Shown here in pieces: positions 1-64,000 of a stretch of 64,000 bases of DNA. The stretch is from Candidatus Parepulonipiscium sp. PG-Nuni2H_MBin01 (lineage in GTDB: Bacteria > Bacillota > Clostridia > Lachnospirales > Cellulosilyticaceae): positions 1-64,000 of the forward strand of contig MDJM01000078.1 of NCBI GenBank assembly GCA_001994995.1, given 5' to 3'. The notes under the pieces are model-generated. The model had not been told where the DNA came from. It worked only from the letters and a program-made list of their open reading frames with translations, and searched no databases. Position numbers and translations under genes: made by a program. Position 1 is the stretch's first letter. Every line of letters starts with the position of its first letter.

Positions 1-59
1 CATCCTACGAAAGAAACTGCACCTATTAATCCTAAAGTTAATATCAACGCTTTTTTCAT
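1..59 (-). CDS. Start of a secreted protein or lipoprotein (partial)
   Basis: Only the first 19 codons lie in the window; the gene runs off the left edge. The ATG at 59 follows an AAAGGAGA ribosome binding site. The visible peptide MKKALILTLGLIGAVSFVG is a signal sequence, with two lysines followed by a hydrophobic core. The next codon starts with TG, so it may be Cys (which would make a lipobox-like end), Trp or a stop. Nothing can be said of the mature protein. Confidence 0.6.
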   Translation of the reverse strand, partial: MKKALILTLGLIGAVSFVG

Positions 60-145
60 AGTCCAAATCTCCTTTACTTATTTTTAGTATAAGCTTATTA
101 TAGGCAATCTAAATTTTTTTATACTGTTTTATTTATCCATTTAGA

Positions 146-1486
146 TTAGTTTAAGACTATGACCATTGTATCTAATCCGATGTTATCAAAAAGCCAAATG
201 CCGTCTTCTTCGCTTACCATAATAGTTTCACCCGGCATTGGCGAACCCAAAATCTCTTCGCATTCTTCAATTACTTTCCAATACTCATCTCGTAATATTG
301 CATGTATAATTAGTCCTTCTGATAATTGTAGCCAACTATTAGCACCTTCTTTTGTCTCGTTGTTATAATAACTATCACCTTTTTCCAATACGTAATATGT
401 GCCCATTTGCGTTGGAGAAATTTCCATTCCTATTGTGCATACAATTTCTCTTATTATTTCTTGCCCTTCATATACAGAAATTTTGCTAGGCTGTCCTAAA
501 TGTATAGTCATCCAAATTCTATCTTCTTTAATTGGCACTGTAGTAAAGTTTAATGGATACCTTTCGCTTTTTTCTCCTGTTGGACTTATAATTTGTACTT
601 CTGTCGAATATGACGTATCTGGCTTTAACACTTCCCAAAAATAAAATATAGCTTTTTTCTCACCAATTAATTGTCCTTGAATTATTCCTTCTTCAGTATA
701 TAAATATGCTTCCTGTATTGGTGTATCTGATGTTATAACAATTTTTGGGAAAATTCCTATCCAGTTACTATTATTTGGAGGAGTGATAGAAGAAATTATT
801 GGTTCCTTGTCTGTTACAATAGAAATTGATAAGTCATTTTCCAATATTTGTTTTGAACTAGAAGTTAATCCCTCTTTAAATAATATAGTATACTCCTGGT
901 CATTTTCCAAAGTTGTTTCTGGCGTAAATTTAAATGTCGTAGCCTCTGATGTGGATGTCCCATTTAACTTGCTATTATGTATTGCTTCAATTTTAAACGA
1001 GGCTGTCGCTTGTGTATACTTTCTTAAAGTGTCTGCATGTATTGGAGTATTAAACGTAACTTCAAACGAGTTATCAGACGCTACAAGTACTCTTTCCGTT
1101 GGTGCCACTATTTCAATCTCAGATTTAAAGTCCATATTTATTCTCTTATTCTTCTTTAAAAAAGAAAGCTGTGTATTAGCTTTATTTATAGACAACCTTA
1201 CAGTTTGTCCCCTTATTACTCCCGTTTCAGTTAGTGTTAACTGCACTGTATTCTCATTAATCCATTCAGTCTCAATCAAAATGTCTTCACTAGGTGAAAA
1301 AGCAGGCGTTACACTTATGCTTTCCTCAAAACTAGATTGGTCCATTGGCATCATAAAATTAATAGTAACTGTAGCACAGTTACCTTCTACACTCACATGA
1401 GAAAAACTGCCTGCGGTTAGTATATAGCTAGCAACAATTACAATAAGCGCAATTGTTGCTGCTGTAATTATATTCTTTTTTTGCAT
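146..1486 (-). CDS. Membrane-anchored Ig-like protein with a degenerate L,D-transpeptidase (YkuD) domain
   Basis: 446 residues from the ATG at 1486, chosen because GAAAGGATG sits about 8 bases upstream; an in-frame ATG 72 bases further up has no such site. Residues 7-27 are a signal anchor. Two stretches (about 30-125 and 130-235) look like bacterial Ig-like (Big_5/SbsA) domains, with the typical pattern of strands and a 'F..P...L' motif. The last ~110 residues follow the YkuD fold: 'GTYYVLEKGD', a histidine at about 395 ('IIHAI'), and a final 'EEDGIWLFDNI..DTMVIV' block. The usual S-H-G-C-[IV]-R catalytic motif is replaced by SPMPGETIMVS, so the nucleophilic cysteine is missing. It probably binds the cell wall but does not cross-link it; this is inference. 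It stands alone, divergent from the phosphoesterase gene. Confidence 0.75.
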   Translation of the reverse strand: MQKKNIITAATIALIVIVASYILTAGSFSHVSVEGNCATVTINFMMPMDQSSFEESISVTPAFSPSEDILIETEWINENTVQLTLTETGVIRGQTVRLSINKANTQLSFLKKNKRINMDFKSEIEIVAPTERVLVASDNSFEVTFNTPIHADTLRKYTQATASFKIEAIHNSKLNGTSTSEATTFKFTPETTLENDQEYTILFKEGLTSSSKQILENDLSISIVTDKEPIISSITPPNNSNWIGIFPKIVITSDTPIQEAYLYTEEGIIQGQLIGEKKAIFYFWEVLKPDTSYSTEVQIISPTGEKSERYPLNFTTVPIKEDRIWMTIHLGQPSKISVYEGQEIIREIVCTIGMEISPTQMGTYYVLEKGDSYYNNETKEGANSWLQLSEGLIIHAILRDEYWKVIEECEEILGSPMPGETIMVSEEDGIWLFDNIGLDTMVIVLN

Positions 1487-1584
1487 TGTATTCATCCTTT
1501 CATTACATAAGTAAACAACAAGAGTTTTCATTCTTTTTATTATATGTACCTGTCCCATTTATCATAACTATAATATATAAATAG

Positions 1585-1613
1585 TTGTATAATGTATATT
1601 TTTATAGTATAAT
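1585..1613 (+). promoter_or_regulatory. Putative sigma-A promoter for the metallophosphoesterase gene
   Basis: TTGTAT (1585-1590) and TATAAT (1608-1613) are separated by 17 bases, and the gene start follows 34 bases later. The -10 is consensus; the -35 matches 4 of 6 positions. Confidence 0.5.
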
Positions 1614-1647
1614 TTAGTAAATATCTAAATACAGGAAAGAGGTTTTT

Positions 1648-2238
1648 ATGAAAATTTTAGTTTTGTCAGACCAAGAAAGTCCTTATATTTGGGATTATTT
1701 TGACAGAAGCAATTTTGAAGGGGTGGAGTTAGTTATTTCATGTGGCGATTTAAAGGGCATATATTTATCTTTTATCGTAACAATGCTTCCAATTCCCTTA
1801 TTATACGTTCCTGGCAATCATGATACTAAATATGTAGACGAACCCCCTGAGGGTGGAATTTGTATTGACGATGATATATTTGAATATAAGGGTATAAGGT
1901 TTGCTGGTCTTGGGGGATGTATGGAGTATACAGGCGGGGTATATCAATACTCTGAAAAAGTTATGAATAAACGGGTGAAAAAGTTACTCAAACTTGCTAA
2001 AAAACGTGGTGGCATTGATATATTTGTAAGTCATGCCCCCACTTTGCATTTAGGTGATGGCGATGATTGGTGCCATAAAGGTTTTGATTGCTTTTATAAT
2101 ATATATAACACATGCTCTCCTAAGTTTCACTTTCATGGCCATCAGCATCTTAATTATTCAGCCAAGCCAGAACGTTATATCACTTATGAGAATACGAAAA
2201 TTGTCAATGCATTTAATTATTATATATTGGAGATTTAA
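1648..2238 (+). CDS. Calcineurin-like metallophosphoesterase
   Basis: 196 residues, with AGGAAAGAGG 5 bases before the ATG. The metallophosphoesterase motifs occur in order: 'LSDQE' near the start (the family's D-x-H is D-x-E here), 'CGD' at about 34, 'GNHD' at about 56, 'SHAP' at about 130 and 'HGHQH' at about 165. These bind a two-metal centre that hydrolyses phosphate esters. There is no signal peptide, so it should be cytoplasmic. It stands alone between its own promoter and a shared terminator. The substrate cannot be told from the sequence; the short single-domain form resembles proteins annotated as YfcE-like or generic phosphoesterases. Confidence 0.85.
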   Translation: MKILVLSDQESPYIWDYFDRSNFEGVELVISCGDLKGIYLSFIVTMLPIPLLYVPGNHDTKYVDEPPEGGICIDDDIFEYKGIRFAGLGGCMEYTGGVYQYSEKVMNKRVKKLLKLAKKRGGIDIFVSHAPTLHLGDGDDWCHKGFDCFYNIYNTCSPKFHFHGHQHLNYSAKPERYITYENTKIVNAFNYYILEI

Positions 2239-2248
2239 TATTGTACAT

Positions 2249-2280
2249 AAAAAGAAGAGGCGCACCCACCTCTTCTTTTT
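2249..2280. terminator. Bidirectional terminator between convergent genes
   Basis: A perfect 12-bp stem, AAAAAGAAGAGG with CCTCTTCTTTTT, encloses an 8-base loop. T-runs lie on the 3' side of each strand, so it can end transcription from both the phosphoesterase gene and the opposing small gene. Confidence 0.85.
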
Positions 2281-2284
2281 ATTT

Positions 2285-2545
2285 TTATAAATTTGGCCAT
2301 CCTAAATTACTCTCGTTTTGAGTACAAATTGTATCATCACCATTTAATTTCTTCTCTAAATCAACGCTATCTAAAAAGTCAGCAATTTCTCCAATTTCCA
2401 TATTTTCATTAGTGCTAATCGTATGGATTTTTTCTTTTTCAAAATTTTTAAGGTGGAGTGTTACGTTCTCTCCATCTGCCTCTTCACATATGCAACGATA
2501 TCCTTCTGCGTATTTTGCTTTAAACTCATCGGCTTTATTGGGCAT
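2285..2545 (-). CDS. Small acidic protein of unknown function
   Basis: 86 residues if translation starts at the ATG at 2545. A GGAGG lies 8 bases upstream of that codon, whereas the ATG at 2560 has no site of its own. The protein is hydrophilic and acidic, contains two cysteines close together ('CICEE') and a third near the end, and has no membrane segment. I do not recognise a family. It lies downstream of the tyrosine recombinase gene on the same strand, 131 bases away, so the two could share a transcript. The good ribosome binding site and the convergent terminator support it as a real gene. Confidence 0.55.
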   Translation of the reverse strand: MPNKADEFKAKYAEGYRCICEEADGENVTLHLKNFEKEKIHTISTNENMEIGEIADFLDSVDLEKKLNGDDTICTQNESNLGWPNL

Positions 2546-2676
2546 ATTATCCGCCTCCATTCATTTTTTATAAAATTATTTTGTGTAAATTATATAGTTT
2601 TAATACACAGTTATAATTTTTTAGATTTCCTTTTTTTTCTGGTAACAAAGCCGACGTTAAGTTTTAAATTTATTAG

Positions 2677-3609
2677 TTAAATATCAAACGTTAATTTTTG
2701 GATTTCCTTTTTTTTCTGCGACGCAGAAATTTCATGCGTATATATTGATAATGTTATAGATGGATTACTATGTGAAATTATGGTAGATAATGTACTTATA
2801 TCCATGTTTGCTGCAATACAATATGAAGCAAACGTATGTCTAAATAAATGCGCATGTAATGGTCTATTTAACTTAGTAGATAGATGTTGGAAAAATGCAT
2901 GCAACGTTCTTTTGTTAATATGTTTATCTGGATTTCTTTTGCTCGGAAATAAATACGGACTAGTTTTAATTAGCGAATACACATCAAAATCGTCCACTTC
3001 TTCTAACGCCTCATAATATAATTTAAACGCTTCCATCAAACTTGGATGTATAGGCACGTTGTTATATTTATTCCCCTTAGTTATAAGCAGTATAGTTTTA
3101 TTTTCTAAATCTACTGCTTTCTTTTGTATAGAAACAACCTCTTGCGCGCGGCAACCTGTAAATAACAATATAGCAATAATTAGTTTATTTCTAATTAATG
3201 AATAATGCTTATAGCGTGTACAACAAACTTGTTCTAAATCGATATATATAAATATATCTTTAATTTCTTGTGGTGATAATACATTTTTAGGAGCATTAGT
3301 TTTTCTAGCTTTAACGGGGTCTAACAAATGCGCTAAAGGCTCTTGACACAGTTTTTTTGCATGACAAAATTTTAAGAACTTACAAATTACAGTATTTTTA
3401 CGTTTTAATGTAGATGGCTTAAATCCCTCCATAGAAATTTTCATTGCATATTTTTGAAAATCTAAATAAGTTAGTGTATCTAATTCGTTAGTTTCTATTA
3501 ACACATTCCACTGCACTAAATCTTTTTTATAAGCAATTATTGTATTATGTGATAATTGAGAAAATTTAAGCGAAATAAGAAACGCTTCTATTGCTTGACT
3601 AATTTTCAT
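2677..3609 (-). CDS. Tyrosine recombinase, XerC/XerD family
   Basis: 310 residues, with AAAGGAGG 7 bases before the ATG. Residues 1-90 form the SAM-like core-binding domain. The catalytic domain carries the complete set expected for DNA strand exchange: R154 ('GCRAQEV'), K179, H254 and R257 ('HLFRH'), H280 ('SHSN') and the nucleophile Y290 ('IYTH'). Length is typical of XerC/XerD. It could be the chromosome-dimer resolvase or a lone paralogue. No phage, transposon or duplicated att-like sequence is seen around it, so an integrase of a mobile element is not supported. It follows the formate channel gene but is separated from it by a terminator. Confidence 0.85.
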   Translation of the reverse strand: MKISQAIEAFLISLKFSQLSHNTIIAYKKDLVQWNVLIETNELDTLTYLDFQKYAMKISMEGFKPSTLKRKNTVICKFLKFCHAKKLCQEPLAHLLDPVKARKTNAPKNVLSPQEIKDIFIYIDLEQVCCTRYKHYSLIRNKLIIAILLFTGCRAQEVVSIQKKAVDLENKTILLITKGNKYNNVPIHPSLMEAFKLYYEALEEVDDFDVYSLIKTSPYLFPSKRNPDKHINKRTLHAFFQHLSTKLNRPLHAHLFRHTFASYCIAANMDISTLSTIISHSNPSITLSIYTHEISASQKKKEIQKLTFDI

Positions 3610-3634
3610 TACTAGTCCTCCTTTGTATTAAAAT

Positions 3635-3658
3635 AAAAAAGCCCCGAAGGACTTTTTT
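3635..3658 (-). terminator. UUCG-loop terminator after the formate/nitrite channel gene
   Basis: Read on the minus strand, AAAAAAGTCC and GGGCTTTTTT pair over 10 bases (one G-U) around a TTCG tetraloop. The U-run forms the 3' arm. It begins at the channel gene's stop codon and lies between that gene and the recombinase. Confidence 0.85.
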
Positions 3659-4499
3659 AATAAGGCTTTGTATAAACTTTATGGATTAGATAATATAAAG
3701 TACCGATAATTACACCACCTATTATGTTACCTATTCCTACTGGTAGTGCGTTATTAAGTAGAAAGTTTTTCCATGTTATATCGGCTAATTTATCCGCATA
3801 ATATCCAGCTTCAATTGCCATATCCACCAAATGTGGTTGATACTTAGCAAATATTGCAGTTGGCACATAATACATATTAGCAACGATATGTTCAGATGCG
3901 CTAATAGCAAATGCAAATATTGAGAAGAATCCCGCTAAAATTTTACCTGCAGTGTCTTTGGCACTATATACCATAACGATACCTGCACATACAAAAATGT
4001 TACATATAATTCCTAAAATCAAAGCTTCAAAAAACGGTAAGGTAACTTTTCCATGCGCTGTTTTAAATACGTAATAAGCAAATGCCCCATCACTCATAGT
4101 AAATAGCCCTGAGTATGCTTGTAAAAACGCCATAAATACTGCCCCAATAAAGTTTCCTAGTAAAACAATTGATAAATTTTTTAAAAACTCATACGCTGTC
4201 ACTTTCTTCTCGTATACTGCCATAACAATTAGACAGTTTCCAGTAAATAAATCTGCGCCGTTTAACACTACAAACATTAGGCCAACAGGGAATACAGCTC
4301 CGGTTACAAGTTTAGTTAACCCTACGTTAGAAATATTATGAGCAGCAGTAGATGATGCAATTGCGCCTAGAGCAATATACAATCCTGCCAATATTCCCAT
4401 TAAAAGCACTGCCAAAAATGTACGGTTAACTTTACCTATACCACCTTCTATTGTGTATTCGGTTATCTCTGGTGAAGTTAAATAATTATTTCTTGCCAT
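3657..4499 (-). CDS. Formate/nitrite transporter (FNT family channel)
   Basis: 280 residues with AAGGAG 9 bases before the ATG. It is an integral membrane protein with six predicted helices and belongs to the pentameric FocA/NirC family, which passes formate, nitrite or related monovalent anions. Visible family marks are the omega-loop region 'KLVTGAVFPVGL' (63-74), 'GADLFTGN' (81-88, usually G-[SA]-E/D-L-F-T-G-N) and 'EHIVANM' with the pore histidine H204. In an anaerobe formate export is the likely role, but no pyruvate formate-lyase or nitrite gene is nearby to decide. Single-gene unit closed by its own terminator. Confidence 0.88.
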   Translation of the reverse strand: MARNNYLTSPEITEYTIEGGIGKVNRTFLAVLLMGILAGLYIALGAIASSTAAHNISNVGLTKLVTGAVFPVGLMFVVLNGADLFTGNCLIVMAVYEKKVTAYEFLKNLSIVLLGNFIGAVFMAFLQAYSGLFTMSDGAFAYYVFKTAHGKVTLPFFEALILGIICNIFVCAGIVMVYSAKDTAGKILAGFFSIFAFAISASEHIVANMYYVPTAIFAKYQPHLVDMAIEAGYYADKLADITWKNFLLNNALPVGIGNIIGGVIIGTLYYLIHKVYTKPY

Positions 4500-4621
4500 T
4501 TCATCACTCCTTCACCAATATTTTATCATTCCCTAGTCCTAAATTCAATACATATTTAAAAAAACTATTTTTTCTTTTTTGTATTTTGTAATTATTAAAT
4601 AAAACAATTTTAATTTCTATA

Positions 4622-4654
4622 ATAAGACTAGCACTAAATTAGCACTAGCCTTAT
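4622..4654 (-). other. Long inverted repeat after the lipoprotein gene
   Basis: On the minus strand the arms ATAAGGCTAGTGCTAA and TTAGTGCTAGTCTTAT pair almost throughout, using a few G-U pairs. It starts right after the stop codon of the lipoprotein gene. The bases beyond it are only moderately U-rich, so it may be a weak terminator or an RNA-stabilising hairpin. Confidence 0.5.
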
Positions 4655-4656
4655 AT

Positions 4657-5844
4657 TTATTGGAAATATCCATCAATTATCTCACATAATTCATCCATTG
4701 GATAATATACATTGCCTTCTAAGTCTTTAAATGTATTTACTTCCTTTAATGTCACACTATCAATAATCGCTTCTAAATAATAATCTGACACATAATAAGT
4801 TTCGTCATATAAATAAGATGGCAAAGTGTATTTAATATACTGACCATTTACCACATTAGCATTAGCACTCACTTCATGCAAAAATATGTCACTAGCCCAC
4901 AAACTACGCACATGTTGAACTATATCAGAATCTAATGAAATCCTAAAATCATCATATCCGCTATACTGTCTCATATCCACATCCACATACAACATAGCCT
5001 TAATTCTTGGATATTGCGTTGGAAGTTCATTATAAAAATACGTTAACTTATTTTTCGCATCTGCAATAGTATAAGTGTGATCAATAGAAGAAAAATTAGA
5101 TATAGCAAGCCCTGAAATAATTAGTGGCTTATTCGCTTGATACGTCTTATACCATAAATCAATTTCTTTGCTTATATTATATTCAGCCAGCTCTTGGTTA
5201 ACATACTTAGTCATATATATATTCAACCCTACCCAATCTACATAAAAATCTCCAGGATAAAACATAGTTAAGTTCTGAATTTCAGTAGAATCCATACTCC
5301 AAACTATAACTGCTTCTGGCACATATTTTTTTATTAATTGGTACGCTTCAATATACTTTTCTTTATAATCTCTAGGGTCTGTGATGTCAGAAGTTATTGG
5401 ATATAGCTCTATAAAAATAGGAGTTTGGTACATAGAACTAATATCGCCAATTAAATAGTACAAATTTGCAGCAGGGTCATCTGGGTCTAATAAAAATTTT
5501 ATATATGGAATTTGTTTATTGGCAATACAAGCTAATATATCGCTACTAGTTATAGAATTTCTCCTAGAATACTGCAATACTTTAAATGCCATCTGAGTAT
5601 CCATAACAAGTTCAAATGGGTCTACAAGGTCTCGGTTACCCATATATGCACCTAAATAAATGCCTTCCGTAGGTTCATATGGCCCTAATTCAAATTCATT
5701 TTTAATATATAAGTCAATCTGCTGTTCTTGAAAAATCGGTTGTACTTGTACTACTTCTTGCGCTATTTCCTCCGTCTGAGTTTGCATAAAACAGCCAGTT
5801 AAACTAAAACACAAAATAATGGCAGTCAAGATGTATTTTTCCAT
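4657..5844 (-). CDS. GH26-like lipoprotein, probably not a normal glycosidase
   Basis: 395 residues. The signal peptide ends in the lipobox LTGC (Cys18), so the protein is anchored to the outer face of the membrane. The rest reads like a TIM-barrel of the GH26 beta-mannanase type: 'GIYLGAYMG' at the barrel start, 'TPIFIELYP' in the middle, 'VDWVGLNIYM' and 'KPLIISGLAIS' late in the barrel. In GH26 enzymes the last of these strands carries the nucleophile Glu ('KP...I.E'); here the position reads Gly. The acid/base Glu-Asn pair is also unclear. I infer a carbohydrate-binding or pseudo-enzyme role. The C-terminal 80 residues form a separate strand-rich segment resembling copper-amine-oxidase-like or SLH-adjacent modules only in composition. 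It lies 24 bases downstream of recU, probably co-transcribed. Confidence 0.6.
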   Translation of the reverse strand: MEKYILTAIILCFSLTGCFMQTQTEEIAQEVVQVQPIFQEQQIDLYIKNEFELGPYEPTEGIYLGAYMGNRDLVDPFELVMDTQMAFKVLQYSRRNSITSSDILACIANKQIPYIKFLLDPDDPAANLYYLIGDISSMYQTPIFIELYPITSDITDPRDYKEKYIEAYQLIKKYVPEAVIVWSMDSTEIQNLTMFYPGDFYVDWVGLNIYMTKYVNQELAEYNISKEIDLWYKTYQANKPLIISGLAISNFSSIDHTYTIADAKNKLTYFYNELPTQYPRIKAMLYVDVDMRQYSGYDDFRISLDSDIVQHVRSLWASDIFLHEVSANANVVNGQYIKYTLPSYLYDETYYVSDYYLEAIIDSVTLKEVNTFKDLEGNVYYPMDELCEIIDGYFQ

Positions 5845-5868
5845 ATTTCATCACCTCAACTAAAATTA

Positions 5869-6408
5869 TTAACAATTATTGCCAATATTATGCATATCAT
5901 CTATATATTTTTGCAAAGATTTAAGGTAATGTAAGTAATATCCTTTCTCCATTTCAATTTTATACCCATTCTCAAATTCTTTATAAGGAATGGATTTTCG
6001 TCCGCCTTCTTTTTCATTAATATAATATTGCTTTATAATGTCAAATGGTAATATATAGTACTCATCATACTTTTTAAAATGCACTATTATAAATGCAACT
6101 CCTTCTTGCTTAATAAAACTTTCCATAAATTCAATTTGATGTTTATGTATGTTTGCAAGAGGGAGAGAACTGCTAGCCGTTTCTTTTGCATCAAAACATA
6201 CACCTATACCCTGAATTATACCAATATAGTCCACCGTGCTTTTTTCCACAAAGTAAGCAAGTGTTATCAGTTTCCTCTGTTTATCTATATTAATAGGAGT
6301 TATTGGAGTAGGAATTTTTTGTATTAAAGCTAAGTTTCTTTCTTTATACATATCGTTAGTTATATTAATTAATTGCTCAAGTGAGCTACCGCGTAATTGT
6401 GTTGCCAT
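5869..6408 (-). CDS. recU: Holliday junction resolvase RecU
   Basis: 179 residues, slightly shorter than the ~200 of Bacillus RecU. The family signature is clear: 'RGSSLEQLINITNDMY' at the start, 'KIPTPI', then the nuclease core 'VEKSTVDYIGI' and 'CFDAKET' with the metal-binding acidic residues, and 'HKHQIEFM'. RecU cleaves four-way junctions made during homologous recombination and chromosome segregation, and is found in Gram-positive bacteria in place of RuvC. An AAAGG site lies about 10 bases before the ATG. In Bacillus recU neighbours a penicillin-binding protein gene; here the downstream neighbour is a lipoprotein gene instead. Confidence 0.9.
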   Translation of the reverse strand: MATQLRGSSLEQLINITNDMYKERNLALIQKIPTPITPINIDKQRKLITLAYFVEKSTVDYIGIIQGIGVCFDAKETASSSLPLANIHKHQIEFMESFIKQEGVAFIIVHFKKYDEYYILPFDIIKQYYINEKEGGRKSIPYKEFENGYKIEMEKGYYLHYLKSLQKYIDDMHNIGNNC

Positions 6409-6482
6409 ATATTAAAAACCTTTCTGCATTTGTTAATGCCCAGTAATTGTATATAATCCCTTTATTTTATATGTATTACAAT

Positions 6483-6510
6483 TTGTTTTTTAGTAAAAAT
6501 ATATTATAAG
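6483..6510 (+). promoter_or_regulatory. Possible promoter for the TPR-like gene
   Basis: TTGTTT (6483-6488) and TATAAG (6505-6510) are 16 bases apart and lie just before a GGGAGGG ribosome binding site. AT-rich surroundings make chance matches likely, and the space left between the -10 and the ribosome binding site is short. Confidence 0.3.
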
Positions 6511-6526
6511 ACGGGAGGGAGTTATT

Positions 6527-7168
6527 ATGGTTAAATTTTTATTATGGGTCGTATTTAAACAACGTGATTTTTTTAAATTGCCCCCACTTACACAAGCTGA
6601 TATATTTTTTCAACACAAACTTTATGCTCGGGCCGGGCTTTTATATTATAGCTTGGAAAAATACGATTTAGCAATCAAGAGTTTTCAAGTTGGTAATTCG
6701 TATAAAAATTTAGTTCTTACATACAGTAAGACAGGACAAGTAGCCGAAGCTCTAGAAACTGCACAGCAACATAAGTTATATGAGCAAGCAGCAAATATAT
6801 GCTTAAAGATTGGAGACGAGGCTAAAGCAGCACACTTTTTTAGTTACTTTAATCAACAAACTGCTGCTCAGTTATATAAGAAAACCGGACAATTGTATGA
6901 AGCCGGTTTATGCTATATTAATATTGAAGACTACGCTCAAGCTTATAGTTGTTTAAATCAATCAACTGCTGGGTTAGCTAAATTAGAAGAGATTGCTACT
7001 GTACTATATTTTGAAAAGAAGTATAAAGTGGCCTACAACATTTTTATAGATTTGCAGTGTCTACAGTCGGCGTTATTATGCGCTAAAGCAGTTAATAACA
7101 AGGATTGGATACTTTATACTACAAACTTAATTAATACAATGGCTTCTGCTGATAGCCAAGCTATTTAA
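6527..7168 (+). CDS. TPR-like helical repeat protein of unknown function
   Basis: 213 residues with a strong GGGAGGGAG site. From about residue 30 on, the protein is a chain of helix pairs with the TPR rhythm of small and aromatic residues: 'ARAGLLYYSLEKYDLAIKSF', 'GQVAEALETAQQHKLYEQAA', 'YEAGLCYINIEDYAQAYSCL', 'EKKYKVAYNIFIDLQCLQSA'. Such repeats form a superhelix that binds other proteins. The N-terminus is hydrophobic and aromatic but short and interrupted by charges, so it is not a clear signal peptide. The stop codon overlaps that of the convergent pseudouridine synthase gene within TTAA, leaving no room for a terminator. No partner is suggested by the context. Confidence 0.65.
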   Translation: MVKFLLWVVFKQRDFFKLPPLTQADIFFQHKLYARAGLLYYSLEKYDLAIKSFQVGNSYKNLVLTYSKTGQVAEALETAQQHKLYEQAANICLKIGDEAKAAHFFSYFNQQTAAQLYKKTGQLYEAGLCYINIEDYAQAYSCLNQSTAGLAKLEEIATVLYFEKKYKVAYNIFIDLQCLQSALLCAKAVNNKDWILYTTNLINTMASADSQAI

Positions 7169-8121
7169 CTAGATGCGAGAAAACCTTCTCCTTCTAACAC
7201 TTTAGCAAACAATGATGGGGCATTTGCTGTAAATACTTTATGCTCTAAATAAGTAAGCGGTGCCTCACAAACTTCAAATTTAATTTTATAGGCATATAAA
7301 AACTGTGATGATAAGTTATAGTTTTGCTTAAAATAATCATTTATAGCAGCCTCTCCATATTTATAATCACCTATTATAGGGTGGCCTATTTGTTTTAAAT
7401 GTGCTCTTATCTGATGTGTTTTACCCGTTACTAACTGCACCTCAATTAATGTTAAATCTCCTTTTTGCTGAATAGGCATAACTCTAGTTTCTATAGGCTT
7501 TGCTCCATTTTGCTCATAGTCTAAAATTATCACTTCATTTTTACCATGTTGCTTCCTATGATATGCATATAGTGTAATTGGCTTTTTTATAACGCCTTTA
7601 ACTATCGCAAGATAATTTTTAGTAATGCATTGCTTCTTTAGCATATTACTTAAAGCAGTGGTAGCAACTAAATTTTTACCTACTACTACAATACCAGAAG
7701 TATTCCTATCTAAACGATTACATGGAGAAGGCCTAAATCCATTTACAGACTCACCTAAATAACTAAGCACCTGCTCTGCCAGGCTATTATCATCTTTAGT
7801 TGCCTTTTGGGTAAGTAACCCTAGCGGTTTATTTACAAGCAAAATATTGCTATCTTCATAAACTACCTGAAACTTTACTTCCACGTTAGCTATAGAAGTG
7901 TCTCCTGCTAAATCTATTAAAGTTTCATCTAATAAAAATACCTTTATAGTATCGCCTTGTTGAATCTTTTCATTTCCTTTCGGTTTCTTACCATTATATT
8001 TAATCTTATTAGTTCTAAAATATTTATATAGTAAACTAACCGGACAATTCCTTAAATACCTTATCATAAACTTATCTAAGCGCTGATTAGCTTCTATATC
8101 CGAAATTATAATTTCTCTCAT
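7165..8121 (-). CDS. RluA-family pseudouridine synthase
   Basis: 318 residues. An S4-like RNA-binding domain occupies residues 1-65 ('ANQRLDKFMIRYL'), followed by the catalytic domain with the family motif 'NRLDRNTSG' whose D138 is the nucleophile. Further marks are 'VNKPLGLL' (97-103) and 'GKTHQIRAHLKQIGHPIIGD'. The enzyme converts uridine to pseudouridine in RNA, in this subfamily usually 23S rRNA (RluC/RluD type); the exact site cannot be read from sequence. A GGTAGG site precedes the ATG by about 9 bases. It lies downstream of the M16 peptidase gene with a hairpin between them, and its stop codon overlaps that of the opposing TPR gene. Confidence 0.88.
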   Translation of the reverse strand: MREIIISDIEANQRLDKFMIRYLRNCPVSLLYKYFRTNKIKYNGKKPKGNEKIQQGDTIKVFLLDETLIDLAGDTSIANVEVKFQVVYEDSNILLVNKPLGLLTQKATKDDNSLAEQVLSYLGESVNGFRPSPCNRLDRNTSGIVVVGKNLVATTALSNMLKKQCITKNYLAIVKGVIKKPITLYAYHRKQHGKNEVIILDYEQNGAKPIETRVMPIQQKGDLTLIEVQLVTGKTHQIRAHLKQIGHPIIGDYKYGEAAINDYFKQNYNLSSQFLYAYKIKFEVCEAPLTYLEHKVFTANAPSLFAKVLEGEGFLASS

Positions 8122-8146
8122 TATTTTTCCTACCTATCAATAACAT

Positions 8147-8179
8147 TAAGCCCTCCATATATGACTATAGGAGGGCTTA
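8147..8179 (-). other. Hairpin between the M16 peptidase and pseudouridine synthase genes
   Basis: A perfect 10-bp stem, TAAGCCCTCC with GGAGGGCTTA, encloses 13 bases and starts 3 bases after the peptidase stop codon. It has no U-run beyond the stem on the minus strand, so it may be a weak terminator or a 3'-end stabiliser. Confidence 0.6.
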
Positions 8180-8182
8180 GCG

Positions 8183-11080
8183 TTATACATTAATAATTGT
8201 TTTAAATATATCCTTACTCTCATCCACACTAGTAGTGTTTCCAAACACGCAATACTGATTTTTATCAACAATACCTTGCAACAGTGGTGCAAAATTTCTT
8301 AAAGTATTGTTATCAGTAGCAAAAAGCTCTCTGCGTGATTTTTGCAAATCTTCTTTTGTAGTTCCTGTAAAATAGTAAATTTGAGCTGTAGCACCTTCTG
8401 TATAAGGTGTGAAAGGGAAATCTAAAGTGCTTACTGTTCCAATTAAATATTGCAGCAGCTGTCTATCATTCAAATCGATATTTCTAATATAATCCCCAAT
8501 CCGTCTATACGTGTCTAAAGTCTCTATTATATTAGGGTCACGATATGATACAAAAAACACATTTCCACTTCTTCTAAAGTCCGAGAAACAGCCATATGCA
8601 CCATTTTTAACACGTACTTCTGTCCACAGATAATCCATAGACAAAATACTCTTAAGCATCTGCATACTACCTGTATAATCGTAGCCTAAATCTTTAAAAT
8701 TATATCCCATAGCTACATAGTTTACATTTCCAGCATATACAATAGCTTCTTTAACCGCAGTTTCAGTAAATTCAATTGTGGAGTTATCAAACTCACCGCT
8801 TTCAAACTCAGCTAAATTTGCATTAACACTATCTAATACACGCTCAACATTGTCCTCATCTACAATTACGCCCACTTGTATTCTACTCCTATTTCCAAGT
8901 ATTTTATAGGCCTCTTTTAAATTTAATACAAAATTTTCTTTTTCTTGCTCCCAGTTATCCACAACCATCTCTACCATATGGTAGAACGTAATCCCTTTTC
9001 CTAGCTCCTCAAACTCTTGTAGAGGAGTAAAATGAGACAGCAGGCGACTTATTGCCACCTTATGCCCATCACCGCTTAGGGCAACTTGCATCATAGCGCG
9101 TAACTCTTTTAATATTTCTAGCACTCTATCATAGTCATCAAATTTAGTATCTCTTAAAATTTCACTAAATATAGATAGCTGTTTATCCAGATATTGAGTA
9201 AGTGCTTTGTTTTTTATAAGGAAATAACGCTCATTTTTTCCTTCTTCTTTTGTATTAGCAATACCCTGCAAATGATATTCCATCCCACCTAAATACTTAT
9301 CAATCTTAGCCGACAATTGCTCATAGGTACTCGCCTTAGTATCTAGCTTGCCTAAAATGCCCACTAAAGCACCTAAATAAGGTATAATCTGTTTATCAAC
9401 GCCTTCAAGGTGCACATACCAACTTAAGTAACAAATTTTATTAGTAAACACCTCAGTTACTATATAATCTTTGCCATCTCTAGCAATTAGCTCATACTTA
9501 GGATACAATGGCTCAATAGTTAATTCATCTTTAGTAAGCAGCGGAATGCTTTCAATCTGCTGTGGGTCATCTTCTAAAGTTTGAAACTCTTTAAACGCCT
9601 TAGTTTCATCAATATACTGCTGTAACTGTTCTTGTGATAAACTAGCTTTAACAGCAGCTAACTTTTGTGTAATCTCATTTTCCTGCTGAATATCCAACCC
9701 TTTTACAGGATATAGCTTAATTTTAGAAGCATGAGTGTTATTAAGAATATAGTCTCTAATTAAGTTTTCAAAATAACCTTCATTAGCCAACTTCTTAATC
9801 TGCGCCAACTCATGCTCATACTTTAACTGTTCAATCGGATTTTTATCATAAATCCAACTCTTCATACTAGTGATAAAATATGACAGCCCTTTAGAATAAC
9901 CCCTAGACTCACCTTCTCTTAACGAAAACTCCCTAACTTGAATAGCCCCTTCAATAAGGTCCTTATCAATCCCATTATTACAAAGCTCCGTTAAAACTTC
10001 ATGAATAATCTCATAAAAACGCTCTTCTTTATCTGATGCCACATTTTTTGCTACTACACTAAACATAGGCTGTCTTACATGAGTTTGCAAAATACCAAAC
10101 ACATCATCGCCAATGCCCTCTTTTAGTAAAGCCTTTCTAAGAGGAGATGCTGGCGTATCTAAAAGTATATACTCTAGTATACCTGCGCCTAAAACAAACA
10201 TTTTATTGGTCGTTTCACCTATTACCACATTATATGATAAATAAAGTTGATTCCCTTTCTCTTCTGTTACAGAATAAGGATACGCATTAGAAACCACTTC
10301 ATCAAATGGCTTTTGTAGCGGGATAGCAGAATCCACATGTTGATAATCAAAATTAGACAAATACTCCTTATCAATAAACGTAAGAACTTCATTAATATCC
10401 ATCTTACCGTATAAAGCAATATAACAATTAGAAGGATGATAAAAAGTTTTATGATAATCCTTATAAGCCTCAAACGTTAACTCAACAATATTTTCTGGCG
10501 CTCCACCAGATTCGTAGTTGTATAAATTATCTGGAAAAAGAGATTCTTTAATTTTCCTAAAAATTACTTCTTCTGGCGAAGAAAATGCACCTTTCATTTC
10601 ATTATACACCACGCCCTTATAAACCAAAGGAGCATCCAAATCCTCTAACTCATAACGCCAACCTTCTTGCATAAGGCGATACGGGTTTTTATAAATGCTA
10701 GGAAAAAATACAGCATCTAAATAAACATCCATTAAATTATGAAAATCCTTATCATTTTGGCTCGAAATGGGATAAAGAGTCTTATCAGGATAAGTCATAG
10801 CATTTAAGTAAGTGTTTAAAGAACCTTTAGCCAGCTCCACAAACGGGTCTTTAAGGTCAAACTTCCTTGACCCACACAAAACAGAATGTTCCATTATATG
10901 CGGAACCCCAGTGCTATCTTCAATAGGCGTTCTAAACCCTATACCAAAAGTTTTATGAGGGTCATCATTTTGCATATACATAATCTTTGCTTTAGTCTTC
11001 TCATGCTCTAATAAATAAACTGTAGCATCAATTTCACTAACGTACTCTTTGGCAATCTGCGTATAATTCAATATTTCCAT
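8183..11080 (-). CDS. M16C zinc metallopeptidase (presequence-protease-like)
   Basis: 965 residues, the usual length for the one-chain M16C family (PreP, bacterial Ym-type insulinases). The inverted zinc motif H61-I-M-E64-H65 is intact, and the third ligand is probably the glutamate of 'VVYNEMKGAF' about 95 residues later. Two pairs of insulinase halves follow, linked by the M16C-associated helical hairpin at roughly 470-530. Such enzymes enclose and degrade unfolded peptides in a closing chamber. No signal peptide is visible, so it should be cytoplasmic. Start chosen at the ATG at 11080, preceded by AGGAGATAAGCT. It is flanked by terminator-like hairpins on both sides. Confidence 0.9.
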   Translation of the reverse strand: MEILNYTQIAKEYVSEIDATVYLLEHEKTKAKIMYMQNDDPHKTFGIGFRTPIEDSTGVPHIMEHSVLCGSRKFDLKDPFVELAKGSLNTYLNAMTYPDKTLYPISSQNDKDFHNLMDVYLDAVFFPSIYKNPYRLMQEGWRYELEDLDAPLVYKGVVYNEMKGAFSSPEEVIFRKIKESLFPDNLYNYESGGAPENIVELTFEAYKDYHKTFYHPSNCYIALYGKMDINEVLTFIDKEYLSNFDYQHVDSAIPLQKPFDEVVSNAYPYSVTEEKGNQLYLSYNVVIGETTNKMFVLGAGILEYILLDTPASPLRKALLKEGIGDDVFGILQTHVRQPMFSVVAKNVASDKEERFYEIIHEVLTELCNNGIDKDLIEGAIQVREFSLREGESRGYSKGLSYFITSMKSWIYDKNPIEQLKYEHELAQIKKLANEGYFENLIRDYILNNTHASKIKLYPVKGLDIQQENEITQKLAAVKASLSQEQLQQYIDETKAFKEFQTLEDDPQQIESIPLLTKDELTIEPLYPKYELIARDGKDYIVTEVFTNKICYLSWYVHLEGVDKQIIPYLGALVGILGKLDTKASTYEQLSAKIDKYLGGMEYHLQGIANTKEEGKNERYFLIKNKALTQYLDKQLSIFSEILRDTKFDDYDRVLEILKELRAMMQVALSGDGHKVAISRLLSHFTPLQEFEELGKGITFYHMVEMVVDNWEQEKENFVLNLKEAYKILGNRSRIQVGVIVDEDNVERVLDSVNANLAEFESGEFDNSTIEFTETAVKEAIVYAGNVNYVAMGYNFKDLGYDYTGSMQMLKSILSMDYLWTEVRVKNGAYGCFSDFRRSGNVFFVSYRDPNIIETLDTYRRIGDYIRNIDLNDRQLLQYLIGTVSTLDFPFTPYTEGATAQIYYFTGTTKEDLQKSRRELFATDNNTLRNFAPLLQGIVDKNQYCVFGNTTSVDESKDIFKTIINV

Positions 11081-11132
11081 AGCTTATCTCCTATCTGGTT
11101 AGAATAACTTATAAGTAGTATGCACTTTTAGC

Positions 11133-11166
11133 AAAAAAAATAACCTTCCAATTGAAAGGTTATTTT
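11133..11166 (-). terminator. Intrinsic terminator after the YHS/TRASH protein gene
   Basis: On the minus strand AAAATAACCTT and AAGGTTATTTT form an 11-bp stem around an 8-base loop and are followed by an uninterrupted T-run (complement of 11133-11140). A textbook terminator. Confidence 0.9.
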
Positions 11167-11172
11167 AAAAAA

Positions 11173-11496
11173 TTATTTATTTACTAAATATTCCTCTTTA
11201 CAATCCCAAGAACAGAAGTAATGCTCGGTCCCATCTATTATAAAGCGATATGCATCATTTTTTGCTATCATCTTACCACAACAATCTGATTTTACCTGTG
11301 CAATAACAACTTCCGACTGCATTTTCTTATCTTTTTCAATCACTTGTACTTCACCATTTATAATGGCAATTCCTTCAATATTAGGGTCATCACCATGCTC
11401 TTTTAATACTTTTCTAATTTTAAAAATGCCTATTATGCTATTGATAATTCCTACAATAAATAACAACATAAGAAATTGGGCTAATATAGTCATCAT
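11173..11496 (-). CDS. Membrane protein with a YHS/TRASH-like metal-binding end
   Basis: 107 residues. Residues 3-26 form one membrane helix. A short linker follows, and the last 40 residues contain 'DCCGKMI', then 'YFCSWDCKEEYL'. The pattern C-x(n)-F-C-x3-C with a following Lys-Glu-x-hydrophobic end is that of YHS/TRASH domains, which bind heavy metals such as copper, zinc or mercury. I infer a membrane-tethered metal sensor or chaperone facing the cytoplasm. No metal transporter is adjacent. GGAAGGAAG lies upstream of the ATG, and a second in-frame ATG follows immediately. Confidence 0.65.
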   Translation of the reverse strand: MMTILAQFLMLLFIVGIINSIIGIFKIRKVLKEHGDDPNIEGIAIINGEVQVIEKDKKMQSEVVIAQVKSDCCGKMIAKNDAYRFIIDGTEHYFCSWDCKEEYLVNK

Positions 11497-11598
11497 TATA
11501 TCTTCCTTCCTACTATAACCTATTATAATCCTATCACTTCTGTGTGAAGCAAATTTGAAGTTATATATTTAGTTATTTGCAAGTTATAAAATTCTATA

Positions 11599-12315
11599 CT
11601 AGATGTATTTTAAGAAATCCTTATCTTCCTCTTCAGGCTCCTGTGCATTCTCCCACCCTGCATATATACCAGGGGTATCATCCTCTTCAGCACTTTGACC
11701 ATCGTCTACAATTAGCTCCATATTTTTATTAAAAACTTTATTTAACAAAAACGAATGGATTACTGCCAATAACGCCGGTGCAACTATAAGCACAGTTGGT
11801 ACCATAAGCGCTAAATCCACCAGTATTAAAAACGAAAGAAGCATAATAAAACTAGTTACTAAATGCTTATGAGTAAATATAAATGCCAATAAAAACGTGT
11901 TTTTAACAGAAAGCTCAAATCGTGATAATATTGCGGTAGAATACAAACTGATTAACGTTACTTCAATAGCATAAAACAAAACAAAACCAGCAACTGCCAT
12001 TGATACCCATAACGGAGCACTTGGCCCAGTACGGATTAAAGAATAAAAAAATGCGCTTACCCAAAGGGCAATAAGTATTAACGTTATCGGTATTGACTGT
12101 TTAAAGTTACTCTTATAGCTTTTTACAAATTCCCTAGTAATATAAGGGTCCTCTTTACGTATCTTTTTACCATACACATAGTATAGCGCCGAGGTTGAGG
12201 TTCCTATTGTAATTATAGGTAAACAACCTATTATCCAATACACCGATAAAATGACTAAGTCTGCTAATTCTGTCATAATCTTATAAAATGTTCCGTCTAT
12301 ATCGAATATCTTCAT
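11599..12315 (-). CDS. DUF624 (YesL-type) membrane protein
   Basis: 238 residues with about five membrane helices. The N-terminal pattern 'LVILSVYWIIGCLPIITIG' and the following 'KKIRKEDPYITREFVKSYKSNF' are typical of the YesL/DUF624 family, which is widespread in Firmicutes and often neighbours sugar ABC transporters. Here no sugar genes are adjacent. The family's function is not established. The C-terminal 30 residues are acidic and soluble. A GGAGGGAAG site precedes the ATG. It is divergent from argG. Confidence 0.75.
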   Translation of the reverse strand: MKIFDIDGTFYKIMTELADLVILSVYWIIGCLPIITIGTSTSALYYVYGKKIRKEDPYITREFVKSYKSNFKQSIPITLILIALWVSAFFYSLIRTGPSAPLWVSMAVAGFVLFYAIEVTLISLYSTAILSRFELSVKNTFLLAFIFTHKHLVTSFIMLLSFLILVDLALMVPTVLIVAPALLAVIHSFLLNKVFNKNMELIVDDGQSAEEDDTPGIYAGWENAQEPEEEDKDFLKYI

Positions 12316-12393
12316 ATAACTTCCCTCCTATTTTTATATAATATACATTATACCATATATATTCTAAATTGCATATTTCATTTTTTTAACAAT

Positions 12394-12424
12394 TTGACGT
12401 TTTCTACTTGAAATATTCTATAAT
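12394..12424 (+). promoter_or_regulatory. Putative promoter of argGH
   Basis: TTGACG (12394-12399) and TATAAT (12419-12424) are separated by 19 bases, a little longer than ideal. The argG start lies 46 bases beyond. I could not see a convincing pair of ARG boxes for ArgR. Confidence 0.5.
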
Positions 12425-12470
12425 AAGACTATAATTATATATAATTATCTAAATTAGGAGGATTTTATAT

Positions 12471-13679
12471 ATGAAAGATAAAGTAGTATTAGCTTTTTCA
12501 GGCGGCCTAGACACATCTGTTATAGTACCATGGCTTAAAGATAACTATGATTTTGACGTTATTGCAGTGTGTATAAACGTTGGACAAGACAATGAACTTG
12601 AAGGACTAGAAGAGCGCGCTTACGCTATGGGAGTATCAAAAATTTATATTGAAGATGTAAAAGAAACTTTTGCCACAGATTACCTATTCCCAATGTTACA
12701 ATCTGGTGCAATATATGAATCTAGATATTACCTTGGAACATCAATTGCGCGTCCACTAATAGCAAAAGTTTTAGTAGACATAGCACAAAAAGAAGGAGCA
12801 GTTGCAATTTGCCATGGCTGTACTGGTAAAGGAAATGACCAAGTGAGATTTGAGCTTGCAATTAAATCACTAGCACCACATGTAAAAATAATTGCACCAT
12901 GGCGAATTTGGGACATTTCATCTAGAGATGACGAAATAGCCTATTTAACTGAAAGAAACTTACCTGTTCCTATGAAAAAAGAAGAGAGTTACAGCAGAGA
13001 TTGTAATTTATGGCATATTTCTCATGAAGGACTGGATTTAGAAGACCCTAATGCAACTCCTAATTACGATACCTTATTAAAATTAGGAACTCACCCTGAA
13101 AATGCTCCTGATGAAGGAGAAATTATAACGCTAACATTTGAACAAGGCGTGCCTACTAAATTAAATGGAAATGCTTTAAGTGCAGCTGAAATTGTAAAAG
13201 CAGTTAACGAGCTAGGCGGAAAACATGGTATTGGTATTCAAGACATCGTTGAAAACCGAGTAGTAGGCATGAAATCGCGCGGTGTATATGAAACTCCAGG
13301 CGGAACGATTTTATACTATGCGCATGAAGCAATCGAACATTTAACATTAGATAGAGAAACTTATCAATATAAACAACAAATTGGGCTTGAATATGCAAAA
13401 TTGATTTACGACGGCAAATGGTTTACTCCACTTAGAGAAGCTCTAGCTAGCTTTGTTACACAAACGCAAACTCATGTAACAGGAGAAGTTAAATTAAAGC
13501 TATATAAAGGTAATATTATATTACAAGGAGCAAATTCACCTTATTCATTATATAGCGAAGACCTAGCAAGCTTTACTACAGGCGATTTATATGACCATAA
13601 TGATGCAGATGGATTTATAACACTATACGGTTTACCATCAAAAGTACGTGCGTTAATGCTACAAAATAATAAACAATAA
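12471..13679 (+). CDS. argG: Argininosuccinate synthase
   Basis: 402 residues, the normal length. It joins citrulline and aspartate using ATP, the penultimate step of arginine synthesis. The N-terminal ATP-pyrophosphatase motif '[10 protein letters not shown]' (residues 8-17) is intact, as are '[16 protein letters not shown]', which contacts citrulline and aspartate, and '[10 protein letters not shown]'. GGAGG lies 9 bases before the ATG. argH follows after 49 bases that contain a hairpin, so the two form an operon behind one promoter. Confidence 0.97.
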
Positions 13680-13687
13680 AAATAAAG

Positions 13688-13710
13688 CCCACTGTTATTA
13701 TGGCAGTGGG
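13688..13710 (+). other. Hairpin between argG and argH
   Basis: A 7-bp perfect stem, CCCACTG with CAGTGGG, and a 9-base loop. No U-run follows, so transcription should continue; it may protect the argG message or tune the argG:argH ratio. Confidence 0.6.
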
Positions 13711-13728
13711 TCGAATGGAGACAACAAG

Positions 13729-15108
13729 ATGAAACTTTGGGCAGGAAGATTTACAAAAGCAACTGACGCTTTGACTGACCACTTTAATTCTTCGTTATCG
13801 TTTGATTATAGATTATATAACGAAGATATAACGGGCAGCGTGGCGCATGTTAAAATGCTTGCAAAACAAGGAATATTAACAGATGAAGAATGTCAAACAA
13901 TTGAACAAGGCCTACTAGAAATTCTACAAGATATAGATGGCGGAAAAATCGATTTAATGCAAGATAGCGAAGATATTCATATGCTAATTGAAACTTTGCT
14001 TACTAATCGAATTGGAGACGTAGGCAAAAAGCTTCATACAGGCAGAAGTAGAAATGACCAAGTGGCTCTAGATATGAGGCTGTATCTTAGAAAAAATATA
14101 AAAGAAATTCAGTCGCTTATAGTAGATTTATTAAATGCGATTTATAACTTAGCAACTGAGCATACTACAACATTTATGCCAGGTTATACACATCTACAAC
14201 GTGCTCAACCTGTAACTTTTGCTCATCACCTAATGGCTTATTTTGAAATGTTTAAACGAGATTATAAAAGGTTTGATTTTTGTTATGACATGACAAACTG
14301 CTTACCATTAGGCAGCGGCGCATTAGCAACCACAACTTACCCATTAGACAGAGACTATGTAAAAGAATTATTAAAGTTTGATGCAATATGCGAAAATAGT
14401 CTAGATGCTGTATCAGATAGAGACTTTTGCGTAGACTTTTTATATGCGGCTTCACAAATGATGATGCACCTTAGCAGATTTAGTGAAGAAATTATTATTT
14501 ATAACAGTCATGAATTTAAATTCATCGAACTAGATGATGCATTTAGCACAGGTAGCTCCATTATGCCACAAAAGAAAAATCCAGATATTGCGGAACTTGT
14601 AAGAGGTAAAACTGGTAGATGTTACGGAAATTTATTAGCGCTGCTGACAACTTTAAAAGGACTACCTTTAGCGTATAACAAAGATATGCAAGAAGATAAA
14701 GAAGCGGTGTTTGATAGCTTAGACACAATTAGCTTATGTCTACCTATTTTCACAAATATGTTAAAAACTATTACAATAAACAAAGAAACTATGTATAAAG
14801 CTGCAGCTTCAGGTTTTACTAACGCAACTGATGCCGCAGATTATTTGGTGAAAAAAGGTGTTGCTTTTAGAGATGCTCATCATATAGTTGGACAGCTAGT
14901 GCTATTTTGCACTACAAACAATTTAACATTAGAAACGTTGTCGCTACAACAATACCAAGATATTTCTCCTGTATTTACTGACGACATATACCAGGCTATA
15001 TCGATTGCAACTTGTGTTAACGAACGTAATGTAACTGGTGGCCCTAGTCCTGAGGCTGTAAAACGTCATTTAAGTAAGGCTAAACAATTTATTGAAAGAT
15101 GCAGTTAA
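13729..15108 (+). CDS. argH: Argininosuccinate lyase
   Basis: 459 residues, the usual size for the fumarase/aspartase superfamily enzyme that splits argininosuccinate into arginine and fumarate. The signature 'GSSIMPQKKNPD' with the catalytic serine is present at about 278-289, and the substrate contacts 'HTGRSRNDQ' and 'YTHLQRAQP' are intact. The start at 13729 follows a GGAG site 11 bases upstream. Its stop codon lies in the loop of the operon's terminator. Confidence 0.97.
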   Translation: MKLWAGRFTKATDALTDHFNSSLSFDYRLYNEDITGSVAHVKMLAKQGILTDEECQTIEQGLLEILQDIDGGKIDLMQDSEDIHMLIETLLTNRIGDVGKKLHTGRSRNDQVALDMRLYLRKNIKEIQSLIVDLLNAIYNLATEHTTTFMPGYTHLQRAQPVTFAHHLMAYFEMFKRDYKRFDFCYDMTNCLPLGSGALATTTYPLDRDYVKELLKFDAICENSLDAVSDRDFCVDFLYAASQMMMHLSRFSEEIIIYNSHEFKFIELDDAFSTGSSIMPQKKNPDIAELVRGKTGRCYGNLLALLTTLKGLPLAYNKDMQEDKEAVFDSLDTISLCLPIFTNMLKTITINKETMYKAAASGFTNATDAADYLVKKGVAFRDAHHIVGQLVLFCTTNNLTLETLSLQQYQDISPVFTDDIYQAISIATCVNERNVTGGPSPEAVKRHLSKAKQFIERCS

Positions 15109-15122
15109 TTGCATCTTTTTTT
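15095..15122 (+). terminator. Terminator of argGH
   Basis: AAAGATGCA pairs with TGCATCTTT (9 bp) and a T-run follows to 15122. The argH stop codon TAA sits inside the loop. Confidence 0.85.
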
Positions 15123-15200
15123 AGTTAAAATTATTAAATCCTTGTTTTGTATTTAAATACATATTCTCATCTCCGTTATCTAAAATAAAAAAAGCGTTAA

Positions 15201-17084
15201 TTATTTCTGGCGTATCTGCTTATCCACTTGTTTTAACGCCTTCTTAGAACCCCTCGCTATATCTTTTTCAAATTTGCGAGTTTTAAAATCAATAAATAAA
15301 CTATCCAAATCGTAATCAGCTGGATATAACTCAGCTGCTGGAAGCAATAGCTTAACTCGTTTTTCATAAACCTCTTGAATTTGCCCATCTACCAACACAG
15401 CCAAATTTCTTTCATCATTTTGTGGCTCATACACTAAAGCTTCTTTATTAGACTCAGTCAGCAGTACTTTATCACCCTTAAAATATTGCACCGTAACAAC
15501 CTCGTGCTCAATTTCATCTTTTCTTACTTTTGACTGTTCAATAGTATCAAAATTATATTGCTTAGTCGCTATATAATTTTCAGCCCTAGCTAATATATGT
15601 TGTGGAATTCCCATCTTTTTTGATATAAATAAAGCATTACTATCACCAGAACGCCCTATAACCAATTGATACAACGGCTCTAAAGTTTCCGCATTAAACT
15701 TCATAGCTGCATTTTCAAAATCAGGATGCAATAAACTAAAGTTTTTAATCTCCCCATAATGTGTTGAAGCAATTGTAATGGCACCCTTTTTATACACCTC
15801 TTCTAATATAGCAATAGCTAAACCGGCACCCTCATTTGGTTCTGTTCCACTGCCTATCTCATCAAATAACAATAAGGTAGATTTATTTGTCTGCTTTATA
15901 ATAGAAGATAAATTTTGCACATGCGACGAAAAAGTGCTTAATGCATTTTCCAAACTTTGATTATCCCCTATATCCACAAAAATTTTCTCATAAATAGAAA
16001 CTTCTGTTCCTATCTTAGCAGGCAAAAATAACCCAAGCTGCGTTGCTAAAGTCAACAATCCTACTGACTTTAACACAATAGTTTTCCCACCTGCGTTAGG
16101 ACCTGTAATTATAAGGCTTCTATAGTCATTCCCAATAGTAAAATTAAGTGGTACAACATCACCAGCAAGCAACGGATGCTTTCCGGCAATAATATTTGTA
16201 TATCCATAGTTATTAATTTTAGGCCTAATGCCATCTATAGCAACCGCATATTTACCTTTGGCGAAAATTAAATCATACGTTCCAATAACCTCTATATTTA
16301 TTTTAATTTCATGCAAACAATTATATATACAATCAGTAATCTCGGCCAATATCCGATATTCTTCAGTCGCTTCCTCCATCTTAAAAACCGCAAGCGCTGC
16401 TGTATGCTTTTGAATAACTCTAGGCTCAATAAATACTGTAGCCCCTTTACTAGACTCATCGACTATAGTTCCATCCACCTGATTTTTATATGACGCTTTA
16501 ATAGGAACAGCATAACGTTCGCCGCGTTTACTAAAAAAAGAATCTTGCAAATACGTCTTATTAACGCGCATAAATTTCTCTAACTTTTCTTCAATCTTCT
16601 CTTGTTCAATATCAATATGCCGTCTAACTCTTTTTAACTCTTTACTAGCACCAGAATCAACTCGCCCTTTAGATATTGCTTGATTAATTTCTTCTTCAAT
16701 ATTTTTCAGCGCCGTAATAGATAAACTATATTCACTTAAAGTCGGAATATAATCAGCTTTAGCTGCCATAAACTCTTTAATTTTCCTACACCCGCGCAAA
16801 AATTCACCCACCTGCAATAATCCTTCACATTCTAAAACAATGCCTTTTTCCACCTGCTCAACAATAAAGTCAATATTACCAACTCCATTAATCGGCACTC
16901 CTCCTACTGCTGACAATAACGCTTTAGCTTCTTGCGTTTCTTGCAGGCGTTTCGATACCACCTTTACATATGGTGAAGGCGTTATTTTATCTAATAAATT
17001 CTTTCCTAACTGACTTGTTGCATACGTTTTTAAATGCTCTATCAGTTTATAATAATCTAATTTCTCTAACATATTTTCATTCAT
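15201..17084 (-). CDS. MutS2-family ATPase lacking the Smr nuclease domain
   Basis: 627 residues. The core and clamp of MutS2 are recognisable, followed by the ATPase with Walker A 'GPNAGGKT', Walker B 'LLLFDEIGSGTEP' and the 'STHYGE' switch. Full MutS2 is about 780 residues and ends in an Smr endonuclease; this protein stops about 65 residues after a KOW/Tudor-like segment ('FKGDKVLL'), ending in a basic tail. There is no room for an Smr domain before argH on the opposite strand, so this is a true short form and not a frameshift. MutS2 proteins act on branched DNA or on collided ribosomes; this one probably binds and releases but cannot cut. The start has AGGAG 9 bases upstream. It is the last gene of the Ter-associated minus-strand run. 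Confidence 0.85.
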   Translation of the reverse strand: MNENMLEKLDYYKLIEHLKTYATSQLGKNLLDKITPSPYVKVVSKRLQETQEAKALLSAVGGVPINGVGNIDFIVEQVEKGIVLECEGLLQVGEFLRGCRKIKEFMAAKADYIPTLSEYSLSITALKNIEEEINQAISKGRVDSGASKELKRVRRHIDIEQEKIEEKLEKFMRVNKTYLQDSFFSKRGERYAVPIKASYKNQVDGTIVDESSKGATVFIEPRVIQKHTAALAVFKMEEATEEYRILAEITDCIYNCLHEIKINIEVIGTYDLIFAKGKYAVAIDGIRPKINNYGYTNIIAGKHPLLAGDVVPLNFTIGNDYRSLIITGPNAGGKTIVLKSVGLLTLATQLGLFLPAKIGTEVSIYEKIFVDIGDNQSLENALSTFSSHVQNLSSIIKQTNKSTLLLFDEIGSGTEPNEGAGLAIAILEEVYKKGAITIASTHYGEIKNFSLLHPDFENAAMKFNAETLEPLYQLVIGRSGDSNALFISKKMGIPQHILARAENYIATKQYNFDTIEQSKVRKDEIEHEVVTVQYFKGDKVLLTESNKEALVYEPQNDERNLAVLVDGQIQEVYEKRVKLLLPAAELYPADYDLDSLFIDFKTRKFEKDIARGSKKALKQVDKQIRQK

Positions 17085-17104
17085 TTTATAATTCTCCTAA
17101 TACT

Positions 17105-17135
17105 TACTAGAGATGCCATTGCAACATCCCTAGTA
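17105..17135 (-). other. Hairpin between the unknown 198-residue gene and the MutS2-like gene
   Basis: On the minus strand TACTAGGGATG and CATCTCTAGTA pair over 11 positions (one G-U) around a 9-base loop. There is no U-run on the 3' side, so read-through into the MutS2-like gene is likely. Confidence 0.55.
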
Positions 17136-17139
17136 TAGC

Positions 17140-17736
17140 TTATCTAAAAAAATAAGTTGCCTCATAATTGCCTACTTCATTTTTGGCAACAGAAATAAAA
17201 TCATATTTGTTTAAATCCAATTCGGCCATAGGATTTTCTCCCCCCAAAAATTCTATAACCAACTTATCGTCTCTTATATCAGTTTTAAAATAAGGTTCCG
17301 CTGCTAAAGAATAACTAATCCTATCATCATGTAAATCTAATTGAAACAACTGCGGACGACTATCCTGATTAATAGAAATATTATAATCAGAGCAAATAAA
17401 CTGAACTGCTCCATTATTTAATGGTGACTTTATATAAGTGCTTTTATTATAACACAAAAGAGGAGCTTGTGGCGAATTTATAGTATAACTCCCAAAATTA
17501 ATAGAGTAGTTATTACTTTCATTAGTTATAATAATTGGTACACTATTTAAATCATTAACATCAATTCTAATCCCTGCAAAATCATACTTACTATAATTAG
17601 CATACGAACTAGTAGACGGATAAAATAAATCGTACTTAGCACTACGCGGATTTGCGGCTTGATTTGATAGAAGTATATTAAATGTATTAATGGCTAAATT
17701 TTGTTGTAATTGTAGTTTAGTAATAGTATTTATCAT
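17140..17736 (-). CDS. Protein of unknown function next to ridA
   Basis: 198 residues from the ATG at 17736, which has AAAGGAAG at a good distance; the ATG at 17742 touches the site and is less likely. The protein has no signal peptide or membrane segment. It is rich in Asn, Ser and Tyr and alternates short strands, suggesting a beta-rich soluble fold. The N-terminal 'INTITKLQLQQNLAINTFNI' is an amphipathic helix. I do not recognise a family. It follows ridA after a terminator-like hairpin and precedes the MutS2-like gene, so it may be transcribed from its own weak promoter or by read-through of the Ter operon. Confidence 0.6.
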   Translation of the reverse strand: MINTITKLQLQQNLAINTFNILLSNQAANPRSAKYDLFYPSTSSYANYSKYDFAGIRIDVNDLNSVPIIITNESNNYSINFGSYTINSPQAPLLCYNKSTYIKSPLNNGAVQFICSDYNISINQDSRPQLFQLDLHDDRISYSLAAEPYFKTDIRDDKLVIEFLGGENPMAELDLNKYDFISVAKNEVGNYEATYFFR

Positions 17737-17802
17737 AAGCATCTTCCTTTCTATACTTAGACGTATGTAGAATGCTAAAAGTTCCCAAAATACTCACAAT
17801 AC

Positions 17803-17839
17803 AAAAAACCCTCAAACAGCCACAGCCGATTGAGGGTTT
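17803..17839 (-). terminator. Terminator after ridA
   Basis: AAACCCTCAA and TTGAGGGTTT make a 10-bp stem around a 14-base loop, and the complement of 17803-17808 supplies the U-run on the minus strand. It probably ends the YceG-TelA-TerD-RidA transcript. Confidence 0.85.
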
Positions 17840-17844
17840 CCAAA

Positions 17845-18216
17845 CTACCTAAAAGCAATACATTCTACTTCCACCAAAACATCTCTTGGCAAAGTCTTAA
17901 CAGCAACGCATGACCTAGCAGGTTTGTTAACAAAATACTTTGCATATACTTCATTAAACGCTGCAAAATCATTCATATCACTTAAAAAGCAAGTACATTT
18001 AATAGCATTTTCAAACTTAGAACCGCCTGCAGCTAAAACTGCACCTAAATTTTTCATAACCAATTCAGACTGCTCAGTAATACTTCCATAAACCACTTCC
18101 CCTGTATTAGGGTCAATTGGAACTTGCCCTGAAGTAAATACAAGGTCATTAAAAACCATCCCTTGTGAATAAGGCCCAATTGCTGCTGGTGCATCTTGTG
18201 TTGATATAACTTCCAT
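17845..18216 (-). CDS. ridA: RidA-family enamine/imine deaminase
   Basis: 123 residues, exact family length (YjgF/YER057c/UK114). It hydrolyses reactive enamines such as 2-aminoacrylate that form during pyridoxal-phosphate reactions. 'APAAIGPYSQG' at the start and 'ARSCVAVKTLPRDVLVEVE' with the substrate-binding arginine are intact. AAAGGAG precedes the ATG by 9 bases. It lies 25 bases downstream of terD and upstream of a strong terminator, so it is most likely the last gene of the Ter operon, a link between metabolite-damage control and the Ter stress system that is inferred only from position. Confidence 0.93.
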   Translation of the reverse strand: MEVISTQDAPAAIGPYSQGMVFNDLVFTSGQVPIDPNTGEVVYGSITEQSELVMKNLGAVLAAGGSKFENAIKCTCFLSDMNDFAAFNEVYAKYFVNKPARSCVAVKTLPRDVLVEVECIAFR

Positions 18217-18241
18217 ATTGAAAATCTCCTTTTGTATTTAT

Positions 18242-18820
18242 CTAAACATTAACTCCATAAGAATTACATAAAGCAGAAAGGCCACCGCCATAACCACTTC
18301 CAATAGCTGCAAACTTCCACTCACCACGACTTCTATAAAGCTCTCCTACCACTAACGCTGTCTCAATAGAAAAATCTTCACCTAAGTCATATCTTACAAG
18401 CTCCGTTCCATTAGTCTCATCCAAAATCCTAATAAACGCATTAGAAACTTGACCGAAATTTTGATTACGTTGCTCCGCATCATAAATAGTAACAGTAAAT
18501 ACGACTTTTTCAATATTAGCTGGTACATTCGCTAAATTAACAAGAATAAGCTCATCATCACCTTCGCCTACACCCGTTCTATTATCGCCCTTATGTGTTA
18601 CACCACCACTATTATGACTTAAATTACCGTAAAAAATAAAATCATCTTCACAAGTAACACGCCCATTAGCACCTGCTAAAAATATACTAGTGTCCAAATC
18701 AAAATCCTGCATTCCATCAAACCTATTTAAATCCCATCCAAGTCCTACTACCAACTTAGATAATCCAGGATTAGTTTTAGTTAAATCTACCTTCTGCCCT
18801 TTTCTTAAACTAATTGCCAT
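18242..18820 (-). CDS. terD: TerD-family stress protein (copy 1)
   Basis: 192 residues. TerD proteins are small calcium-binding beta-sandwich proteins first linked to tellurite resistance and now regarded as parts of a broad membrane and chemical stress response. The marks are 'KGQKVDLTKTNPG', 'GLGWD', 'FDLDTSIFLAG', 'NSGGVTHKGDNRTG.GEGDDE' with the acidic calcium ligands, and 'RYDLGEDFS'. GGAGGTA lies upstream of the ATG. It follows telA after 27 bases and precedes ridA by 25. Confidence 0.95.
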   Translation of the reverse strand: MAISLRKGQKVDLTKTNPGLSKLVVGLGWDLNRFDGMQDFDLDTSIFLAGANGRVTCEDDFIFYGNLSHNSGGVTHKGDNRTGVGEGDDELILVNLANVPANIEKVVFTVTIYDAEQRNQNFGQVSNAFIRILDETNGTELVRYDLGEDFSIETALVVGELYRSRGEWKFAAIGSGYGGGLSALCNSYGVNV

Positions 18821-18847
18821 ACTACAAATACCTCCATATTTAGAAAA

Positions 18848-19978
18848 TTACCCATTAAATGATTTCTTATAATCTGCTTTGATAGCGTCAAGACGTTTTT
18901 TATCAGACTCTCGCTCCTTAATTGCTCGCTGCTGAATATCCTTCGTCTCTACGATACCATCTCTAATAGTCTTCCAAGTTTGCTCCAAAGTATCCATCTT
19001 AATTGAACTTGATGATGAAAGTTCTGCTGTTAACTTAGCTTGAGCAACCGTATTTTGTGCATTTTTAATTAACATCTCATTAGTCTTTTGGTCAAGTGCT
19101 GACATAGCTTCTGCTTGTACCTTCTGGCGCTTTAACATAATCGCTTGTGCTAGCGCTTGCTTAAATACCGGTAGCGTTATTATAAACGCTGAATTAATTT
19201 TACGAATTAAATTTACATTACTAAATTGCATCGTTTTAATCATAGGAATTGATTGGAGGGCTACATTTTCAGCAATCCTTAAATCATGAGTCCGCTGTGC
19301 CAACATCTGTGCCGCTTGCTCCAAATTAGTAATCTCAAATTGAATAGCACCATCTCCTGTGCGCTCATAATCCCGTCTTCTCTCATCTAAATAATCTTCA
19401 ATCTCCTTCACACCTTGGTCGCCCGCAACAATATATTGCAGTAAATCATGATAAAAGTTTACATTAGCATTAAATATAGTCTCTAAATTTTCATTAGATT
19501 TATGGATTTCATCTTCATACCTTTTTAACTCGATATAAATTTTATCAACTTCCCCTCCCATACTTTGATATTTATTCAGAATATGGTCTAGTTTATTCCT
19601 AGTTTTTTTAAACAATTTATCCATAAACTTTTTATCTTCTTCTCGAATTTCATCAATATCAAATTGTGCCATTATAGTTCCTAATGCTTCTAACATCTTA
19701 CTTGATTCATTAATCTTATCCAGGCTCATATTATTTAAAACAACATCCGAAGCCTTCGCAAGCTCCTCCGCTACTTCTCCTCCAAAAGTAACAATACTCG
19801 CCAAATTAGATATATCAATTAATGCAGTTAAATCCTCAATTACTTGCGAACCCTTAAGTTCACTAACTACCTGAGTCTTATCTGCCACAATATCATACGG
19901 TACAACCTCAAACCCGTCCATAGCTGCTGGTAAATTCTGAGACTGCTCTCTACTGCTGCCTCCCATATTTATTGCCAT
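18848..19978 (-). CDS. telA: TelA/KlaA-family toxic anion resistance protein
   Basis: 376 residues, typical length. The protein is almost entirely helical with long coiled-coil-like stretches (roughly 60-330), which fits the TelA family. Members accompany TerD and YceG proteins in Firmicutes (YceH of Bacillus) and are thought to work near the membrane, though none is visible as a membrane segment here. The first ATG at 19978 has AAAGGATG upstream and starts inside the YceG-like gene, giving a 29-base overlap that suggests translational coupling. The biochemical activity of the family is unknown. Confidence 0.9.
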   Translation of the reverse strand: MAINMGGSSREQSQNLPAAMDGFEVVPYDIVADKTQVVSELKGSQVIEDLTALIDISNLASIVTFGGEVAEELAKASDVVLNNMSLDKINESSKMLEALGTIMAQFDIDEIREEDKKFMDKLFKKTRNKLDHILNKYQSMGGEVDKIYIELKRYEDEIHKSNENLETIFNANVNFYHDLLQYIVAGDQGVKEIEDYLDERRRDYERTGDGAIQFEITNLEQAAQMLAQRTHDLRIAENVALQSIPMIKTMQFSNVNLIRKINSAFIITLPVFKQALAQAIMLKRQKVQAEAMSALDQKTNEMLIKNAQNTVAQAKLTAELSSSSSIKMDTLEQTWKTIRDGIVETKDIQQRAIKERESDKKRLDAIKADYKKSFNG

Positions 19979-22196
19979 ATTTCTTCATCCTTTCTATAAT
20001 CGACTTAGGGTCAATAATAGGCTTAGAAGCTATATTATCCTTATTTAACATCTCCCTAGCCTTAAGCTCATACATATACTCCCCATCTTGATGCTCAATC
20101 AAAATCGGTTGCGTATAAAACCTCTCCACGCTTCTATATCCTGTTGGCGATATTACCAACGTATCGCATCCTACCAAATTCGCATATGCTAAAAATATCG
20201 CATCAGCTAAATCATGCAATTTCTCTTTTGTGTGTATGCAGACCACCTTAGGATTATGTTTAGTAAAATCAAAGTTCTGCATTAACCTTAAAAACTTCGG
20301 ATCTAAATTAAGTAGCGTTGAAATAATCGTATATTCTGTTCCTTTTGTCCCCGTACCTTCTATCCATTTCAAATCAATTAATAACTGTATTTTATCCAAC
20401 AAATGCTCCTGCATCTCTTCTCTTAACAGCGCAAACTTATAATCAGCATGCGACTTAATCATCTGCTTATTAATCTGCCCATTTCTAAAAAAGGAGCCTG
20501 CTGAAGACTGAAACTTATTAGACCCTTGATACTCAATAAAAGGCGGCTCCACACAAACCCTCGTTTGCTTTGGTATTACAAATGCCTGCACCCTCTTATA
20601 ATAATCTCGTAAATCATCATGTCTTACACCAGAAATCTTAGCAAAAATCACTGGCATTTCTACCATATCATTTGATGTACTAAAATTAGGCCTAAATCTA
20701 AGCTCATTATTCCACAATATATCAATCTCTTCACAGGTTGTCCTAAGCGTAACACTTTTTGCCTTACCATACTGATTTTGCCTATACATACCTGTATCTT
20801 GATACATCATCTCAGTTAACTCAGCTTCAGCAGTATATGCCATAGTCCCAACATGAACATTATCTAACACAGTAGGGTACTCATCTAAACCTAAATCATC
20901 GCTATACTGTACTACCGCAGCCCGTGAATCTTCTTCAATTAAACATTTACCATCAGGACTGGGCACAATAATAACTACATCCACTAAGAGTCTTGACACA
21001 AATCTTAAAAATAAATCAACAATCAAATCAACTACTTCGCCAAAATATATAAACACAGGCACATTCTCAGTTCTAACCAAATCTTTCTCATACCTTTTAA
21101 ACAACGCCACCAACTGCACAGCTTTATTCGTAGTACGTTGCAAATTATTCCCATTCTCCGCATAAATTTCCTTTACCATCTCCCCAAAATGAAACCTTAC
21201 ATACCCTATATCAGCTAAATTAGTTTGCAACGTATTAACTAAACCATCTATATCACTGACAATCTCCCTTTTAACCGCACTTATCTCCTGTGGCAAAACC
21301 CGACTAATCCCATTCTCAAGAACAATCCTTCTCTTACTCTCCTTAAGGTCATTATAAAACTTACTCAACGTGCGCGAGAAATTTACCTTATTATCTGCCC
21401 CTTTAAATACAACAAAAACATTACTATAATGCCCCTCAATACAACTCCTATCATTTTTAAAAGTTAAAATCCCTTCAAACGCATCGTCATTTACCCATTC
21501 ATTTGTATAAGCTTTAGGAAAAATAGTTTTAGGCACCTCAACTGGTACAGGTTTTGGAGCTAAACTATGCACACTAAAATCACTTCTAAAAGGTTGCGTC
21601 TTCTCATTATAAAGCTCCGACCTCTCACCTGTAGGGTCAACCACTCTATACTGCACCTCTCCTTTTAATGCTAAGATTACTACATCCACCCCACAATTAG
21701 CTAAAATCGTTAACAAATCAAACTCATGCAAAGATAATTCACCAGCATATAAAACTTTACCAGTCTCATGTGTAGGAGTAAACTGCAACACCCTTTCAAA
21801 CTGAAAATATAACCAACACATAAACTTAATATATGTGTTTTTAATAATATTTAAATTTTTCCCTTTATTCTTTAACTGTATTAACACATCATATAAATTT
21901 TGTGCTAAAATCCGTTTCACATTAGGCTGTAACTTCACTAACCACATCCCTAAACATGAAGATATATACTCTACCGATAGCTCAAAATTCTCCCCTAACA
22001 TCTCTTTATAAAACCGTAAATTAGCATCAGTAGGATTTGGAATCCTCCCTTGTATAACAACCCCTCGTTGTGTTGTTTCCTTATAATACTTAACCAAAAA
22101 CTGCTCAATATAATCATTTACCCCAACAAATCGGCATATATAACCTTTCTGCTTAGGTCTACTCTTAAGCGGTAAATAAAAATCATTTAATTGCAT
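19950..22196 (-). CDS. yceG: YceG-like component of the Ter/TelA stress module
   Basis: 748 residues. It resembles Bacillus YceG (Pfam YceG_bac, predicted to be part of a Ter-linked biosynthetic module), which is about 540 residues; the extra length here appears to lie in the middle. Recognisable features are 'RPKQKGYICRFVGVNDYIEQFLVKYY' type N-terminus, 'YAGELSLHEFDLLTILANCGVDV', 'DEYPTVLDNVHVGTMAYTAE' and 'FVIPKQTRVCVEPPFIEYQG'. Soluble, no signal peptide. It is the first gene of the unit, behind a promoter at 22224-22252, with GGAGAG before its ATG, and overlaps telA. The name is by family and is unrelated to MltG, which shares the YceG label in E. coli. Confidence 0.8.
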   Translation of the reverse strand: MQLNDFYLPLKSRPKQKGYICRFVGVNDYIEQFLVKYYKETTQRGVVIQGRIPNPTDANLRFYKEMLGENFELSVEYISSCLGMWLVKLQPNVKRILAQNLYDVLIQLKNKGKNLNIIKNTYIKFMCWLYFQFERVLQFTPTHETGKVLYAGELSLHEFDLLTILANCGVDVVILALKGEVQYRVVDPTGERSELYNEKTQPFRSDFSVHSLAPKPVPVEVPKTIFPKAYTNEWVNDDAFEGILTFKNDRSCIEGHYSNVFVVFKGADNKVNFSRTLSKFYNDLKESKRRIVLENGISRVLPQEISAVKREIVSDIDGLVNTLQTNLADIGYVRFHFGEMVKEIYAENGNNLQRTTNKAVQLVALFKRYEKDLVRTENVPVFIYFGEVVDLIVDLFLRFVSRLLVDVVIIVPSPDGKCLIEEDSRAAVVQYSDDLGLDEYPTVLDNVHVGTMAYTAEAELTEMMYQDTGMYRQNQYGKAKSVTLRTTCEEIDILWNNELRFRPNFSTSNDMVEMPVIFAKISGVRHDDLRDYYKRVQAFVIPKQTRVCVEPPFIEYQGSNKFQSSAGSFFRNGQINKQMIKSHADYKFALLREEMQEHLLDKIQLLIDLKWIEGTGTKGTEYTIISTLLNLDPKFLRLMQNFDFTKHNPKVVCIHTKEKLHDLADAIFLAYANLVGCDTLVISPTGYRSVERFYTQPILIEHQDGEYMYELKAREMLNKDNIASKPIIDPKSIIERMKKYGNKYGRQQ

Positions 22197-22223
22197 CGCT
22201 ATACTCTCCTCTCTTTATCTAAT

Positions 22224-22252
22224 ATTATCCCCTATTTTTTACTAATTATCAA
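22224..22252 (-). promoter_or_regulatory. Putative promoter of the yceG-telA-terD operon
   Basis: On the minus strand TTGATA (22252-22247) and GATAAT (22229-22224) are 17 bases apart and end 27 bases before the start codon. It lies directly after the terminator of the upstream carrier gene. Confidence 0.5.
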
Positions 22253-22253
22253 C

Positions 22254-22288
22254 CAAAAAAAAGACTGAATCTATAAAAGAAACAGTCT
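22254..22288 (-). terminator. Terminator after the auxin-efflux-type carrier gene
   Basis: AGACTG and CAGTCT pair around a 15-base loop and are followed on the minus strand by eight T. The stem is short but the U-run is strong. Confidence 0.75.
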
Positions 22289-22295
22289 ACATATT

Positions 22296-23246
22296 CTATA
22301 ATAACTCAATTGGTACTAAAAATGCAAATGCAATAAACAACAATATACTAACCATTGTATAAATCCCTACCGCACTAGTTACTATATCAATATCCTCCTG
22401 CTCACCTTTCTCACTAATTAAAATTGGAAGAGAAAATAATGGTGGTAGCAGTAAAAACGACACATACGAAACATCTAGCAACATACTAGAACTCATAAAT
22501 TGGTCAACAACCAAAAACTTAAATAAAATACCTATAACCACTAAAACCACCGTTCTAACAGCCATTAACTTCGCGCTTTCCTTTAAATATTTAGCCTCTA
22601 ACGTAAGCCCATATCCAATAGATATTAACATAAAAGGAGTCGCTGTATTCCCTATGTACTCAAGTGTAGTAATAATCCCTGCGCAAAAAGAATTTGACAG
22701 TAACATTGGTGTTAACCCTAACAGATTTATACATATTCCCACTACAACACTTATAATAAGTGGAGATTTAAACACATTCAATATTATAGAAAAATCCATC
22801 TTCTCATCTTGCTCAGAACCTCTAAAAATAATATAATATACCGTCCATACAAATACCTCATGTGCCAGTCCCATAGCCGCAAAATACTGCAACCTCTGCG
22901 TTCCATATATCATCGAAAATAATGAAAGCCCTACTAAACCAAACGAAAAACCTGTGCACATATAAGGATTATACCTATACTTCATATTAGGTATAACATC
23001 AAAAACCTTACCTCCAACCAAAAGTAAAAACAACAACACAAACGTCAAAAATACCATTGTAAAATATTCTTTCTCAATCTCCATTGTCATAAAAGTTTGG
23101 AGCAACACACATGGCAATGCAATATTTAAGATAAACTTCTTAATATCCTTCATTGCCTCTGCTGATATAAAATTCGTTCTCCTAGTCCAAACTCCCAGAA
23201 AAAAAATTAATATAACAGGCAAAACAGTTCCTATCATCGCTAACAT
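22296..23246 (-). CDS. AEC (auxin efflux carrier) family transporter
   Basis: 316 residues from the ATG at 23246, which has AAGGGGGG 5 bases upstream; an ATG 21 bases earlier has no site. About ten membrane helices in two groups of five around a central hydrophilic stretch ('RGSEQDEKMDFS', about 150-162) fit the AEC/bile-acid fold. The family exports or exchanges organic acids such as malate or amino-acid derivatives; the substrate here is unknown. Conserved 'NIALPCVLLQTFM' and 'YIGNTATPFMLISIGYGL' are the broken-helix regions typical of the family. Own terminator, and upstream it faces a divergent chemoreceptor gene. Confidence 0.85.
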   Translation of the reverse strand: MLAMIGTVLPVILIFFLGVWTRRTNFISAEAMKDIKKFILNIALPCVLLQTFMTMEIEKEYFTMVFLTFVLLFLLLVGGKVFDVIPNMKYRYNPYMCTGFSFGLVGLSLFSMIYGTQRLQYFAAMGLAHEVFVWTVYYIIFRGSEQDEKMDFSIILNVFKSPLIISVVVGICINLLGLTPMLLSNSFCAGIITTLEYIGNTATPFMLISIGYGLTLEAKYLKESAKLMAVRTVVLVVIGILFKFLVVDQFMSSSMLLDVSYVSFLLLPPLFSLPILISEKGEQEDIDIVTSAVGIYTMVSILLFIAFAFLVPIELL

Positions 23247-23380
23247 AATAACCCCCCTTATTGGCATATCTATAATTATATTTTACCAATAGCCAAAAGT
23301 CAATATACGTGCCAATTTTCATTATATTTTAGATAACCATGATAATTGAAAGATTAATCCTAGCATTAATCATAACACTA

Positions 23381-23409
23381 TTGACACATGGCTTGTTTTA
23401 CTTTATCAT
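23381..23409 (+). promoter_or_regulatory. Sigma-A-type promoter of the chemoreceptor gene
   Basis: TTGACA (23381-23386), 17 bases, TATCAT (23404-23409). The -35 is perfect. I see no sigma-28 pattern here, so this receptor seems not to be under flagellar control. Confidence 0.65.
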
Positions 23410-23449
23410 GCAAATTAAATAAGGATATTATTATAAGGGAGCTAAGAAC

Positions 23450-24907
23450 ATGATTAAAACTCAAAATGATAAAATTTTAAATTATATGGGAGCAAAAATA
23501 AACCACCGTCCTTTGAGTAAACCTGCTATAATAGGAGATAGCAGTAAAAAGTTATTTAATACCATAGACAAAGTTCTCGCAGTAAACCATAATACTTATA
23601 CTACATTGACAGACCTAATGGAAGAATTATCACAACTAACAACGCTAGATTTAAATATCGCATTTGCCTCTTGCTCACTTGATGAAGTAGTTAAGCTACT
23701 TGAACACACAGTAAGCACAAATGCCGAAGTATCTCAAACTACAAGTAATAGCCTAAATGATATTTCGTTAGCAATGACACAATCTGCTTCATTACTAGAA
23801 GAAATAACTTCAAAAGCAATTACTTTAACAAAAAACAATGAAGAAAACATGGATAAATTATTGGAAATTAATGAAATCAAAGATTCAGTAATTTTAAATT
23901 CCAACGATATGAAAGACAAGATTACAGTATTAGGTCAATTAGCTAATCAAGTGGGGGAAATAATTAATGGAGTTAAAAGTATTGCAGACCAAACTAATCT
24001 ACTAGCACTTAACGCTAGTATAGAAGCAGCAAGAGCAGGCGAGCAAGGCCGCGGATTTGCCGTAGTTGCTGAAGAAATTAGAAAACTAGCTGTCAACACA
24101 AAACTTAAGCTAAATGAAATGGAAGAATTTACACAAAGTATGACCATAGCAACTAATGAGGGGGTTAAAAGCGTAAATAATACAGCAATCTCAATTGAAG
24201 AAATGGGCATCAAGCTAGACTCTGTAAGTGACAAATTCGACGTAAATCTTACTGACCTAGCCGAAACAGTAGAAAACATTGAACATCTATCCGCTACTTT
24301 ACAAGAACTTACTAGCAGTGCAGAACAAACTAACATGGCAATGATTAGAATTGCAGAAGAAGCAGAAATAATAGACGTTCAAACTGGCGTATTAAGGGAT
24401 AACGCAAACTCCCTACATACCTATGCAAAAACTCTAAATAACTTAGATACACTAATAGTAAACAAAATTAGAACCGTAGCATTAGAAATGCAAAAAACAG
24501 TACGTAGCATAAAAACTGAAGAATTCGTCAGTATTGTAGATATGGCCATCACCAGCCATCAAGCATGGGTAGACAACCTGAAACGCATGTGTCAAACGAA
24601 AATAATAAAACCTATTCAAATGGATGGAGCAAAATGTAAATTTGGTCATTACTACAGTATACTAGACATAAGCCACCCCTCAATAGCACAACAATGGAAA
24701 GAAATAGACCCTATACATCATAAACTACACGACGAAGGGCGAATAGCTATTGACGCTATAAAAAAAGGCAATGATCAAGAAGCTAATGAAGCTTACAAAC
24801 GTGCTGAAAAATATTCAAATGAAATAATATCTACACTCCGTACAATACAGCAAACCGCCCAAAATGCTGACAATACAAAAAATAGCTTATTTAAAATAAA
24901 AATTTAA
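23450..24907 (+). CDS. Soluble methyl-accepting chemoreceptor with a C-terminal CZB zinc domain
   Basis: 485 residues and no membrane helix, so it is cytoplasmic. Residues 1-90 are a small unrecognised helical input region. The signalling tip is canonical ('[20 protein letters not shown]', then '[15 protein letters not shown]'). The last ~110 residues form a chemoreceptor zinc-binding (CZB) domain: 'SHQAW', then 'CKFGHYY', then 'IHHKLH', giving the H-C-H-H zinc set. CZB receptors of other bacteria respond to oxidants or zinc; the same is inferred here. It sits between two Ter clusters, far from the motility operon, with GGGAG before its ATG and its own promoter and terminator. Confidence 0.93.
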
Positions 24908-24932
24908 AGGACTGTATCACAGTCCTTATTTT
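24907..24932. terminator. Bidirectional terminator between the chemoreceptor and terD genes
   Basis: AAGGACTG and CAGTCCTT form an 8-bp stem with a 5-base loop, flanked by U-rich sequence on both strands. It separates two convergent genes with stop codons 28 bases apart. Confidence 0.75.
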
Positions 24933-24934
24933 AA

Positions 24935-25522
24935 TCAACAATATCTTTGTATAACTTGTCCTAAATGCGCATCCTGAGTACCTTGACCCATAGCATTAAA
25001 CTGCCATTCTCCATCCTGCAAATATAACTCACCAAACAACACTGCTGTCATATCCGAGTAATCATCCGTTAAATTATATCTACAAAGCTCCTTATCATTT
25101 CTTGCATCCACAACTCTAATAAATGCATTATCAATCATACCAAAATGTTGCTTTCTCTCAACAGCTTGATAAATATTTACAAATATTACAAGAGAATCAT
25201 ACTCAGAAGGTATTTGCGTCAAATCCACTCTAATCTGCTCATCATCATTCTCTCCTGCACCTGTTATATTATCCCCCGTATGCGCAACAGCTCCACTAGA
25301 ATGAATTAAATTCTTAAAATAAACAACATCCTTATTATCAATCAACCTTTGATTACTAAGTAAAACTGCTGATGCGTCACAATCAATAGCTTTAGGCGCT
25401 CTAGAAAATAACCCGCCTTTTTTCTTAACCTCATCCCAACCAAGTCCAACAATAATCTTCGATAAACCTTCATTTCCTTTAGATAAATTAACCTTTTGTC
25501 CTTTAGATAAATTAACCGACAT
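24935..25522 (-). CDS. TerD-family stress protein (copy 3, divergent)
   Basis: 195 residues. It shares the TerD frame ('KGQKVNLSKGNEGLSK', 'GLGWD', 'HTGDNITGAGENDDE', 'CRYNLTDDYSDMTA') but is the most diverged of the three: it carries an insert with 'GLFSRAPK' after GLGWD and has 'CDASAVLL' in place of the usual 'LDASIFL', as in TerE/TerX-like variants. The acidic calcium-binding positions remain. It is 12 bases downstream of copy 2 with GGAGGG before its ATG, so the pair is co-transcribed. The N-terminus contains a small direct repeat (NLSKG twice) at both DNA and protein level. Confidence 0.93.
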   Translation of the reverse strand: MSVNLSKGQKVNLSKGNEGLSKIIVGLGWDEVKKKGGLFSRAPKAIDCDASAVLLSNQRLIDNKDVVYFKNLIHSSGAVAHTGDNITGAGENDDEQIRVDLTQIPSEYDSLVIFVNIYQAVERKQHFGMIDNAFIRVVDARNDKELCRYNLTDDYSDMTAVLFGELYLQDGEWQFNAMGQGTQDAHLGQVIQRYC

Positions 25523-25534
25523 AATACCCTCCGT

Positions 25535-26116
25535 CTACTCAACTTCAATTCCATAATGATTACACAACGCTGCTAACCCGCCTTGAAATCCACTACCAAT
25601 AGCATTAAACTTCCAATCTCCATTATGTTTATATAACTCAGCTACCACAAGAGCAGTTTCAATCGAAAAATCTTCCCCTAAATCATATCTAACCATCTCT
25701 TCGCCTGATTCTTCATTCAATAAACGAATAAATGCATTAGATACTTGTCCAAAATTTTGGTTTCTTTGCGGAGCATCATAAATAGTAACAGTAAATGCAA
25801 TCTTATGAATATGTTCTGGCACCTTTAACAAATCCACAAACACCTGCTCATCATCACCTTCGCCAGCACCAGTCAAATTATCACCTTGGTGAATTACACT
25901 ACCACTACCATGTTCCAAATTACCATAAAAAATAAAATCCTTATCTGAAGAACATATACCTTGCTCATTAGCTAAAAAAATAGATGCATCTAAATCAAAC
26001 TCATGACTCGAATCAAATGCATTAGTATCCCAACCAAGGCCAACCATAATCTTAGTAAAATTTGGCCCTAACTTTTTTAAATCCACCTTTTGACCTTTTC
26101 TTAAATTAATAGCCAT
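25535..26116 (-). CDS. TerD-family stress protein (copy 2)
   Basis: 193 residues, closely similar to copy 1 over the full length ('FDLDASIFLANEQG', 'HQGDNLTGAGEGDDEQ', 'RYDLGEDFSIETALVVAELY'). The calcium-binding acidic residues are intact. It opens a two-gene unit with copy 3, behind a strong sigma-A-type promoter and a long 5' leader of about 115 bases. GGAGGG lies upstream of the ATG. Copy 1 lies 7 kb away in the YceG-TelA unit, so the cell can express TerD proteins from two promoters. Confidence 0.95.
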   Translation of the reverse strand: MAINLRKGQKVDLKKLGPNFTKIMVGLGWDTNAFDSSHEFDLDASIFLANEQGICSSDKDFIFYGNLEHGSGSVIHQGDNLTGAGEGDDEQVFVDLLKVPEHIHKIAFTVTIYDAPQRNQNFGQVSNAFIRLLNEESGEEMVRYDLGEDFSIETALVVAELYKHNGDWKFNAIGSGFQGGLAALCNHYGIEVE

Positions 26117-26237
26117 AAAAACCCTCCTACTTAAAATTATAAAAATAAAGTAATTGCTAAATCGCCCTGTTCAACATAAAATCTCAATAAGAAATAACCC
26201 TTCTTATATGTAAATATGAGAATTATTTCTTTTTTTT

Positions 26238-26266
26238 AGTATAGGCTAATAGAAAAAATTTGTCAA
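26238..26266 (-). promoter_or_regulatory. Sigma-A promoter of the terD pair, with a structured leader
   Basis: On the minus strand TTGACA (26266-26261), 17 bases, TATACT (26243-26238). It is among the best promoter matches in the window. The leader between it and the ATG at 26116 contains nested inverted repeats (TCTCA/TGAGA around AATAAGAA/TTCTTATA, about 26184-26224) that could form a hairpin. Confidence 0.7.
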
Positions 26267-26309
26267 GGAAGCTAACATTCTTTCTTAATATTTACTTATT
26301 TATACCTTA

Positions 26310-26342
26310 AAATAAAGCAGCTGCATACCAACTGCTTTATTT
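26310..26342 (-). terminator. Terminator after the membrane-anchored protein gene
   Basis: AAATAAAGCAG and CTGCTTTATTT pair over 11 bases around an 11-base loop and end in a T-rich stretch on the minus strand. Confidence 0.7.
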
Positions 26343-26351
26343 CTACACAAG

Positions 26352-26972
26352 CTAATTACTCCTATCAAATTGCACAGTTATTGCATATGCATACTCAAAC
26401 TCAGAAAAAGCATCTGGCTCATAAAAACTATCTACAGAACTTCCAGTAGAATATTCATCAACACTTATAACTTGTAGTGCAACCGCAACTTCCTCACCCA
26501 TCTCCATATCATAACTTCCTTCAAAGAAATTAGTAATAAAAATACCATCATCAACAACATAATCATCTAAAGAAAATGCACTTCGTGATACAAGCCCATC
26601 AGACTGAATGCTACTATAAATACAATTACCATCAAATTCAAACATCACACGTCCAGAAATACTATCAAGAACTCTACTCACAGTGCTTAAGTGCTCCCAA
26701 TTATCCGAATCTAAACTATATACATTAACCTTCAATTCCATTTGTGCACTAGGTACATTATGTTCTACATTAAAATCATAAATCGCTAAAAAAGATTGAT
26801 CCGCAACTAACGCCACCATATTCTCTTCTTGTTCACTCAGCTTTGCTTCCTTAAAATAAATAGACTGCTCAACATCGCCATTATATATAAAGCTAAATAT
26901 AAGAATACTCGTTAGCACTAACGTAATTTCAACAATCCCTAAAACAAAAATATTATTTCTACGCCTTTTCAT
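26352..26972 (-). CDS. Membrane-anchored extracellular protein of unknown function
   Basis: 206 residues from the ATG at 26972, preceded by GGGGTGTGAG; earlier in-frame ATGs lack a site and would overlap the divergent gene. 'MKRRRN' followed by a hydrophobic segment (8-30) is a signal anchor with the bulk outside. The exterior part is acidic and strand-rich, ending in repeated aromatic-acidic residues ('DSFYEPDAFSEFEYAYAI'). The layout (small anchor, then 170 residues of beta-rich domain) resembles uncharacterised DUF4352-like secreted proteins, but I cannot name a family. Single gene with its own terminator, divergent from a lipoprotein gene. Confidence 0.6.
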   Translation of the reverse strand: MKRRRNNIFVLGIVEITLVLTSILIFSFIYNGDVEQSIYFKEAKLSEQEENMVALVADQSFLAIYDFNVEHNVPSAQMELKVNVYSLDSDNWEHLSTVSRVLDSISGRVMFEFDGNCIYSSIQSDGLVSRSAFSLDDYVVDDGIFITNFFEGSYDMEMGEEVAVALQVISVDEYSTGSSVDSFYEPDAFSEFEYAYAITVQFDRSN

Positions 26973-27124
26973 AAGCTCACACCCCTTCAATTGTCCTTTA
27001 GAAATATACCTTAATATTATATGTTTCATGGTAGGAAATGGTAACAAGAATGGTAAAATTTCTATAGGTATATTATCAACAAACAATGGTAATACTTGTC
27101 TTAAACAAATATGGAGGTATAACC

Positions 27125-27733
27125 TTGAAAAAACTACTCTTACTAACCCTAATATCATTAACATTATGTAGTTGTTCAAACTCTCAAGGCGCAACTGGAG
27201 AAAGCTACGAAATTACTGATATAGCACGAATTGAACAATACAACCAAATAGCTATAGATGCAGTCAACAAATACTTTGATATAACCATCGATGAGAACTT
27301 AGAATTTACCAAAAAAGCCCTAGAAAGTTATATGCCTGCAAACGACGACACCGATGAACTAACTTACTTTGCAAACATATTTCAAGCTTCTAGAGCTTTA
27401 GACGACCTAGTAGATGGAGACATCTCTGCTTATGGCGTAGTATTAGATGCCAATGGAGTCGAAATTAATGGACTTCTTGTTAGCATCCTTAACGACAACT
27501 TACCTATAATCGAATTTACAAATGAGCAACTAATTCAAATATCAGAAACATTTCTGCGTAAATATGACTTAATAGAAGATGGAGACATAATTACCCACAT
27601 ACCAGCAGAAAAAGAATTCTCCTCAAGCTCTCAAATAACTATGCAACAATTTGAAACTACAACACACAAATTTGTCATAGGAATTAGCACGCAATATAAC
27701 AAAGTAATCTACTTTGAAAAAGTAGAAAAATAA
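27125..27733 (+). CDS. Lipoprotein of unknown function (TTG start)
   Basis: 202 residues if translation begins at TTG 27125, which has GGAGG 7 bases upstream and gives a proper lipoprotein signal 'MKKLLLLTLISLTLCSC'. An upstream ATG at 27086 would add 13 residues and spoil the signal peptide. The lipobox cysteine is at about 15 or 17. The mature part is acidic, about 185 residues, with no recognised domain. It carries two halves of similar predicted pattern (helix then strands), perhaps a duplicated small fold. Single gene ending at a terminator shared with the motility operon. Confidence 0.65.
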   Translation: MKKLLLLTLISLTLCSCSNSQGATGESYEITDIARIEQYNQIAIDAVNKYFDITIDENLEFTKKALESYMPANDDTDELTYFANIFQASRALDDLVDGDISAYGVVLDANGVEINGLLVSILNDNLPIIEFTNEQLIQISETFLRKYDLIEDGDIITHIPAEKEFSSSSQITMQQFETTTHKFVIGISTQYNKVIYFEKVEK

Positions 27734-27739
27734 CAAAAA

Positions 27740-27776
27740 AAATAACACTAATCTCATAACGAAATTAGTGTTATTT
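27740..27776. terminator. Strong bidirectional terminator closing the motility operon
   Basis: AAATAACACTAAT pairs with ATTAGTGTTATTT (13 bp) around an 11-base loop. On the minus strand it is followed by eight T, so it ends the flagellar supercluster; on the plus strand it ends the lipoprotein gene. Confidence 0.9.
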
Positions 27777-27780
27777 CTCC

Positions 27781-29031
27781 TTACTCAGGAAACAACTTAT
27801 CTGGCGATAAAATAGCTAATATAGTTTTATAAGATGCCCCTTGATCAAACGAAAAATTACCATTCCTCAAAAGCGTAGTCTTTCCCTTATCTTGCACATA
27901 CTTATGAAACTTCTCCACATCATCTATTATCCCATTTTCAAATAAAATCTTACAAATACTAAACGCATTAGTATCCTCAGGAATAAAAATCTCTACCTTA
28001 TTAGGGTCAACCGGTTGCGCTGGCTCTATTGAATCCTTAGATTTACCAACTACCTCAGAATTCGGTTCAACTGGAGATACAGGGTCAATTACCCCCGCAT
28101 CAACCTGCTCATCTAAACAATCTACCTCCGTAAACGTAACAATTGCCTCCAACGACGACTCAGGATTAGTTACAACTGAAATCAAACCATCCATAGGAAT
28201 AGCCCACCTATCATCAAGTAACATAACAGACTCAACCCTAATATCAGGTATCGCCATCGCTGGCACAGCCTCCGCAGATGCAACCTTAACTTCCTCAACC
28301 TTATCAGTCTTATCCGCCTTCTCCGCAGCCTTCTTATTATCAACTACCTTAGAATCAGCCTTTTTCTCCTCTGGAATCAACTCAACCTCAACAACCTTAT
28401 CTTCTACCTTTTTATTCTCAGACACTACCTTAATATCAGCTGCTACTTTATTATCAGTTACAACAACCTCATCAGTCCCTTTAGCCGCTGCAGTCGTTGC
28501 CTTCATCTCAGCAATCTTATCTTCAGCAGTTGGACCCTCCGCCATCTTAACCGTCTCTACCTTAACATCACTTACCGATTCAGCCTTAGCTTCAGACTTA
28601 ATATCACTTGCCGACTCAGCCTTAGCTTCTGTCTTAACTTCAGACTTAGCATCACTAGCCGATTCAGCCTTAGCTTCAGACTTAACTTCAGACTTAACTT
28701 CAGACTTAGCATCACTAGCCGATTCAGCCTTAGCTTCAGACTTAACCTCACTAGCCGACTCAGCCTTAGCTTCAGACTTAATTTCAGACATAACATCATC
28801 TGTCATATCAGCCTTAATATCACTAGGTTCTACAGTACCACTCTCAACCACAGAATCCGTTGATGCCACAACCACTTGCGGTATTTGCTGCAAAGGCAAC
28901 ACATGAGTCTCACCATCCACAATAGTAAACGACTTAATTAACTCAATACCCGCTACAAGCAAAACACTTCCCGATACAACCATACCTAAACCAACACCGA
29001 TGAGCCACACCATATATTTTTTATTTTTCAT
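27781..29031 (-). CDS. Membrane protein with Lys/Glu/Ala-rich repeats and an MltG-like LysM-type end
   Basis: 416 residues. Residues 7-33 are a signal anchor. Residues 82-160 are low-complexity repeats built on 'SEAKAESASD' (five copies of the AKAES core), followed by more charged linker to about 330. The last 75 residues ('IFIPEDTNAFSICKILFENG', then 'DDVEKFHKYVQ' and 'FSFDQGASYKTILAIL') match the small LysM-like subdomain found at the start of MltG/YceG endolytic transglycosylases; the catalytic domain is absent. I infer a wall-spanning protein with a peptidoglycan-facing tip. It overlaps the DUF6115-type gene by 11 bases and is the last gene of the motility run. GAGGGG precedes the ATG. 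Confidence 0.7.
   Translation of the reverse strand: MKNKKYMVWLIGVGLGMVVSGSVLLVAGIELIKSFTIVDGETHVLPLQQIPQVVVASTDSVVESGTVEPSDIKADMTDDVMSEIKSEAKAESASEVKSEAKAESASDAKSEVKSEVKSEAKAESASDAKSEVKTEAKAESASDIKSEAKAESVSDVKVETVKMAEGPTAEDKIAEMKATTAAAKGTDEVVVTDNKVAADIKVVSENKKVEDKVVEVELIPEEKKADSKVVDNKKAAEKADKTDKVEEVKVASAEAVPAMAIPDIRVESVMLLDDRWAIPMDGLISVVTNPESSLEAIVTFTEVDCLDEQVDAGVIDPVSPVEPNSEVVGKSKDSIEPAQPVDPNKVEIFIPEDTNAFSICKILFENGIIDDVEKFHKYVQDKGKTTLLRNGNFSFDQGASYKTILAILSPDKLFPE
28552..28788 (-). repeat. In-frame low-complexity repeats encoding SEAKAESASD units
   Basis: Five degenerate copies of the AKAES[AV]S unit with KSEVK/KSEAK spacers of varying length. The DNA repeats are imperfect but near-identical over blocks such as the one at 28640-28740, so copy number may vary between strains. 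Confidence 0.8.
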
Positions 29032-29362
29032 TAACGGCCCCTCGTTTCCTCTTTAAATTGATAATAAGGTCAACTTCCCCTTTACCACGATTTAAATGCT
29101 TAGCAATTTGAGTAGTATCCATTCCCTGTTGAGACATCGCTATCACCTGTTCAACACCACCTCGTGGCTGATTAGAAGCCTTCTCATGAAGAAAATGTCT
29201 AAAAATATCCTGCTTACTTCCTTTTTGCAACGTAGCATCAAGGGCATCCCTTATAGACTGCTGGCTATCTAAATGCGCCAAGCCAAAAATTCCAAAAAAT
29301 ACTATAGAAAATCCAAACGTAACTATCACTAATCCGATGTATGGTAAATTCTCGATAAACAT
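29021..29362 (-). CDS. DUF6115-type membrane protein with a C-terminal helix-turn-helix
   Basis: 113 residues from the ATG at 29362, which has GAGG 8 bases upstream. One membrane helix at about 5-28, then a soluble part whose last 40 residues ('VEQVIAMSQQGMDTTQIAKH', then 'RGKGEVDLIINLKRK') look like a helix-turn-helix of the kind seen in short DUF6115 proteins near fliA in clostridia. Its role there is not known. It lies between the 102-residue protein and the MltG-like gene, overlapping the latter by 11 bases. Confidence 0.7.
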   Translation of the reverse strand: MFIENLPYIGLVIVTFGFSIVFFGIFGLAHLDSQQSIRDALDATLQKGSKQDIFRHFLHEKASNQPRGGVEQVIAMSQQGMDTTQIAKHLNRGKGEVDLIINLKRKRGAVNEK

Positions 29363-29421
29363 ATTTATCACCTCAGCTGTTGTATTTTGTGCTATCCACT
29401 TTTATTATACATGTCACTTAT

Positions 29422-29437
29422 ATTGCCTCCAGGCAAT
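29422..29437 (-). other. Small intergenic hairpin in the motility operon
   Basis: ATTGCC and GGCAAT pair around a 4-base loop, in the 91-base gap between the 102-residue protein gene and the DUF6115-type gene. No U-run. Confidence 0.4.
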
Positions 29438-29462
29438 CTTCATCGTTAGTACCATAACTTAA

Positions 29463-29771
29463 CTAAATTCGTATATCAAACGAACCTACACTACCTGTAA
29501 ATGCCGAACTAGGTGCTACATCAATCCCAGACTGAGACGGCACATAGTAAATACCATCTCCCCCACCATATCGATAAGGGTCCTCCTCAGGCAACATATG
29601 CTCCACCACATCAGTCTCCACCACAGTTTCCCTTCTTCTCTTCGTCTCTGTTTCTACCAAATAAGTAAATTGCGACTGCACCAATCCCGCATGCTCTTGT
29701 GTAACCTGCACACTATTCGCAATATTAGGCGTTTGAGAATACATAGTTTGTGTATCAATTGCTCTTATCAT
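29463..29771 (-). CDS. Small conserved flagellar-operon protein of unknown function
   Basis: 102 residues with AGGGGG before the ATG. It starts 'MIRAIDTQTMYSQTPNIAN', a pattern (Met-[IE]-[IR]-x-I-D) shared by small proteins that follow fliA in clostridial motility operons. The middle is basic-acidic ('ETETKRRRETVVETDVVEH') and probably helical, and the tail is Gly/Ser-rich and disordered. No membrane helix. Function unknown; it may be a small chaperone-like or regulatory partner. The gene lies 53 bases downstream of fliA. Confidence 0.65.
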   Translation of the reverse strand: MIRAIDTQTMYSQTPNIANSVQVTQEHAGLVQSQFTYLVETETKRRRETVVETDVVEHMLPEEDPYRYGGGDGIYYVPSQSGIDVAPSSAFTGSVGSFDIRI

Positions 29772-29824
29772 ATCAGTTCCCCCTAAGGTTTAAAATTTAA
29801 ACATTCCCTTCATACAAAAATATA

Positions 29825-30574
29825 TTACAAAGGAAACGAAATATTGTACTTATCTAGCTTGCCCTTAAGCTTAGCTATAGACTTAGTATGAATTTGAGAA
29901 ACCCTTGACTCGGAAACTCCTAAAACTAAACTAATTTCCTTTAAAGTCAGCTCCTCATAATAATACAATTTAATTACCATCTGCTCACGTTCAGATAACT
30001 CCAAAACCGCAGACTCTAAAGTATCTACTATCTCTTGATTCTCTACTTGCTCACTTGGAGTGGGAACAGTTTTGTCTTCAATATTTGCTAAATATGCTTC
30101 ACTCTCATCTATAGATACTAACGAATTTATATTAGTCTCTTGCATCAACTTATAATATTCATCCTTATCTATCTTCAACTCACTCATAACCTGCTCTTGT
30201 GTAGGATAATGACCATTCTCAACCTCTAACTTCTCATAAACTTTAGTCAAATCCTTCTGTTTCTTTCGCAAAGTTCTCGGCACCCAATCTAACTTTCTAA
30301 TCTCATCAATAATAGCGCCCCTTATTCTAAGCGAAGCATAAGTCTCAAATTTCACTTGCTTTTGGTGATCGAATTTGTCAATGGCATCTATAAGGCCTAA
30401 AACACCATATCCAATAAGGTCGTCGAGTTCAACATAGTTAGTAAGGTAAATACCGAGCCGTCCCGCTACTATTCTAACTAATGGTGCATAGTGTTCTATT
30501 AATAATTCCTTTGTTGCTTTGGTCTTGTTTCTCCTATACCCACTCCAAATTTTATCAATGTTGATTGTGTTCAC
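29825..30574 (-). CDS. fliA: Flagellar sigma factor sigma-28 (FliA/SigD)
   Basis: 249 residues. It directs RNA polymerase to late flagellar and chemotaxis promoters. Region 2 ('ELDDLIGYGVLGLIDAIDKFD', and the core-binding helix before it), region 3 and region 4 ('LTLKEISLVLGVSESRVSQI') are complete. No flgM anti-sigma gene is seen in the window. The ATG at 30574 has a rather poor site (AGTGG about 10 bases upstream). It stands near the end of the operon, as in Bacillus, so its level depends on transcription through more than 30 kb. Confidence 0.95.
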   Translation of the reverse strand: MNTINIDKIWSGYRRNKTKATKELLIEHYAPLVRIVAGRLGIYLTNYVELDDLIGYGVLGLIDAIDKFDHQKQVKFETYASLRIRGAIIDEIRKLDWVPRTLRKKQKDLTKVYEKLEVENGHYPTQEQVMSELKIDKDEYYKLMQETNINSLVSIDESEAYLANIEDKTVPTPSEQVENQEIVDTLESAVLELSEREQMVIKLYYYEELTLKEISLVLGVSESRVSQIHTKSIAKLKGKLDKYNISFPL

Positions 30575-30596
30575 TATTTAACCACTTCCTTATTTT

Positions 30597-31082
30597 CTAT
30601 ATTTCCTTCTCACCCTTACCTATAGTCCTCACTAATAGGCTACCATTTTCTAGGTTGAGTTCTATTGTCCTACCAAACGTATCCCCAACGTCACTCGCCT
30701 TAATTGGTATTCTTAACTCTCTCAATATTTGTTGTACTGCTGCTATATTCTTCTCTCCAACCCTCAAAGTCTCAGTCTGAGCCGAAAACTTAAACATCTG
30801 TGCGCCCCCTGCTATCTTAGCGACGCAATTACTCTTCTTACACCCCTGTGCTATTAACTGATCTAACAATTCCTTAACCCCTGTATCTGCGAATTTAGCT
30901 TTATTGACATTATTCTTAATAGCAGTGCTATCTGGCAACATTACATGTACCATTCCACCAATCTTTAAAGTCGGATCATAAATTGTTACCCCTACACATG
31001 ATCCTAACCCTAAAGTAGTTAACTTCTGTGGAGCTTTTGCTATCTTCAAGTCCGCGATTCCTACCTTAATCATATCACTCAT
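30597..31082 (-). CDS. cheD: Chemoreceptor glutamine deamidase CheD
   Basis: 161 residues. It deamidates receptor glutamines and is regulated by CheC. The catalytic cysteine in 'TLGLGSCVGVTIYD' (about Cys29) and the histidine in 'GGMVHVMLPDS' (about His46) are present. AGGTAG precedes the ATG, and the first 8 bases overlap the end of cheC, which fits their known partnership. Confidence 0.95.
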   Translation of the reverse strand: MSDMIKVGIADLKIAKAPQKLTTLGLGSCVGVTIYDPTLKIGGMVHVMLPDSTAIKNNVNKAKFADTGVKELLDQLIAQGCKKSNCVAKIAGGAQMFKFSAQTETLRVGEKNIAAVQQILRELRIPIKASDVGDTFGRTIELNLENGSLLVRTIGKGEKEI

Positions 31083-31698
31083 AGTATCTACCTATCATCT
31101 TCATAATATTTCTTTCCGTATCTTTATCCATCATTAGTATATACGTCCCTTCAAGTAAATTATCACTTGCTTGGAATTTAGATTGGATAACGATCGTGTC
31201 AAGATTTTCATCGCAGAATTCAATTGCAGGCATGCTAAGTATTGCACTAGCCATATCAACTGCAACTTGTGGGGTAGTTAAATCAAGGGTTTGGTCTAAA
31301 AAAGTTCCTATAGCATTGAGGTAAGAACCTCCTAAAATATTTCCTAATTCGGATACTAGAGAGTGCTCTATTTCCCCCATATCACGAATATTCTCAGGTC
31401 TGTATCCCATAACACGAGATACCAACTCCATCGTACTATCTTCAGTTAAAACTAACAACAATATTGCTCTCATGCCTCCCGTAACTTCAATAAGATTTGC
31501 AACAACACATCTATCCACCACGGGAGCAAATTGGTCTATCTCAGAAATTTCTGTAATGTTAACTTCAACTACATCCATGTTAATCTTAGAATTTAACATC
31601 TGACTTAGTGCGGTTATCGCATTACCAGCACCAATGTTTGCCACTTCTCTCAACACGTCTACAGTCTGAGTGTTAAGTTCTTCCTTAAGACTGGCCAT
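31075..31698 (-). CDS. cheC: CheY-P phosphatase CheC
   Basis: 207 residues. CheC removes phosphate from CheY-P and binds CheD. Both pseudo-symmetric phosphatase motifs are present: 'EVANIGAGNAITALS' near the start and 'SELGNILGGSYLNAIG' in the middle, each with the E-x2-N pair. GGAGGATAT lies before the ATG. Together with FliY this gives two phosphatases of the same fold in one operon. Confidence 0.95.
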   Translation of the reverse strand: MASLKEELNTQTVDVLREVANIGAGNAITALSQMLNSKINMDVVEVNITEISEIDQFAPVVDRCVVANLIEVTGGMRAILLLVLTEDSTMELVSRVMGYRPENIRDMGEIEHSLVSELGNILGGSYLNAIGTFLDQTLDLTTPQVAVDMASAILSMPAIEFCDENLDTIVIQSKFQASDNLLEGTYILMMDKDTERNIMKMIGRYYE

Positions 31699-31711
31699 AT
31701 ATCCTCCTCCT

Positions 31712-32167
31712 CTATTCTTGTATTCCGAATGCTACTTCTACTAATCTATCATGATTTAACAGTGTAACAATTTCTTCGCCATTGGTTACTTTACCAACTC
31801 CAATTATATAACTAGAGTCTATTTTACCCTGCATTGTCGAAATACCTTCTATTTGTCCCGGCTCAATATCCAGAACCTCTTTAACTTTATCTACAATAAA
31901 ACCTACCATAGAATCCTCCATACGAATAATCATAATTCGAGTAAATTCAGTTGCACCAAGGGGAGGCATTTTAAATAAAGTTCGTATATCAATAACCGGA
32001 ATTATCTCTCCTCGTAAATTCATAACCCCACGAATTGCAACAGGCGACTTCGGCACTCTCATTATACTCTTCATACGCTCTATTATCTGCACACTTTGAA
32101 TATCTATGCCAAAATTCTGTGTATCCATTTCAAATATGACATATTGTTTTTTCATTGTTATTTCCAT
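31712..32167 (-). CDS. cheW: Chemotaxis coupling protein CheW
   Basis: 151 residues, a single CheW domain that links receptors to CheA. 'MRVPKSPVAIRGVMNLRGEI', 'PVIDIR' and 'GFIVDKVKEVLDI' are the family marks. The ATG at 32167 has GGAG 8 bases upstream and was preferred over the ATG four codons later. It lies 12 bases downstream of cheA. Confidence 0.95.
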   Translation of the reverse strand: MEITMKKQYVIFEMDTQNFGIDIQSVQIIERMKSIMRVPKSPVAIRGVMNLRGEIIPVIDIRTLFKMPPLGATEFTRIMIIRMEDSMVGFIVDKVKEVLDIEPGQIEGISTMQGKIDSSYIIGVGKVTNGEEIVTLLNHDRLVEVAFGIQE

Positions 32168-32179
32168 TGACTGGCTCCT

Positions 32180-34279
32180 TTACACTAGTGTATTAATGTC
32201 TAAAATTAGAGCGACCTCACCATTACCTAATATAGTTGCCCCCGCAATCATATGAATATTAGTTAAGTATTTTCCTAATGGCTTTATTACAATCTCCTGC
32301 TGACCTATCAAAGAATCAACAACAAATCCAACCTGCTTCTCGCCCTTCTTAACGACTACAACTATAAGCGTTTCATTATTGCTTGCCTCTAGCTCTAGGA
32401 TTGAATCGAGTCTTATTACTGGTATTACCTGATTTCTAAGTACAATAACTTCCTGATTTTGAACTAATTTAATTTCACCCTTATGAATATTCTCAATGTT
32501 TTGAATGTTGCTTAGTGGAATAGCATACTTCTCAGCACTAATATTAACCATAAGAGCTTGAATAATTGCTAGTGTAAGAGGTAGTCTTACTATGAATTTA
32601 CTGCCTTTACCAAGTACCGTATCAATTTCTACAGTACCACCTAAAGTAATAATTTTACTCTTTACAACATCCAAACCTACTCCACGACCAGATAAGTCAG
32701 TAATTTTTTCAGCTGTACTAAAACTTGGACGGAACAATAAATCTATAATCTCTTGGTCTGACATACTATCTAAAACTTCTCGTGAAATATCACCCTTTTC
32801 AATGGCTTTACGTTTAATAGCCTGAGGGTCAATACCTTTACCATCATCCTCTACTTCAATCACAACACTATTACCATCCTGATAAGCACGAAGCTGAATT
32901 GTACCCTTCTCAGGCTTATCTAAAGAAATCCTATCCTTAGTGGTCTCCAAACCATGGTCAGCTGCATTCCTAAGTAAATGGATCAATGGATCCCCAATCT
33001 CATCAACAACAGTACGGTCTAACTCAGTCTCTTCTCCAGACATAACAAGATCAATATTTTTACCAAGCTTCCTAGAAACATCTCTTATCATCCTAGGGAA
33101 ACGATTAAATACAGTCTCAACTGGAACCATCCTAACCTTCATTACTGCATCATGTAAACTAGTAGTTATTCTCTCCAAATACTCAACCGAATCACTATAA
33201 TTAGACTCTGAATTATTAGATAAATCTTCATGACTTATACCCTCAAGCTGAGTCTTAACAATAATTAACTCACTAACTAAATTCATTAAAGTATCCAATC
33301 GGTCAATATTAACACGAACACTCTTACCAGTTACTTGTTGCTTAGTAGCCCCCGCCCCTTCACCACCAGCAGCTGGTGGTGTTGTAGTTGGAGGTGCAGC
33401 AGGCTTAGGAGGTGCTTCAGCAACCGCTGGCTTTGTTGGTGCTGCAACAGGCTTTGGTTGAGCTACTTCTTCAGGCGCAACCTCTTCCACCCTAACCTTA
33501 CTATGACCAAGAGCCTCCACAGTAACTCCATCTACTTCTGCAACCGTCATAATCATCTGTTGCAACTTCTCATGCGACTCATCAGTAGTGAAAATTAATG
33601 TAAACTCTTGCTCAAACTTCTCATCCTCAATATCCTGAACACTAGGTATGGCATGTATAACCTCACCCAGTGGCCCTAAATCAGAAAAGATAATAAAAGC
33701 TCTTGCAGCCTTCAACATACAGGACGTAGACAAAAGCACCGAAATTTTATAAACATTCATACCAGAATCCAATGCCTGATTACGTACAAAATTTACACTC
33801 TCTGGCAATTCAAACTCATCATCAACATTTAAAGGAGATGCTGGGCTATAATCTACATACCCATCATCCTCTTCTTCTATCGGCTCATGAGTTACACGAC
33901 CCGCTAAAATATCCTCCAATTGTTGAATTAAATTAGTATAACTTTCTTCCCCCTCAGAAGAGGTATTAATAATATTTTCCACATAATTTTCTAATGCATC
34001 TAAACATTGAAATAAAATATCCAACATCTCAGATGTTACAGTTAACTTCCCATTACGTATCTCAGAAAGAACATTCTCAACACTATGGGTTAAAGACTGC
34101 ATTCGCATAAAACCCATTGTACCAGCCATGCCTTTTAACGTATGAGCTACTCGAAAGATAACGTTTAGGACATCAATATTATTTGGTTCCTCTTCTAATT
34201 GCAAAAGCTTTTCATTAAGACTCTGCAAATTTTCTTTTGACTCTTCAATAAAGATTTGTAAATATTGTGACATATCCAT
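32180..34279 (-). CDS. cheA: Chemotaxis histidine kinase CheA
   Basis: 699 residues with all five domains. P1 has the phospho-accepting H46 in 'VAHTLKGMAG'. P2, the CheY-docking domain, covers about 170-260. A Pro/Ala-rich linker (about 265-310) follows. P3 dimerisation runs to about 400, P4 kinase has the N box 'LIHLLRNAADHGLE', G1 'EVEDDGKGID' and 'GRGVGLDVVK', and P5 is CheW-like at the end. AGTGAGGTAATAA precedes the ATG. cheA directly follows flhG; cheB, which sits here in Bacillus, is missing. Confidence 0.97.
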   Translation of the reverse strand: MDMSQYLQIFIEESKENLQSLNEKLLQLEEEPNNIDVLNVIFRVAHTLKGMAGTMGFMRMQSLTHSVENVLSEIRNGKLTVTSEMLDILFQCLDALENYVENIINTSSEGEESYTNLIQQLEDILAGRVTHEPIEEEDDGYVDYSPASPLNVDDEFELPESVNFVRNQALDSGMNVYKISVLLSTSCMLKAARAFIIFSDLGPLGEVIHAIPSVQDIEDEKFEQEFTLIFTTDESHEKLQQMIMTVAEVDGVTVEALGHSKVRVEEVAPEEVAQPKPVAAPTKPAVAEAPPKPAAPPTTTPPAAGGEGAGATKQQVTGKSVRVNIDRLDTLMNLVSELIIVKTQLEGISHEDLSNNSESNYSDSVEYLERITTSLHDAVMKVRMVPVETVFNRFPRMIRDVSRKLGKNIDLVMSGEETELDRTVVDEIGDPLIHLLRNAADHGLETTKDRISLDKPEKGTIQLRAYQDGNSVVIEVEDDGKGIDPQAIKRKAIEKGDISREVLDSMSDQEIIDLLFRPSFSTAEKITDLSGRGVGLDVVKSKIITLGGTVEIDTVLGKGSKFIVRLPLTLAIIQALMVNISAEKYAIPLSNIQNIENIHKGEIKLVQNQEVIVLRNQVIPVIRLDSILELEASNNETLIVVVVKKGEKQVGFVVDSLIGQQEIVIKPLGKYLTNIHMIAGATILGNGEVALILDINTLV

Positions 34280-34299
34280 ATTTATTACCTCACTTCATG

Positions 34300-35190
34300 C
34301 TATTTCACCAAAATTCTTTTTAATTTGTTTACGAGTGATTCTTTTCTTGCTTCTGAACTAGTAATATTCAGTAATTTACATGCCACATTATTGTACTCTA
34401 TGCTAGAAGGTGCAAATTTATTAGCATAAAATATAGGTTGTTGCTGTTTTACTGCTTTAACTAATTGTGTGTCGAAAGGGATATATCCGCCATAACCAAC
34501 TTTTATCTTCAAAAAAGATTCCGCCGCTGTTGCGATTTTCTTATAAACAATCTGTGCTTCTTCTTCAGAATCAACACGATTTAGCACAACAGTAAATCTA
34601 GGATTTATCTTAAAATCCTTTGTAAACGTTTTTAGCAAGGCATAAGCATCAGTAATTGATGAAGGGTCAGGTGTAATTATCAAACAAACATCATCTGCCA
34701 TCTCGGAAAACTTTATAACTGTATCATTAATCCCAGCACCTGTATCAATCAATAAAATATCAGTAAGCTCACTTAAGCCACTTAACTCTAACGCAATTCT
34801 CTCTAACTGAAATTTATCGAGAAATAGCATCTCTTTAACTCCTGTTCCCCCGGAAATAAAAGGTATATCATATGGTGTATACGTTATTATCTCTTTCATT
34901 GATAACTTATCTTGAACCAAATGTGCAAGATTATATTTTGGTCTCTGGCCCAATATAAGATCTATGTTCGAGAGACCGAAATCTGCGTCTAAAATCAGTG
35001 AACTTTTGCCATGATGCTTAAAAGCCATTGCCAGATTAGCCGTAAAATTACTTTTACCAACTCCTCCTTTACCACTTGTGACTGTTATTATTTTAAATGG
35101 GTTATTACTATTATAAGTAATACTGTCAGAATTAATGCTATTTGTTTTATTTTGCACCATATCTCTTAATCTCGTAGCTTGATCACTCAT
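34300..35190 (-). CDS. flhG: MinD-like ATPase FlhG (YlxH)
   Basis: 296 residues. It controls flagellar number and stimulates FlhF GTPase. The P-loop is 'TSGKGGVGKSNFTANLA', the second ATPase motif is 'DADFGLSNID', and the N-terminal 'DQATRLR' (residues 3-9) is the DQAxxLR motif that activates FlhF. The C-terminal helix 'ESLVNKLKRILVK' is a likely membrane-targeting sequence. The start overlaps flhF by 8 bases. Confidence 0.95.
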   Translation of the reverse strand: MSDQATRLRDMVQNKTNSINSDSITYNSNNPFKIITVTSGKGGVGKSNFTANLAMAFKHHGKSSLILDADFGLSNIDLILGQRPKYNLAHLVQDKLSMKEIITYTPYDIPFISGGTGVKEMLFLDKFQLERIALELSGLSELTDILLIDTGAGINDTVIKFSEMADDVCLIITPDPSSITDAYALLKTFTKDFKINPRFTVVLNRVDSEEEAQIVYKKIATAAESFLKIKVGYGGYIPFDTQLVKAVKQQQPIFYANKFAPSSIEYNNVACKLLNITSSEARKESLVNKLKRILVK

Positions 35191-36232
35191 ATTTTACTCT
35201 CCCTAACAATAATTTAATATACTTTAGGCTTTCAAATTTATCTATATCCTCTGGCACACTTTGGCCTGTGGTCATATATGCCACCGACTTTTTAGTACAT
35301 GATGCGATGTTAATTAGGTTACCTATTCCATCTGTCTCATCTAACTTAGTAACAATTAGTGAAAAATCATCAATAATAGTTTGGTAAATCGCCACTATAT
35401 TTTGTACATCCTTATATTGAGTATTCAAATTCAGTACAAGAAACACCTGCTTATTATCGCATCTACCTAACAATTCCTTAAGTTCGCAAAGCTGCTCTAA
35501 GTTCTTATGTGAACGACCTGCTGTATCTATAAAAATATGATCGGCATCCTTCCACTTCTCAATGTATTTAGGTACCTCATCTGCATCGTAAATTGTTTCT
35601 ATGTTCACGCCTAGTATTTCAGCGTAAGTTTTCAACTGCTCAACAGCAGCTATCCTGTAAGTATCAGCAGTTAAAAGTACAACCTTCTTATGCTGTTGCA
35701 AAACTTTCATAGCTGTTAATTTCGCTATAGTTGTTGTCTTACCCACACCAGTCGGCCCTATAAAAAAATTCACTTTTGGCAAATTATGATTAAATCTCGG
35801 CATCAACTTATTTAGTGTATCATACAGCGCTTTACTCAAATGAGTTATATCATCTGATTTCACATGCTGCAAAATTTCATCTATTATCTCTTCATGTATA
35901 CCTTCTTCTATTAACGATGTTTTTAGCATTTGCGTTGGACTAGGTTCTGGCTCTTTTTCCTGCTCTTGAATTTCATGAATCTGCTGAATAAACTTATCTG
36001 CATCCACTACCTCTGATTGTTCCTCAGATAACTTCTTAGTTCTTACAGGCAAATCTTCTTCCTCATCATCTAAAGCAATCGTCATACTCCAATGACCCTT
36101 TTTAAACTTACCAAAAAGGCCAGGGTGCCGTTCTTGTTGACTACTAATAACAACGGCCCCTACTCCATATTCTTTCTTAATTTGTTGTTGCAATGCTATC
36201 TCATTTTTTCCAGTTAATTTTAGTATTCTCAT
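35183..36232 (-). CDS. flhF: SRP-type GTPase FlhF
   Basis: 349 residues. FlhF places the flagellum by recruiting the first basal-body parts. The N-terminal basic/acidic B domain (1-130) precedes the SRP NG domain: G1 'IGPTGVGKTTTIAKL', 'LLTADTYRIAAVEQL', G3 'DTAGRSHKN' and G4 'TKLDET'. The ATG overlaps the flhA stop by 4 bases (ATGA). Confidence 0.95.
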   Translation of the reverse strand: MRILKLTGKNEIALQQQIKKEYGVGAVVISSQQERHPGLFGKFKKGHWSMTIALDDEEEDLPVRTKKLSEEQSEVVDADKFIQQIHEIQEQEKEPEPSPTQMLKTSLIEEGIHEEIIDEILQHVKSDDITHLSKALYDTLNKLMPRFNHNLPKVNFFIGPTGVGKTTTIAKLTAMKVLQQHKKVVLLTADTYRIAAVEQLKTYAEILGVNIETIYDADEVPKYIEKWKDADHIFIDTAGRSHKNLEQLCELKELLGRCDNKQVFLVLNLNTQYKDVQNIVAIYQTIIDDFSLIVTKLDETDGIGNLINIASCTKKSVAYMTTGQSVPEDIDKFESLKYIKLLLGRVKYE

Positions 36233-38268
36233 CCTATACTCACCATTCCTATAGATTGTATTTCAACGCTTTGTGCAATTTCATTATAAGAAATTACAAT
36301 TAAGTCCGGTACATATTGTTTTGTCAGTTGTTTAAAGTAAATTCTTACAATTGGTGATGTTAGTATTATAGGAGCCAAGCCTATAGAGGTTAACTTAGTA
36401 ATTTCTTTCTTTAATCTAACAACAATTTTTTGTAATACTTGCGGTTCTAGTGATACATAAGAACCTTGCTCAGTATGTTGTACACTGTTCATTATCATTT
36501 GTTCTATAGCTGGGTCTAAAGTTATGACTTGATTAGTTGGATTGTTAAACACCCTTTTTGAAATAGCACGCGCCATTCCCTGTCTTACATATTCAGTCAG
36601 TACATCAGTATCCCTTATAGATGTTGCGTAATCTGCCAACGTTTCACAAATAGTAGCTAAATCACGAATTGAAATTCCTTCACTTAATAAATTAGCCAAT
36701 ACCTTTTGAACATCCCCTAAACTTAATAACTTAGGTGTAAGCTCTGCAATAAGAGCGGCATTATTCTCAGCAATATTATTAAGCAATGACTGAGTATCCT
36801 GGCGAGTAAGAAGCTCTGCTAAATGAGCCCTAATAACCTCAGTAAGATGAGTTGCAATAATCGAAGGACCATCAACAACCGTATAACCACGCATTTCAGC
36901 CCTTTCTCGTTGTGATTCATTAATCCAAAGAGCTGGTAACCCAAACGCTGGTTCAATTGTATCTATACCTTCAACTTCTTCCTCAACATAACCTGGGTTC
37001 ATAGCCATATAATGGTCAAATAAAATTTCACTCTTAGCAACTTCAACTCCACGGATTTTAATACTATAAGCATTAGGTGGTAACTGAATATTATCTCGAA
37101 GCCTAATAATAGGAACAATAGTACCAAGCTCTATAGCAATTTGTCGTCTAATCATAACAACCCTATCAAGAAGGTCGCCACCCTGATTAACATCAGCAAG
37201 CGGAATAATACCATAGCCAAACTCTAACTCAATAGGGTCAACTTGAAGTAAACTAACCACATTTTCAGGCTTACGTATTTCTTCTGCGGCCTCCTCATCA
37301 GTAGTAATCTCAGATTCAACCTCTTCAACCTTTTCACGATTAGCTAGGTTACGTGCAATAATAAGCCAAACAATACTCACTGGTAGTGTAATAGAAAGTC
37401 CAATTGGAGTAAATGCACCAAGTGCAATTAAAACACCAGCCACTAAATATAAAACAAGTGGAGAATATACAAGTTGACCCATAATAGCTGTACTCATAGA
37501 ATCATCTTGTTGAGTTTTAGTAACAAGTACACCTGTAGCAGTTGAGATAAACAGCGCTGGAATAGCACTTACAAGTCCATCACCAATAGTCAGAATTGTA
37601 TATGTACTAAGCGCGTCACTAAACTCCATGTCCTTAGATACCATACCAATTACAAGCCCTGCAATAATATTTATAAAAGAAATTAAAATACCCGCAATAG
37701 CATCGTTTTTTACGAATTTAGAGGCCCCGTCCATTGCCCCGAAGAAACTAGCCTCATCTTGAATTTTCTTACGCCTTACTTTAGCCATCTCTTCATCAAT
37801 GAATCCAGAGTTTAAGTCAGCATCAATTGCCATTTGTTTACCAGGCATAGCGTCTAGTGTAAACCTAGCTGAAACCTCTGCAACCCTCTCAGAACCTTTA
37901 GTTATAACCATAAAGTTAACAATTGAAATAATTATAAATATGATAACCCCAATAACTAGGTCACCATTTGAAACGAATATGCCAAATGCCTCCACTACAG
38001 GACCAGCATTAGCTTCTGTTAGGATAAGCCTCGTTGAAGCTATATTTAATCCTAATCTAAATATCGTTGTTATTAGAAGCATGGTTGGAAATAGCGATAA
38101 ATCCAATGATTCCTTAGAAAATAGCGAACTAAGCAAAATCATTGACCCTATCGAAATATTTATTATTAAAAATATACTCAGTACTTGCTCTGGTAGCGGT
38201 ACCATAATTAACGCCAAAATCGCTACGACGAAAATACCAAGTATTGCATCTCCCGATCTCGCCAACAT
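36229..38268 (-). CDS. flhA: Flagellar export gate protein FlhA
   Basis: 679 residues, normal length. Eight N-terminal membrane helices (to about 310) are followed by the cytoplasmic substrate-docking domain. The FHIPEP signature 'RFTLDAMPGKQMAIDADLNS' is intact, as is 'GFIDEEMAKVRR'. AGGAGG lies before the ATG. It is downstream of the short FlhB-like gene and overlaps flhF. Confidence 0.97.
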   Translation of the reverse strand: MLARSGDAILGIFVVAILALIMVPLPEQVLSIFLIINISIGSMILLSSLFSKESLDLSLFPTMLLITTIFRLGLNIASTRLILTEANAGPVVEAFGIFVSNGDLVIGVIIFIIISIVNFMVITKGSERVAEVSARFTLDAMPGKQMAIDADLNSGFIDEEMAKVRRKKIQDEASFFGAMDGASKFVKNDAIAGILISFINIIAGLVIGMVSKDMEFSDALSTYTILTIGDGLVSAIPALFISTATGVLVTKTQQDDSMSTAIMGQLVYSPLVLYLVAGVLIALGAFTPIGLSITLPVSIVWLIIARNLANREKVEEVESEITTDEEAAEEIRKPENVVSLLQVDPIELEFGYGIIPLADVNQGGDLLDRVVMIRRQIAIELGTIVPIIRLRDNIQLPPNAYSIKIRGVEVAKSEILFDHYMAMNPGYVEEEVEGIDTIEPAFGLPALWINESQRERAEMRGYTVVDGPSIIATHLTEVIRAHLAELLTRQDTQSLLNNIAENNAALIAELTPKLLSLGDVQKVLANLLSEGISIRDLATICETLADYATSIRDTDVLTEYVRQGMARAISKRVFNNPTNQVITLDPAIEQMIMNSVQHTEQGSYVSLEPQVLQKIVVRLKKEITKLTSIGLAPIILTSPIVRIYFKQLTKQYVPDLIVISYNEIAQSVEIQSIGMVSIG

Positions 38269-38310
38269 TGAGAGCTACCTCCTGTTTATCGAATTTGTGC
38301 TATCCCCCAA

Positions 38311-38553
38311 CTAAATCAATATATCTTCTACTAACCGATACAGGCTTACCGGAAGTTTTTTACCTGGCGCAACACAACAAAACAATGCATGTGCTAACGC
38401 TTCATCCTCATGTATCCTAATATCAGCCCCAGCTATCTCTCTAATTTTATTACCCATATTGCCCATCCCTCTTGATATTACCATTGGTGCAACACCTTTA
38501 TCATATTGGATGTTTACAATATAACGACCCCCTACAATAACTAAATCCTTCAT
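38311..38553 (-). CDS. Short FlhB-like protein (C-terminal domain only)
   Basis: 80 residues that match only the cytoplasmic end of FlhB ('GVAPMVISRGMGNMGNKIRE', 'EDEALAHAL'). The NPTH autocleavage site is missing and the membrane part is absent. Such short proteins (YlqH/FlhX) occur in many Firmicutes, usually away from flhB; here the gene is between flhB and flhA, suggesting that it works in export, perhaps as an extra substrate-specificity switch. AGGGGG precedes the ATG. Confidence 0.85.
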   Translation of the reverse strand: MKDLVIVGGRYIVNIQYDKGVAPMVISRGMGNMGNKIREIAGADIRIHEDEALAHALFCCVAPGKKLPVSLYRLVEDILI

Positions 38554-38603
38554 AAAACAACCCCCTCTACAGCCTGACCACTTTCTTTTAATAAGATAAC
38601 AGT

Positions 38604-39701
38604 CTACCCTACAGTTCCCTCTAATTGATATACCAGTGCTAAAATTTCAGCAACAGCTTGATACAATTCCGGAGGGATTGCATTATCTATATCTACAGTG
38701 TAATACAAAGTACGTGCTAATGGTTTATTCTCAATAATATGAACTCCATTATCTCTAGCAATTTCTTTAATCCTCTCTGCCATAAGGTTAACACCTTTAG
38801 CTACAACAACAGGAGCAATTCCCTGCTCTCTATCATAGTGAATGGCAATCGCATAGTGAGTTGGGTTAGTAATAATAACGTCTGCTTCTGGAACAGCTTG
38901 CATCATACGTCGCATAGACATCTCTCGCATTTTCTGACGGATTTTTCCTTTAATCTGTGGATCCCCTTCAGACTGCTTATGTTCATCTTTAACATCTTGC
39001 TTAGTCATTTTTAAGCTATCCTCATGTTTATACTTTTGATACGCATAGTCAGCTGCTGCAATAAATAAATATGCACCACCAACAGTCAAACCAACCCTAC
39101 CTACTATACTAGCAACATAAATCATAACTTGCTCTAGGCTCATATCATAGAATGTAAAAAAATAAGGGATTTCACCTAATATGGTGTTTAGGTATATTGC
39201 ACCTAAGAAAGCCACTTTTAAAATGGCTTTTCCAAGCTCAAATAACGAGTTAGGTGATACAATTTTCTTTAGTCCTTGTAATGGATTCATCTTACTGAAT
39301 TTAGGAGCCATAGGCTTAAATGTAAAAAACCATCCTGTCTGAAGTATGGATACCGCTAATGCCAGGATAAATAGCATTAAGAACACTAATCCATTAATTA
39401 AAAGTACGGCTACCAAAGCGTCAGCAACTACATGCAAAAATTGTGTTAATTTAAAATCCCTAACAATCATAGGTATTTGTGCAAAAATATTACGAAAGTT
39501 ATCTAGACAACTAATGAAATATCTTTCAGCGAAAACTTGCATAAGTGCAAAATAACTTACAAGTAATACAGCAGTATTTAATTCCTGACTTTTTGCAACT
39601 TGCCCTTGCTCACGTGCCTTCTCTCGCTTTTTTGATGTAGCAGATTCTGTTCTACCTTCCGAGGCAGCTGAGGCGAAATATTGTAAGTCTAAGGCAATCA
39701 T
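38604..39701 (-). CDS. flhB: Flagellar export switch protein FlhB
   Basis: 365 residues from the ATG at 39701, with AGGAG 4-5 bases upstream (an in-frame GTG 15 bases earlier lacks a site). Four membrane helices, then the cytoplasmic domain with the self-cleaving 'ITNPTHYAIAIHYD' that switches export from hook to filament proteins. 'YFASAASEGRTESATSKKR' is the usual N-terminal tail. Confidence 0.95.
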   Translation of the reverse strand: MIALDLQYFASAASEGRTESATSKKREKAREQGQVAKSQELNTAVLLVSYFALMQVFAERYFISCLDNFRNIFAQIPMIVRDFKLTQFLHVVADALVAVLLINGLVFLMLFILALAVSILQTGWFFTFKPMAPKFSKMNPLQGLKKIVSPNSLFELGKAILKVAFLGAIYLNTILGEIPYFFTFYDMSLEQVMIYVASIVGRVGLTVGGAYLFIAAADYAYQKYKHEDSLKMTKQDVKDEHKQSEGDPQIKGKIRQKMREMSMRRMMQAVPEADVIITNPTHYAIAIHYDREQGIAPVVVAKGVNLMAERIKEIARDNGVHIIENKPLARTLYYTVDIDNAIPPELYQAVAEILALVYQLEGTVG

Positions 39702-39757
39702 ATAACTCCTAGTCACTATACACCATCCTTTAGCAAAATATTACTAAATCCCCTACC

Positions 39758-40549
39758 TTAATAAGGTGTTGGCATTAATCCTTTTAACACATTAAAAAAA
39801 TTATTGCGTAGTAATTCTATTACTAAATCAAAGTAAAATGGCATTATATTAACTAATACTATCAACATAGTCAGCATTAATAATAGCTTAAGTGGTAAAC
39901 CGATTACAAACATGTTCATCTGTGGTGCCGCTCTTGCCAGTACACCCAGACCAACATCCACTATAAGAATTACCCCTACTAGTGGTGCTGATAATTTAAA
40001 TCCGATTTCAAAAAACATTGCAACTGCATCGAGTATTGTACCTACTATCTCAGGATTAAACATCGCACTACCAATAGGCAAATATTCAAAAGTTTTTACT
40101 AGTGCCACTATAAACCAATGGTAACCTCCTGATAAAATAAATACCATTGAAAATGATAAGGTAAAAAGTCTACCTAATAATGGTATTTGTGATGCAGTTG
40201 TTGGGTCATAGAATGTACTCATCGATAACCCACCTTGGTTTGATAGCAATTGTCCAGTCCAGTTAAATATCTGAAAAAATATTAGCATAGAAAATCCAAT
40301 TGCTGTTCCAACTAATATTTCCTTTATTAGTAGCAAAGTATAACTAATTAAACTGCCAGTATATCCTACTACCTCAAAAGGAACAGTAAAGAATACTATC
40401 ATCGTTAAAGTGGTTATAATTCCACCAACAGCTAATGCTGGTACTTTTGTTTCTAATACTATTGGAAGCATTGTTATTGTTGCAATTAATCTGCAAAATA
40501 TAAGCAACCATATATCAGTATGTGCGTATAAGTCTAACAAACTCTCCAT
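39758..40549 (-). CDS. fliR: Flagellar export gate protein FliR
   Basis: 263 residues, six membrane helices. FliR forms one subunit of the FliPQR export gate. Conserved features are 'GQLLSNQGGLSMSTFYDPTT' and 'RAAPQMNMFVIGLPLKLLL'. GGGGGGATA precedes the ATG. It is 10 bases downstream of fliQ. Confidence 0.95.
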   Translation of the reverse strand: MESLLDLYAHTDIWLLIFCRLIATITMLPIVLETKVPALAVGGIITTLTMIVFFTVPFEVVGYTGSLISYTLLLIKEILVGTAIGFSMLIFFQIFNWTGQLLSNQGGLSMSTFYDPTTASQIPLLGRLFTLSFSMVFILSGGYHWFIVALVKTFEYLPIGSAMFNPEIVGTILDAVAMFFEIGFKLSAPLVGVILIVDVGLGVLARAAPQMNMFVIGLPLKLLLMLTMLIVLVNIMPFYFDLVIELLRNNFFNVLKGLMPTPY

Positions 40550-40559
40550 AATATCCCCC

Positions 40560-40826
40560 CTATACTAGGTAGATCGAAAATTTGTCAACCATCACACTAA
40601 TAAATGTTGTTAATTTTGCTATCATCCATGGCCCAAATATAATTAGTGCACCAAATACACATACGATTTTCGGCACGAATGTTAATGTCTGTTCTTGAAT
40701 TGATGTTGCTGTCTGGAATATACTTATTGTTAAACCTATTACTAATGCTACTAGTAGTAACGGTGCTGCAACTTGTATCATTAATAAAATCGCTTCTCTC
40801 ATTGCGTCCACTATAAGCTGTTGCAT
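40560..40826 (-). CDS. fliQ: Flagellar export gate protein FliQ
   Basis: 88 residues, two membrane helices, typical length. 'LTISIFQTATSIQEQTLTFV' and 'PKIV' are the family marks. GGAGTGAGG lies before the ATG. Four copies wrap the FliP pentamer in the export gate. Confidence 0.95.
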   Translation of the reverse strand: MQQLIVDAMREAILLMIQVAAPLLLVALVIGLTISIFQTATSIQEQTLTFVPKIVCVFGALIIFGPWMIAKLTTFISVMVDKFSIYLV

Positions 40827-40841
40827 GAGACCTCACTCCTT

Positions 40842-41513
40842 TTATCTGAAAGTTTCTAACAGTTCACCTATTATTAAGTGCCAACCGTCTACAATAATAA
40901 AAAGTAATATTTTAAATGGTAGTGAAATCATAGCTGGCGGTAACATCATCATACCCATTGCCATAAGCGTAGAGGCAACAACCATATCTATTACAATAAA
41001 TGGAAGGTAAATCAAAAACCCTATAACAAATCCTGCTCTTATTTCATTAATTATAAAAGCAGGTACTACGACATACAATGGCAGTTGAGATAGTATGTCT
41101 GTTTCATCTTCAATTAGAGGTAAACCTGATAAATCCATAAATAGCTTAATATCTTCATCACGGGTTTGTCTTACCATAAACTCTTTTAAGGGTCTTGTTC
41201 CTAAATCCACAAATTGTTGTTGGGTAATTTCATTATTTTGATATGGGATTATCGCTTCTTGATTTATTTGTGTGAATATTGGGCTCATTATAAATAAAGT
41301 TAAGAATAACGCTAGGCCTATGACTATTTGATTAGGTGGCATTTGTTGAGTTCCCATTGCTGACTTTAGGAAGTATAACGAGATTATAAGCCTTGTAAAT
41401 GCCGTGGTCATAAGCAACATTGTTGGTAATAGGGCTAATAATGTTAGGAAAAATATGAGTTGTAAGCTTGTAGTATACTCCATCATGTCTGGTGTTAATA
41501 GGGTTTCAACCAT
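40842..41513 (-). CDS. fliP: Flagellar export gate protein FliP (short, no signal peptide)
   Basis: 223 residues from the ATG at 41513, which has AGGAG 7 bases upstream; a longer reading from 41546 has no site. 'TTAFTRLIISLYFLKSAMGT' and 'QMPPNQIVIGLALFLT' are canonical. Most FliP proteins carry a cleaved N-terminal signal peptide before this point; here only about 13 residues precede the first membrane helix. The first 8 bases overlap the end of fliO. Confidence 0.93.
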   Translation of the reverse strand: MVETLLTPDMMEYTTSLQLIFFLTLLALLPTMLLMTTAFTRLIISLYFLKSAMGTQQMPPNQIVIGLALFLTLFIMSPIFTQINQEAIIPYQNNEITQQQFVDLGTRPLKEFMVRQTRDEDIKLFMDLSGLPLIEDETDILSQLPLYVVVPAFIINEIRAGFVIGFLIYLPFIVIDMVVASTLMAMGMMMLPPAMISLPFKILLFIIVDGWHLIIGELLETFR

Positions 41514-41784
41514 TCTTTTTCTCCTGTAATTTAATGTTGATGTCATCTAATTTTGTGCAATAGTTTAATTTTTCTTTAGTTCCACTTAATAAGTGGTAAT
41601 CTTCTCCTATCCGTACAATGTAGAGATATTGGTTAAATGCAATAGGAAGAGCTTCTATAATTTGCATGTTTTTCTGCCCTACCCCTTGCATTTTAAATCT
41701 TGTAAAACCTTTAGTAAAATATAAAGCTGTTAATACCACTACTATAAAACTTACTAGGAAAAAAGTTAGTTCAACAAATTCCAT
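41506..41784 (-). CDS. fliO: Flagellar assembly protein FliO
   Basis: 92 residues. One N-terminal membrane helix, then the short cytoplasmic domain with 'QIIEALPIAFNQYLYIVRIG', the beta motif of FliO/FliZ proteins. It helps assemble FliP. The ribosome binding site is weak; translation may depend on cheY just upstream (3 bases). Confidence 0.8.
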   Translation of the reverse strand: MEFVELTFFLVSFIVVVLTALYFTKGFTRFKMQGVGQKNMQIIEALPIAFNQYLYIVRIGEDYHLLSGTKEKLNYCTKLDDINIKLQEKKNG

Positions 41785-41787
41785 TTA

Positions 41788-42150
41788 CTAACCAATTACT
41801 TTTTTAATTGCTTCAATAATACGGTCAGCCTGGAATGGCTTTACTATAAAGTCTTTTGCTCCAGATTGAATTGCCTCTATAACCATTGCTTGTTGACCCA
41901 TTGCAGAACACATTACCACTTTAGCATTTGCATCAAACTCTTTAATTTGTTTTACAGCCTGAATTCCATCAACTTCTGGCATTGTTATATCCATTAGAAC
42001 AAGATCAGGAGATAATTCTTTGTACTTAGCAACCGCTACTGCACCATTTTCAGCCTCTCCTGCTACTTCATAACCATTCTTTGTTATTATATCCTTAATC
42101 ATCATTCTCATAAAAGCTGCGTCGTCTACAACTAAAATTCTTTGTGCCAT
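41788..42150 (-). CDS. cheY: Chemotaxis response regulator CheY
   Basis: 120 residues, a single receiver domain. Acidic pocket D9, D10, phospho-acceptor D54 ('LVLMDITMP'), a serine in 'MCSAMGQ' and the lysine of 'FIVKPF'. Phosphorylated by CheA and acting on FliM/FliY. AAAGGAAAG before the ATG. It is placed between fliY and fliO as in Bacillus. Confidence 0.97.
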   Translation of the reverse strand: MAQRILVVDDAAFMRMMIKDIITKNGYEVAGEAENGAVAVAKYKELSPDLVLMDITMPEVDGIQAVKQIKEFDANAKVVMCSAMGQQAMVIEAIQSGAKDFIVKPFQADRIIEAIKKVIG

Positions 42151-42174
42151 TTTCTTATCTTTCCTTTCTAATTT

Positions 42175-43464
42175 CTATATCCTATTTTCAGGTTTGATTA
42201 TATTAGTAACCCTGATACCAAAGTTTTCGTCTATAACTACAACCTCACCACTGGCAATAAATTTACCATTTACTAATATATCAATTGGTTCTCCTACTAG
42301 CTTATCTAACTCTACTATACTGCCTTCTCCAAATTCAAGTATCTCTCTAATCTTTTTCTTAGTTCTCCCTAATTCAACGGATACTTCTAATGATACATCC
42401 ATTAAGATGCCGATATTTTCAGCTGATGGTGGCATAATGTTGGTATGGAATGTTTGGAATTGGGGCATTTGAGCCTGAACATTCGGCATTTCATAGTCCC
42501 CTTGACCTCCACCTCCTTGCATTTGTCCCATCATTTGTTGTTGCTGCATCATCTGTTGCATCATCATTTGCTGCATCATAGGATCCATCATTGGTTGCCC
42601 TGCTTGCTGTCCTGTCATAGGATCCATCATTGGCTGGTTCATCATTGGTTGATTCATCATAGGCTGAGCTTGAGCTGAGATTGGATCAATTCCAGCTTCC
42701 CCTGGCATTACTGTTTCAGGCATTGGCTCTGGTGGTGGAGCAGCAGCCGGAGTTGGTGGAGGTGGTGGAGGAGGTGGTGGTGCAGTTGGTTCATCACCCA
42801 TCATACCATTAAATAGATTATCTACCAAACTCTTAGCAAAGCTTATGGGTAAAATCTGCATAAGTTCACTATCAATAATGTTTTCTAAAATTTGCATTCT
42901 AAAAGCTATTTTTACAATAGTTTTTTCGTCCCCTATTAAATTCTTAAGAGTATCACTAGCAGCCTCTAGTTGAACTGCATTAGGTGGTGAGATGTCTATC
43001 ATCTTATTAAACACCTGTGATAATGAAGTGGATGATGAACCAATCATTTGGTTCATAGCCTCTGAAATTGCACTTAAGTGCAGTTCATTTAATTCATCCC
43101 CGCTATCATCACCAGAGCCACCCATCATTAAATCTGTAATTACTCTTACGTCCCTTTTTTGTAGAATTAATAGATTCGTACCTGAAAGCCCGACAGTATA
43201 GTCTACAGATGTCGCTACCATATCATCTGTTATTGATTGTTCCAACTCATCTGCACTTAAAATTGTAACTTTTGGTGTAGTTATCATTACCCTGTGGTTT
43301 AGCAGTGCAAATAAGGTGGTAGCAGCGGTACCCATACTTATGTTTCCTATTTCTCCAAGGGCATCAATCTCTTCTGGGGTTAGTAAACTCTCTGGCTCAT
43401 CATCATCTGATGAACCACCCAGTAGTGCATTAATTTCCTCTTGAGAAAGCATATCTCCTGGCAT
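42175..43464 (-). CDS. fliY: FliY: C-ring protein with a CheC-type phosphatase and FliN end
   Basis: 429 residues. The N-terminus 'MLSQEEINALLGG' is the CheY-P-binding peptide also seen in FliM. A CheC-like phosphatase domain follows (about 25-215, with 'EIGNISMGTAATTLFALLN' and 'SEAMNQMIGSSSTSLSQV'), then a Pro-run and a Met/Gln-rich linker (about 220-330), and a FliN domain at the end ('MDVSLEVSVELGRTKKKIRE'). The linker holds about 20 Met in 60 residues. The start ATG shares one base with the fliM stop. Confidence 0.95.
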   Translation of the reverse strand: MPGDMLSQEEINALLGGSSDDDEPESLLTPEEIDALGEIGNISMGTAATTLFALLNHRVMITTPKVTILSADELEQSITDDMVATSVDYTVGLSGTNLLILQKRDVRVITDLMMGGSGDDSGDELNELHLSAISEAMNQMIGSSSTSLSQVFNKMIDISPPNAVQLEAASDTLKNLIGDEKTIVKIAFRMQILENIIDSELMQILPISFAKSLVDNLFNGMMGDEPTAPPPPPPPPPTPAAAPPPEPMPETVMPGEAGIDPISAQAQPMMNQPMMNQPMMDPMTGQQAGQPMMDPMMQQMMMQQMMQQQQMMGQMQGGGGQGDYEMPNVQAQMPQFQTFHTNIMPPSAENIGILMDVSLEVSVELGRTKKKIREILEFGEGSIVELDKLVGEPIDILVNGKFIASGEVVVIDENFGIRVTNIIKPENRI

Positions 43465-44450
43465 TAATCGTCCTCCTTACGTAAAATCTCTTTTATTTGT
43501 ACTGCGGATTTGTTTTTATAAACCCCGGGACTTACTTTAAATTTTAACACATTACCTACATAAAAATCAATATAACTATTAATTTCTCTATCCAGCATTA
43601 TTACATCATCTACCTCAAGTTGTAAAAACTCACGTACAGTCATTGTTGTAGTGCCAAGCACAGCTCTTAGAGGGATGTTCGTCCTTTTTAGTAGAGCCTC
43701 TACATTTTTATCTACGCGAATTTCGTCGCTATCGTTCCCACTCTGGAAACGGAACCTTGTGTTGATTTTGTCCATTACTGGTTCTATTACTATGTGCGGT
43801 ATACATAAATTCATTAGCCCTTCAATTCCACCGAATGCTATGTTAAAAGTTACTAGGGCTACCATTTCATTTGGTGCGATTAGATTAATAAACTGAGAGT
43901 TTGTTTCGATTTTATTAAGTCTAGGTCTCATCTCGATAACATTTTCCCAGGGTTCCCTCAATAAGGATACCATTTTTTGTACAATTTTGTCTAGTATCGT
44001 ACTCTCTATTGCGGTAAATTCGCGTATTTTTTCCATTCCCCTACCAGCTCCGCCTAAAATCCTTTCCATAAAAGCAAAACATAAATTAGGCGATAATTCT
44101 AACAACATGGGTCCTGTTAATGGTTTTACATCCAAGATAGCTAATACCACAGGGTTACTTAGTGAGTTATTAAACTCGGAGAAAGTCATAGCCTCTGCAC
44201 TTATTACTTGAACGGGTATACCTATCCTAAGGTAACCAGAGAGGTAGTTACTTACTAGCCTTGCATAATTTTCGCACATGATTTCCAATGTACGAAGATG
44301 CTCTCTTGAGAATTTTGCTGGCCTTGCAAAGTTATACTCCTTTACTGCCTGTTTCTTTTCTTCTTCCTGTATTTCCTTTACATCAATTTCGCCTGTTGTT
44401 AAGGCGTCAAATAGTGCGTCAATTTCATCTTGGGACAGTAGTTCGCTCAT
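43464..44450 (-). CDS. fliM: Flagellar switch protein FliM
   Basis: 328 residues. N-terminal CheY-binding peptide 'LSQDEIDALFDAL', middle CheC-like fold with 'EFNNSLSNPVVLAI', and a C-terminal FliN-like domain 'TTMTVREFLQLEVDDVIMLD'. Length is normal. GAGGAGGTG precedes the ATG. It ends by overlapping fliY by one base. Confidence 0.96.
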   Translation of the reverse strand: MSELLSQDEIDALFDALTTGEIDVKEIQEEEKKQAVKEYNFARPAKFSREHLRTLEIMCENYARLVSNYLSGYLRIGIPVQVISAEAMTFSEFNNSLSNPVVLAILDVKPLTGPMLLELSPNLCFAFMERILGGAGRGMEKIREFTAIESTILDKIVQKMVSLLREPWENVIEMRPRLNKIETNSQFINLIAPNEMVALVTFNIAFGGIEGLMNLCIPHIVIEPVMDKINTRFRFQSGNDSDEIRVDKNVEALLKRTNIPLRAVLGTTTMTVREFLQLEVDDVIMLDREINSYIDFYVGNVLKFKVSPGVYKNKSAVQIKEILRKEDD

Positions 44451-44482
44451 TGTTTCACCTCCTCAAGCATTAGAACTACTTT

Positions 44483-44959
44483 TTATTGTACGAGAAAGTC
44501 GTAAAAATATACTTCATAAATTATATCTGTTCCAAATAATGCATTTAAAGAATTTTTAATTTCTTCCCCTAGTCGTTTTCCAGCATCGTCTCCTGAAACT
44601 GATTCATAAGTCTGACTTCGGAATATCTCAATAATCTCATATCTTATTACTAAGGCTTTTTCTTCAAACCAACTAACAAAGTTACTGTATTGTTTACTGC
44701 TATCATCTACTCCTAGCGTTACACCAGCGCGTATTATACGACTTGAAGAACTACCAGTCCCTGATGATAAATTTGCCATAATGACTTCATCTATTGCCCA
44801 TATAGCTAAATTGTCTGGAACGTATTCAACTGTTTCGCCGGTATTTTCTCTATTTAAAATAGTCCATACAAAGAATCCTCCGCCTGCTACAGTCAATATT
44901 AATACGACCAGTATTACTATGATTATAATCTTAAACTTATTATCCAAAAAACTTCCCAC
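44483..44959 (-). CDS. fliL: Flagellar stator-associated protein FliL
   Basis: 158 residues if the GTG at 44959 is used; a TTG at 44947, four codons in, has GGTGGG at a better distance and may be the true start. One N-terminal membrane helix, then an extracytoplasmic SPFH-like domain ending 'DIIYEVYFYDFLVQ', the typical FliL tail. It strengthens stator units at high load. It lies between motB and fliM. Confidence 0.9.
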   Translation of the reverse strand: MGSFLDNKFKIIIIVILVVLILTVAGGGFFVWTILNRENTGETVEYVPDNLAIWAIDEVIMANLSSGTGSSSSRIIRAGVTLGVDDSSKQYSNFVSWFEEKALVIRYEIIEIFRSQTYESVSGDDAGKRLGEEIKNSLNALFGTDIIYEVYFYDFLVQ

Positions 44960-44968
44960 CTTTTTTTC

Positions 44969-45730
44969 CTATTTTATAACTTTTACTTCTACACGTCTAT
45001 TTTCAGCACGACCTTCGTCAGTATTATTATCAGCTACAGGATAGTATTCACCATATCCTTCAGCTGATACTCCATGTGGGTCAAAATCTAAATAATTAAT
45101 AAAATACTTAGCTACTGCTATTGCACGCGCAGCAGAAAGTTCCCAGTTACTAGGGAAAATGGCTGTACTAATAGGAACATTATCAGTATGTCCCTCGGCT
45201 CTTACATGATAACCTTGTTCTATATATGTTTTGATTTTTCCGCCAATCGTATCTAATACAGGTATACCAATGGTTTTAAGCTCTGCACTACCTGAATCAA
45301 AAAGCATTACATCCGCGAATGTTAATACAACCGCATCCCCATTTTGCTCTACTGATACTTTATGTTCTAATTCATTTTCAATAATAAATTCTTCTATCTC
45401 CTCCTTAATAGAGGCCATTTCTTCTTGTACTTGTGCATCGACTTGTGCTTCTACCATTGATATTAGTTCTTCAAGAACAGTCCTTTCGTCAGGTAAGTTT
45501 TCTACTCCCCCCCCTACCATACCAGTATCATTCATAAGAACTTCTCCACCATCTATAATGCCAGTGGAGCCATTAAATGAATTAATAAATGCCATAAATT
45601 GTTCAGCATCAAGGTCTGCCATTGCGAATAGTAGTACGAAGAAGCATAGTAGTAGTGTCATGAGGTCACTAAACGTTGCCATCCATGCGGGACTACCCTT
45701 CTTGGGCGGTGGTCCAGCTTTTTTTTCCAT
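44969..45730 (-). CDS. motB: Stator protein MotB (MotS/PomB-like)
   Basis: 253 residues. One N-terminal membrane helix with the ion-binding aspartate in 'WMATFSDLMTLLLCFFVLLF', a plug/linker region, and a C-terminal OmpA-like peptidoglycan-binding domain ('VRAEGHTDNVPI', 'LSAARAIAV', 'AEGYGEY'). The helix reads 'TFSDLMTLLL', closer to sodium-type MotS/PomB than to proton-type MotB, which usually read 'YADFMT'. That assignment is inference. AGGAGGAAT before the ATG. Confidence 0.95.
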   Translation of the reverse strand: MEKKAGPPPKKGSPAWMATFSDLMTLLLCFFVLLFAMADLDAEQFMAFINSFNGSTGIIDGGEVLMNDTGMVGGGVENLPDERTVLEELISMVEAQVDAQVQEEMASIKEEIEEFIIENELEHKVSVEQNGDAVVLTFADVMLFDSGSAELKTIGIPVLDTIGGKIKTYIEQGYHVRAEGHTDNVPISTAIFPSNWELSAARAIAVAKYFINYLDFDPHGVSAEGYGEYYPVADNNTDEGRAENRRVEVKVIK

Positions 45731-45746
45731 ACTAATTCCTCCTCAT

Positions 45747-46523
45747 CTATTCTCCGCCACCCTCTGCAACTGTCTCGCGTGACGCTGGGTCTAGGAACGC
45801 TTTTAGTTTTTCTTCAATAACACGAGGATTCTCACCAGCTTGTATAGAAAGTAAGCCCTCTATCATCATTTGCCTTGCAAGTACTTCTGTAGCAGTCTTA
45901 GCTTTAAGCTTATTCGATGTAGGAGTTGCTAAGAAGTTCGCAAGAACCGAACCATAGAACGTTGTAATTAAGGCAACGGCCATTTTTGGTCCTAGGGTTG
46001 AGGGGTCTGTTAGTGCCCCTAACATGTTAACTAGCCCGATTAGTGTACCAATCATCCCCCAAGCAGGCCCGTAGTCAGCAACTGTTTCCCAAAATGAATG
46101 TTTTTCTTGATGCCTATCTTGCATAAAGCTTAGTTCTGTTTCTAATATGTCCCGGATTAACTCAGGGTCAGTACCGTCTACCATTAGCATTATCCCTTTT
46201 TTTAAAAAAGGGTCTTCCATAGACTGAGCTTTTTCTTCAAGAACTAGTAAACCCTCTCTACGTGCAGCTTGAGCTAAATCATTAATTTCTATTATCAGGT
46301 TACTAGGTTGAATTGTGCTTTCTTTAAATATTAAACCCATCGCCTTAAAGCCTTCTATAACCTTTTCTAGAGGGAATGATATAATAAGTGCTGCAAATAG
46401 CCCTCCAAAAACGATCATTATAGATGCCGCGTTAATAAATGAACCTATCTCTCCCTCTAATAAAATTGAAATTACAATGAATATTACACCCAAGACTAAG
46501 CCTATTGGTGCTCCTTTGTCCAT
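45747..46523 (-). CDS. motA: Stator protein MotA (MotP/PomA-like)
   Basis: 258 residues with four membrane helices. 'GSFINAASIMIVFGGLFAAL' and 'ISFPLEKV' resemble MotP/PomA; 'PAWGMIGTLIGLVNMLGAL' is the ion-channel helix. The length is also that of PomA/MotP, shorter than the ~295 of proton-type MotA. It works with MotB to drive the motor. GAGGTGAAG before the ATG. Confidence 0.95.
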   Translation of the reverse strand: MDKGAPIGLVLGVIFIVISILLEGEIGSFINAASIMIVFGGLFAALIISFPLEKVIEGFKAMGLIFKESTIQPSNLIIEINDLAQAARREGLLVLEEKAQSMEDPFLKKGIMLMVDGTDPELIRDILETELSFMQDRHQEKHSFWETVADYGPAWGMIGTLIGLVNMLGALTDPSTLGPKMAVALITTFYGSVLANFLATPTSNKLKAKTATEVLARQMMIEGLLSIQAGENPRVIEEKLKAFLDPASRETVAEGGGE

Positions 46524-46538
46524 TACTTCACCTCTTCT

Positions 46539-46742
46539 CTATTTCTCTATAAATCTTTCCAACAAAAACCAACTTCTCTTATATTCTATTATTTCTTCTA
46601 CTAGCTGTTTAATACTCTCTTTTACTATAAATTTTTTTCCGTCCACTAAAGTCACAACAGTATCGGGAGTTTCTTCAATGGTTTCAATCAATTCAGCGTT
46701 TATCATAAAGGTTTTATTATTAAGTCTTGTTACCTTTACCAT
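46539..46742 (-). CDS. flbD: Flagellar protein FlbD
   Basis: 67 residues from the ATG at 46742 with AAAGGGGG upstream (an earlier in-frame ATG lacks a site). 'VKVTRLNNKTFMINAELIET' is the diagnostic N-terminus of the FlbD/SwrD family, which in Bacillus (SwrD) raises motor power. It lies between flgE and motA, its usual place. Confidence 0.92.
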   Translation of the reverse strand: MVKVTRLNNKTFMINAELIETIEETPDTVVTLVDGKKFIVKESIKQLVEEIIEYKRSWFLLERFIEK

Positions 46743-46791
46743 CTTCTGCCCCCTTTTATATTGCAAAATGCAATTTAATTATTAACCATGC

Positions 46792-46810
46792 CGCACTAAA
46801 AATTTGTGCG
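46792..46810 (-). other. Hairpin between the second flgE and flbD
   Basis: CGCAC and GTGCG pair around a 9-base A/T loop, right after the flgE stop codon. No U-run on the minus strand. It may mark an mRNA 3' end made by processing. Confidence 0.4.
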
Positions 46811-46821
46811 ACACAGTTACA

Positions 46822-48156
46822 TTAGCGCTTCAAGCTTAAAATTTCTTGAAGCATCTCGTCTGATGTAGTAATAGTTTTAGAATTTGCTTGGAAGCCACGT
46901 TGAGTTACTATCATATTAGTAAACTCTGAATTTAGGTCTACGTTTGACATTTCAAGTACGCCAGACATAAATATAGCTTCTGCCCCTATACCGTCAAAAT
47001 CACCAGAGTTAGCGGTCGCAAGGAACACGTTATCTCCGGCTTTTTCTAGGCCTGCTGCATTTTCAAATGTTGTAGTTACAATTTGGGCAAGAAGTTTTGT
47101 ATCACCATTAGAATAGTAAGCTGTAATTTTACCATCTGAACCAATATCATAACCAAGCATATCTCCTGCAGCCTTACCTGTACCCTGACCATTTACATCT
47201 CCTACACTTGAGTCTAAGCTTGTTGTAGCATTGTATTGAGTAATTCCAGTTATATCAAGATATACCATACCGTCATTACCAATTTCAGCATTAAGACTAG
47301 GACTAGCCCCAAGTAGGTCAAGACCAGCTATAGAAATTAATCCTGTAGGTTGTTCCATGTTACCATTGGAATCAAAAATAATTTCTACACTATCAGTAGT
47401 GGGTGTTCCGCCTAATGTATAGGAATTACCGTTAGTATCCGTAATGGTATTACTAGGGATATTCATTACCCACTTTACAGGATTTTCATTACCCTCATTA
47501 GGATATGCAGTAAACTCAACTTCCATACTATAGTAATTACCCAAAGAGTCATAAAAATTCATTATGGTGGTAATTGCTTTAGCTGTGTCGTCACCAGTGT
47601 AAGAGTCATCAAGATTTAAATTTCCAGTGATAGTAACATTTGTAGTAGCTTCTGGTTGAGTAAATAAATTATCTGGCGAATTAAGTACAATGTCTTGCAC
47701 TTGACCCCGAACAATTTCAGTACCAGTATCATTTGCTAACCATCCTTGGACTTTCATACCATTTGGTATAACCAGATTACCTAAATCATCTACTCTAAGC
47801 GCTGCCGCACGTGTAAAATAAGTTTGTTCTGCATCTTTAACAATAATCATCCCATCACCGTCAATCATAAGGTCAAAGGGGTTATCAGTACGCTGAGCTG
47901 AGCCTTGTGTCATTAAGATATCTATAGTAGATACATTTACTCCAAGACCAACTTGCATAGCATTTTTACCACCAAGACCAGTAGCATCACTTGCTGAAGT
48001 TGCCGATTGAACAGTTTGGGAGAATACCTCGCTAAAAGTAACTCTTTGAGATTTGTAGCCAATTGTGTTAATATTAGCTACATTATTACCAATAACATCC
48101 ATCTGAATTTGATGGGCCTGCAGGCCAGAAACACCTGAGTATAAAGAACGCATCAT
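46822..48156 (-). CDS. flgE: Flagellar hook protein FlgE, second copy
   Basis: 444 residues. 'MMRSLYSGVSGLQAHQIQMD' and 'NNVANINTIGYKSQRVTF' at the start and 'QRGFQANSKTITTSDEMLQE' at the end are the rod/hook signatures, with D1/D2 domains between. It is collinear, without gaps, with the first copy 77 bases upstream and differs mainly by conservative changes, so both can be built into a hook. GGGGGA precedes the tandem ATG codons. Confidence 0.96.
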   Translation of the reverse strand: MMRSLYSGVSGLQAHQIQMDVIGNNVANINTIGYKSQRVTFSEVFSQTVQSATSASDATGLGGKNAMQVGLGVNVSTIDILMTQGSAQRTDNPFDLMIDGDGMIIVKDAEQTYFTRAAALRVDDLGNLVIPNGMKVQGWLANDTGTEIVRGQVQDIVLNSPDNLFTQPEATTNVTITGNLNLDDSYTGDDTAKAITTIMNFYDSLGNYYSMEVEFTAYPNEGNENPVKWVMNIPSNTITDTNGNSYTLGGTPTTDSVEIIFDSNGNMEQPTGLISIAGLDLLGASPSLNAEIGNDGMVYLDITGITQYNATTSLDSSVGDVNGQGTGKAAGDMLGYDIGSDGKITAYYSNGDTKLLAQIVTTTFENAAGLEKAGDNVFLATANSGDFDGIGAEAIFMSGVLEMSNVDLNSEFTNMIVTQRGFQANSKTITTSDEMLQEILSLKR

Positions 48157-48232
48157 AAATAAATATCCCCCTTTATTGAATAAAGCCCTTACCTATGATG
48201 CGTTTAACTAATGATGTCTATTGGGCAAAAAA

Positions 48233-49567
48233 TTAACGTTTAAGCGATAAAATTTCTTGTAACATTTCATCCGAGGTTGTAATAGTTTTTGAGTTTGCTT
48301 GGAAACCACGTTGTGTAACGATCATATCTGTAAACTCAGAGTTTAAGTCTACGTTAGACATTTCAAGTACCCCAACTTGGAATATACCCTCAGCACCAAT
48401 ACCATCAAAGTCACCAGAGTTAGCGGTTGCAAGGAACACGTTATCTCCGGCTTTTTCAAGACCTGCTGAGTTCTCAAAGCTTGTTGTAACTATTTGGCCA
48501 AGTAATTTTGTGTCACCATTGGTATAGTATGCAGTAATTTTACCGTCTGTACCAAGGTCGTAACCAATCATATCCCCAGCTGCATTACCAGTACCATCCC
48601 CATTAACATCCCCAACAGTTGCATCAAGACTTGTAGTTGCATCGTATTGGGTAATACCTGTAATGTCAAGTTGAATCATACCATCATTACCAACTTCCGC
48701 ATTAAGTGGAGGGCTGGCTGAAAGTAGGTCTATACCAGTAATGTTAATTAATCCTGTAGGTTGTTCCATATTACCATTAGCATCAAAGTAAATTTCAACG
48801 CTATCTACTGTAGGAGTTCCGCCTAATGTATAAGTATTACCATTAGTATCCGTAATTGTGTTGTTAGGTAGACTCATAACCCATTTAGTAGGATTATCTC
48901 CACCTTCATCTGGATATGCTGCAAAGTTAACTTCCATAATATAGTAGTTACCTAAGGAATCGTAAAAGTTAAGATTGGTTACTATTTGTTTTGCTGTGTC
49001 ATCCCCTGTGTATGAATCGTTGAGGTTTAAGTTCCCTGTAATCTGAACATTTGTTGTAGTTTCAGGAGGTGAGAATAAATTCGATGGTGAATTAAGTACA
49101 ATATCTTGTACTTGACCACGAATAATCTCTGTACCATTATCATTAGCTGGCCACCCTTGAACTTTCATACCATTTGGTATAACTAAGTTACCTAAGTCGT
49201 CGACCCTAAGTGCACCAGCTCTAGTGAAGTAAGTCTGATCAGCATCTTTAACAATTAACATCCCATCACCATCAACCATTAAGTCAAATGGATTGTCAGT
49301 TCTTTGTGCAGAACCTTGTGTCATCATTATATCTATAGATGCAACGCTTGAACCAAGACCAACTTGCATGGCATTTTTACCACCAAGACCAGTAGCATCA
49401 CTTGCTGAAGTTGCTGACTGAATTGTTTGAGAGAATACTTCGTTAAAGGTAACACGCTGGGATTTATACCCTACCGTATTTACGTTGGCTACGTTATTAC
49501 CTATAACGTCCATCTTAACCTGGTGGGACTGAAGCCCCGACACCCCAGAAAACATTGATCTCATCAT
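48233..49567 (-). CDS. flgE: Flagellar hook protein FlgE, first copy
   Basis: 444 residues from the ATG at 49567, which has GGAGG 8 bases upstream (an earlier ATG lies inside the site). It shares the N- and C-terminal coiled-coil signatures of hook proteins ('SGVSGLQSHQVKMDVIGNN'; 'GFQANSKTITTSDEMLQE'). Its size is at the large end for the family (Salmonella FlgE is about 400). It follows flgD after a GC-rich hairpin and precedes its own paralogue. Confidence 0.96.
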   Translation of the reverse strand: MMRSMFSGVSGLQSHQVKMDVIGNNVANVNTVGYKSQRVTFNEVFSQTIQSATSASDATGLGGKNAMQVGLGSSVASIDIMMTQGSAQRTDNPFDLMVDGDGMLIVKDADQTYFTRAGALRVDDLGNLVIPNGMKVQGWPANDNGTEIIRGQVQDIVLNSPSNLFSPPETTTNVQITGNLNLNDSYTGDDTAKQIVTNLNFYDSLGNYYIMEVNFAAYPDEGGDNPTKWVMSLPNNTITDTNGNTYTLGGTPTVDSVEIYFDANGNMEQPTGLINITGIDLLSASPPLNAEVGNDGMIQLDITGITQYDATTSLDATVGDVNGDGTGNAAGDMIGYDLGTDGKITAYYTNGDTKLLGQIVTTSFENSAGLEKAGDNVFLATANSGDFDGIGAEGIFQVGVLEMSNVDLNSEFTDMIVTQRGFQANSKTITTSDEMLQEILSLKR

Positions 49568-49624
49568 AATAAATTCCTCCTTCACACACTCGCTGTCAAA
49601 TTCTAGTCAAAATCTAGTTATGCA

Positions 49625-49650
49625 TGAATTTCCCCTAAGCGGGGAATTCA
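49625..49650 (-). other. Hairpin between flgD and flgE
   Basis: CCCC/GGGG flanked by TGAATT/AATTCA gives a 10-bp stem with one bulged T and a 5-base loop, in the 97-base gap before flgE. No U-run. It is the most GC-rich spot of the operon. Confidence 0.55.
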
Positions 49651-49664
49651 CGTCTTATATCGTA

Positions 49665-50468
49665 TTAAGTGTTCTTAACAGAAGTTACGTCGTTAAAGTT
49701 TACCATATAGCCATCAATATATAGATATGTGTTATGCTGTTGCATATATACATATTCTGCGATGCCAGAAACGGCTATCTTTTCTCCATCAACATATGCT
49801 GAACCTTCAACCCAACTACCTGTAACAGTTGGATTATCAACGATATTTTGTACATCTGAGAATGCTACTTCAAGTTCTTGATCTCCAGTACCCAGTACTA
49901 TATGAGGAACTCCTTCTATCATTCTAACTTCAAGCACTTCACCCTCAACAATAGTTGATTCGGTTCCGCCATATAAGTTAGAAGCTTCAATAACAGCTTG
50001 AACTGTTTTTCCGAGTGTATCAAATGCAGTTGAACTACCTGTAATATTAGTTGCATTAATAACTTGTTGTACACTATCTAATGTTATTTCATGCTCACCA
50101 ATACCAAGTAAGGTCTCGCTCCCATAAGTTTTAACGTAGTCAACATTACCAATAAGATATTCTAATGCTCCCGTTTCGGGGTTGTTATATGAATATTCTA
50201 TAGTATTCCCAACCATACTTAATGCTGTTTGCTTTTCTGTAGCAGTAGCAATGTTGGTCATTTGTTCAAGTGCTGTAAATTGTGCTAACTGCGCTAACAT
50301 ATCTGAGTTATCCATTGGATCCATTGGGTCTTGGTATTGCAATTGTGTTACTAGTAATTGCAAGAATGCATCTTTACCCATATCTTGGTCTGGGTCACGT
50401 ACTTCAGTAGTGTTATTCTGTATAGTAGAACTGTCATACGCAACCATATTCCCGCTAATAGTACTCAT
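49665..50468 (-). CDS. flgD: Hook-cap scaffolding protein FlgD
   Basis: 267 residues. 'DAFLQLLVTQLQYQDPMDPM' followed by 'NSDMLAQLAQFTALEQMTNI' is the N-terminal hallmark of FlgD, which caps the growing hook. The remainder is strand-rich. The C-terminal 'YVYMQQHNTYLYIDGYMVNF' resembles a short bipartite FlgD tail. GGAGGGATTTA before the ATG. It lies between fliK and flgE as usual. Confidence 0.95.
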   Translation of the reverse strand: MSTISGNMVAYDSSTIQNNTTEVRDPDQDMGKDAFLQLLVTQLQYQDPMDPMDNSDMLAQLAQFTALEQMTNIATATEKQTALSMVGNTIEYSYNNPETGALEYLIGNVDYVKTYGSETLLGIGEHEITLDSVQQVINATNITGSSTAFDTLGKTVQAVIEASNLYGGTESTIVEGEVLEVRMIEGVPHIVLGTGDQELEVAFSDVQNIVDNPTVTGSWVEGSAYVDGEKIAVSGIAEYVYMQQHNTYLYIDGYMVNFNDVTSVKNT

Positions 50469-50482
50469 TAAATCCCTCCAGT

Positions 50483-51832
50483 CTAGATTCTAACATTGAC
50501 ATTTTTATCATGTTTAAGTTGAGTAACGTCTTTCTCAACTTCAGAATCGCTTTCAAATTCCTCATCCATATATAAGTCGATAAGTTCTTCGATACGTTTC
50601 TGTGATTTTGCTCTCTCTTGATTCATGTGCTCTTGGTATTTATTTTCTTCTTGTTGTACATCAACATTAAATTCGCCTACTGTTAAGCCTTGATCTTCTA
50701 AAGCAGCTTTTAGTGCATCAATTTGCTCTAATACCATTTCTTTAACTTTTTCGCTATCAACTTTAATATCAGCTTTAATGATACCGCTGTTTTCAACTAC
50801 TGTTAGAGAAATTTTACCAAGGTCTTGAGGATCTAAGTCCATAGTCAATTGTGTACCGTCAGCTAATTTCACAATTTGAATGTTATCAATAAGTTGTGTT
50901 ACAACTGGCTTATATTGTACATCAGAACTACCGCCTAATAAAGATGAACCATTACTATTTGCAACTGTTATACCTCTGTAGCTTGTAGGGATATTAAAGT
51001 TAGTTTCAATTTTTGTATCTCCTACGAATTCAAAGTTAGTTTGTTGTGCATTTGCATTATTTTGTTTTGAACTAGAATCTGAGTCTGTATCTGCATCACC
51101 ACGTAAACTTGCTTTTGGATCAACTTCTATGTCGTTTACAGTTGAAAATTCTATTTCTATTTCTGTGTCTTCACTCATTGTATTTGTGTCAGTTTTTACA
51201 TTTTCTAAGAAAGTGTTTTTAAATGCATCTTCTACTTCTACTAACTCTGTAAAATCTTGTGCTACAACTTGCTCTTCCACTTGAGGTAAAACAAATGCTG
51301 TTTCGTCTAATAATGTTTTTAACTCCATTATGCTACCTTGTAAATCTGAATCAACTAGCAATTCTTCAAAAGAAAAATTGTCAGCTATTATATCGTCGAG
51401 TAACGCAGGATTATTAAGTAGGTCGTCTACATTAATTTCCAATATTTCTAGAGTCTCATTTAATTGTTCTGGCGTTATTTGTAGATATCCAGCTAACATT
51501 TCTAATGCTTCCTCAGGAGATATTTCTTTAACTGTCTTAGCATTGCCTTTTGAATTTGTTTTAGTTCCTTGTTTGCTTACTTCGTTAGATTTGTTTGTAG
51601 TCGTATCATTTTGTTTTGTAGTTTTAGTAGTATCTTTTGTTTTAGATTTATCTTGTGTATTACTCTTATTATAATCGTTATTGCTATTTTTATTATAAGA
51701 ATTATTGTTATTATTGTCTTTTGTAGAAGCAGCATTGTCTAAAGCTTGCTTGAAATCATTGCCTGTGTTAACATTTGCTGTTTGATTTGCTGCATTTGAG
51801 AAAGTCGCTGTTTGGAATGCTGTTACTAACAT
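50483..51832 (-). CDS. fliK: Hook-length control protein FliK
   Basis: 449 residues. Residues 25-110 are Asn/Lys/Thr-rich and disordered, the middle is acidic, and residues about 310-400 form the Flg_hook domain ('KLADGTQLTMDLDPQDLGKI', 'IKADIKVDSEKVKEMV') which binds FlhB to switch export. Nothing but this last domain is conserved in FliK, as here. AAAGGAGAC before the ATG. A possible internal promoter precedes it. Confidence 0.92.
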   Translation of the reverse strand: MLVTAFQTATFSNAANQTANVNTGNDFKQALDNAASTKDNNNNNSYNKNSNNDYNKSNTQDKSKTKDTTKTTKQNDTTTNKSNEVSKQGTKTNSKGNAKTVKEISPEEALEMLAGYLQITPEQLNETLEILEINVDDLLNNPALLDDIIADNFSFEELLVDSDLQGSIMELKTLLDETAFVLPQVEEQVVAQDFTELVEVEDAFKNTFLENVKTDTNTMSEDTEIEIEFSTVNDIEVDPKASLRGDADTDSDSSSKQNNANAQQTNFEFVGDTKIETNFNIPTSYRGITVANSNGSSLLGGSSDVQYKPVVTQLIDNIQIVKLADGTQLTMDLDPQDLGKISLTVVENSGIIKADIKVDSEKVKEMVLEQIDALKAALEDQGLTVGEFNVDVQQEENKYQEHMNQERAKSQKRIEELIDLYMDEEFESDSEVEKDVTQLKHDKNVNVRI

Positions 51833-51858
51833 AGTGTAGTCTCCTTTTCTGTGTTTAA

Positions 51859-51887
51859 ATAATGGATAAAATGGGTTATATTGTCAA
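51859..51887 (-). promoter_or_regulatory. Possible internal promoter before fliK
   Basis: On the minus strand TTGACA (51887-51882), 17 bases, CATTAT (51864-51859). It sits between a hairpin after ylxF and the fliK ribosome binding site, which would allow separate expression of the hook genes. Confidence 0.4.
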
Positions 51888-51897
51888 TGTTACTTAT

Positions 51898-51923
51898 AAT
51901 GCAGTAACATTTGCTACTGCATT
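51898..51923 (-). other. Hairpin after ylxF
   Basis: AATGCAGTA and TACTGCATT form a perfect 9-bp stem with an 8-base loop, beginning 2 bases after the ylxF stop. No U-run, so it may be an RNA-processing or attenuating element. Confidence 0.55.
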
Positions 51924-51924
51924 G

Positions 51925-52698
51925 TTAGTATATAGGTGAAATTAATCGAATAATTTGCGCCGCTGTTTCTACGGGTAACTCGTTAAGAATTGCTGATTGA
52001 CTATTTGTATCCATATTGTTAAAGATAGCTGTTACAAGGGCTGAGTCTGTGTTAACTAGTTGCTCTATAGCACTTGCAGCTTGTTTTGTGTTCATTTGAG
52101 CTATTACCGATGCATGAGATTGTTGTTCATCTGTTAACACTTTTTCACCTTTAATTTCTGCATAAATGCTTTGTGATTGCTCAGGATTTAGCTCCTCATA
52201 CCAAGATATATATAAAGATGGGTTTTGAGAAGCCACTTCGGCATTCCATGCAGCTTGCTCTGATAAAAATGCATTGTAGTTATATTCATAAGTTTGTAAT
52301 CTGTTAATTTCTGCATTTAATGTAGTTTGTGAATCAGTCAAGGTGGTAATTCTATTTTGCAAACTAGTAATTTGTGACTCTAAATCAGTTATTTCTGAAA
52401 TTAAATCTTGTTTAGAGTAATCTGCATAAGGTCCTTCATATACGAAAAATTCATTTAAATATGGTATATCTTCCACTAATTCTGCAATAAACAGATTACC
52501 TTTATTTACATATGCAATACCTCCGATTATTAAAAGCACTACTAAGAATATCAGCATTTTTTTTCTTCGTTTTTTACGCTTTTCTTTTTTTTCTTTCTTC
52601 TTTTTTTCTTTTAATATTTGACGCTCTCGTTTAAGTTCTTCGGGATCTTTAACGTTCCCTGCAGGTTTAGCCGCTGCTGGTTTGTTTTCTTTAGCCAC
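51925..52698 (-). CDS. ylxF: YlxF/MotE-like protein with an MgtE N-type domain
   Basis: 257 residues if translation starts at the GTG at 52698, which has GGGGAAG upstream and overlaps the previous gene by 8 bases. Layout: basic N-terminus (residues 20-50), one membrane helix, coiled coil (about 90-140, 'DLESQITSLQNRITTLTDSQ') and a C-terminal MgtE intracellular-N-type repeat ('AQMNTKQAASAIEQL', 'NELPVETAAQIIRLI'). Same place as Bacillus ylxF, between fliJ and fliK; related MotE stabilises the stator in alpha-proteobacteria. Confidence 0.85.
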   Translation of the reverse strand: MAKENKPAAAKPAGNVKDPEELKRERQILKEKKKKEKKEKRKKRRKKMLIFLVVLLIIGGIAYVNKGNLFIAELVEDIPYLNEFFVYEGPYADYSKQDLISEITDLESQITSLQNRITTLTDSQTTLNAEINRLQTYEYNYNAFLSEQAAWNAEVASQNPSLYISWYEELNPEQSQSIYAEIKGEKVLTDEQQSHASVIAQMNTKQAASAIEQLVNTDSALVTAIFNNMDTNSQSAILNELPVETAAQIIRLISPIY

Positions 52699-53341
52699 TC
52701 TCTTCCCCACTTTCCTGGATATAGTCAACTTTAGTTGGTGCCATCTTCATTATATAGTCAACCTTTGTGGTCTCTTTAGGTATCGCTCTTGTATTCATTT
52801 GTGTAGCTCTCACCATTTCGCTAATTTGGTCAACTCTCGTCTGTACTGCTTCATGTTCCATTATTTTTTGGGCTCTAGCTATTTGCTGAATATGGTCAAC
52901 TCGCGTTTGTACTGCTTCATGTTCCATTATTTTCTTTGCTCTAGCTACCTGCTGAATGTGGTCAACTCGCGTTTGTACTGCTTCATGTTCCATTATTTTC
53001 TTTGCTTTAGCTACCTGCTGAATATGGTCAACTCGCGTTTGTACTGATTCAGTCTCAATTATCTTTTTAGCTACTTCTTGAATAGGGTCAACAGTCGTTT
53101 GCAACGCCTCAGGCTCTATTACTTTTTTTGATACATATTGAATTTTATCAACTCTAGTCTGAACTGACTCATGAGCCATTATTTTCTTAGCAATAGTTTT
53201 TTGACTAATATCATCAACTTTAGATTGTACACACTCTTTAGCAAAGATTTTCATAGCATCTACAGCTGTAGATTCCACTGATTCTTTAGCTATTATCTCC
53301 TTAACGTCTGTAGTTAGTGGTTGTTTGGATTCTCTAGCCAT
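52691..53341 (-). CDS. 22-residue-repeat protein of unknown function in the flagellar operon
   Basis: 216 residues from the ATG at 53341 with GAGGGAG upstream. It consists of about eight tandem helical units of 20-22 residues around 'KKIMEHEAVQTRVDHIQQVA'; the central three to four are almost identical and the outer ones diverged. Each unit has an invariant V-D in 'T.VD.I'. The ends are acidic/polar ('ESGEESG'). There is no signal peptide, membrane helix or Cys pattern. I do not recognise a family. It is inserted between fliJ and ylxF and is tightly coupled to ylxF by an 8-base overlap, so a role with the export ATPase complex or stator scaffold is possible but unproven. Confidence 0.7.
   Translation of the reverse strand: MARESKQPLTTDVKEIIAKESVESTAVDAMKIFAKECVQSKVDDISQKTIAKKIMAHESVQTRVDKIQYVSKKVIEPEALQTTVDPIQEVAKKIIETESVQTRVDHIQQVAKAKKIMEHEAVQTRVDHIQQVARAKKIMEHEAVQTRVDHIQQIARAQKIMEHEAVQTRVDQISEMVRATQMNTRAIPKETTKVDYIMKMAPTKVDYIQESGEESG
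52829..53092 (-). repeat. Tandem 66-bp coding repeats
   Basis: The block GTCAACTCGCGTTTGTAC recurs at 52895, 52961 and 53027, exactly 66 bases apart, with diverged copies at 52829 and 53087 (60 bases). The repeats are in frame (22 or 20 residues). Recent unequal crossing-over or slippage is the likely cause, so copy number may vary. Confidence 0.9.
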
Positions 53342-53367
53342 AATCTCCCTCACTTTCCTCAGATATA

Positions 53368-53820
53368 TTAAGAATTGCCTTCTTCTTCACTGCTTTTAAT
53401 ATACCTATATCCAACAATCTCGTCAATTAGCTTTTGCTCTTCTTGTAACATTTCGTATTGTACTTGTTCTCTATGAATTTCCTTTAAGTTTTCTAAAATT
53501 TTTCTATCTTTCATAGCATCTACAAGATTTTCTTGCTTTTTTACTATATTTTTTTCTGCTTGCGCTACTGCTAAATGTACTTTTTCTAAGTCTTTTACAA
53601 TTTGTTTTTTGTAGTGATTAACTTGAGTAATTGCTGATGGATTAACTGCACCACTAAGCTCTTGAACTAATTGTTGTGAAAGTTCATTGTCTTTACGTTG
53701 AAGATTTACTTCTTTATTTACTAAAAAGTTTTTTTGGGCATAGGCATCGGCCAGTTCTTTCTTCCTCATTTGTTCTACATTTTTCTTAAGAGTAAGAATT
53801 GATTCTAACCTAAACTTCAC
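53368..53820 (-). CDS. fliJ: Flagellar export chaperone FliJ
   Basis: 150 residues, entirely helical with heptad pattern, as expected for the antiparallel coiled coil of FliJ that sits in the FliI hexamer. 'MKFRLESILTLKKNVEQMRK' is the usual start. The start codon is GTG with GGAGGG 7 bases upstream. A possible sigma-28 promoter lies just upstream. Confidence 0.88.
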   Translation of the reverse strand: MKFRLESILTLKKNVEQMRKKELADAYAQKNFLVNKEVNLQRKDNELSQQLVQELSGAVNPSAITQVNHYKKQIVKDLEKVHLAVAQAEKNIVKKQENLVDAMKDRKILENLKEIHREQVQYEMLQEEQKLIDEIVGYRYIKSSEEEGNS

Positions 53821-53865
53821 CTTATCCCTCCTCTCAAAATTCCGCTCAACTGTGTTCTATAATAT

Positions 53866-53892
53866 ATTTCGACATCAGTCGCCATAACTTTA
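53866..53892 (-). promoter_or_regulatory. Candidate sigma-28 promoter before fliJ
   Basis: On the minus strand TAAA (53892-53889), 15 bases, GTCGAAAT (53873-53866). The sigma-D consensus is TAAA-N15-GCCGATAT; the -10 matches 6 of 8. It lies in the 105-base gap after fliI, so FliA could boost fliJ and downstream genes. Confidence 0.4.
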
Positions 53893-53925
53893 GCCCACAA
53901 TTACCGTTATTTTTTTCCATTTTTT

Positions 53926-55221
53926 TTATTGAACTATTTCTTTCATTACTTTTAATGTTTCTTGTAAGGGAACATTATCATAGGTTGATTGCGTTAAAAA
54001 TGCATTTATTGAACCCATTTTTTCGATTGCTTTATCAATTTCAGGGTTACTACCTTTATTATATGCACCAACGTTAATCAAGTCTTCTACTTCATGGTAA
54101 AGTGCCATGTATTTTTTTATTTCTTGGGCACACTTTCTATGTTCGTCTGAAGTGATATCGCCCATAACCCTTGATATACTTGCTAAAATATCAATAGCAG
54201 GGTAATGTGCTTTATGTGCAATTTTCCTTGACATCATTATATGTCCATCTAAAATCCCCCTTGCAGTATCTGTGATTGGTTCGTTAAAATCATCCCCATC
54301 CACAAGGACGGTATATAAACCTGTAATACTACCTCTATCATCGTTACCAGCCCTTTCTAGAAGTTTGGGCATAACAGCGAATACTGAGGGGGTGTAACCC
54401 CTAGAAATCGGAGGTTCACCAATTGATAAACCTATTTCACGCTGTGCCATTGAAAAACGAGTTAGTGAGTCCATTAGTAGTAAAACTTGACTTCCTTGGC
54501 TTCTAAAGTATTCTGCCATTGCAGTCGCAGCTTTAGCTGCTTTTAGCCGTATAAGAGCTGGTTGGTCTGAGGTTGCAACTACAACGATTGACCGCCTTAG
54601 CCCTTCAGCTTTTAAGTCTTTTTCTATAAACTCTCGAACTTCTCTTCCCCGTTCTCCTATTAGTGCAATTATATTTATATCAGATAATGCGTTTCTGGCT
54701 ATCATACCCATTAAGGTACTTTTTCCAACCCCGCTACCTGCAAATATACCTAATCTTTGCCCTTGCCCAACACTAAGCATGCCATCTATGGCTTTTACAC
54801 CTAGTACTAATTGTTTCTCAATTCGCTCGCGCGACATAGGGTTAGGCGCGTCATTTTCAATGGGCACCCAATGTTGGCAATGTAGGGTATCTCCATTTAT
54901 AGGAACACCTTGCCAGTCAACAACATGCCCTAATAAAGAATGGTCAACTTGCACAGTTATCTTTTGTCCCATAGACAATACTTCACAACCAGGTCCAATT
55001 CCTTCGATGCTTCCTAGAGGCATCAATAAGATATTACTATCTTTAAAACCAACTACTTCTGCTAGTAAGTTACCTGCTCTAGTAACTACTTCACAGATAT
55101 CACCGATGTTTGCCATAGGGCCTACTGATTCTATGGCCATTCCGACAACTTTTACTACTTTGCCTTTGTATATCATTTGTGATCGGTCTGTAACTTGCCT
55201 ATACTTTCCTAAATCAATCAT
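53926..55221 (-). CDS. fliI: Flagellar export ATPase FliI
   Basis: 431 residues from the ATG at 55221, with AGGGG 9-10 bases upstream; an in-frame GTG 21 bases earlier has no site. Walker A 'IFAGSGVGKSTLMGM', Walker B and 'SLTRFSMAQREIGLSIGEPP' are those of F1-beta-like type III export ATPases. It drives export with FliH and FliJ. Confidence 0.97.
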   Translation of the reverse strand: MIDLGKYRQVTDRSQMIYKGKVVKVVGMAIESVGPMANIGDICEVVTRAGNLLAEVVGFKDSNILLMPLGSIEGIGPGCEVLSMGQKITVQVDHSLLGHVVDWQGVPINGDTLHCQHWVPIENDAPNPMSRERIEKQLVLGVKAIDGMLSVGQGQRLGIFAGSGVGKSTLMGMIARNALSDINIIALIGERGREVREFIEKDLKAEGLRRSIVVVATSDQPALIRLKAAKAATAMAEYFRSQGSQVLLLMDSLTRFSMAQREIGLSIGEPPISRGYTPSVFAVMPKLLERAGNDDRGSITGLYTVLVDGDDFNEPITDTARGILDGHIMMSRKIAHKAHYPAIDILASISRVMGDITSDEHRKCAQEIKKYMALYHEVEDLINVGAYNKGSNPEIDKAIEKMGSINAFLTQSTYDNVPLQETLKVMKEIVQ

Positions 55222-55262
55222 AGTTTTTTCCCCTAACTTCACTCTTATTAAGATATATCATT

Positions 55263-56228
55263 TTAGTCATGTGAGTCGCCAACTTGATGTACTAACAATA
55301 AATCTTGCCTTACATTTTCTAGCGCGTTCCAAGCGTCATAATAAATTTCACCATTATCAGTACCAATAATACAAGCATAATCTGGTAAGTCAGGTCTTTC
55401 TATTAGTGTTGTTCCCTTAATTATATTAGTAAGTTCAAATATATCGCTATCAGTTAAGGTCGAAAAGATTTTACTGGATACGCCTAATTCGAAAGGTTCT
55501 ATAATTCTTTGTTGATATAAAATTTTCCTTACTAGATATCCAATCCATCTATTTGAGTCTGCTAGCTCATGGCTAATAATGTGGCCTAATAAATCCAGTA
55601 CTAAATTTACTACCTCTGTTTCCATATTACCTAATAATACTTGTTTTTCTTGCTCAGCTTCGTACTTGAGCTGTTCTACATATTGCTGAGCATTTTCCTT
55701 CTCTTGGGCATTATGTAAATCAGCACTTTCTTTATCTTGCCTAATTTTTTTCCTCATGTCATCTTGGTACTTTTTCATATCTTTTTCGGCTTTTTTTGTT
55801 ATACTAACTGCTTCTTTTCTAGCCTCTTCCACTATAGACTCAGCTTTATCCTCAGCTGCTTCTAGATGTTGTTCAGCTTGCCAATATAAAAACTCTATAT
55901 CCTCCTTTTTAGGTAATTCCTTACGTTTAAAAGGAGGTTTAGGGTCTTTTTTCTTCTTTTTAAAATCTTGTTCTTCTGGTTTAACCTCGATTTTAGGTTG
56001 AGGTATATGGTTTTGTGAATTTTCTTCTGTTCCTACATATACCTTATTATCAAGTTCCTCGATGGTCCAAGGTTTTAAAATTCTACTTCCATCTCTACGG
56101 TATCTTTCTTCATCATCTATGAGTTCGACTTTCCTAGACTTTATTATTGGCATGCGACCTGGGGAGTAAATTCTGTCATCTGCATCAATTAGCTCTATCT
56201 GTTTAGCTTTTATTATATTCCTGGCCAT
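55263..56228 (-). CDS. fliH: Export ATPase regulator FliH
   Basis: 321 residues. N-terminal region has two similar short segments ('IIKAKQIELID' at about 4-15 and 'IIKSRKVELID' at about 27-38), then a Lys/Pro linker, a long coiled coil (about 105-200, Ala/Glu/Lys-rich with small-residue spacing), and a C-terminal V1V0-like domain that binds FliI. Longer than the ~230 of Salmonella FliH by its N-terminal extension. AGGTGGTGG before the ATG. Confidence 0.88.
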   Translation of the reverse strand: MARNIIKAKQIELIDADDRIYSPGRMPIIKSRKVELIDDEERYRRDGSRILKPWTIEELDNKVYVGTEENSQNHIPQPKIEVKPEEQDFKKKKKDPKPPFKRKELPKKEDIEFLYWQAEQHLEAAEDKAESIVEEARKEAVSITKKAEKDMKKYQDDMRKKIRQDKESADLHNAQEKENAQQYVEQLKYEAEQEKQVLLGNMETEVVNLVLDLLGHIISHELADSNRWIGYLVRKILYQQRIIEPFELGVSSKIFSTLTDSDIFELTNIIKGTTLIERPDLPDYACIIGTDNGEIYYDAWNALENVRQDLLLVHQVGDSHD

Positions 56229-56339
56229 TCATTCCACCACCTATTCAAATTAATACTCAATAGTTTTCTATTATTTTTAACTTTAGTACAATTTTATGAG
56301 TCCTCTTAAACAGTATATGACTTAATGGAAATTCAATTA

Positions 56340-57353
56340 CTACATAATCATTTCATCTCCACCACCACGAGCAATAACAATTTCTCCAGCCTCTTCTAGT
56401 TTACGTACTATACCAACGATATTTTGTTGTGCTTCTTCAATTTCTTTAATACGTTTAGGACCCATGAATTCGAGGTCTTCTTGTATCATCTCAGCAAGAC
56501 GACTTGATACGTTTTTAAAGATAAGAGCTTTAACTTCTTCGTTAGTACCTTTAAGTGCAACAGCAAGTTCATGGTTGTCAACTTCACGCATAAGCCTTTG
56601 AACTTCTCTGTCTCCAAGTATAACAAGGTCTTCGAATACGAACATACGTTTTTTGATTTCTTCTGCCAATTCTGGTTCTTCGATTTCGAGACTTTCCATG
56701 ATGTTTTTTTCTGTCGAACGGTCAACCAGGTTGATAATTTCAACAATTGAATCAATTCCACCAACTGTAGTGTATTCTTCTGTAACAAGGGCAGATAAGC
56801 GTTTTTCAAATTCTTTTTCGATTTCGTTAACTACATCTGGGGAGGCTCTATCCATTAAAGCTATCCTTTTTGCAGTATCAACTTGTATTTCAATAGGTAA
56901 GGCCGCTAAGATTTCGGAGGCCTGACTTATTTTTAAGTAAGAAAGAATAAGCGCAATAGTTTGAGGGTGCTCATTCTGAATAAAGTTAACTAATTGAGAA
57001 GCTTCTGTTTTTCTTGCAAAGTCGAAAGGACGGATTTGCAAGGACATTGTTAATTTGCTGATAACTTCTTGTGCTTTGTCATGTCCAAGCGCTGTCTCAA
57101 GAAGTTGTTTCGCGTAGTTAATACCACCTTCAGCAATGTATTCTTGAGCTAGACAGATTTCATAAAATTCTTTTAGCACTGCTTCTTTAAGTTTTGGTGT
57201 TACCGATTTTATACTTGCAATTTCTAACGTTAAATCTTCTATTTCTTCTGCTTTTAAAAATTTAAATATTTGAGCTGATTTTTCTGGTCCTAATGATATT
57301 AAAAACATGGCAGCCTTTTGACGACTAGATAATTGTTCACTTTCTATGGCCAT
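56340..57353 (-). CDS. fliG: Flagellar motor switch protein FliG
   Basis: 337 residues, normal length. N-terminal domain binds FliF, 'NEHPQTIALILSYLK' is the EHPQR-like motif of the middle domain, and 'VILGDREVQRLMREVDNHEL' is the torque helix of the C-terminal domain that faces the stator. GAGGGAGAGG precedes the ATG. Confidence 0.97.
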   Translation of the reverse strand: MAIESEQLSSRQKAAMFLISLGPEKSAQIFKFLKAEEIEDLTLEIASIKSVTPKLKEAVLKEFYEICLAQEYIAEGGINYAKQLLETALGHDKAQEVISKLTMSLQIRPFDFARKTEASQLVNFIQNEHPQTIALILSYLKISQASEILAALPIEIQVDTAKRIALMDRASPDVVNEIEKEFEKRLSALVTEEYTTVGGIDSIVEIINLVDRSTEKNIMESLEIEEPELAEEIKKRMFVFEDLVILGDREVQRLMREVDNHELAVALKGTNEEVKALIFKNVSSRLAEMIQEDLEFMGPKRIKEIEEAQQNIVGIVRKLEEAGEIVIARGGGDEMIM

Positions 57354-57381
57354 AAACTTACACCTCTCCCTCTAAACATTT

Positions 57382-57419
57382 CTAATTGTTGCTAGCCAAA
57401 ATTGACTAGCAACAATTAG
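57382..57419 (-). other. 14-bp perfect hairpin between fliF and fliG
   Basis: CTAATTGTTGCTAG and CTAGCAACAATTAG pair perfectly around a 10-base loop, immediately after the fliF stop. It is the longest perfect stem of the operon, lacks a U-run and would protect the upstream message from 3' decay or be a processing site. Confidence 0.7.
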
Positions 57420-57421
57420 GT

Positions 57422-59044
57422 TTAATCATCCCAGTCTTCTTCTAACCAGTTACGCAATAAGCTTGCAACTGCTTCTGGTTTCTCGTCAACAAATTTTTCG
57501 ATTCTACGTTTAGTTTCCAGAGCTTCACGTAGTTCAATGTCTTCAAGAGTTTCTTCAACTGGTTCTTGTTCTTCTTCCACTTCAATTCTTTCAAGCATAT
57601 CTTCAACCTCAAGTTCAGGTTCAGTTTCAACCACTTCTTCAGGTCTTCTGAATTTAAGCATTACAAATACTATAATTAGAGCTAATATTCCAAGTAATAT
57701 ATAAGGTAAGAAGTCAACCATAGTAACTTCATAAACTGGCATACTAATAAATATTGGCTCTTGGTAACCCAGCACAATTACATCATTAATTCCTGTTCCT
57801 TTTTGGACTGCTTCTATTATAGAAGGGTCTACTTGGATTGGAATTGGTGCTGCGTTAGCAATTTTATATGCTTCCCAAGATGTTCCTGCTGCATCTAATT
57901 CATCTTCTAATAAAGATTGGTCATGCAGTATATATTCTACTACGTTTACCGCAATAGAAGAATTATTGTAATCGATGGTTCCTACGTTTTTAACCATATT
58001 TGCAATGGATTTATTGTTGTTGTACCATCTATCAGCAGCTTCACTTGCACTTTCACCAACTATGCCATCGGCATTAACGTAGGTTGGTACTTCATCTGTA
58101 TTTTCGTCAACTCCAGGAACTGCTGCACCATCATAATAACTTGTACTCTCAGATGCCCTAGTACTTTCTTGATAAAGTAGTCCTGAATTAGTCCCATCTA
58201 GAGGTGAGTAGTATTCTTCGGTCACCTGAGTATGTTGGTCAAAATCTAAAATTAAGTTCGGACTAATTGTGATTTCATCATAAATTGGAGCTAACAATGC
58301 TGTAATTTTACCTTGGATATCCTGCTCAGCAGCAAATTTTAACTGTTGTTGGTCATTCATAGAATATCCCTGACCAATGGTTGCACCATTATACAAAGTG
58401 TTGCTATCAGAATCAATGATGGTTATATTAGTTACATCTAAATTCTGAACACTATTTGCTATAAGTCTTGCAATTCCCTCAATTTGATTGTGACTTAAGT
58501 TACTTCTAAGCGTCAACATAACACTTGCTGAACTTTGTTGTCTTGAGGCTAAAAATGAATTTTGCTCTTCTGGTATGTTCAGTTGTACACTAGCTGAATC
58601 TATGTTACTCATCGAAGTCAGCATATTTTCTAAATCGACTTTCGTTAAGTACTGTAACTTAGCTTCTTTCTCGGCTTCCGTGGTGGACATTGAATTATTT
58701 AGCGCATCAGCAAAGGTATAATTTCCATTGGGAACGCCATCCCTAGTTAATAAGATTTTGGCGTTATTCATGTCCTGCTCATTTAGCGAAATTGTCTTTC
58801 CACCATCTGAAAGCTCGTAAGCGATATTATTGGCATCTAAAACCTCTAGCACTTGGGCCACTGCATCCAAATCTAAGTTCCTATATAGCACTCCCATAGT
58901 AGGTCGTGTATATACAAAAATGGCTACAGCTATCGCAATAACTATTCCTAGAACTCCTACCCCGATTTGAATCTTTCGATTCGTCGGAAGTTCAGCCCAT
59001 CTTTCGGTGATTTGGCCAGATACCTGTGTAATTGTTTCTTGCAT
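57422..59044 (-). CDS. fliF: MS-ring protein FliF
   Basis: 540 residues. Membrane helix at about 27-46, ring-building motifs ('SVMLTLRSNLSHNQIEGIAR' region, 'QDIQGKITALLAPI') in the middle, a second helix at about 448-466, and an acidic C-terminal tail that binds FliG. GAGGTGAGAT before the ATG. Confidence 0.96.
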   Translation of the reverse strand: MQETITQVSGQITERWAELPTNRKIQIGVGVLGIVIAIAVAIFVYTRPTMGVLYRNLDLDAVAQVLEVLDANNIAYELSDGGKTISLNEQDMNNAKILLTRDGVPNGNYTFADALNNSMSTTEAEKEAKLQYLTKVDLENMLTSMSNIDSASVQLNIPEEQNSFLASRQQSSASVMLTLRSNLSHNQIEGIARLIANSVQNLDVTNITIIDSDSNTLYNGATIGQGYSMNDQQQLKFAAEQDIQGKITALLAPIYDEITISPNLILDFDQHTQVTEEYYSPLDGTNSGLLYQESTRASESTSYYDGAAVPGVDENTDEVPTYVNADGIVGESASEAADRWYNNNKSIANMVKNVGTIDYNNSSIAVNVVEYILHDQSLLEDELDAAGTSWEAYKIANAAPIPIQVDPSIIEAVQKGTGINDVIVLGYQEPIFISMPVYEVTMVDFLPYILLGILALIIVFVMLKFRRPEEVVETEPELEVEDMLERIEVEEEQEPVEETLEDIELREALETKRRIEKFVDEKPEAVASLLRNWLEEDWDD

Positions 59045-59067
59045 ATCTCACCTCGTTATGTTATTTA

Positions 59068-59361
59068 TTATACAGGTATTTGCATTATCTCATCATATGC
59101 TGACATTATTTTATTTCTAACTTGCATTGTAAAATTTAATAAGATGCTTGATTTTTCCTGGGCAATCATTAGTGAGTGAATATCCTCGTTTTGCCCTGTC
59201 ATAAAATCGTAGGTTAGCTGTGTTGTTACTAATTCAGCCTGATTTGTTTCCTGTAGTAAATCTGTAGCTGCGTCAAGCGCAATCTTAAATGCACCATCGT
59301 CAATATTATAACTATCTAGCGTTTTTTGATACATTCCAATACTTGAAATTGCTTCAACCAT
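59068..59361 (-). CDS. fliE: MS-ring/rod connector FliE
   Basis: 97 residues, helical, typical FliE length. 'LLQETNQAELVTTQLTYDFM' and 'MIAQEKSSILLNFTMQVRNK' match its core. It joins the MS ring and rod. GGTGGGGAAG before the ATG. Confidence 0.93.
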   Translation of the reverse strand: MVEAISSIGMYQKTLDSYNIDDGAFKIALDAATDLLQETNQAELVTTQLTYDFMTGQNEDIHSLMIAQEKSSILLNFTMQVRNKIMSAYDEIMQIPV

Positions 59362-59526
59362 TTTTCTTCCCCACCTTTTCTTAATTGTAATTTATGATAA
59401 TTTCATAATTCATTATGTCCCTAAATGGGATACTTTATTTACGATTTACTAACTTTATGTTCCTAACATTAAGATAACCCCTATCATTATTAAATTTTAA
59501 CCCCCTTTTAGAAGGTGTAGCGAATT

Positions 59527-59550
59527 TATGCTCCTGGTGCGCGGAGCATA
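59527..59550 (-). other. Hairpin between flgC and fliE
   Basis: TATGCTCC and GGAGCATA form a perfect 8-bp stem with an 8-base loop, 2 bases after the flgC stop. The rest of the 191-base gap before fliE is AT-rich without a clear promoter. No U-run. Confidence 0.5.
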
Positions 59551-59552
59551 TC

Positions 59553-60008
59553 TTATGTTCCAAGCTCCAACGCTTTAGCATTCATAGCTTTTAGGTTGTT
59601 GAATGCTGTAACGTTAGCTTCGTATGAGCGACTTGCCGAAATCATATCAACCATCTCGTTTATAATATTTACGTTTGGCAAAGTTACATAGCCATAAATA
59701 TCTGCATCGGGGTGACTGGGGTCGTATACAACAGGCATAGGACTTTCGTCTTTTACAATACTATCTACCTGTACCCCCTGCAAATTTTTAGGATTACTAA
59801 GTTGTCCATCAAGCTCCCTGTTTAGGATGTTTTGGAATCCTCCAACAGGTTCCATGGACTGAAAGGTTACCATTTGCCTCTGGTAAGCACCACCTTCCGG
59901 AGTTCTAGTTGTGTTAGCATTGGCTAGATTTTGAGATATAATGTCTAGCCGAAAGCGTTGAGCAGTGAGTCCAGTTGTTGCAATATCCATTCCAGTAAAA
60001 AATGACAT
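59553..60008 (-). CDS. flgC: Flagellar rod protein FlgC
   Basis: 151 residues. 'MDIATTGLTAQRFRLDIISQ' and 'NLANANTTRTPEGGAYQRQM' at the N-terminus and 'MISASRSYEANVTAFNNLKA' at the C-terminus are diagnostic. 12 bases downstream of flgB with GGAGGGAAT before the ATG. Confidence 0.96.
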   Translation of the reverse strand: MSFFTGMDIATTGLTAQRFRLDIISQNLANANTTRTPEGGAYQRQMVTFQSMEPVGGFQNILNRELDGQLSNPKNLQGVQVDSIVKDESPMPVVYDPSHPDADIYGYVTLPNVNIINEMVDMISASRSYEANVTAFNNLKAMNAKALELGT

Positions 60009-60020
60009 TTGTATTCCCTC

Positions 60021-60383
60021 CTATTGAATGTTTTGGAATATGTAGGTATACCTACCTATCTGTGATTGTGCTCTTTGAATTAATGTATCATAGCGAGTTT
60101 TTTCTTTACTAAGCTCTGCCATTTCAACATCAATATCAATATTGCTTTCATCAAACCTTAGTCTAACATTAGCCTTATCTTGATATACAATCGGTTCAAT
60201 ATTAGCGAAATTGATATTGTTTACGCCATTGTATGCTATTTCTTGTGCCAAGAAGCTTTGAAACGCTACATCGCTACGTTTGTATCCAACAGTATCAATG
60301 TTAGCTACATTTGTAGTTAATTGATTATATCTCATAAGAGATGCATCTAAAGCCATATGCGTCACATCTATATTATAGAACAT
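60021..60383 (-). CDS. flgB: Flagellar rod protein FlgB
   Basis: 120 residues from the ATG at 60383, which has GAGGAGG 6 bases upstream; an in-frame ATG 54 bases earlier would overlap the promoter. 'YNQLTTNVANIDTVGYKRSD' is the family motif. First gene of the motility operon. Confidence 0.95.
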   Translation of the reverse strand: MFYNIDVTHMALDASLMRYNQLTTNVANIDTVGYKRSDVAFQSFLAQEIAYNGVNNINFANIEPIVYQDKANVRLRFDESNIDIDVEMAELSKEKTRYDTLIQRAQSQIGRYTYIFQNIQ

Positions 60384-60408
60384 TATTAGCCTCCTCCTCA
60401 TTATTAGT

Positions 60409-60437
60409 ATTATATATAACTTACTTTTAAATGGCAA
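60409..60437 (-). promoter_or_regulatory. Promoter of the flagellar/chemotaxis supercluster
   Basis: On the minus strand TTGCCA (60437-60432), 17 bases, TATAAT (60414-60409), with the flgB ATG 26 bases downstream. A strong sigma-A-type match, similar in role to the fla/che promoter of Bacillus. Confidence 0.65.
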
Positions 60438-60496
60438 TACCTTTTACTACATATTTCTAAAAAATGTAATATCTGTAACAGGCTGTTAATATTTAC

Positions 60497-61072
60497 CTAC
60501 AATATTCTGTAGATTAGTATTAGCATTAATGGCTGAATTATAGCATCAATTGCACTAGTCCCAAAAATTACCAACATACACCCTACAAATTTCTTGCTGT
60601 ATGCGTCTATCCCCTTGGTTTGTTGTAATACGGAATATTGCACTCCTTCATAGGCTAGTTCTAGGTATGAGCCTATTATTAAGGTACATTGTAGGCCTAT
60701 CATTAGTAAGCCAATAATAATTCCTTTAGCTCCGTAAAGTACAAGAAAGCAGGTTACTGTAAAGGAGTAACTAAAAACTGTGTAGAAAAAGCTCAGTACG
60801 GCTACTGGTATTAAGTTTCGGTTTAACCCCCCTATAAAAATTAGCGTAGCGCTAATAGTATATGTTAAAAGTGAGTTTTTAAATACTTCCAATAATTGGA
60901 TGTTGTGTTCTTGTGTAGTTACGAATTGGTTGATGGTGTACATTAAGGTTTCATTGTCTTTTAGGCCAACAGCGTATAAAGCACCGCTTAGTGTAGCTAT
61001 TAGTAGTACTATTATGTAGTATCTTCTTTGGTTAACGAATGCAGATAAATCTAAACTATAAACTTTTTGCAT
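60497..61072 (-). CDS. spoIIM: Stage II sporulation protein M-like membrane protein
   Basis: 191 residues, five to six membrane helices. The order and length of helices, and the segment 'NRNLIPVAVLSFFYTVFSYS' followed by 'CFLVLYGAKGIIIGLLMIGL', resemble SpoIIM, part of the SpoIIDMP complex that trims peptidoglycan during engulfment. The LPQ-type motif common in SpoIIM reads 'GLQ' here. This is suggestive, not decisive; a generic SpoIIM-family protein (DUF95) is an alternative. spoIID and spoIIP are not nearby. GAGGAGG before the ATG; upstream of flgB but separated from it by the motility promoter. Confidence 0.55.
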   Translation of the reverse strand: MQKVYSLDLSAFVNQRRYYIIVLLIATLSGALYAVGLKDNETLMYTINQFVTTQEHNIQLLEVFKNSLLTYTISATLIFIGGLNRNLIPVAVLSFFYTVFSYSFTVTCFLVLYGAKGIIIGLLMIGLQCTLIIGSYLELAYEGVQYSVLQQTKGIDAYSKKFVGCMLVIFGTSAIDAIIQPLMLILIYRIL

Positions 61073-61190
61073 GGGTTGTCCTCCTCAGTTTATTTAAAAG
61101 ATATGATGTTTGTTGGTTGGAATAGAACATATTTTTATATTTATTACTAATTATGTGTATATTAATATTATTTAGAAAAGGAGGTAGGGA

Positions 61191-61601
61191 ATGGTTTTAT
61201 TTTGGATTCTTATATCGATAGTAGTATTTTTAGTGTTTCATTATTTTCAAGATAAGATATTTTTATGTTTTTTAGGTGGGTGTGTTGTAACTGCTATTGT
61301 TTGTTTGTTTTATAATAGTTCGGTAGTACAGCTTGGTGTTTTTGGATGTTCTACGCTTTTGTTTGTAGTTTATGTTAAATGTATAAATAAGTCTAAGTTG
61401 TTTAGGAAGCTGAATTATATTGAGTTGTCTGATTTAGTAGGTAAGCAAGCTATAGTTGTAAATATGATTAGCGCAGATGGTGGGCAGGTGAAGTTAAATG
61501 GTGATGTATGGTATGCTAAATCTTTAAGCTCTGCTACTTATAATAAAGGGGATGTGGTTAGTATAATTGGTATTAAAGGATTGTTTGTTTTTGTAGAGTA
61601 A
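61191..61601 (+). CDS. NfeD-family membrane protein
   Basis: 136 residues with AAAGGAGG before the ATG. Two to three N-terminal membrane helices are followed by a small OB-fold domain ('LSDLVGKQAIVVNMISADGG', 'VKLNGDVWYAKS', 'YNKGDVVSIIGIKGLFVFV') typical of the short NfeD1b proteins. They usually pair with a flotillin or slipin gene; none is adjacent here. Divergent from the spoIIM-like gene. Confidence 0.8.
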   Translation: MVLFWILISIVVFLVFHYFQDKIFLCFLGGCVVTAIVCLFYNSSVVQLGVFGCSTLLFVVYVKCINKSKLFRKLNYIELSDLVGKQAIVVNMISADGGQVKLNGDVWYAKSLSSATYNKGDVVSIIGIKGLFVFVE

Positions 61602-61640
61602 AAAAAAAGAAACTGTGGATTTTCCACAGCTTCTTTTTTT
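61601..61640. terminator. Bidirectional terminator between nfeD and aminotransferase genes
   Basis: CTGTGGA and TCCACAG pair around TTT; beyond one A-C mismatch, the flanking AAGAA/TTCTT and A-run/T-run extend the stem to about 19 positions. U-runs on both strands. Confidence 0.85.
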
Positions 61641-62829
61641 ATTGTAAGTTTGATACTAGTTTTTTTAGGCGTGCTATTCCAGTTTCAATTACGTCAATTC
61701 CTACTGCATATGATAATCTAATACAGTTTGGGATACCAAAATCTTCGCATGGTACAACTGCCATTTCAGCTACATCAAGTAGAAGTTTGGCTAACGTTGC
61801 TTCATTATTAATTATAGTACCTTCATATGATTTTCCATATAAACCAGATACATCAACTAAGCAGTAAAATGCTCCATACGGCTTTAGAACATCCAGTCCA
61901 GGAATTTCGCATAAACCATTATACATATAATCGCGTCGCTTAGCAAATTCGGCTATCATGTTATGGATGCTGGTTCTATCGCCAGTTAAAGCGGCCTCCG
62001 CTGCTTTTTGTGATATTGAAGAAGGGTGAGAGACTGCATGAGATTGGATGTTTGACATAGCTTTAGCTACTTCAAGTGGTGACGCGGTGTATCCAACTCG
62101 CCATCCAGTCATTGCAAATCCTTTTGAAAATCCATTGATAACTATTGTATGGTTATAGATTTCATCTGATAAGCTTGCTATGCAGACATGTTCTGTGCCT
62201 TCATATACTAAGTATTCATATATTTCGTCCGATATAATCCATAAATCTTTGCTAATAGCGATATCAGCTAATTGTTTTAATTCTTCTTTGCTATAAACTA
62301 AGCCAGTAGGGTTAGATGGAGAATTGATTATAATTGCTTTAGTTTTTGTTGTAATTGCATTTTTTAGTTCATCAGCTTGCAATTTGTACCCATTTTGTTT
62401 TGATGGCCTTACTACTTTAGGTACTGCGCCAACAATTTTAACCATTTCGGTATAACTTAACCAATATGGAGCTGGTATTATAACTTCGTCTCCAGGATTT
62501 AGAACTGCCATAAAAGCATTGAATAGCGAATGTTTTGCTCCGCTATTTACTACAATTTGTTCTGGAGTATAAGATACTTTATTTTCTTCGTTTAATTTTT
62601 TTGCAATCGCTTCTCTAAGAGGTAATATACCAGCAGCTGCAGTATATTTAGTAAATCCATTTTCAATAGCATTTTTAGCAGCTTCATTTATATATTCTGG
62701 CGTATTAAAATCAGGCTCTCCAACACCAAAGCCTAAAATAGGTATTCCCTTACCACGTAATTCTTTAGCTTTAGCAGAGATTGCTAAAGTAGATGAAGGG
62801 GCAATATTTTTTGCTATTTCTGAAATCAT
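61639..62829 (-). CDS. Class I pyridoxal-phosphate aminotransferase (aspartate type)
   Basis: 396 residues, fold type I. 'NSGAKHSLFNAF' , 'SPSNPTGLVYS', 'ISDEIYEYLVYE' and the cofactor lysine in 'GFSKGFAMTGWRVGY' are intact, as is the C-terminal substrate arginine in 'NCIRLSYAV'. Probably aspartate transaminase of the Ib subgroup common in Firmicutes, although tyrosine or alanine specificity is possible. AAAGG precedes the ATG by 11 bases. It is downstream of a small possible ORF with its own promoter. Confidence 0.93.
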   Translation of the reverse strand: MISEIAKNIAPSSTLAISAKAKELRGKGIPILGFGVGEPDFNTPEYINEAAKNAIENGFTKYTAAAGILPLREAIAKKLNEENKVSYTPEQIVVNSGAKHSLFNAFMAVLNPGDEVIIPAPYWLSYTEMVKIVGAVPKVVRPSKQNGYKLQADELKNAITTKTKAIIINSPSNPTGLVYSKEELKQLADIAISKDLWIISDEIYEYLVYEGTEHVCIASLSDEIYNHTIVINGFSKGFAMTGWRVGYTASPLEVAKAMSNIQSHAVSHPSSISQKAAEAALTGDRTSIHNMIAEFAKRRDYMYNGLCEIPGLDVLKPYGAFYCLVDVSGLYGKSYEGTIINNEATLAKLLLDVAEMAVVPCEDFGIPNCIRLSYAVGIDVIETGIARLKKLVSNLQ

Positions 62830-62831
62830 TG

Positions 62832-62999
62832 TTACACCAACCTTTCGCTTTGTGAGTTTCCCACTGCTAGGGCAGCAGGGGGTTCAAACCATTGTTTCAA
62901 GGCTTGATAGTCTATGTTAAACTTATTTTTGTAGATGATTGTAGCATATAAATCATTTTTAAAGCAGGTATTTTGCATGACTACATCTAACAACCTCAT
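62832..62999 (-). CDS. Possible small ORF in the aminotransferase leader
   Basis: 55 residues from the ATG at 62999; the stop codon ends 2 bases before the aminotransferase ATG. The -10 of a good promoter lies 19 bases upstream, so the message would be nearly leaderless and no ribosome binding site is visible. The peptide 'MRLLDVVMQNTCFKNDLYA..' has no recognised family. Its coupling to the following gene and a charged, mixed composition favour translation, but it may equally be a non-coding leader. The rest of the gap (63048-63182) holds only AT-rich sequence and a small hairpin (GGGTG/CACCC at 63065-63080). Confidence 0.3.
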   Translation of the reverse strand: MRLLDVVMQNTCFKNDLYATIIYKNKFNIDYQALKQWFEPPAALAVGNSQSERLV

Positions 63000-63018
63000 A
63001 TATTCAATTATTAGAAGT

Positions 63019-63047
63019 AGTATACATGCAAAAACCCCTTTTGACAA
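63019..63047 (-). promoter_or_regulatory. Sigma-A promoter for the aminotransferase unit
   Basis: On the minus strand TTGTCA (63047-63042), 17 bases, TATACT (63024-63019). It lies in the 353-base gap between rny and the aminotransferase gene and leaves a leader of about 180 bases. Confidence 0.6.
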
Positions 63048-63182
63048 GGTATTTCGGAAATTAAGGGGGTGTTTTCACCCTGAACTTAAAGCGCACTTAA
63101 TTGTAAATATATTCACGATTGCAATATTTATAACTTAAAACTGCACAGCCATAACAAATGCAAGAAAAATATATAACTATAT

Positions 63183-64000
63183 TTATTTTGCAAATTCTAT
63201 AGCTCTAGTTTCTCTTATAATATTAACTTTAATCTGGCCTGGGTAGTCTAAGTCTTTTTCGATTTGTTTAGTTACATCTCTAGCTAGTAAGGCTAGATTT
63301 TCATCGTTAACTTTTTCGGGAATTACCATGATACGTACTTCTCTACCAGCTTGAATAGCAAATGATTTATCTACGCCATCAAATGAGGTTGCTATATCTT
63401 CTAGTTTTTGAAGTCGTTTAATATAAGTTTCTAATGTTTCACGTCTTGCTCCTGGTCTTGCAGCAGATATTGTATCAGCAGCCTGAACTAAAATGGCTAT
63501 AGCTGAGGTGGGGTCTACGTCTCCATGATGAGACTCTACAGAGTTTATAACTATAGGGTGTTCGCCATATTTTCGGCAAATATCAGCTCCTATTGTAACA
63601 TGAGAACCTTCCATATCATTATCTACAGCTTTACCTATGTCATGTAATAAACCGGCGCGTTTAGCAAGCCTTATATCAAGGCCTAATTCTCCTGCCATCA
63701 CTCCGCAAAGATTGGACACTTCAATGGAGTGCCTCAATACGTTTTGCCCATAACTAGTTCTAAATTTCATCTTACCTAGCAGTTTTATGATTGCTGGATG
63801 AAGTCCATTTACGCCTGTTTCAAATGTAGCAGCCTCTCCTTCTTCACCAATAATAATGTCTAACTCTTTTCTAGATTTTTCAACCATTTCTTCAATACGG
63901 GCTGGATGAATACGTCCGTCTACAATAAGTTTTTCAAGTGCCATTCTAGCAATTTCACGCCTTATTGGGTCAAAACCTGATAAGATGACAGCTTCAGGGG
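63183..64000 (-). CDS. rny: Ribonuclease Y, C-terminal part (partial)
   Basis: The last 271 residues are present; the gene continues past the right edge, and reading continues in frame to base 64000 ('[20 protein letters not shown]'). RNase Y is a membrane-anchored endoribonuclease that starts mRNA decay in Firmicutes. The visible part holds the end of the KH domain, then the HD domain with '[10 protein letters not shown]' as metal site and 'ESHHGDVDP', '[13 protein letters not shown]' and the C-terminal domain ending '[15 protein letters not shown]'. The anchor and coiled coil would lie outside the window. Confidence 0.97.

Follow-up and report, generated by a model that had tools for sequence, protein, structure and literature searches.

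The genes fliJ and ylxF are normally adjacent in flagellar operons, and the locus described here raises the question of how an additional reading frame came to lie between them, and whether that frame encodes a protein with a role of its own. In the 64,000-nucleotide stretch of DNA that was analyzed (the window), this frame runs on the minus strand from an ATG at 53341 to a TAA ending at 52691, giving a product of 216 amino acids; we refer to it as the orphan gene. The initial annotation had reported a good ribosome-binding site and an 8-base overlap with ylxF, and both are present: the sequence upstream of the start is GAGGGAGATT-ATG, and the orphan stop overlaps ylxF, which starts with GTG at 52698, by exactly 8 nt. 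There was no promoter or terminator above chance level inside the region. The features of the locus, all on the minus strand, are as follows.

53368..53820, minus: fliJ, the upstream neighbor (Pfam FliJ, 4e-13)
53298..53367, minus: junction copy 1, with the orphan ribosome-binding site and start (DNA alignment to copy 2)
52691..53341, minus: orphan repeat gene, opening with ATG, 216 codons and a stop
53246..53341, minus: two degenerate 16-residue N-terminal units, MARESKQPLTTDVKEI and IAKESVESTAVDAMKI (repeat-profile test)
52796..53245, minus: seven units of 20-22 residues with [T/S]-x-V-D (DNA and protein repeats)
52691..52795, minus: C-tail, two 11-residue TKVDYI half-repeats, ending in YIQESGEESG
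52646..52723, minus: junction copy 2, with the orphan end and the ylxF ribosome-binding site and start (DNA alignment to copy 1)
51925..52698, minus: ylxF, FlgY/E-ring homologue with one transmembrane segment and an MgtE_N-like C-terminal domain (MgtE_N 1.7e-5, just short of the Pfam cut-off; PMC13023049)
50483..51832, minus: fliK, hook-length control protein (Flg_hook, PF02120, 2.4e-14)

Comparison with related genomes confirmed that the gene is an extra one. At all of the loci that were readable at fliJ (20 in the family and 26 in the order, leaving out one family locus and three order loci that were not), fliJ is followed by ylxF without an insert, and the ylxF start lies between -29 and +96 nt relative to the fliJ stop. 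Because fliJ directly precedes ylxF at these loci, the insert was gained in this lineage. The family search brought up no further genome of the same genus. The earlier statement that the protein belongs to no known family also held. There was no convincing match in Pfam, NCBIfam or PHROG, no sequence or fold match in the PDB, no homologue in phages or viral contigs, and no relative in three partly overlapping sets of genomes, 295 from the order, 391 from the class and 398 from the phylum. The FliJ profile (PF02050), the Flg_hook domain and MgtE_N (PF03448), which does match the neighboring ylxF, were not found in the orphan, and no curated TPR-type or helical repeat family in Pfam or NCBIfam scored above cut-off. 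Genome-wide scans with peptide patterns of the repeats gave no match. Judged from its sequence, the orphan is a true new gene restricted to this lineage, and each of its ends can be traced to a local source.

Two database matches to the orphan were rejected as homologues, one in genome G004 (E=2.8e-6) and one in genome G007 (E=0.009), each being repetitive sequence at an unrelated locus. In G004, positions 1429-2637 of locus L002 (minus strand) encode a protein that begins like a signal peptide and continues with T/V-rich repeats (TVDNWVNVSK...ETKAVQT). It gave a score with the orphan as query, but its context and composition are unrelated. In G007, positions 513-2828 of locus L003 hold a long AANHETASARV-type array that is open in several frames simultaneously and is perhaps a DNA-level tandem array.

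The orphan protein consists of nine units (16, 16, 22, 20, 20, 22, 22, 22 and 22 residues, counting the degenerate ones) followed by the C-tail. The initial annotation had described about eight units of 20-22 residues with an invariant T-x-V-D core. The repeats are real, but they number nine and vary from 16 to 22 residues; the core is common, with ten occurrences of [T/S]-x-V-D (eight in units and two in the tail), but it is SKVD once and is replaced by TTDV in the N-terminal unit. In the DNA, repeats spaced at 60-66 nt are 68-92% identical, and all differences in unit length are multiples of three. The first N-terminal unit (MARES...) matched the repeat profile weakly (P=0.011), and the second (IAKES...), with one residue deleted, scored higher than any of 2000 shuffles.

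We used codon usage and the substitution pattern between units to ask whether the frame is read as protein. The mean codon log-odds of the orphan frame is 0.167, similar to the values of fliJ (0.219) and ylxF (0.194). All other frames are clearly worse, at -0.80 and -0.88 on the same strand and from -0.26 to -0.51 in antisense. Differences between adjacent units fall on codon positions 1, 2 and 3 in the proportion 29:15:46 (chi-square P=3e-4). Amino-acid changes are below the number expected from random substitution when six adjacent pairs are pooled (Fisher P=0.001), with no such deficit in three of the six. Several older pairs of units have synonymous sites near saturation and few amino-acid changes; for the two that begin at residues 55 and 117, pS is 0.90 and pN is 0.13. 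These values compare repeat units of one gene, where gene conversion and protein-based alignment can blur the result. From codon usage and the substitution pattern, we consider it probable that the orphan is translated and under selection as a protein.

What the initial annotation overlooked is that a copy of the fliJ/ylxF junction lies at either end of the gene, which seems to have been built from this junction. The copies (53298-53367 and 52646-52723) are 71% identical over 79 columns, with E=5.3e-4 (blastn, word size 7) when the database size is set to the 2.7 Mb genome, a scaled value and not a genome scan. Exact runs are short, and the default blastn word size misses the copy. In the core of the alignment, 39 of 50 columns are identical by our count, a score reached by none of 5000 dinucleotide shuffles, and this pairing is the best non-self placement of the core within the window.

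The sequence at the 3' end of the orphan resembles the end of fliJ in related genomes. In a sister genus (g8, locus L022), fliJ ends in ...YIQRERGEDKSG* and overlaps the ylxF GTG by 8 nt; length and frame are identical to those seen where the orphan (...YIQESGEESG*) overlaps ylxF. The end of the orphan C-tail, YIQESGEESG, resembles this FliJ C-tail. The DNA 5' of the ylxF GTG likewise resembles the fliJ tails of L022, L005 and L008 (P=0.003-0.009 each). The shared pattern is TATATYCA..GAAAG.GG.GAAGA, and the matches are the top-scoring segments of those loci. With both of its ends matching fliJ/ylxF junction sequence, the orphan most likely arose by duplication of this junction, an origin that we consider probable from the sequence comparisons.

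The inner repeats could not be traced in the same way. Compared with the two junction copies as DNA, they scored no better than 122 and 1043 of 2000 shuffles, which is not significant, and the repeat profile did not fit the N-terminus of YlxF (P=0.96). Because neither matched, it is the two N-terminal units that connect the junction copy with the repeats. A source in fliJ was considered for the inner repeats but was not supported: 13 of 500 shuffles did as well against whole-fliJ DNA (a long gappy alignment), 117 of 2000 did as well against the fliJ tail, and the protein profile gave P=0.57 and 0.27. An exact 16-nt match, TTTCATAGCATCTACA on the plus strand, joins 53509-53524 in fliJ and 53249-53264 in the orphan, encoding VDAMK in both; it is possibly a trace of gene conversion, or else due to chance.

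The absence of detectable similarity between inner repeats and junction is what would be expected if a foreign repeat gene had been inserted at the fliJ/ylxF boundary, and flanking direct copies are an expected by-product of insertion with duplication. However, the start and stop codons of the orphan both lie within the junction copies, the N-terminal unit in copy 1 scores as a repeat (the unit after it clearly so), the codon usage is native, and searches of phages, viral contigs and the genome samples from order, class and phylum yielded no donor. We regard such an insertion as quite unlikely. It is also conceivable that the expansion has no function as protein and that its frame stays open only so that ribosomes can re-initiate on ylxF. 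This fits the retention of the exact 8-nt stop/start overlap found in the sister-genus fliJ, the orphan status of the gene, and the Leu-poor, repetitive composition with no clear amphipathic pattern of its product. Coupling of this kind would require the frame to be open without requiring any amino acid to be conserved, whereas units near synonymous saturation still share residues (the pS, pN and codon-position values given above), which makes neutral expansion unlikely. A role of the repeats as DNA (iterons, or regulatory or recombination sites, in a frame open by chance) could account for the conservation of GTTGAC every 60-66 nt. Against this, differences are concentrated at the third codon positions of the minus-strand frame, unit spacing across the gene varies from 48 to 66 nt, and there is no other match to the orphan gene or to the ylxF-start junction elsewhere in the genome; we consider this explanation highly improbable.

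Origin by junction duplication, the reading that we prefer, suggests the following sequence of events. A short segment spanning the end of fliJ and the start of ylxF would have been duplicated in tandem inside the flagellar operon. Copy 1 would have provided the start codon and ribosome-binding site of the orphan, copied from those of ylxF, and copy 2 would have retained the old stop/start overlap and supplied the end of the orphan, with fliJ acquiring a new end. In-frame expansion of a unit of about 20-22 codons would have followed. The orphan stop, sitting at the position of the sister-genus fliJ stop, would preserve translational coupling into ylxF. We infer the order of events and the coupling from this arrangement of stops and starts, and the growth of the repeats from a junction copy from the two N-terminal units.

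The suggestion that the units are helical is consistent with modeling. AlphaFold2, run on the single sequence, predicted two long helices, residues 13-74 and 77-185, with pTM 0.29 and 10-residue block means of pLDDT of at least 90 for residues 101 to 180. The protein has a net charge near 0, two leucines and no tryptophan. We saw no signal or transmembrane segment in its sequence, and no canonical coiled-coil or clean amphipathic or heptad periodicity. The product would be soluble, mainly alpha-helical and cytoplasmic, made together with FliJ and FlgY (YlxF).

The neighborhood suggests what such a protein might do. YlxF is now seen as the homologue of FlgY, the protein that builds the E-ring of other bacteria; FlgY is usually encoded adjoining fliJ, fliK or both, and has helical repeat (TPR-rich) partners, MotC, MotK and PflA (PMC13023049). 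The orphan resembles these FlgY/YlxF/MotE E-ring systems in lying near fliJ and fliK and in its predicted helical repeats. Unlike FlgY and its partners, it lacks a TPR match, a signal and a transmembrane segment and occurs in one genome only, and the FlgY of this locus is ylxF itself. It is like FliJ in being predicted helical, K/E/Q-rich and encoded in the same operon, with a C-tail resembling sister-genus FliJ tails, but it lacks a FliJ domain, an intact fliJ is present, and the repeat profile finds no match in FliJ (P=0.57). Because ylxF is a FlgY homologue, and FlgY is usually encoded beside fliJ or fliK, we favor a cytoplasmic accessory protein that would most likely bind a neighbor; candidates are the FliJ/FliI/FliH export complex and the basic tail that FlgY has in the cytoplasm. 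This localization, partner and function are suggested by gene position, and a flagellar function of any kind seems to us slightly less probable than the lack of one. The account as a whole, of a lineage-specific gene born from a junction, translationally coupled, with a cytoplasmic helical product that binds a neighbor on the FliJ/FlgY side, has in our estimate an even chance of being correct.

A different role had been proposed in the initial annotation, that of a scaffold or a molecular ruler with a length dependent on the number of repeats. Near-identical 66-nt units do imply a recent change in copy number, and a long helix is predicted. This proposal did not gain support, however: there is no evidence for secretion or export, FliK is present, encoded just downstream of ylxF, the mixed 16-, 20- and 22-residue units do not stay in phase along a helix, and hydrophobic residues recur with a periodicity unlike that of a coiled coil. 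We consider a ruler or scaffold very unlikely. That the fliJ-flgY translation-start region gave rise, in one lineage, to a new motor or export part with a size tunable by repeat number is a broader possibility, and an unlikely one.

To our knowledge, most new bacterial genes are orphans whose source cannot be traced. In the present case a gene junction accounts for both ends, and sister genera still have the ancestral arrangement. Should the protein prove to act in the flagellum, it would show how an old machine can gain a component from an operon boundary, in this case adjoining a recently recognized E-ring gene (ylxF/flgY). The orphan resembles bacterial orphan genes of the overprinting type (PMC4683798) in being a new, taxonomically restricted coding sequence within a pre-existing gene neighborhood, and differs from them in that it would stem from same-strand junction duplication and repeat expansion and not from a new frame of an old gene. 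Elsewhere in the window, two tandem hook-protein-like genes (46822-48156 and 48233-49585, minus strand) have 84% protein identity over 444 amino acids.
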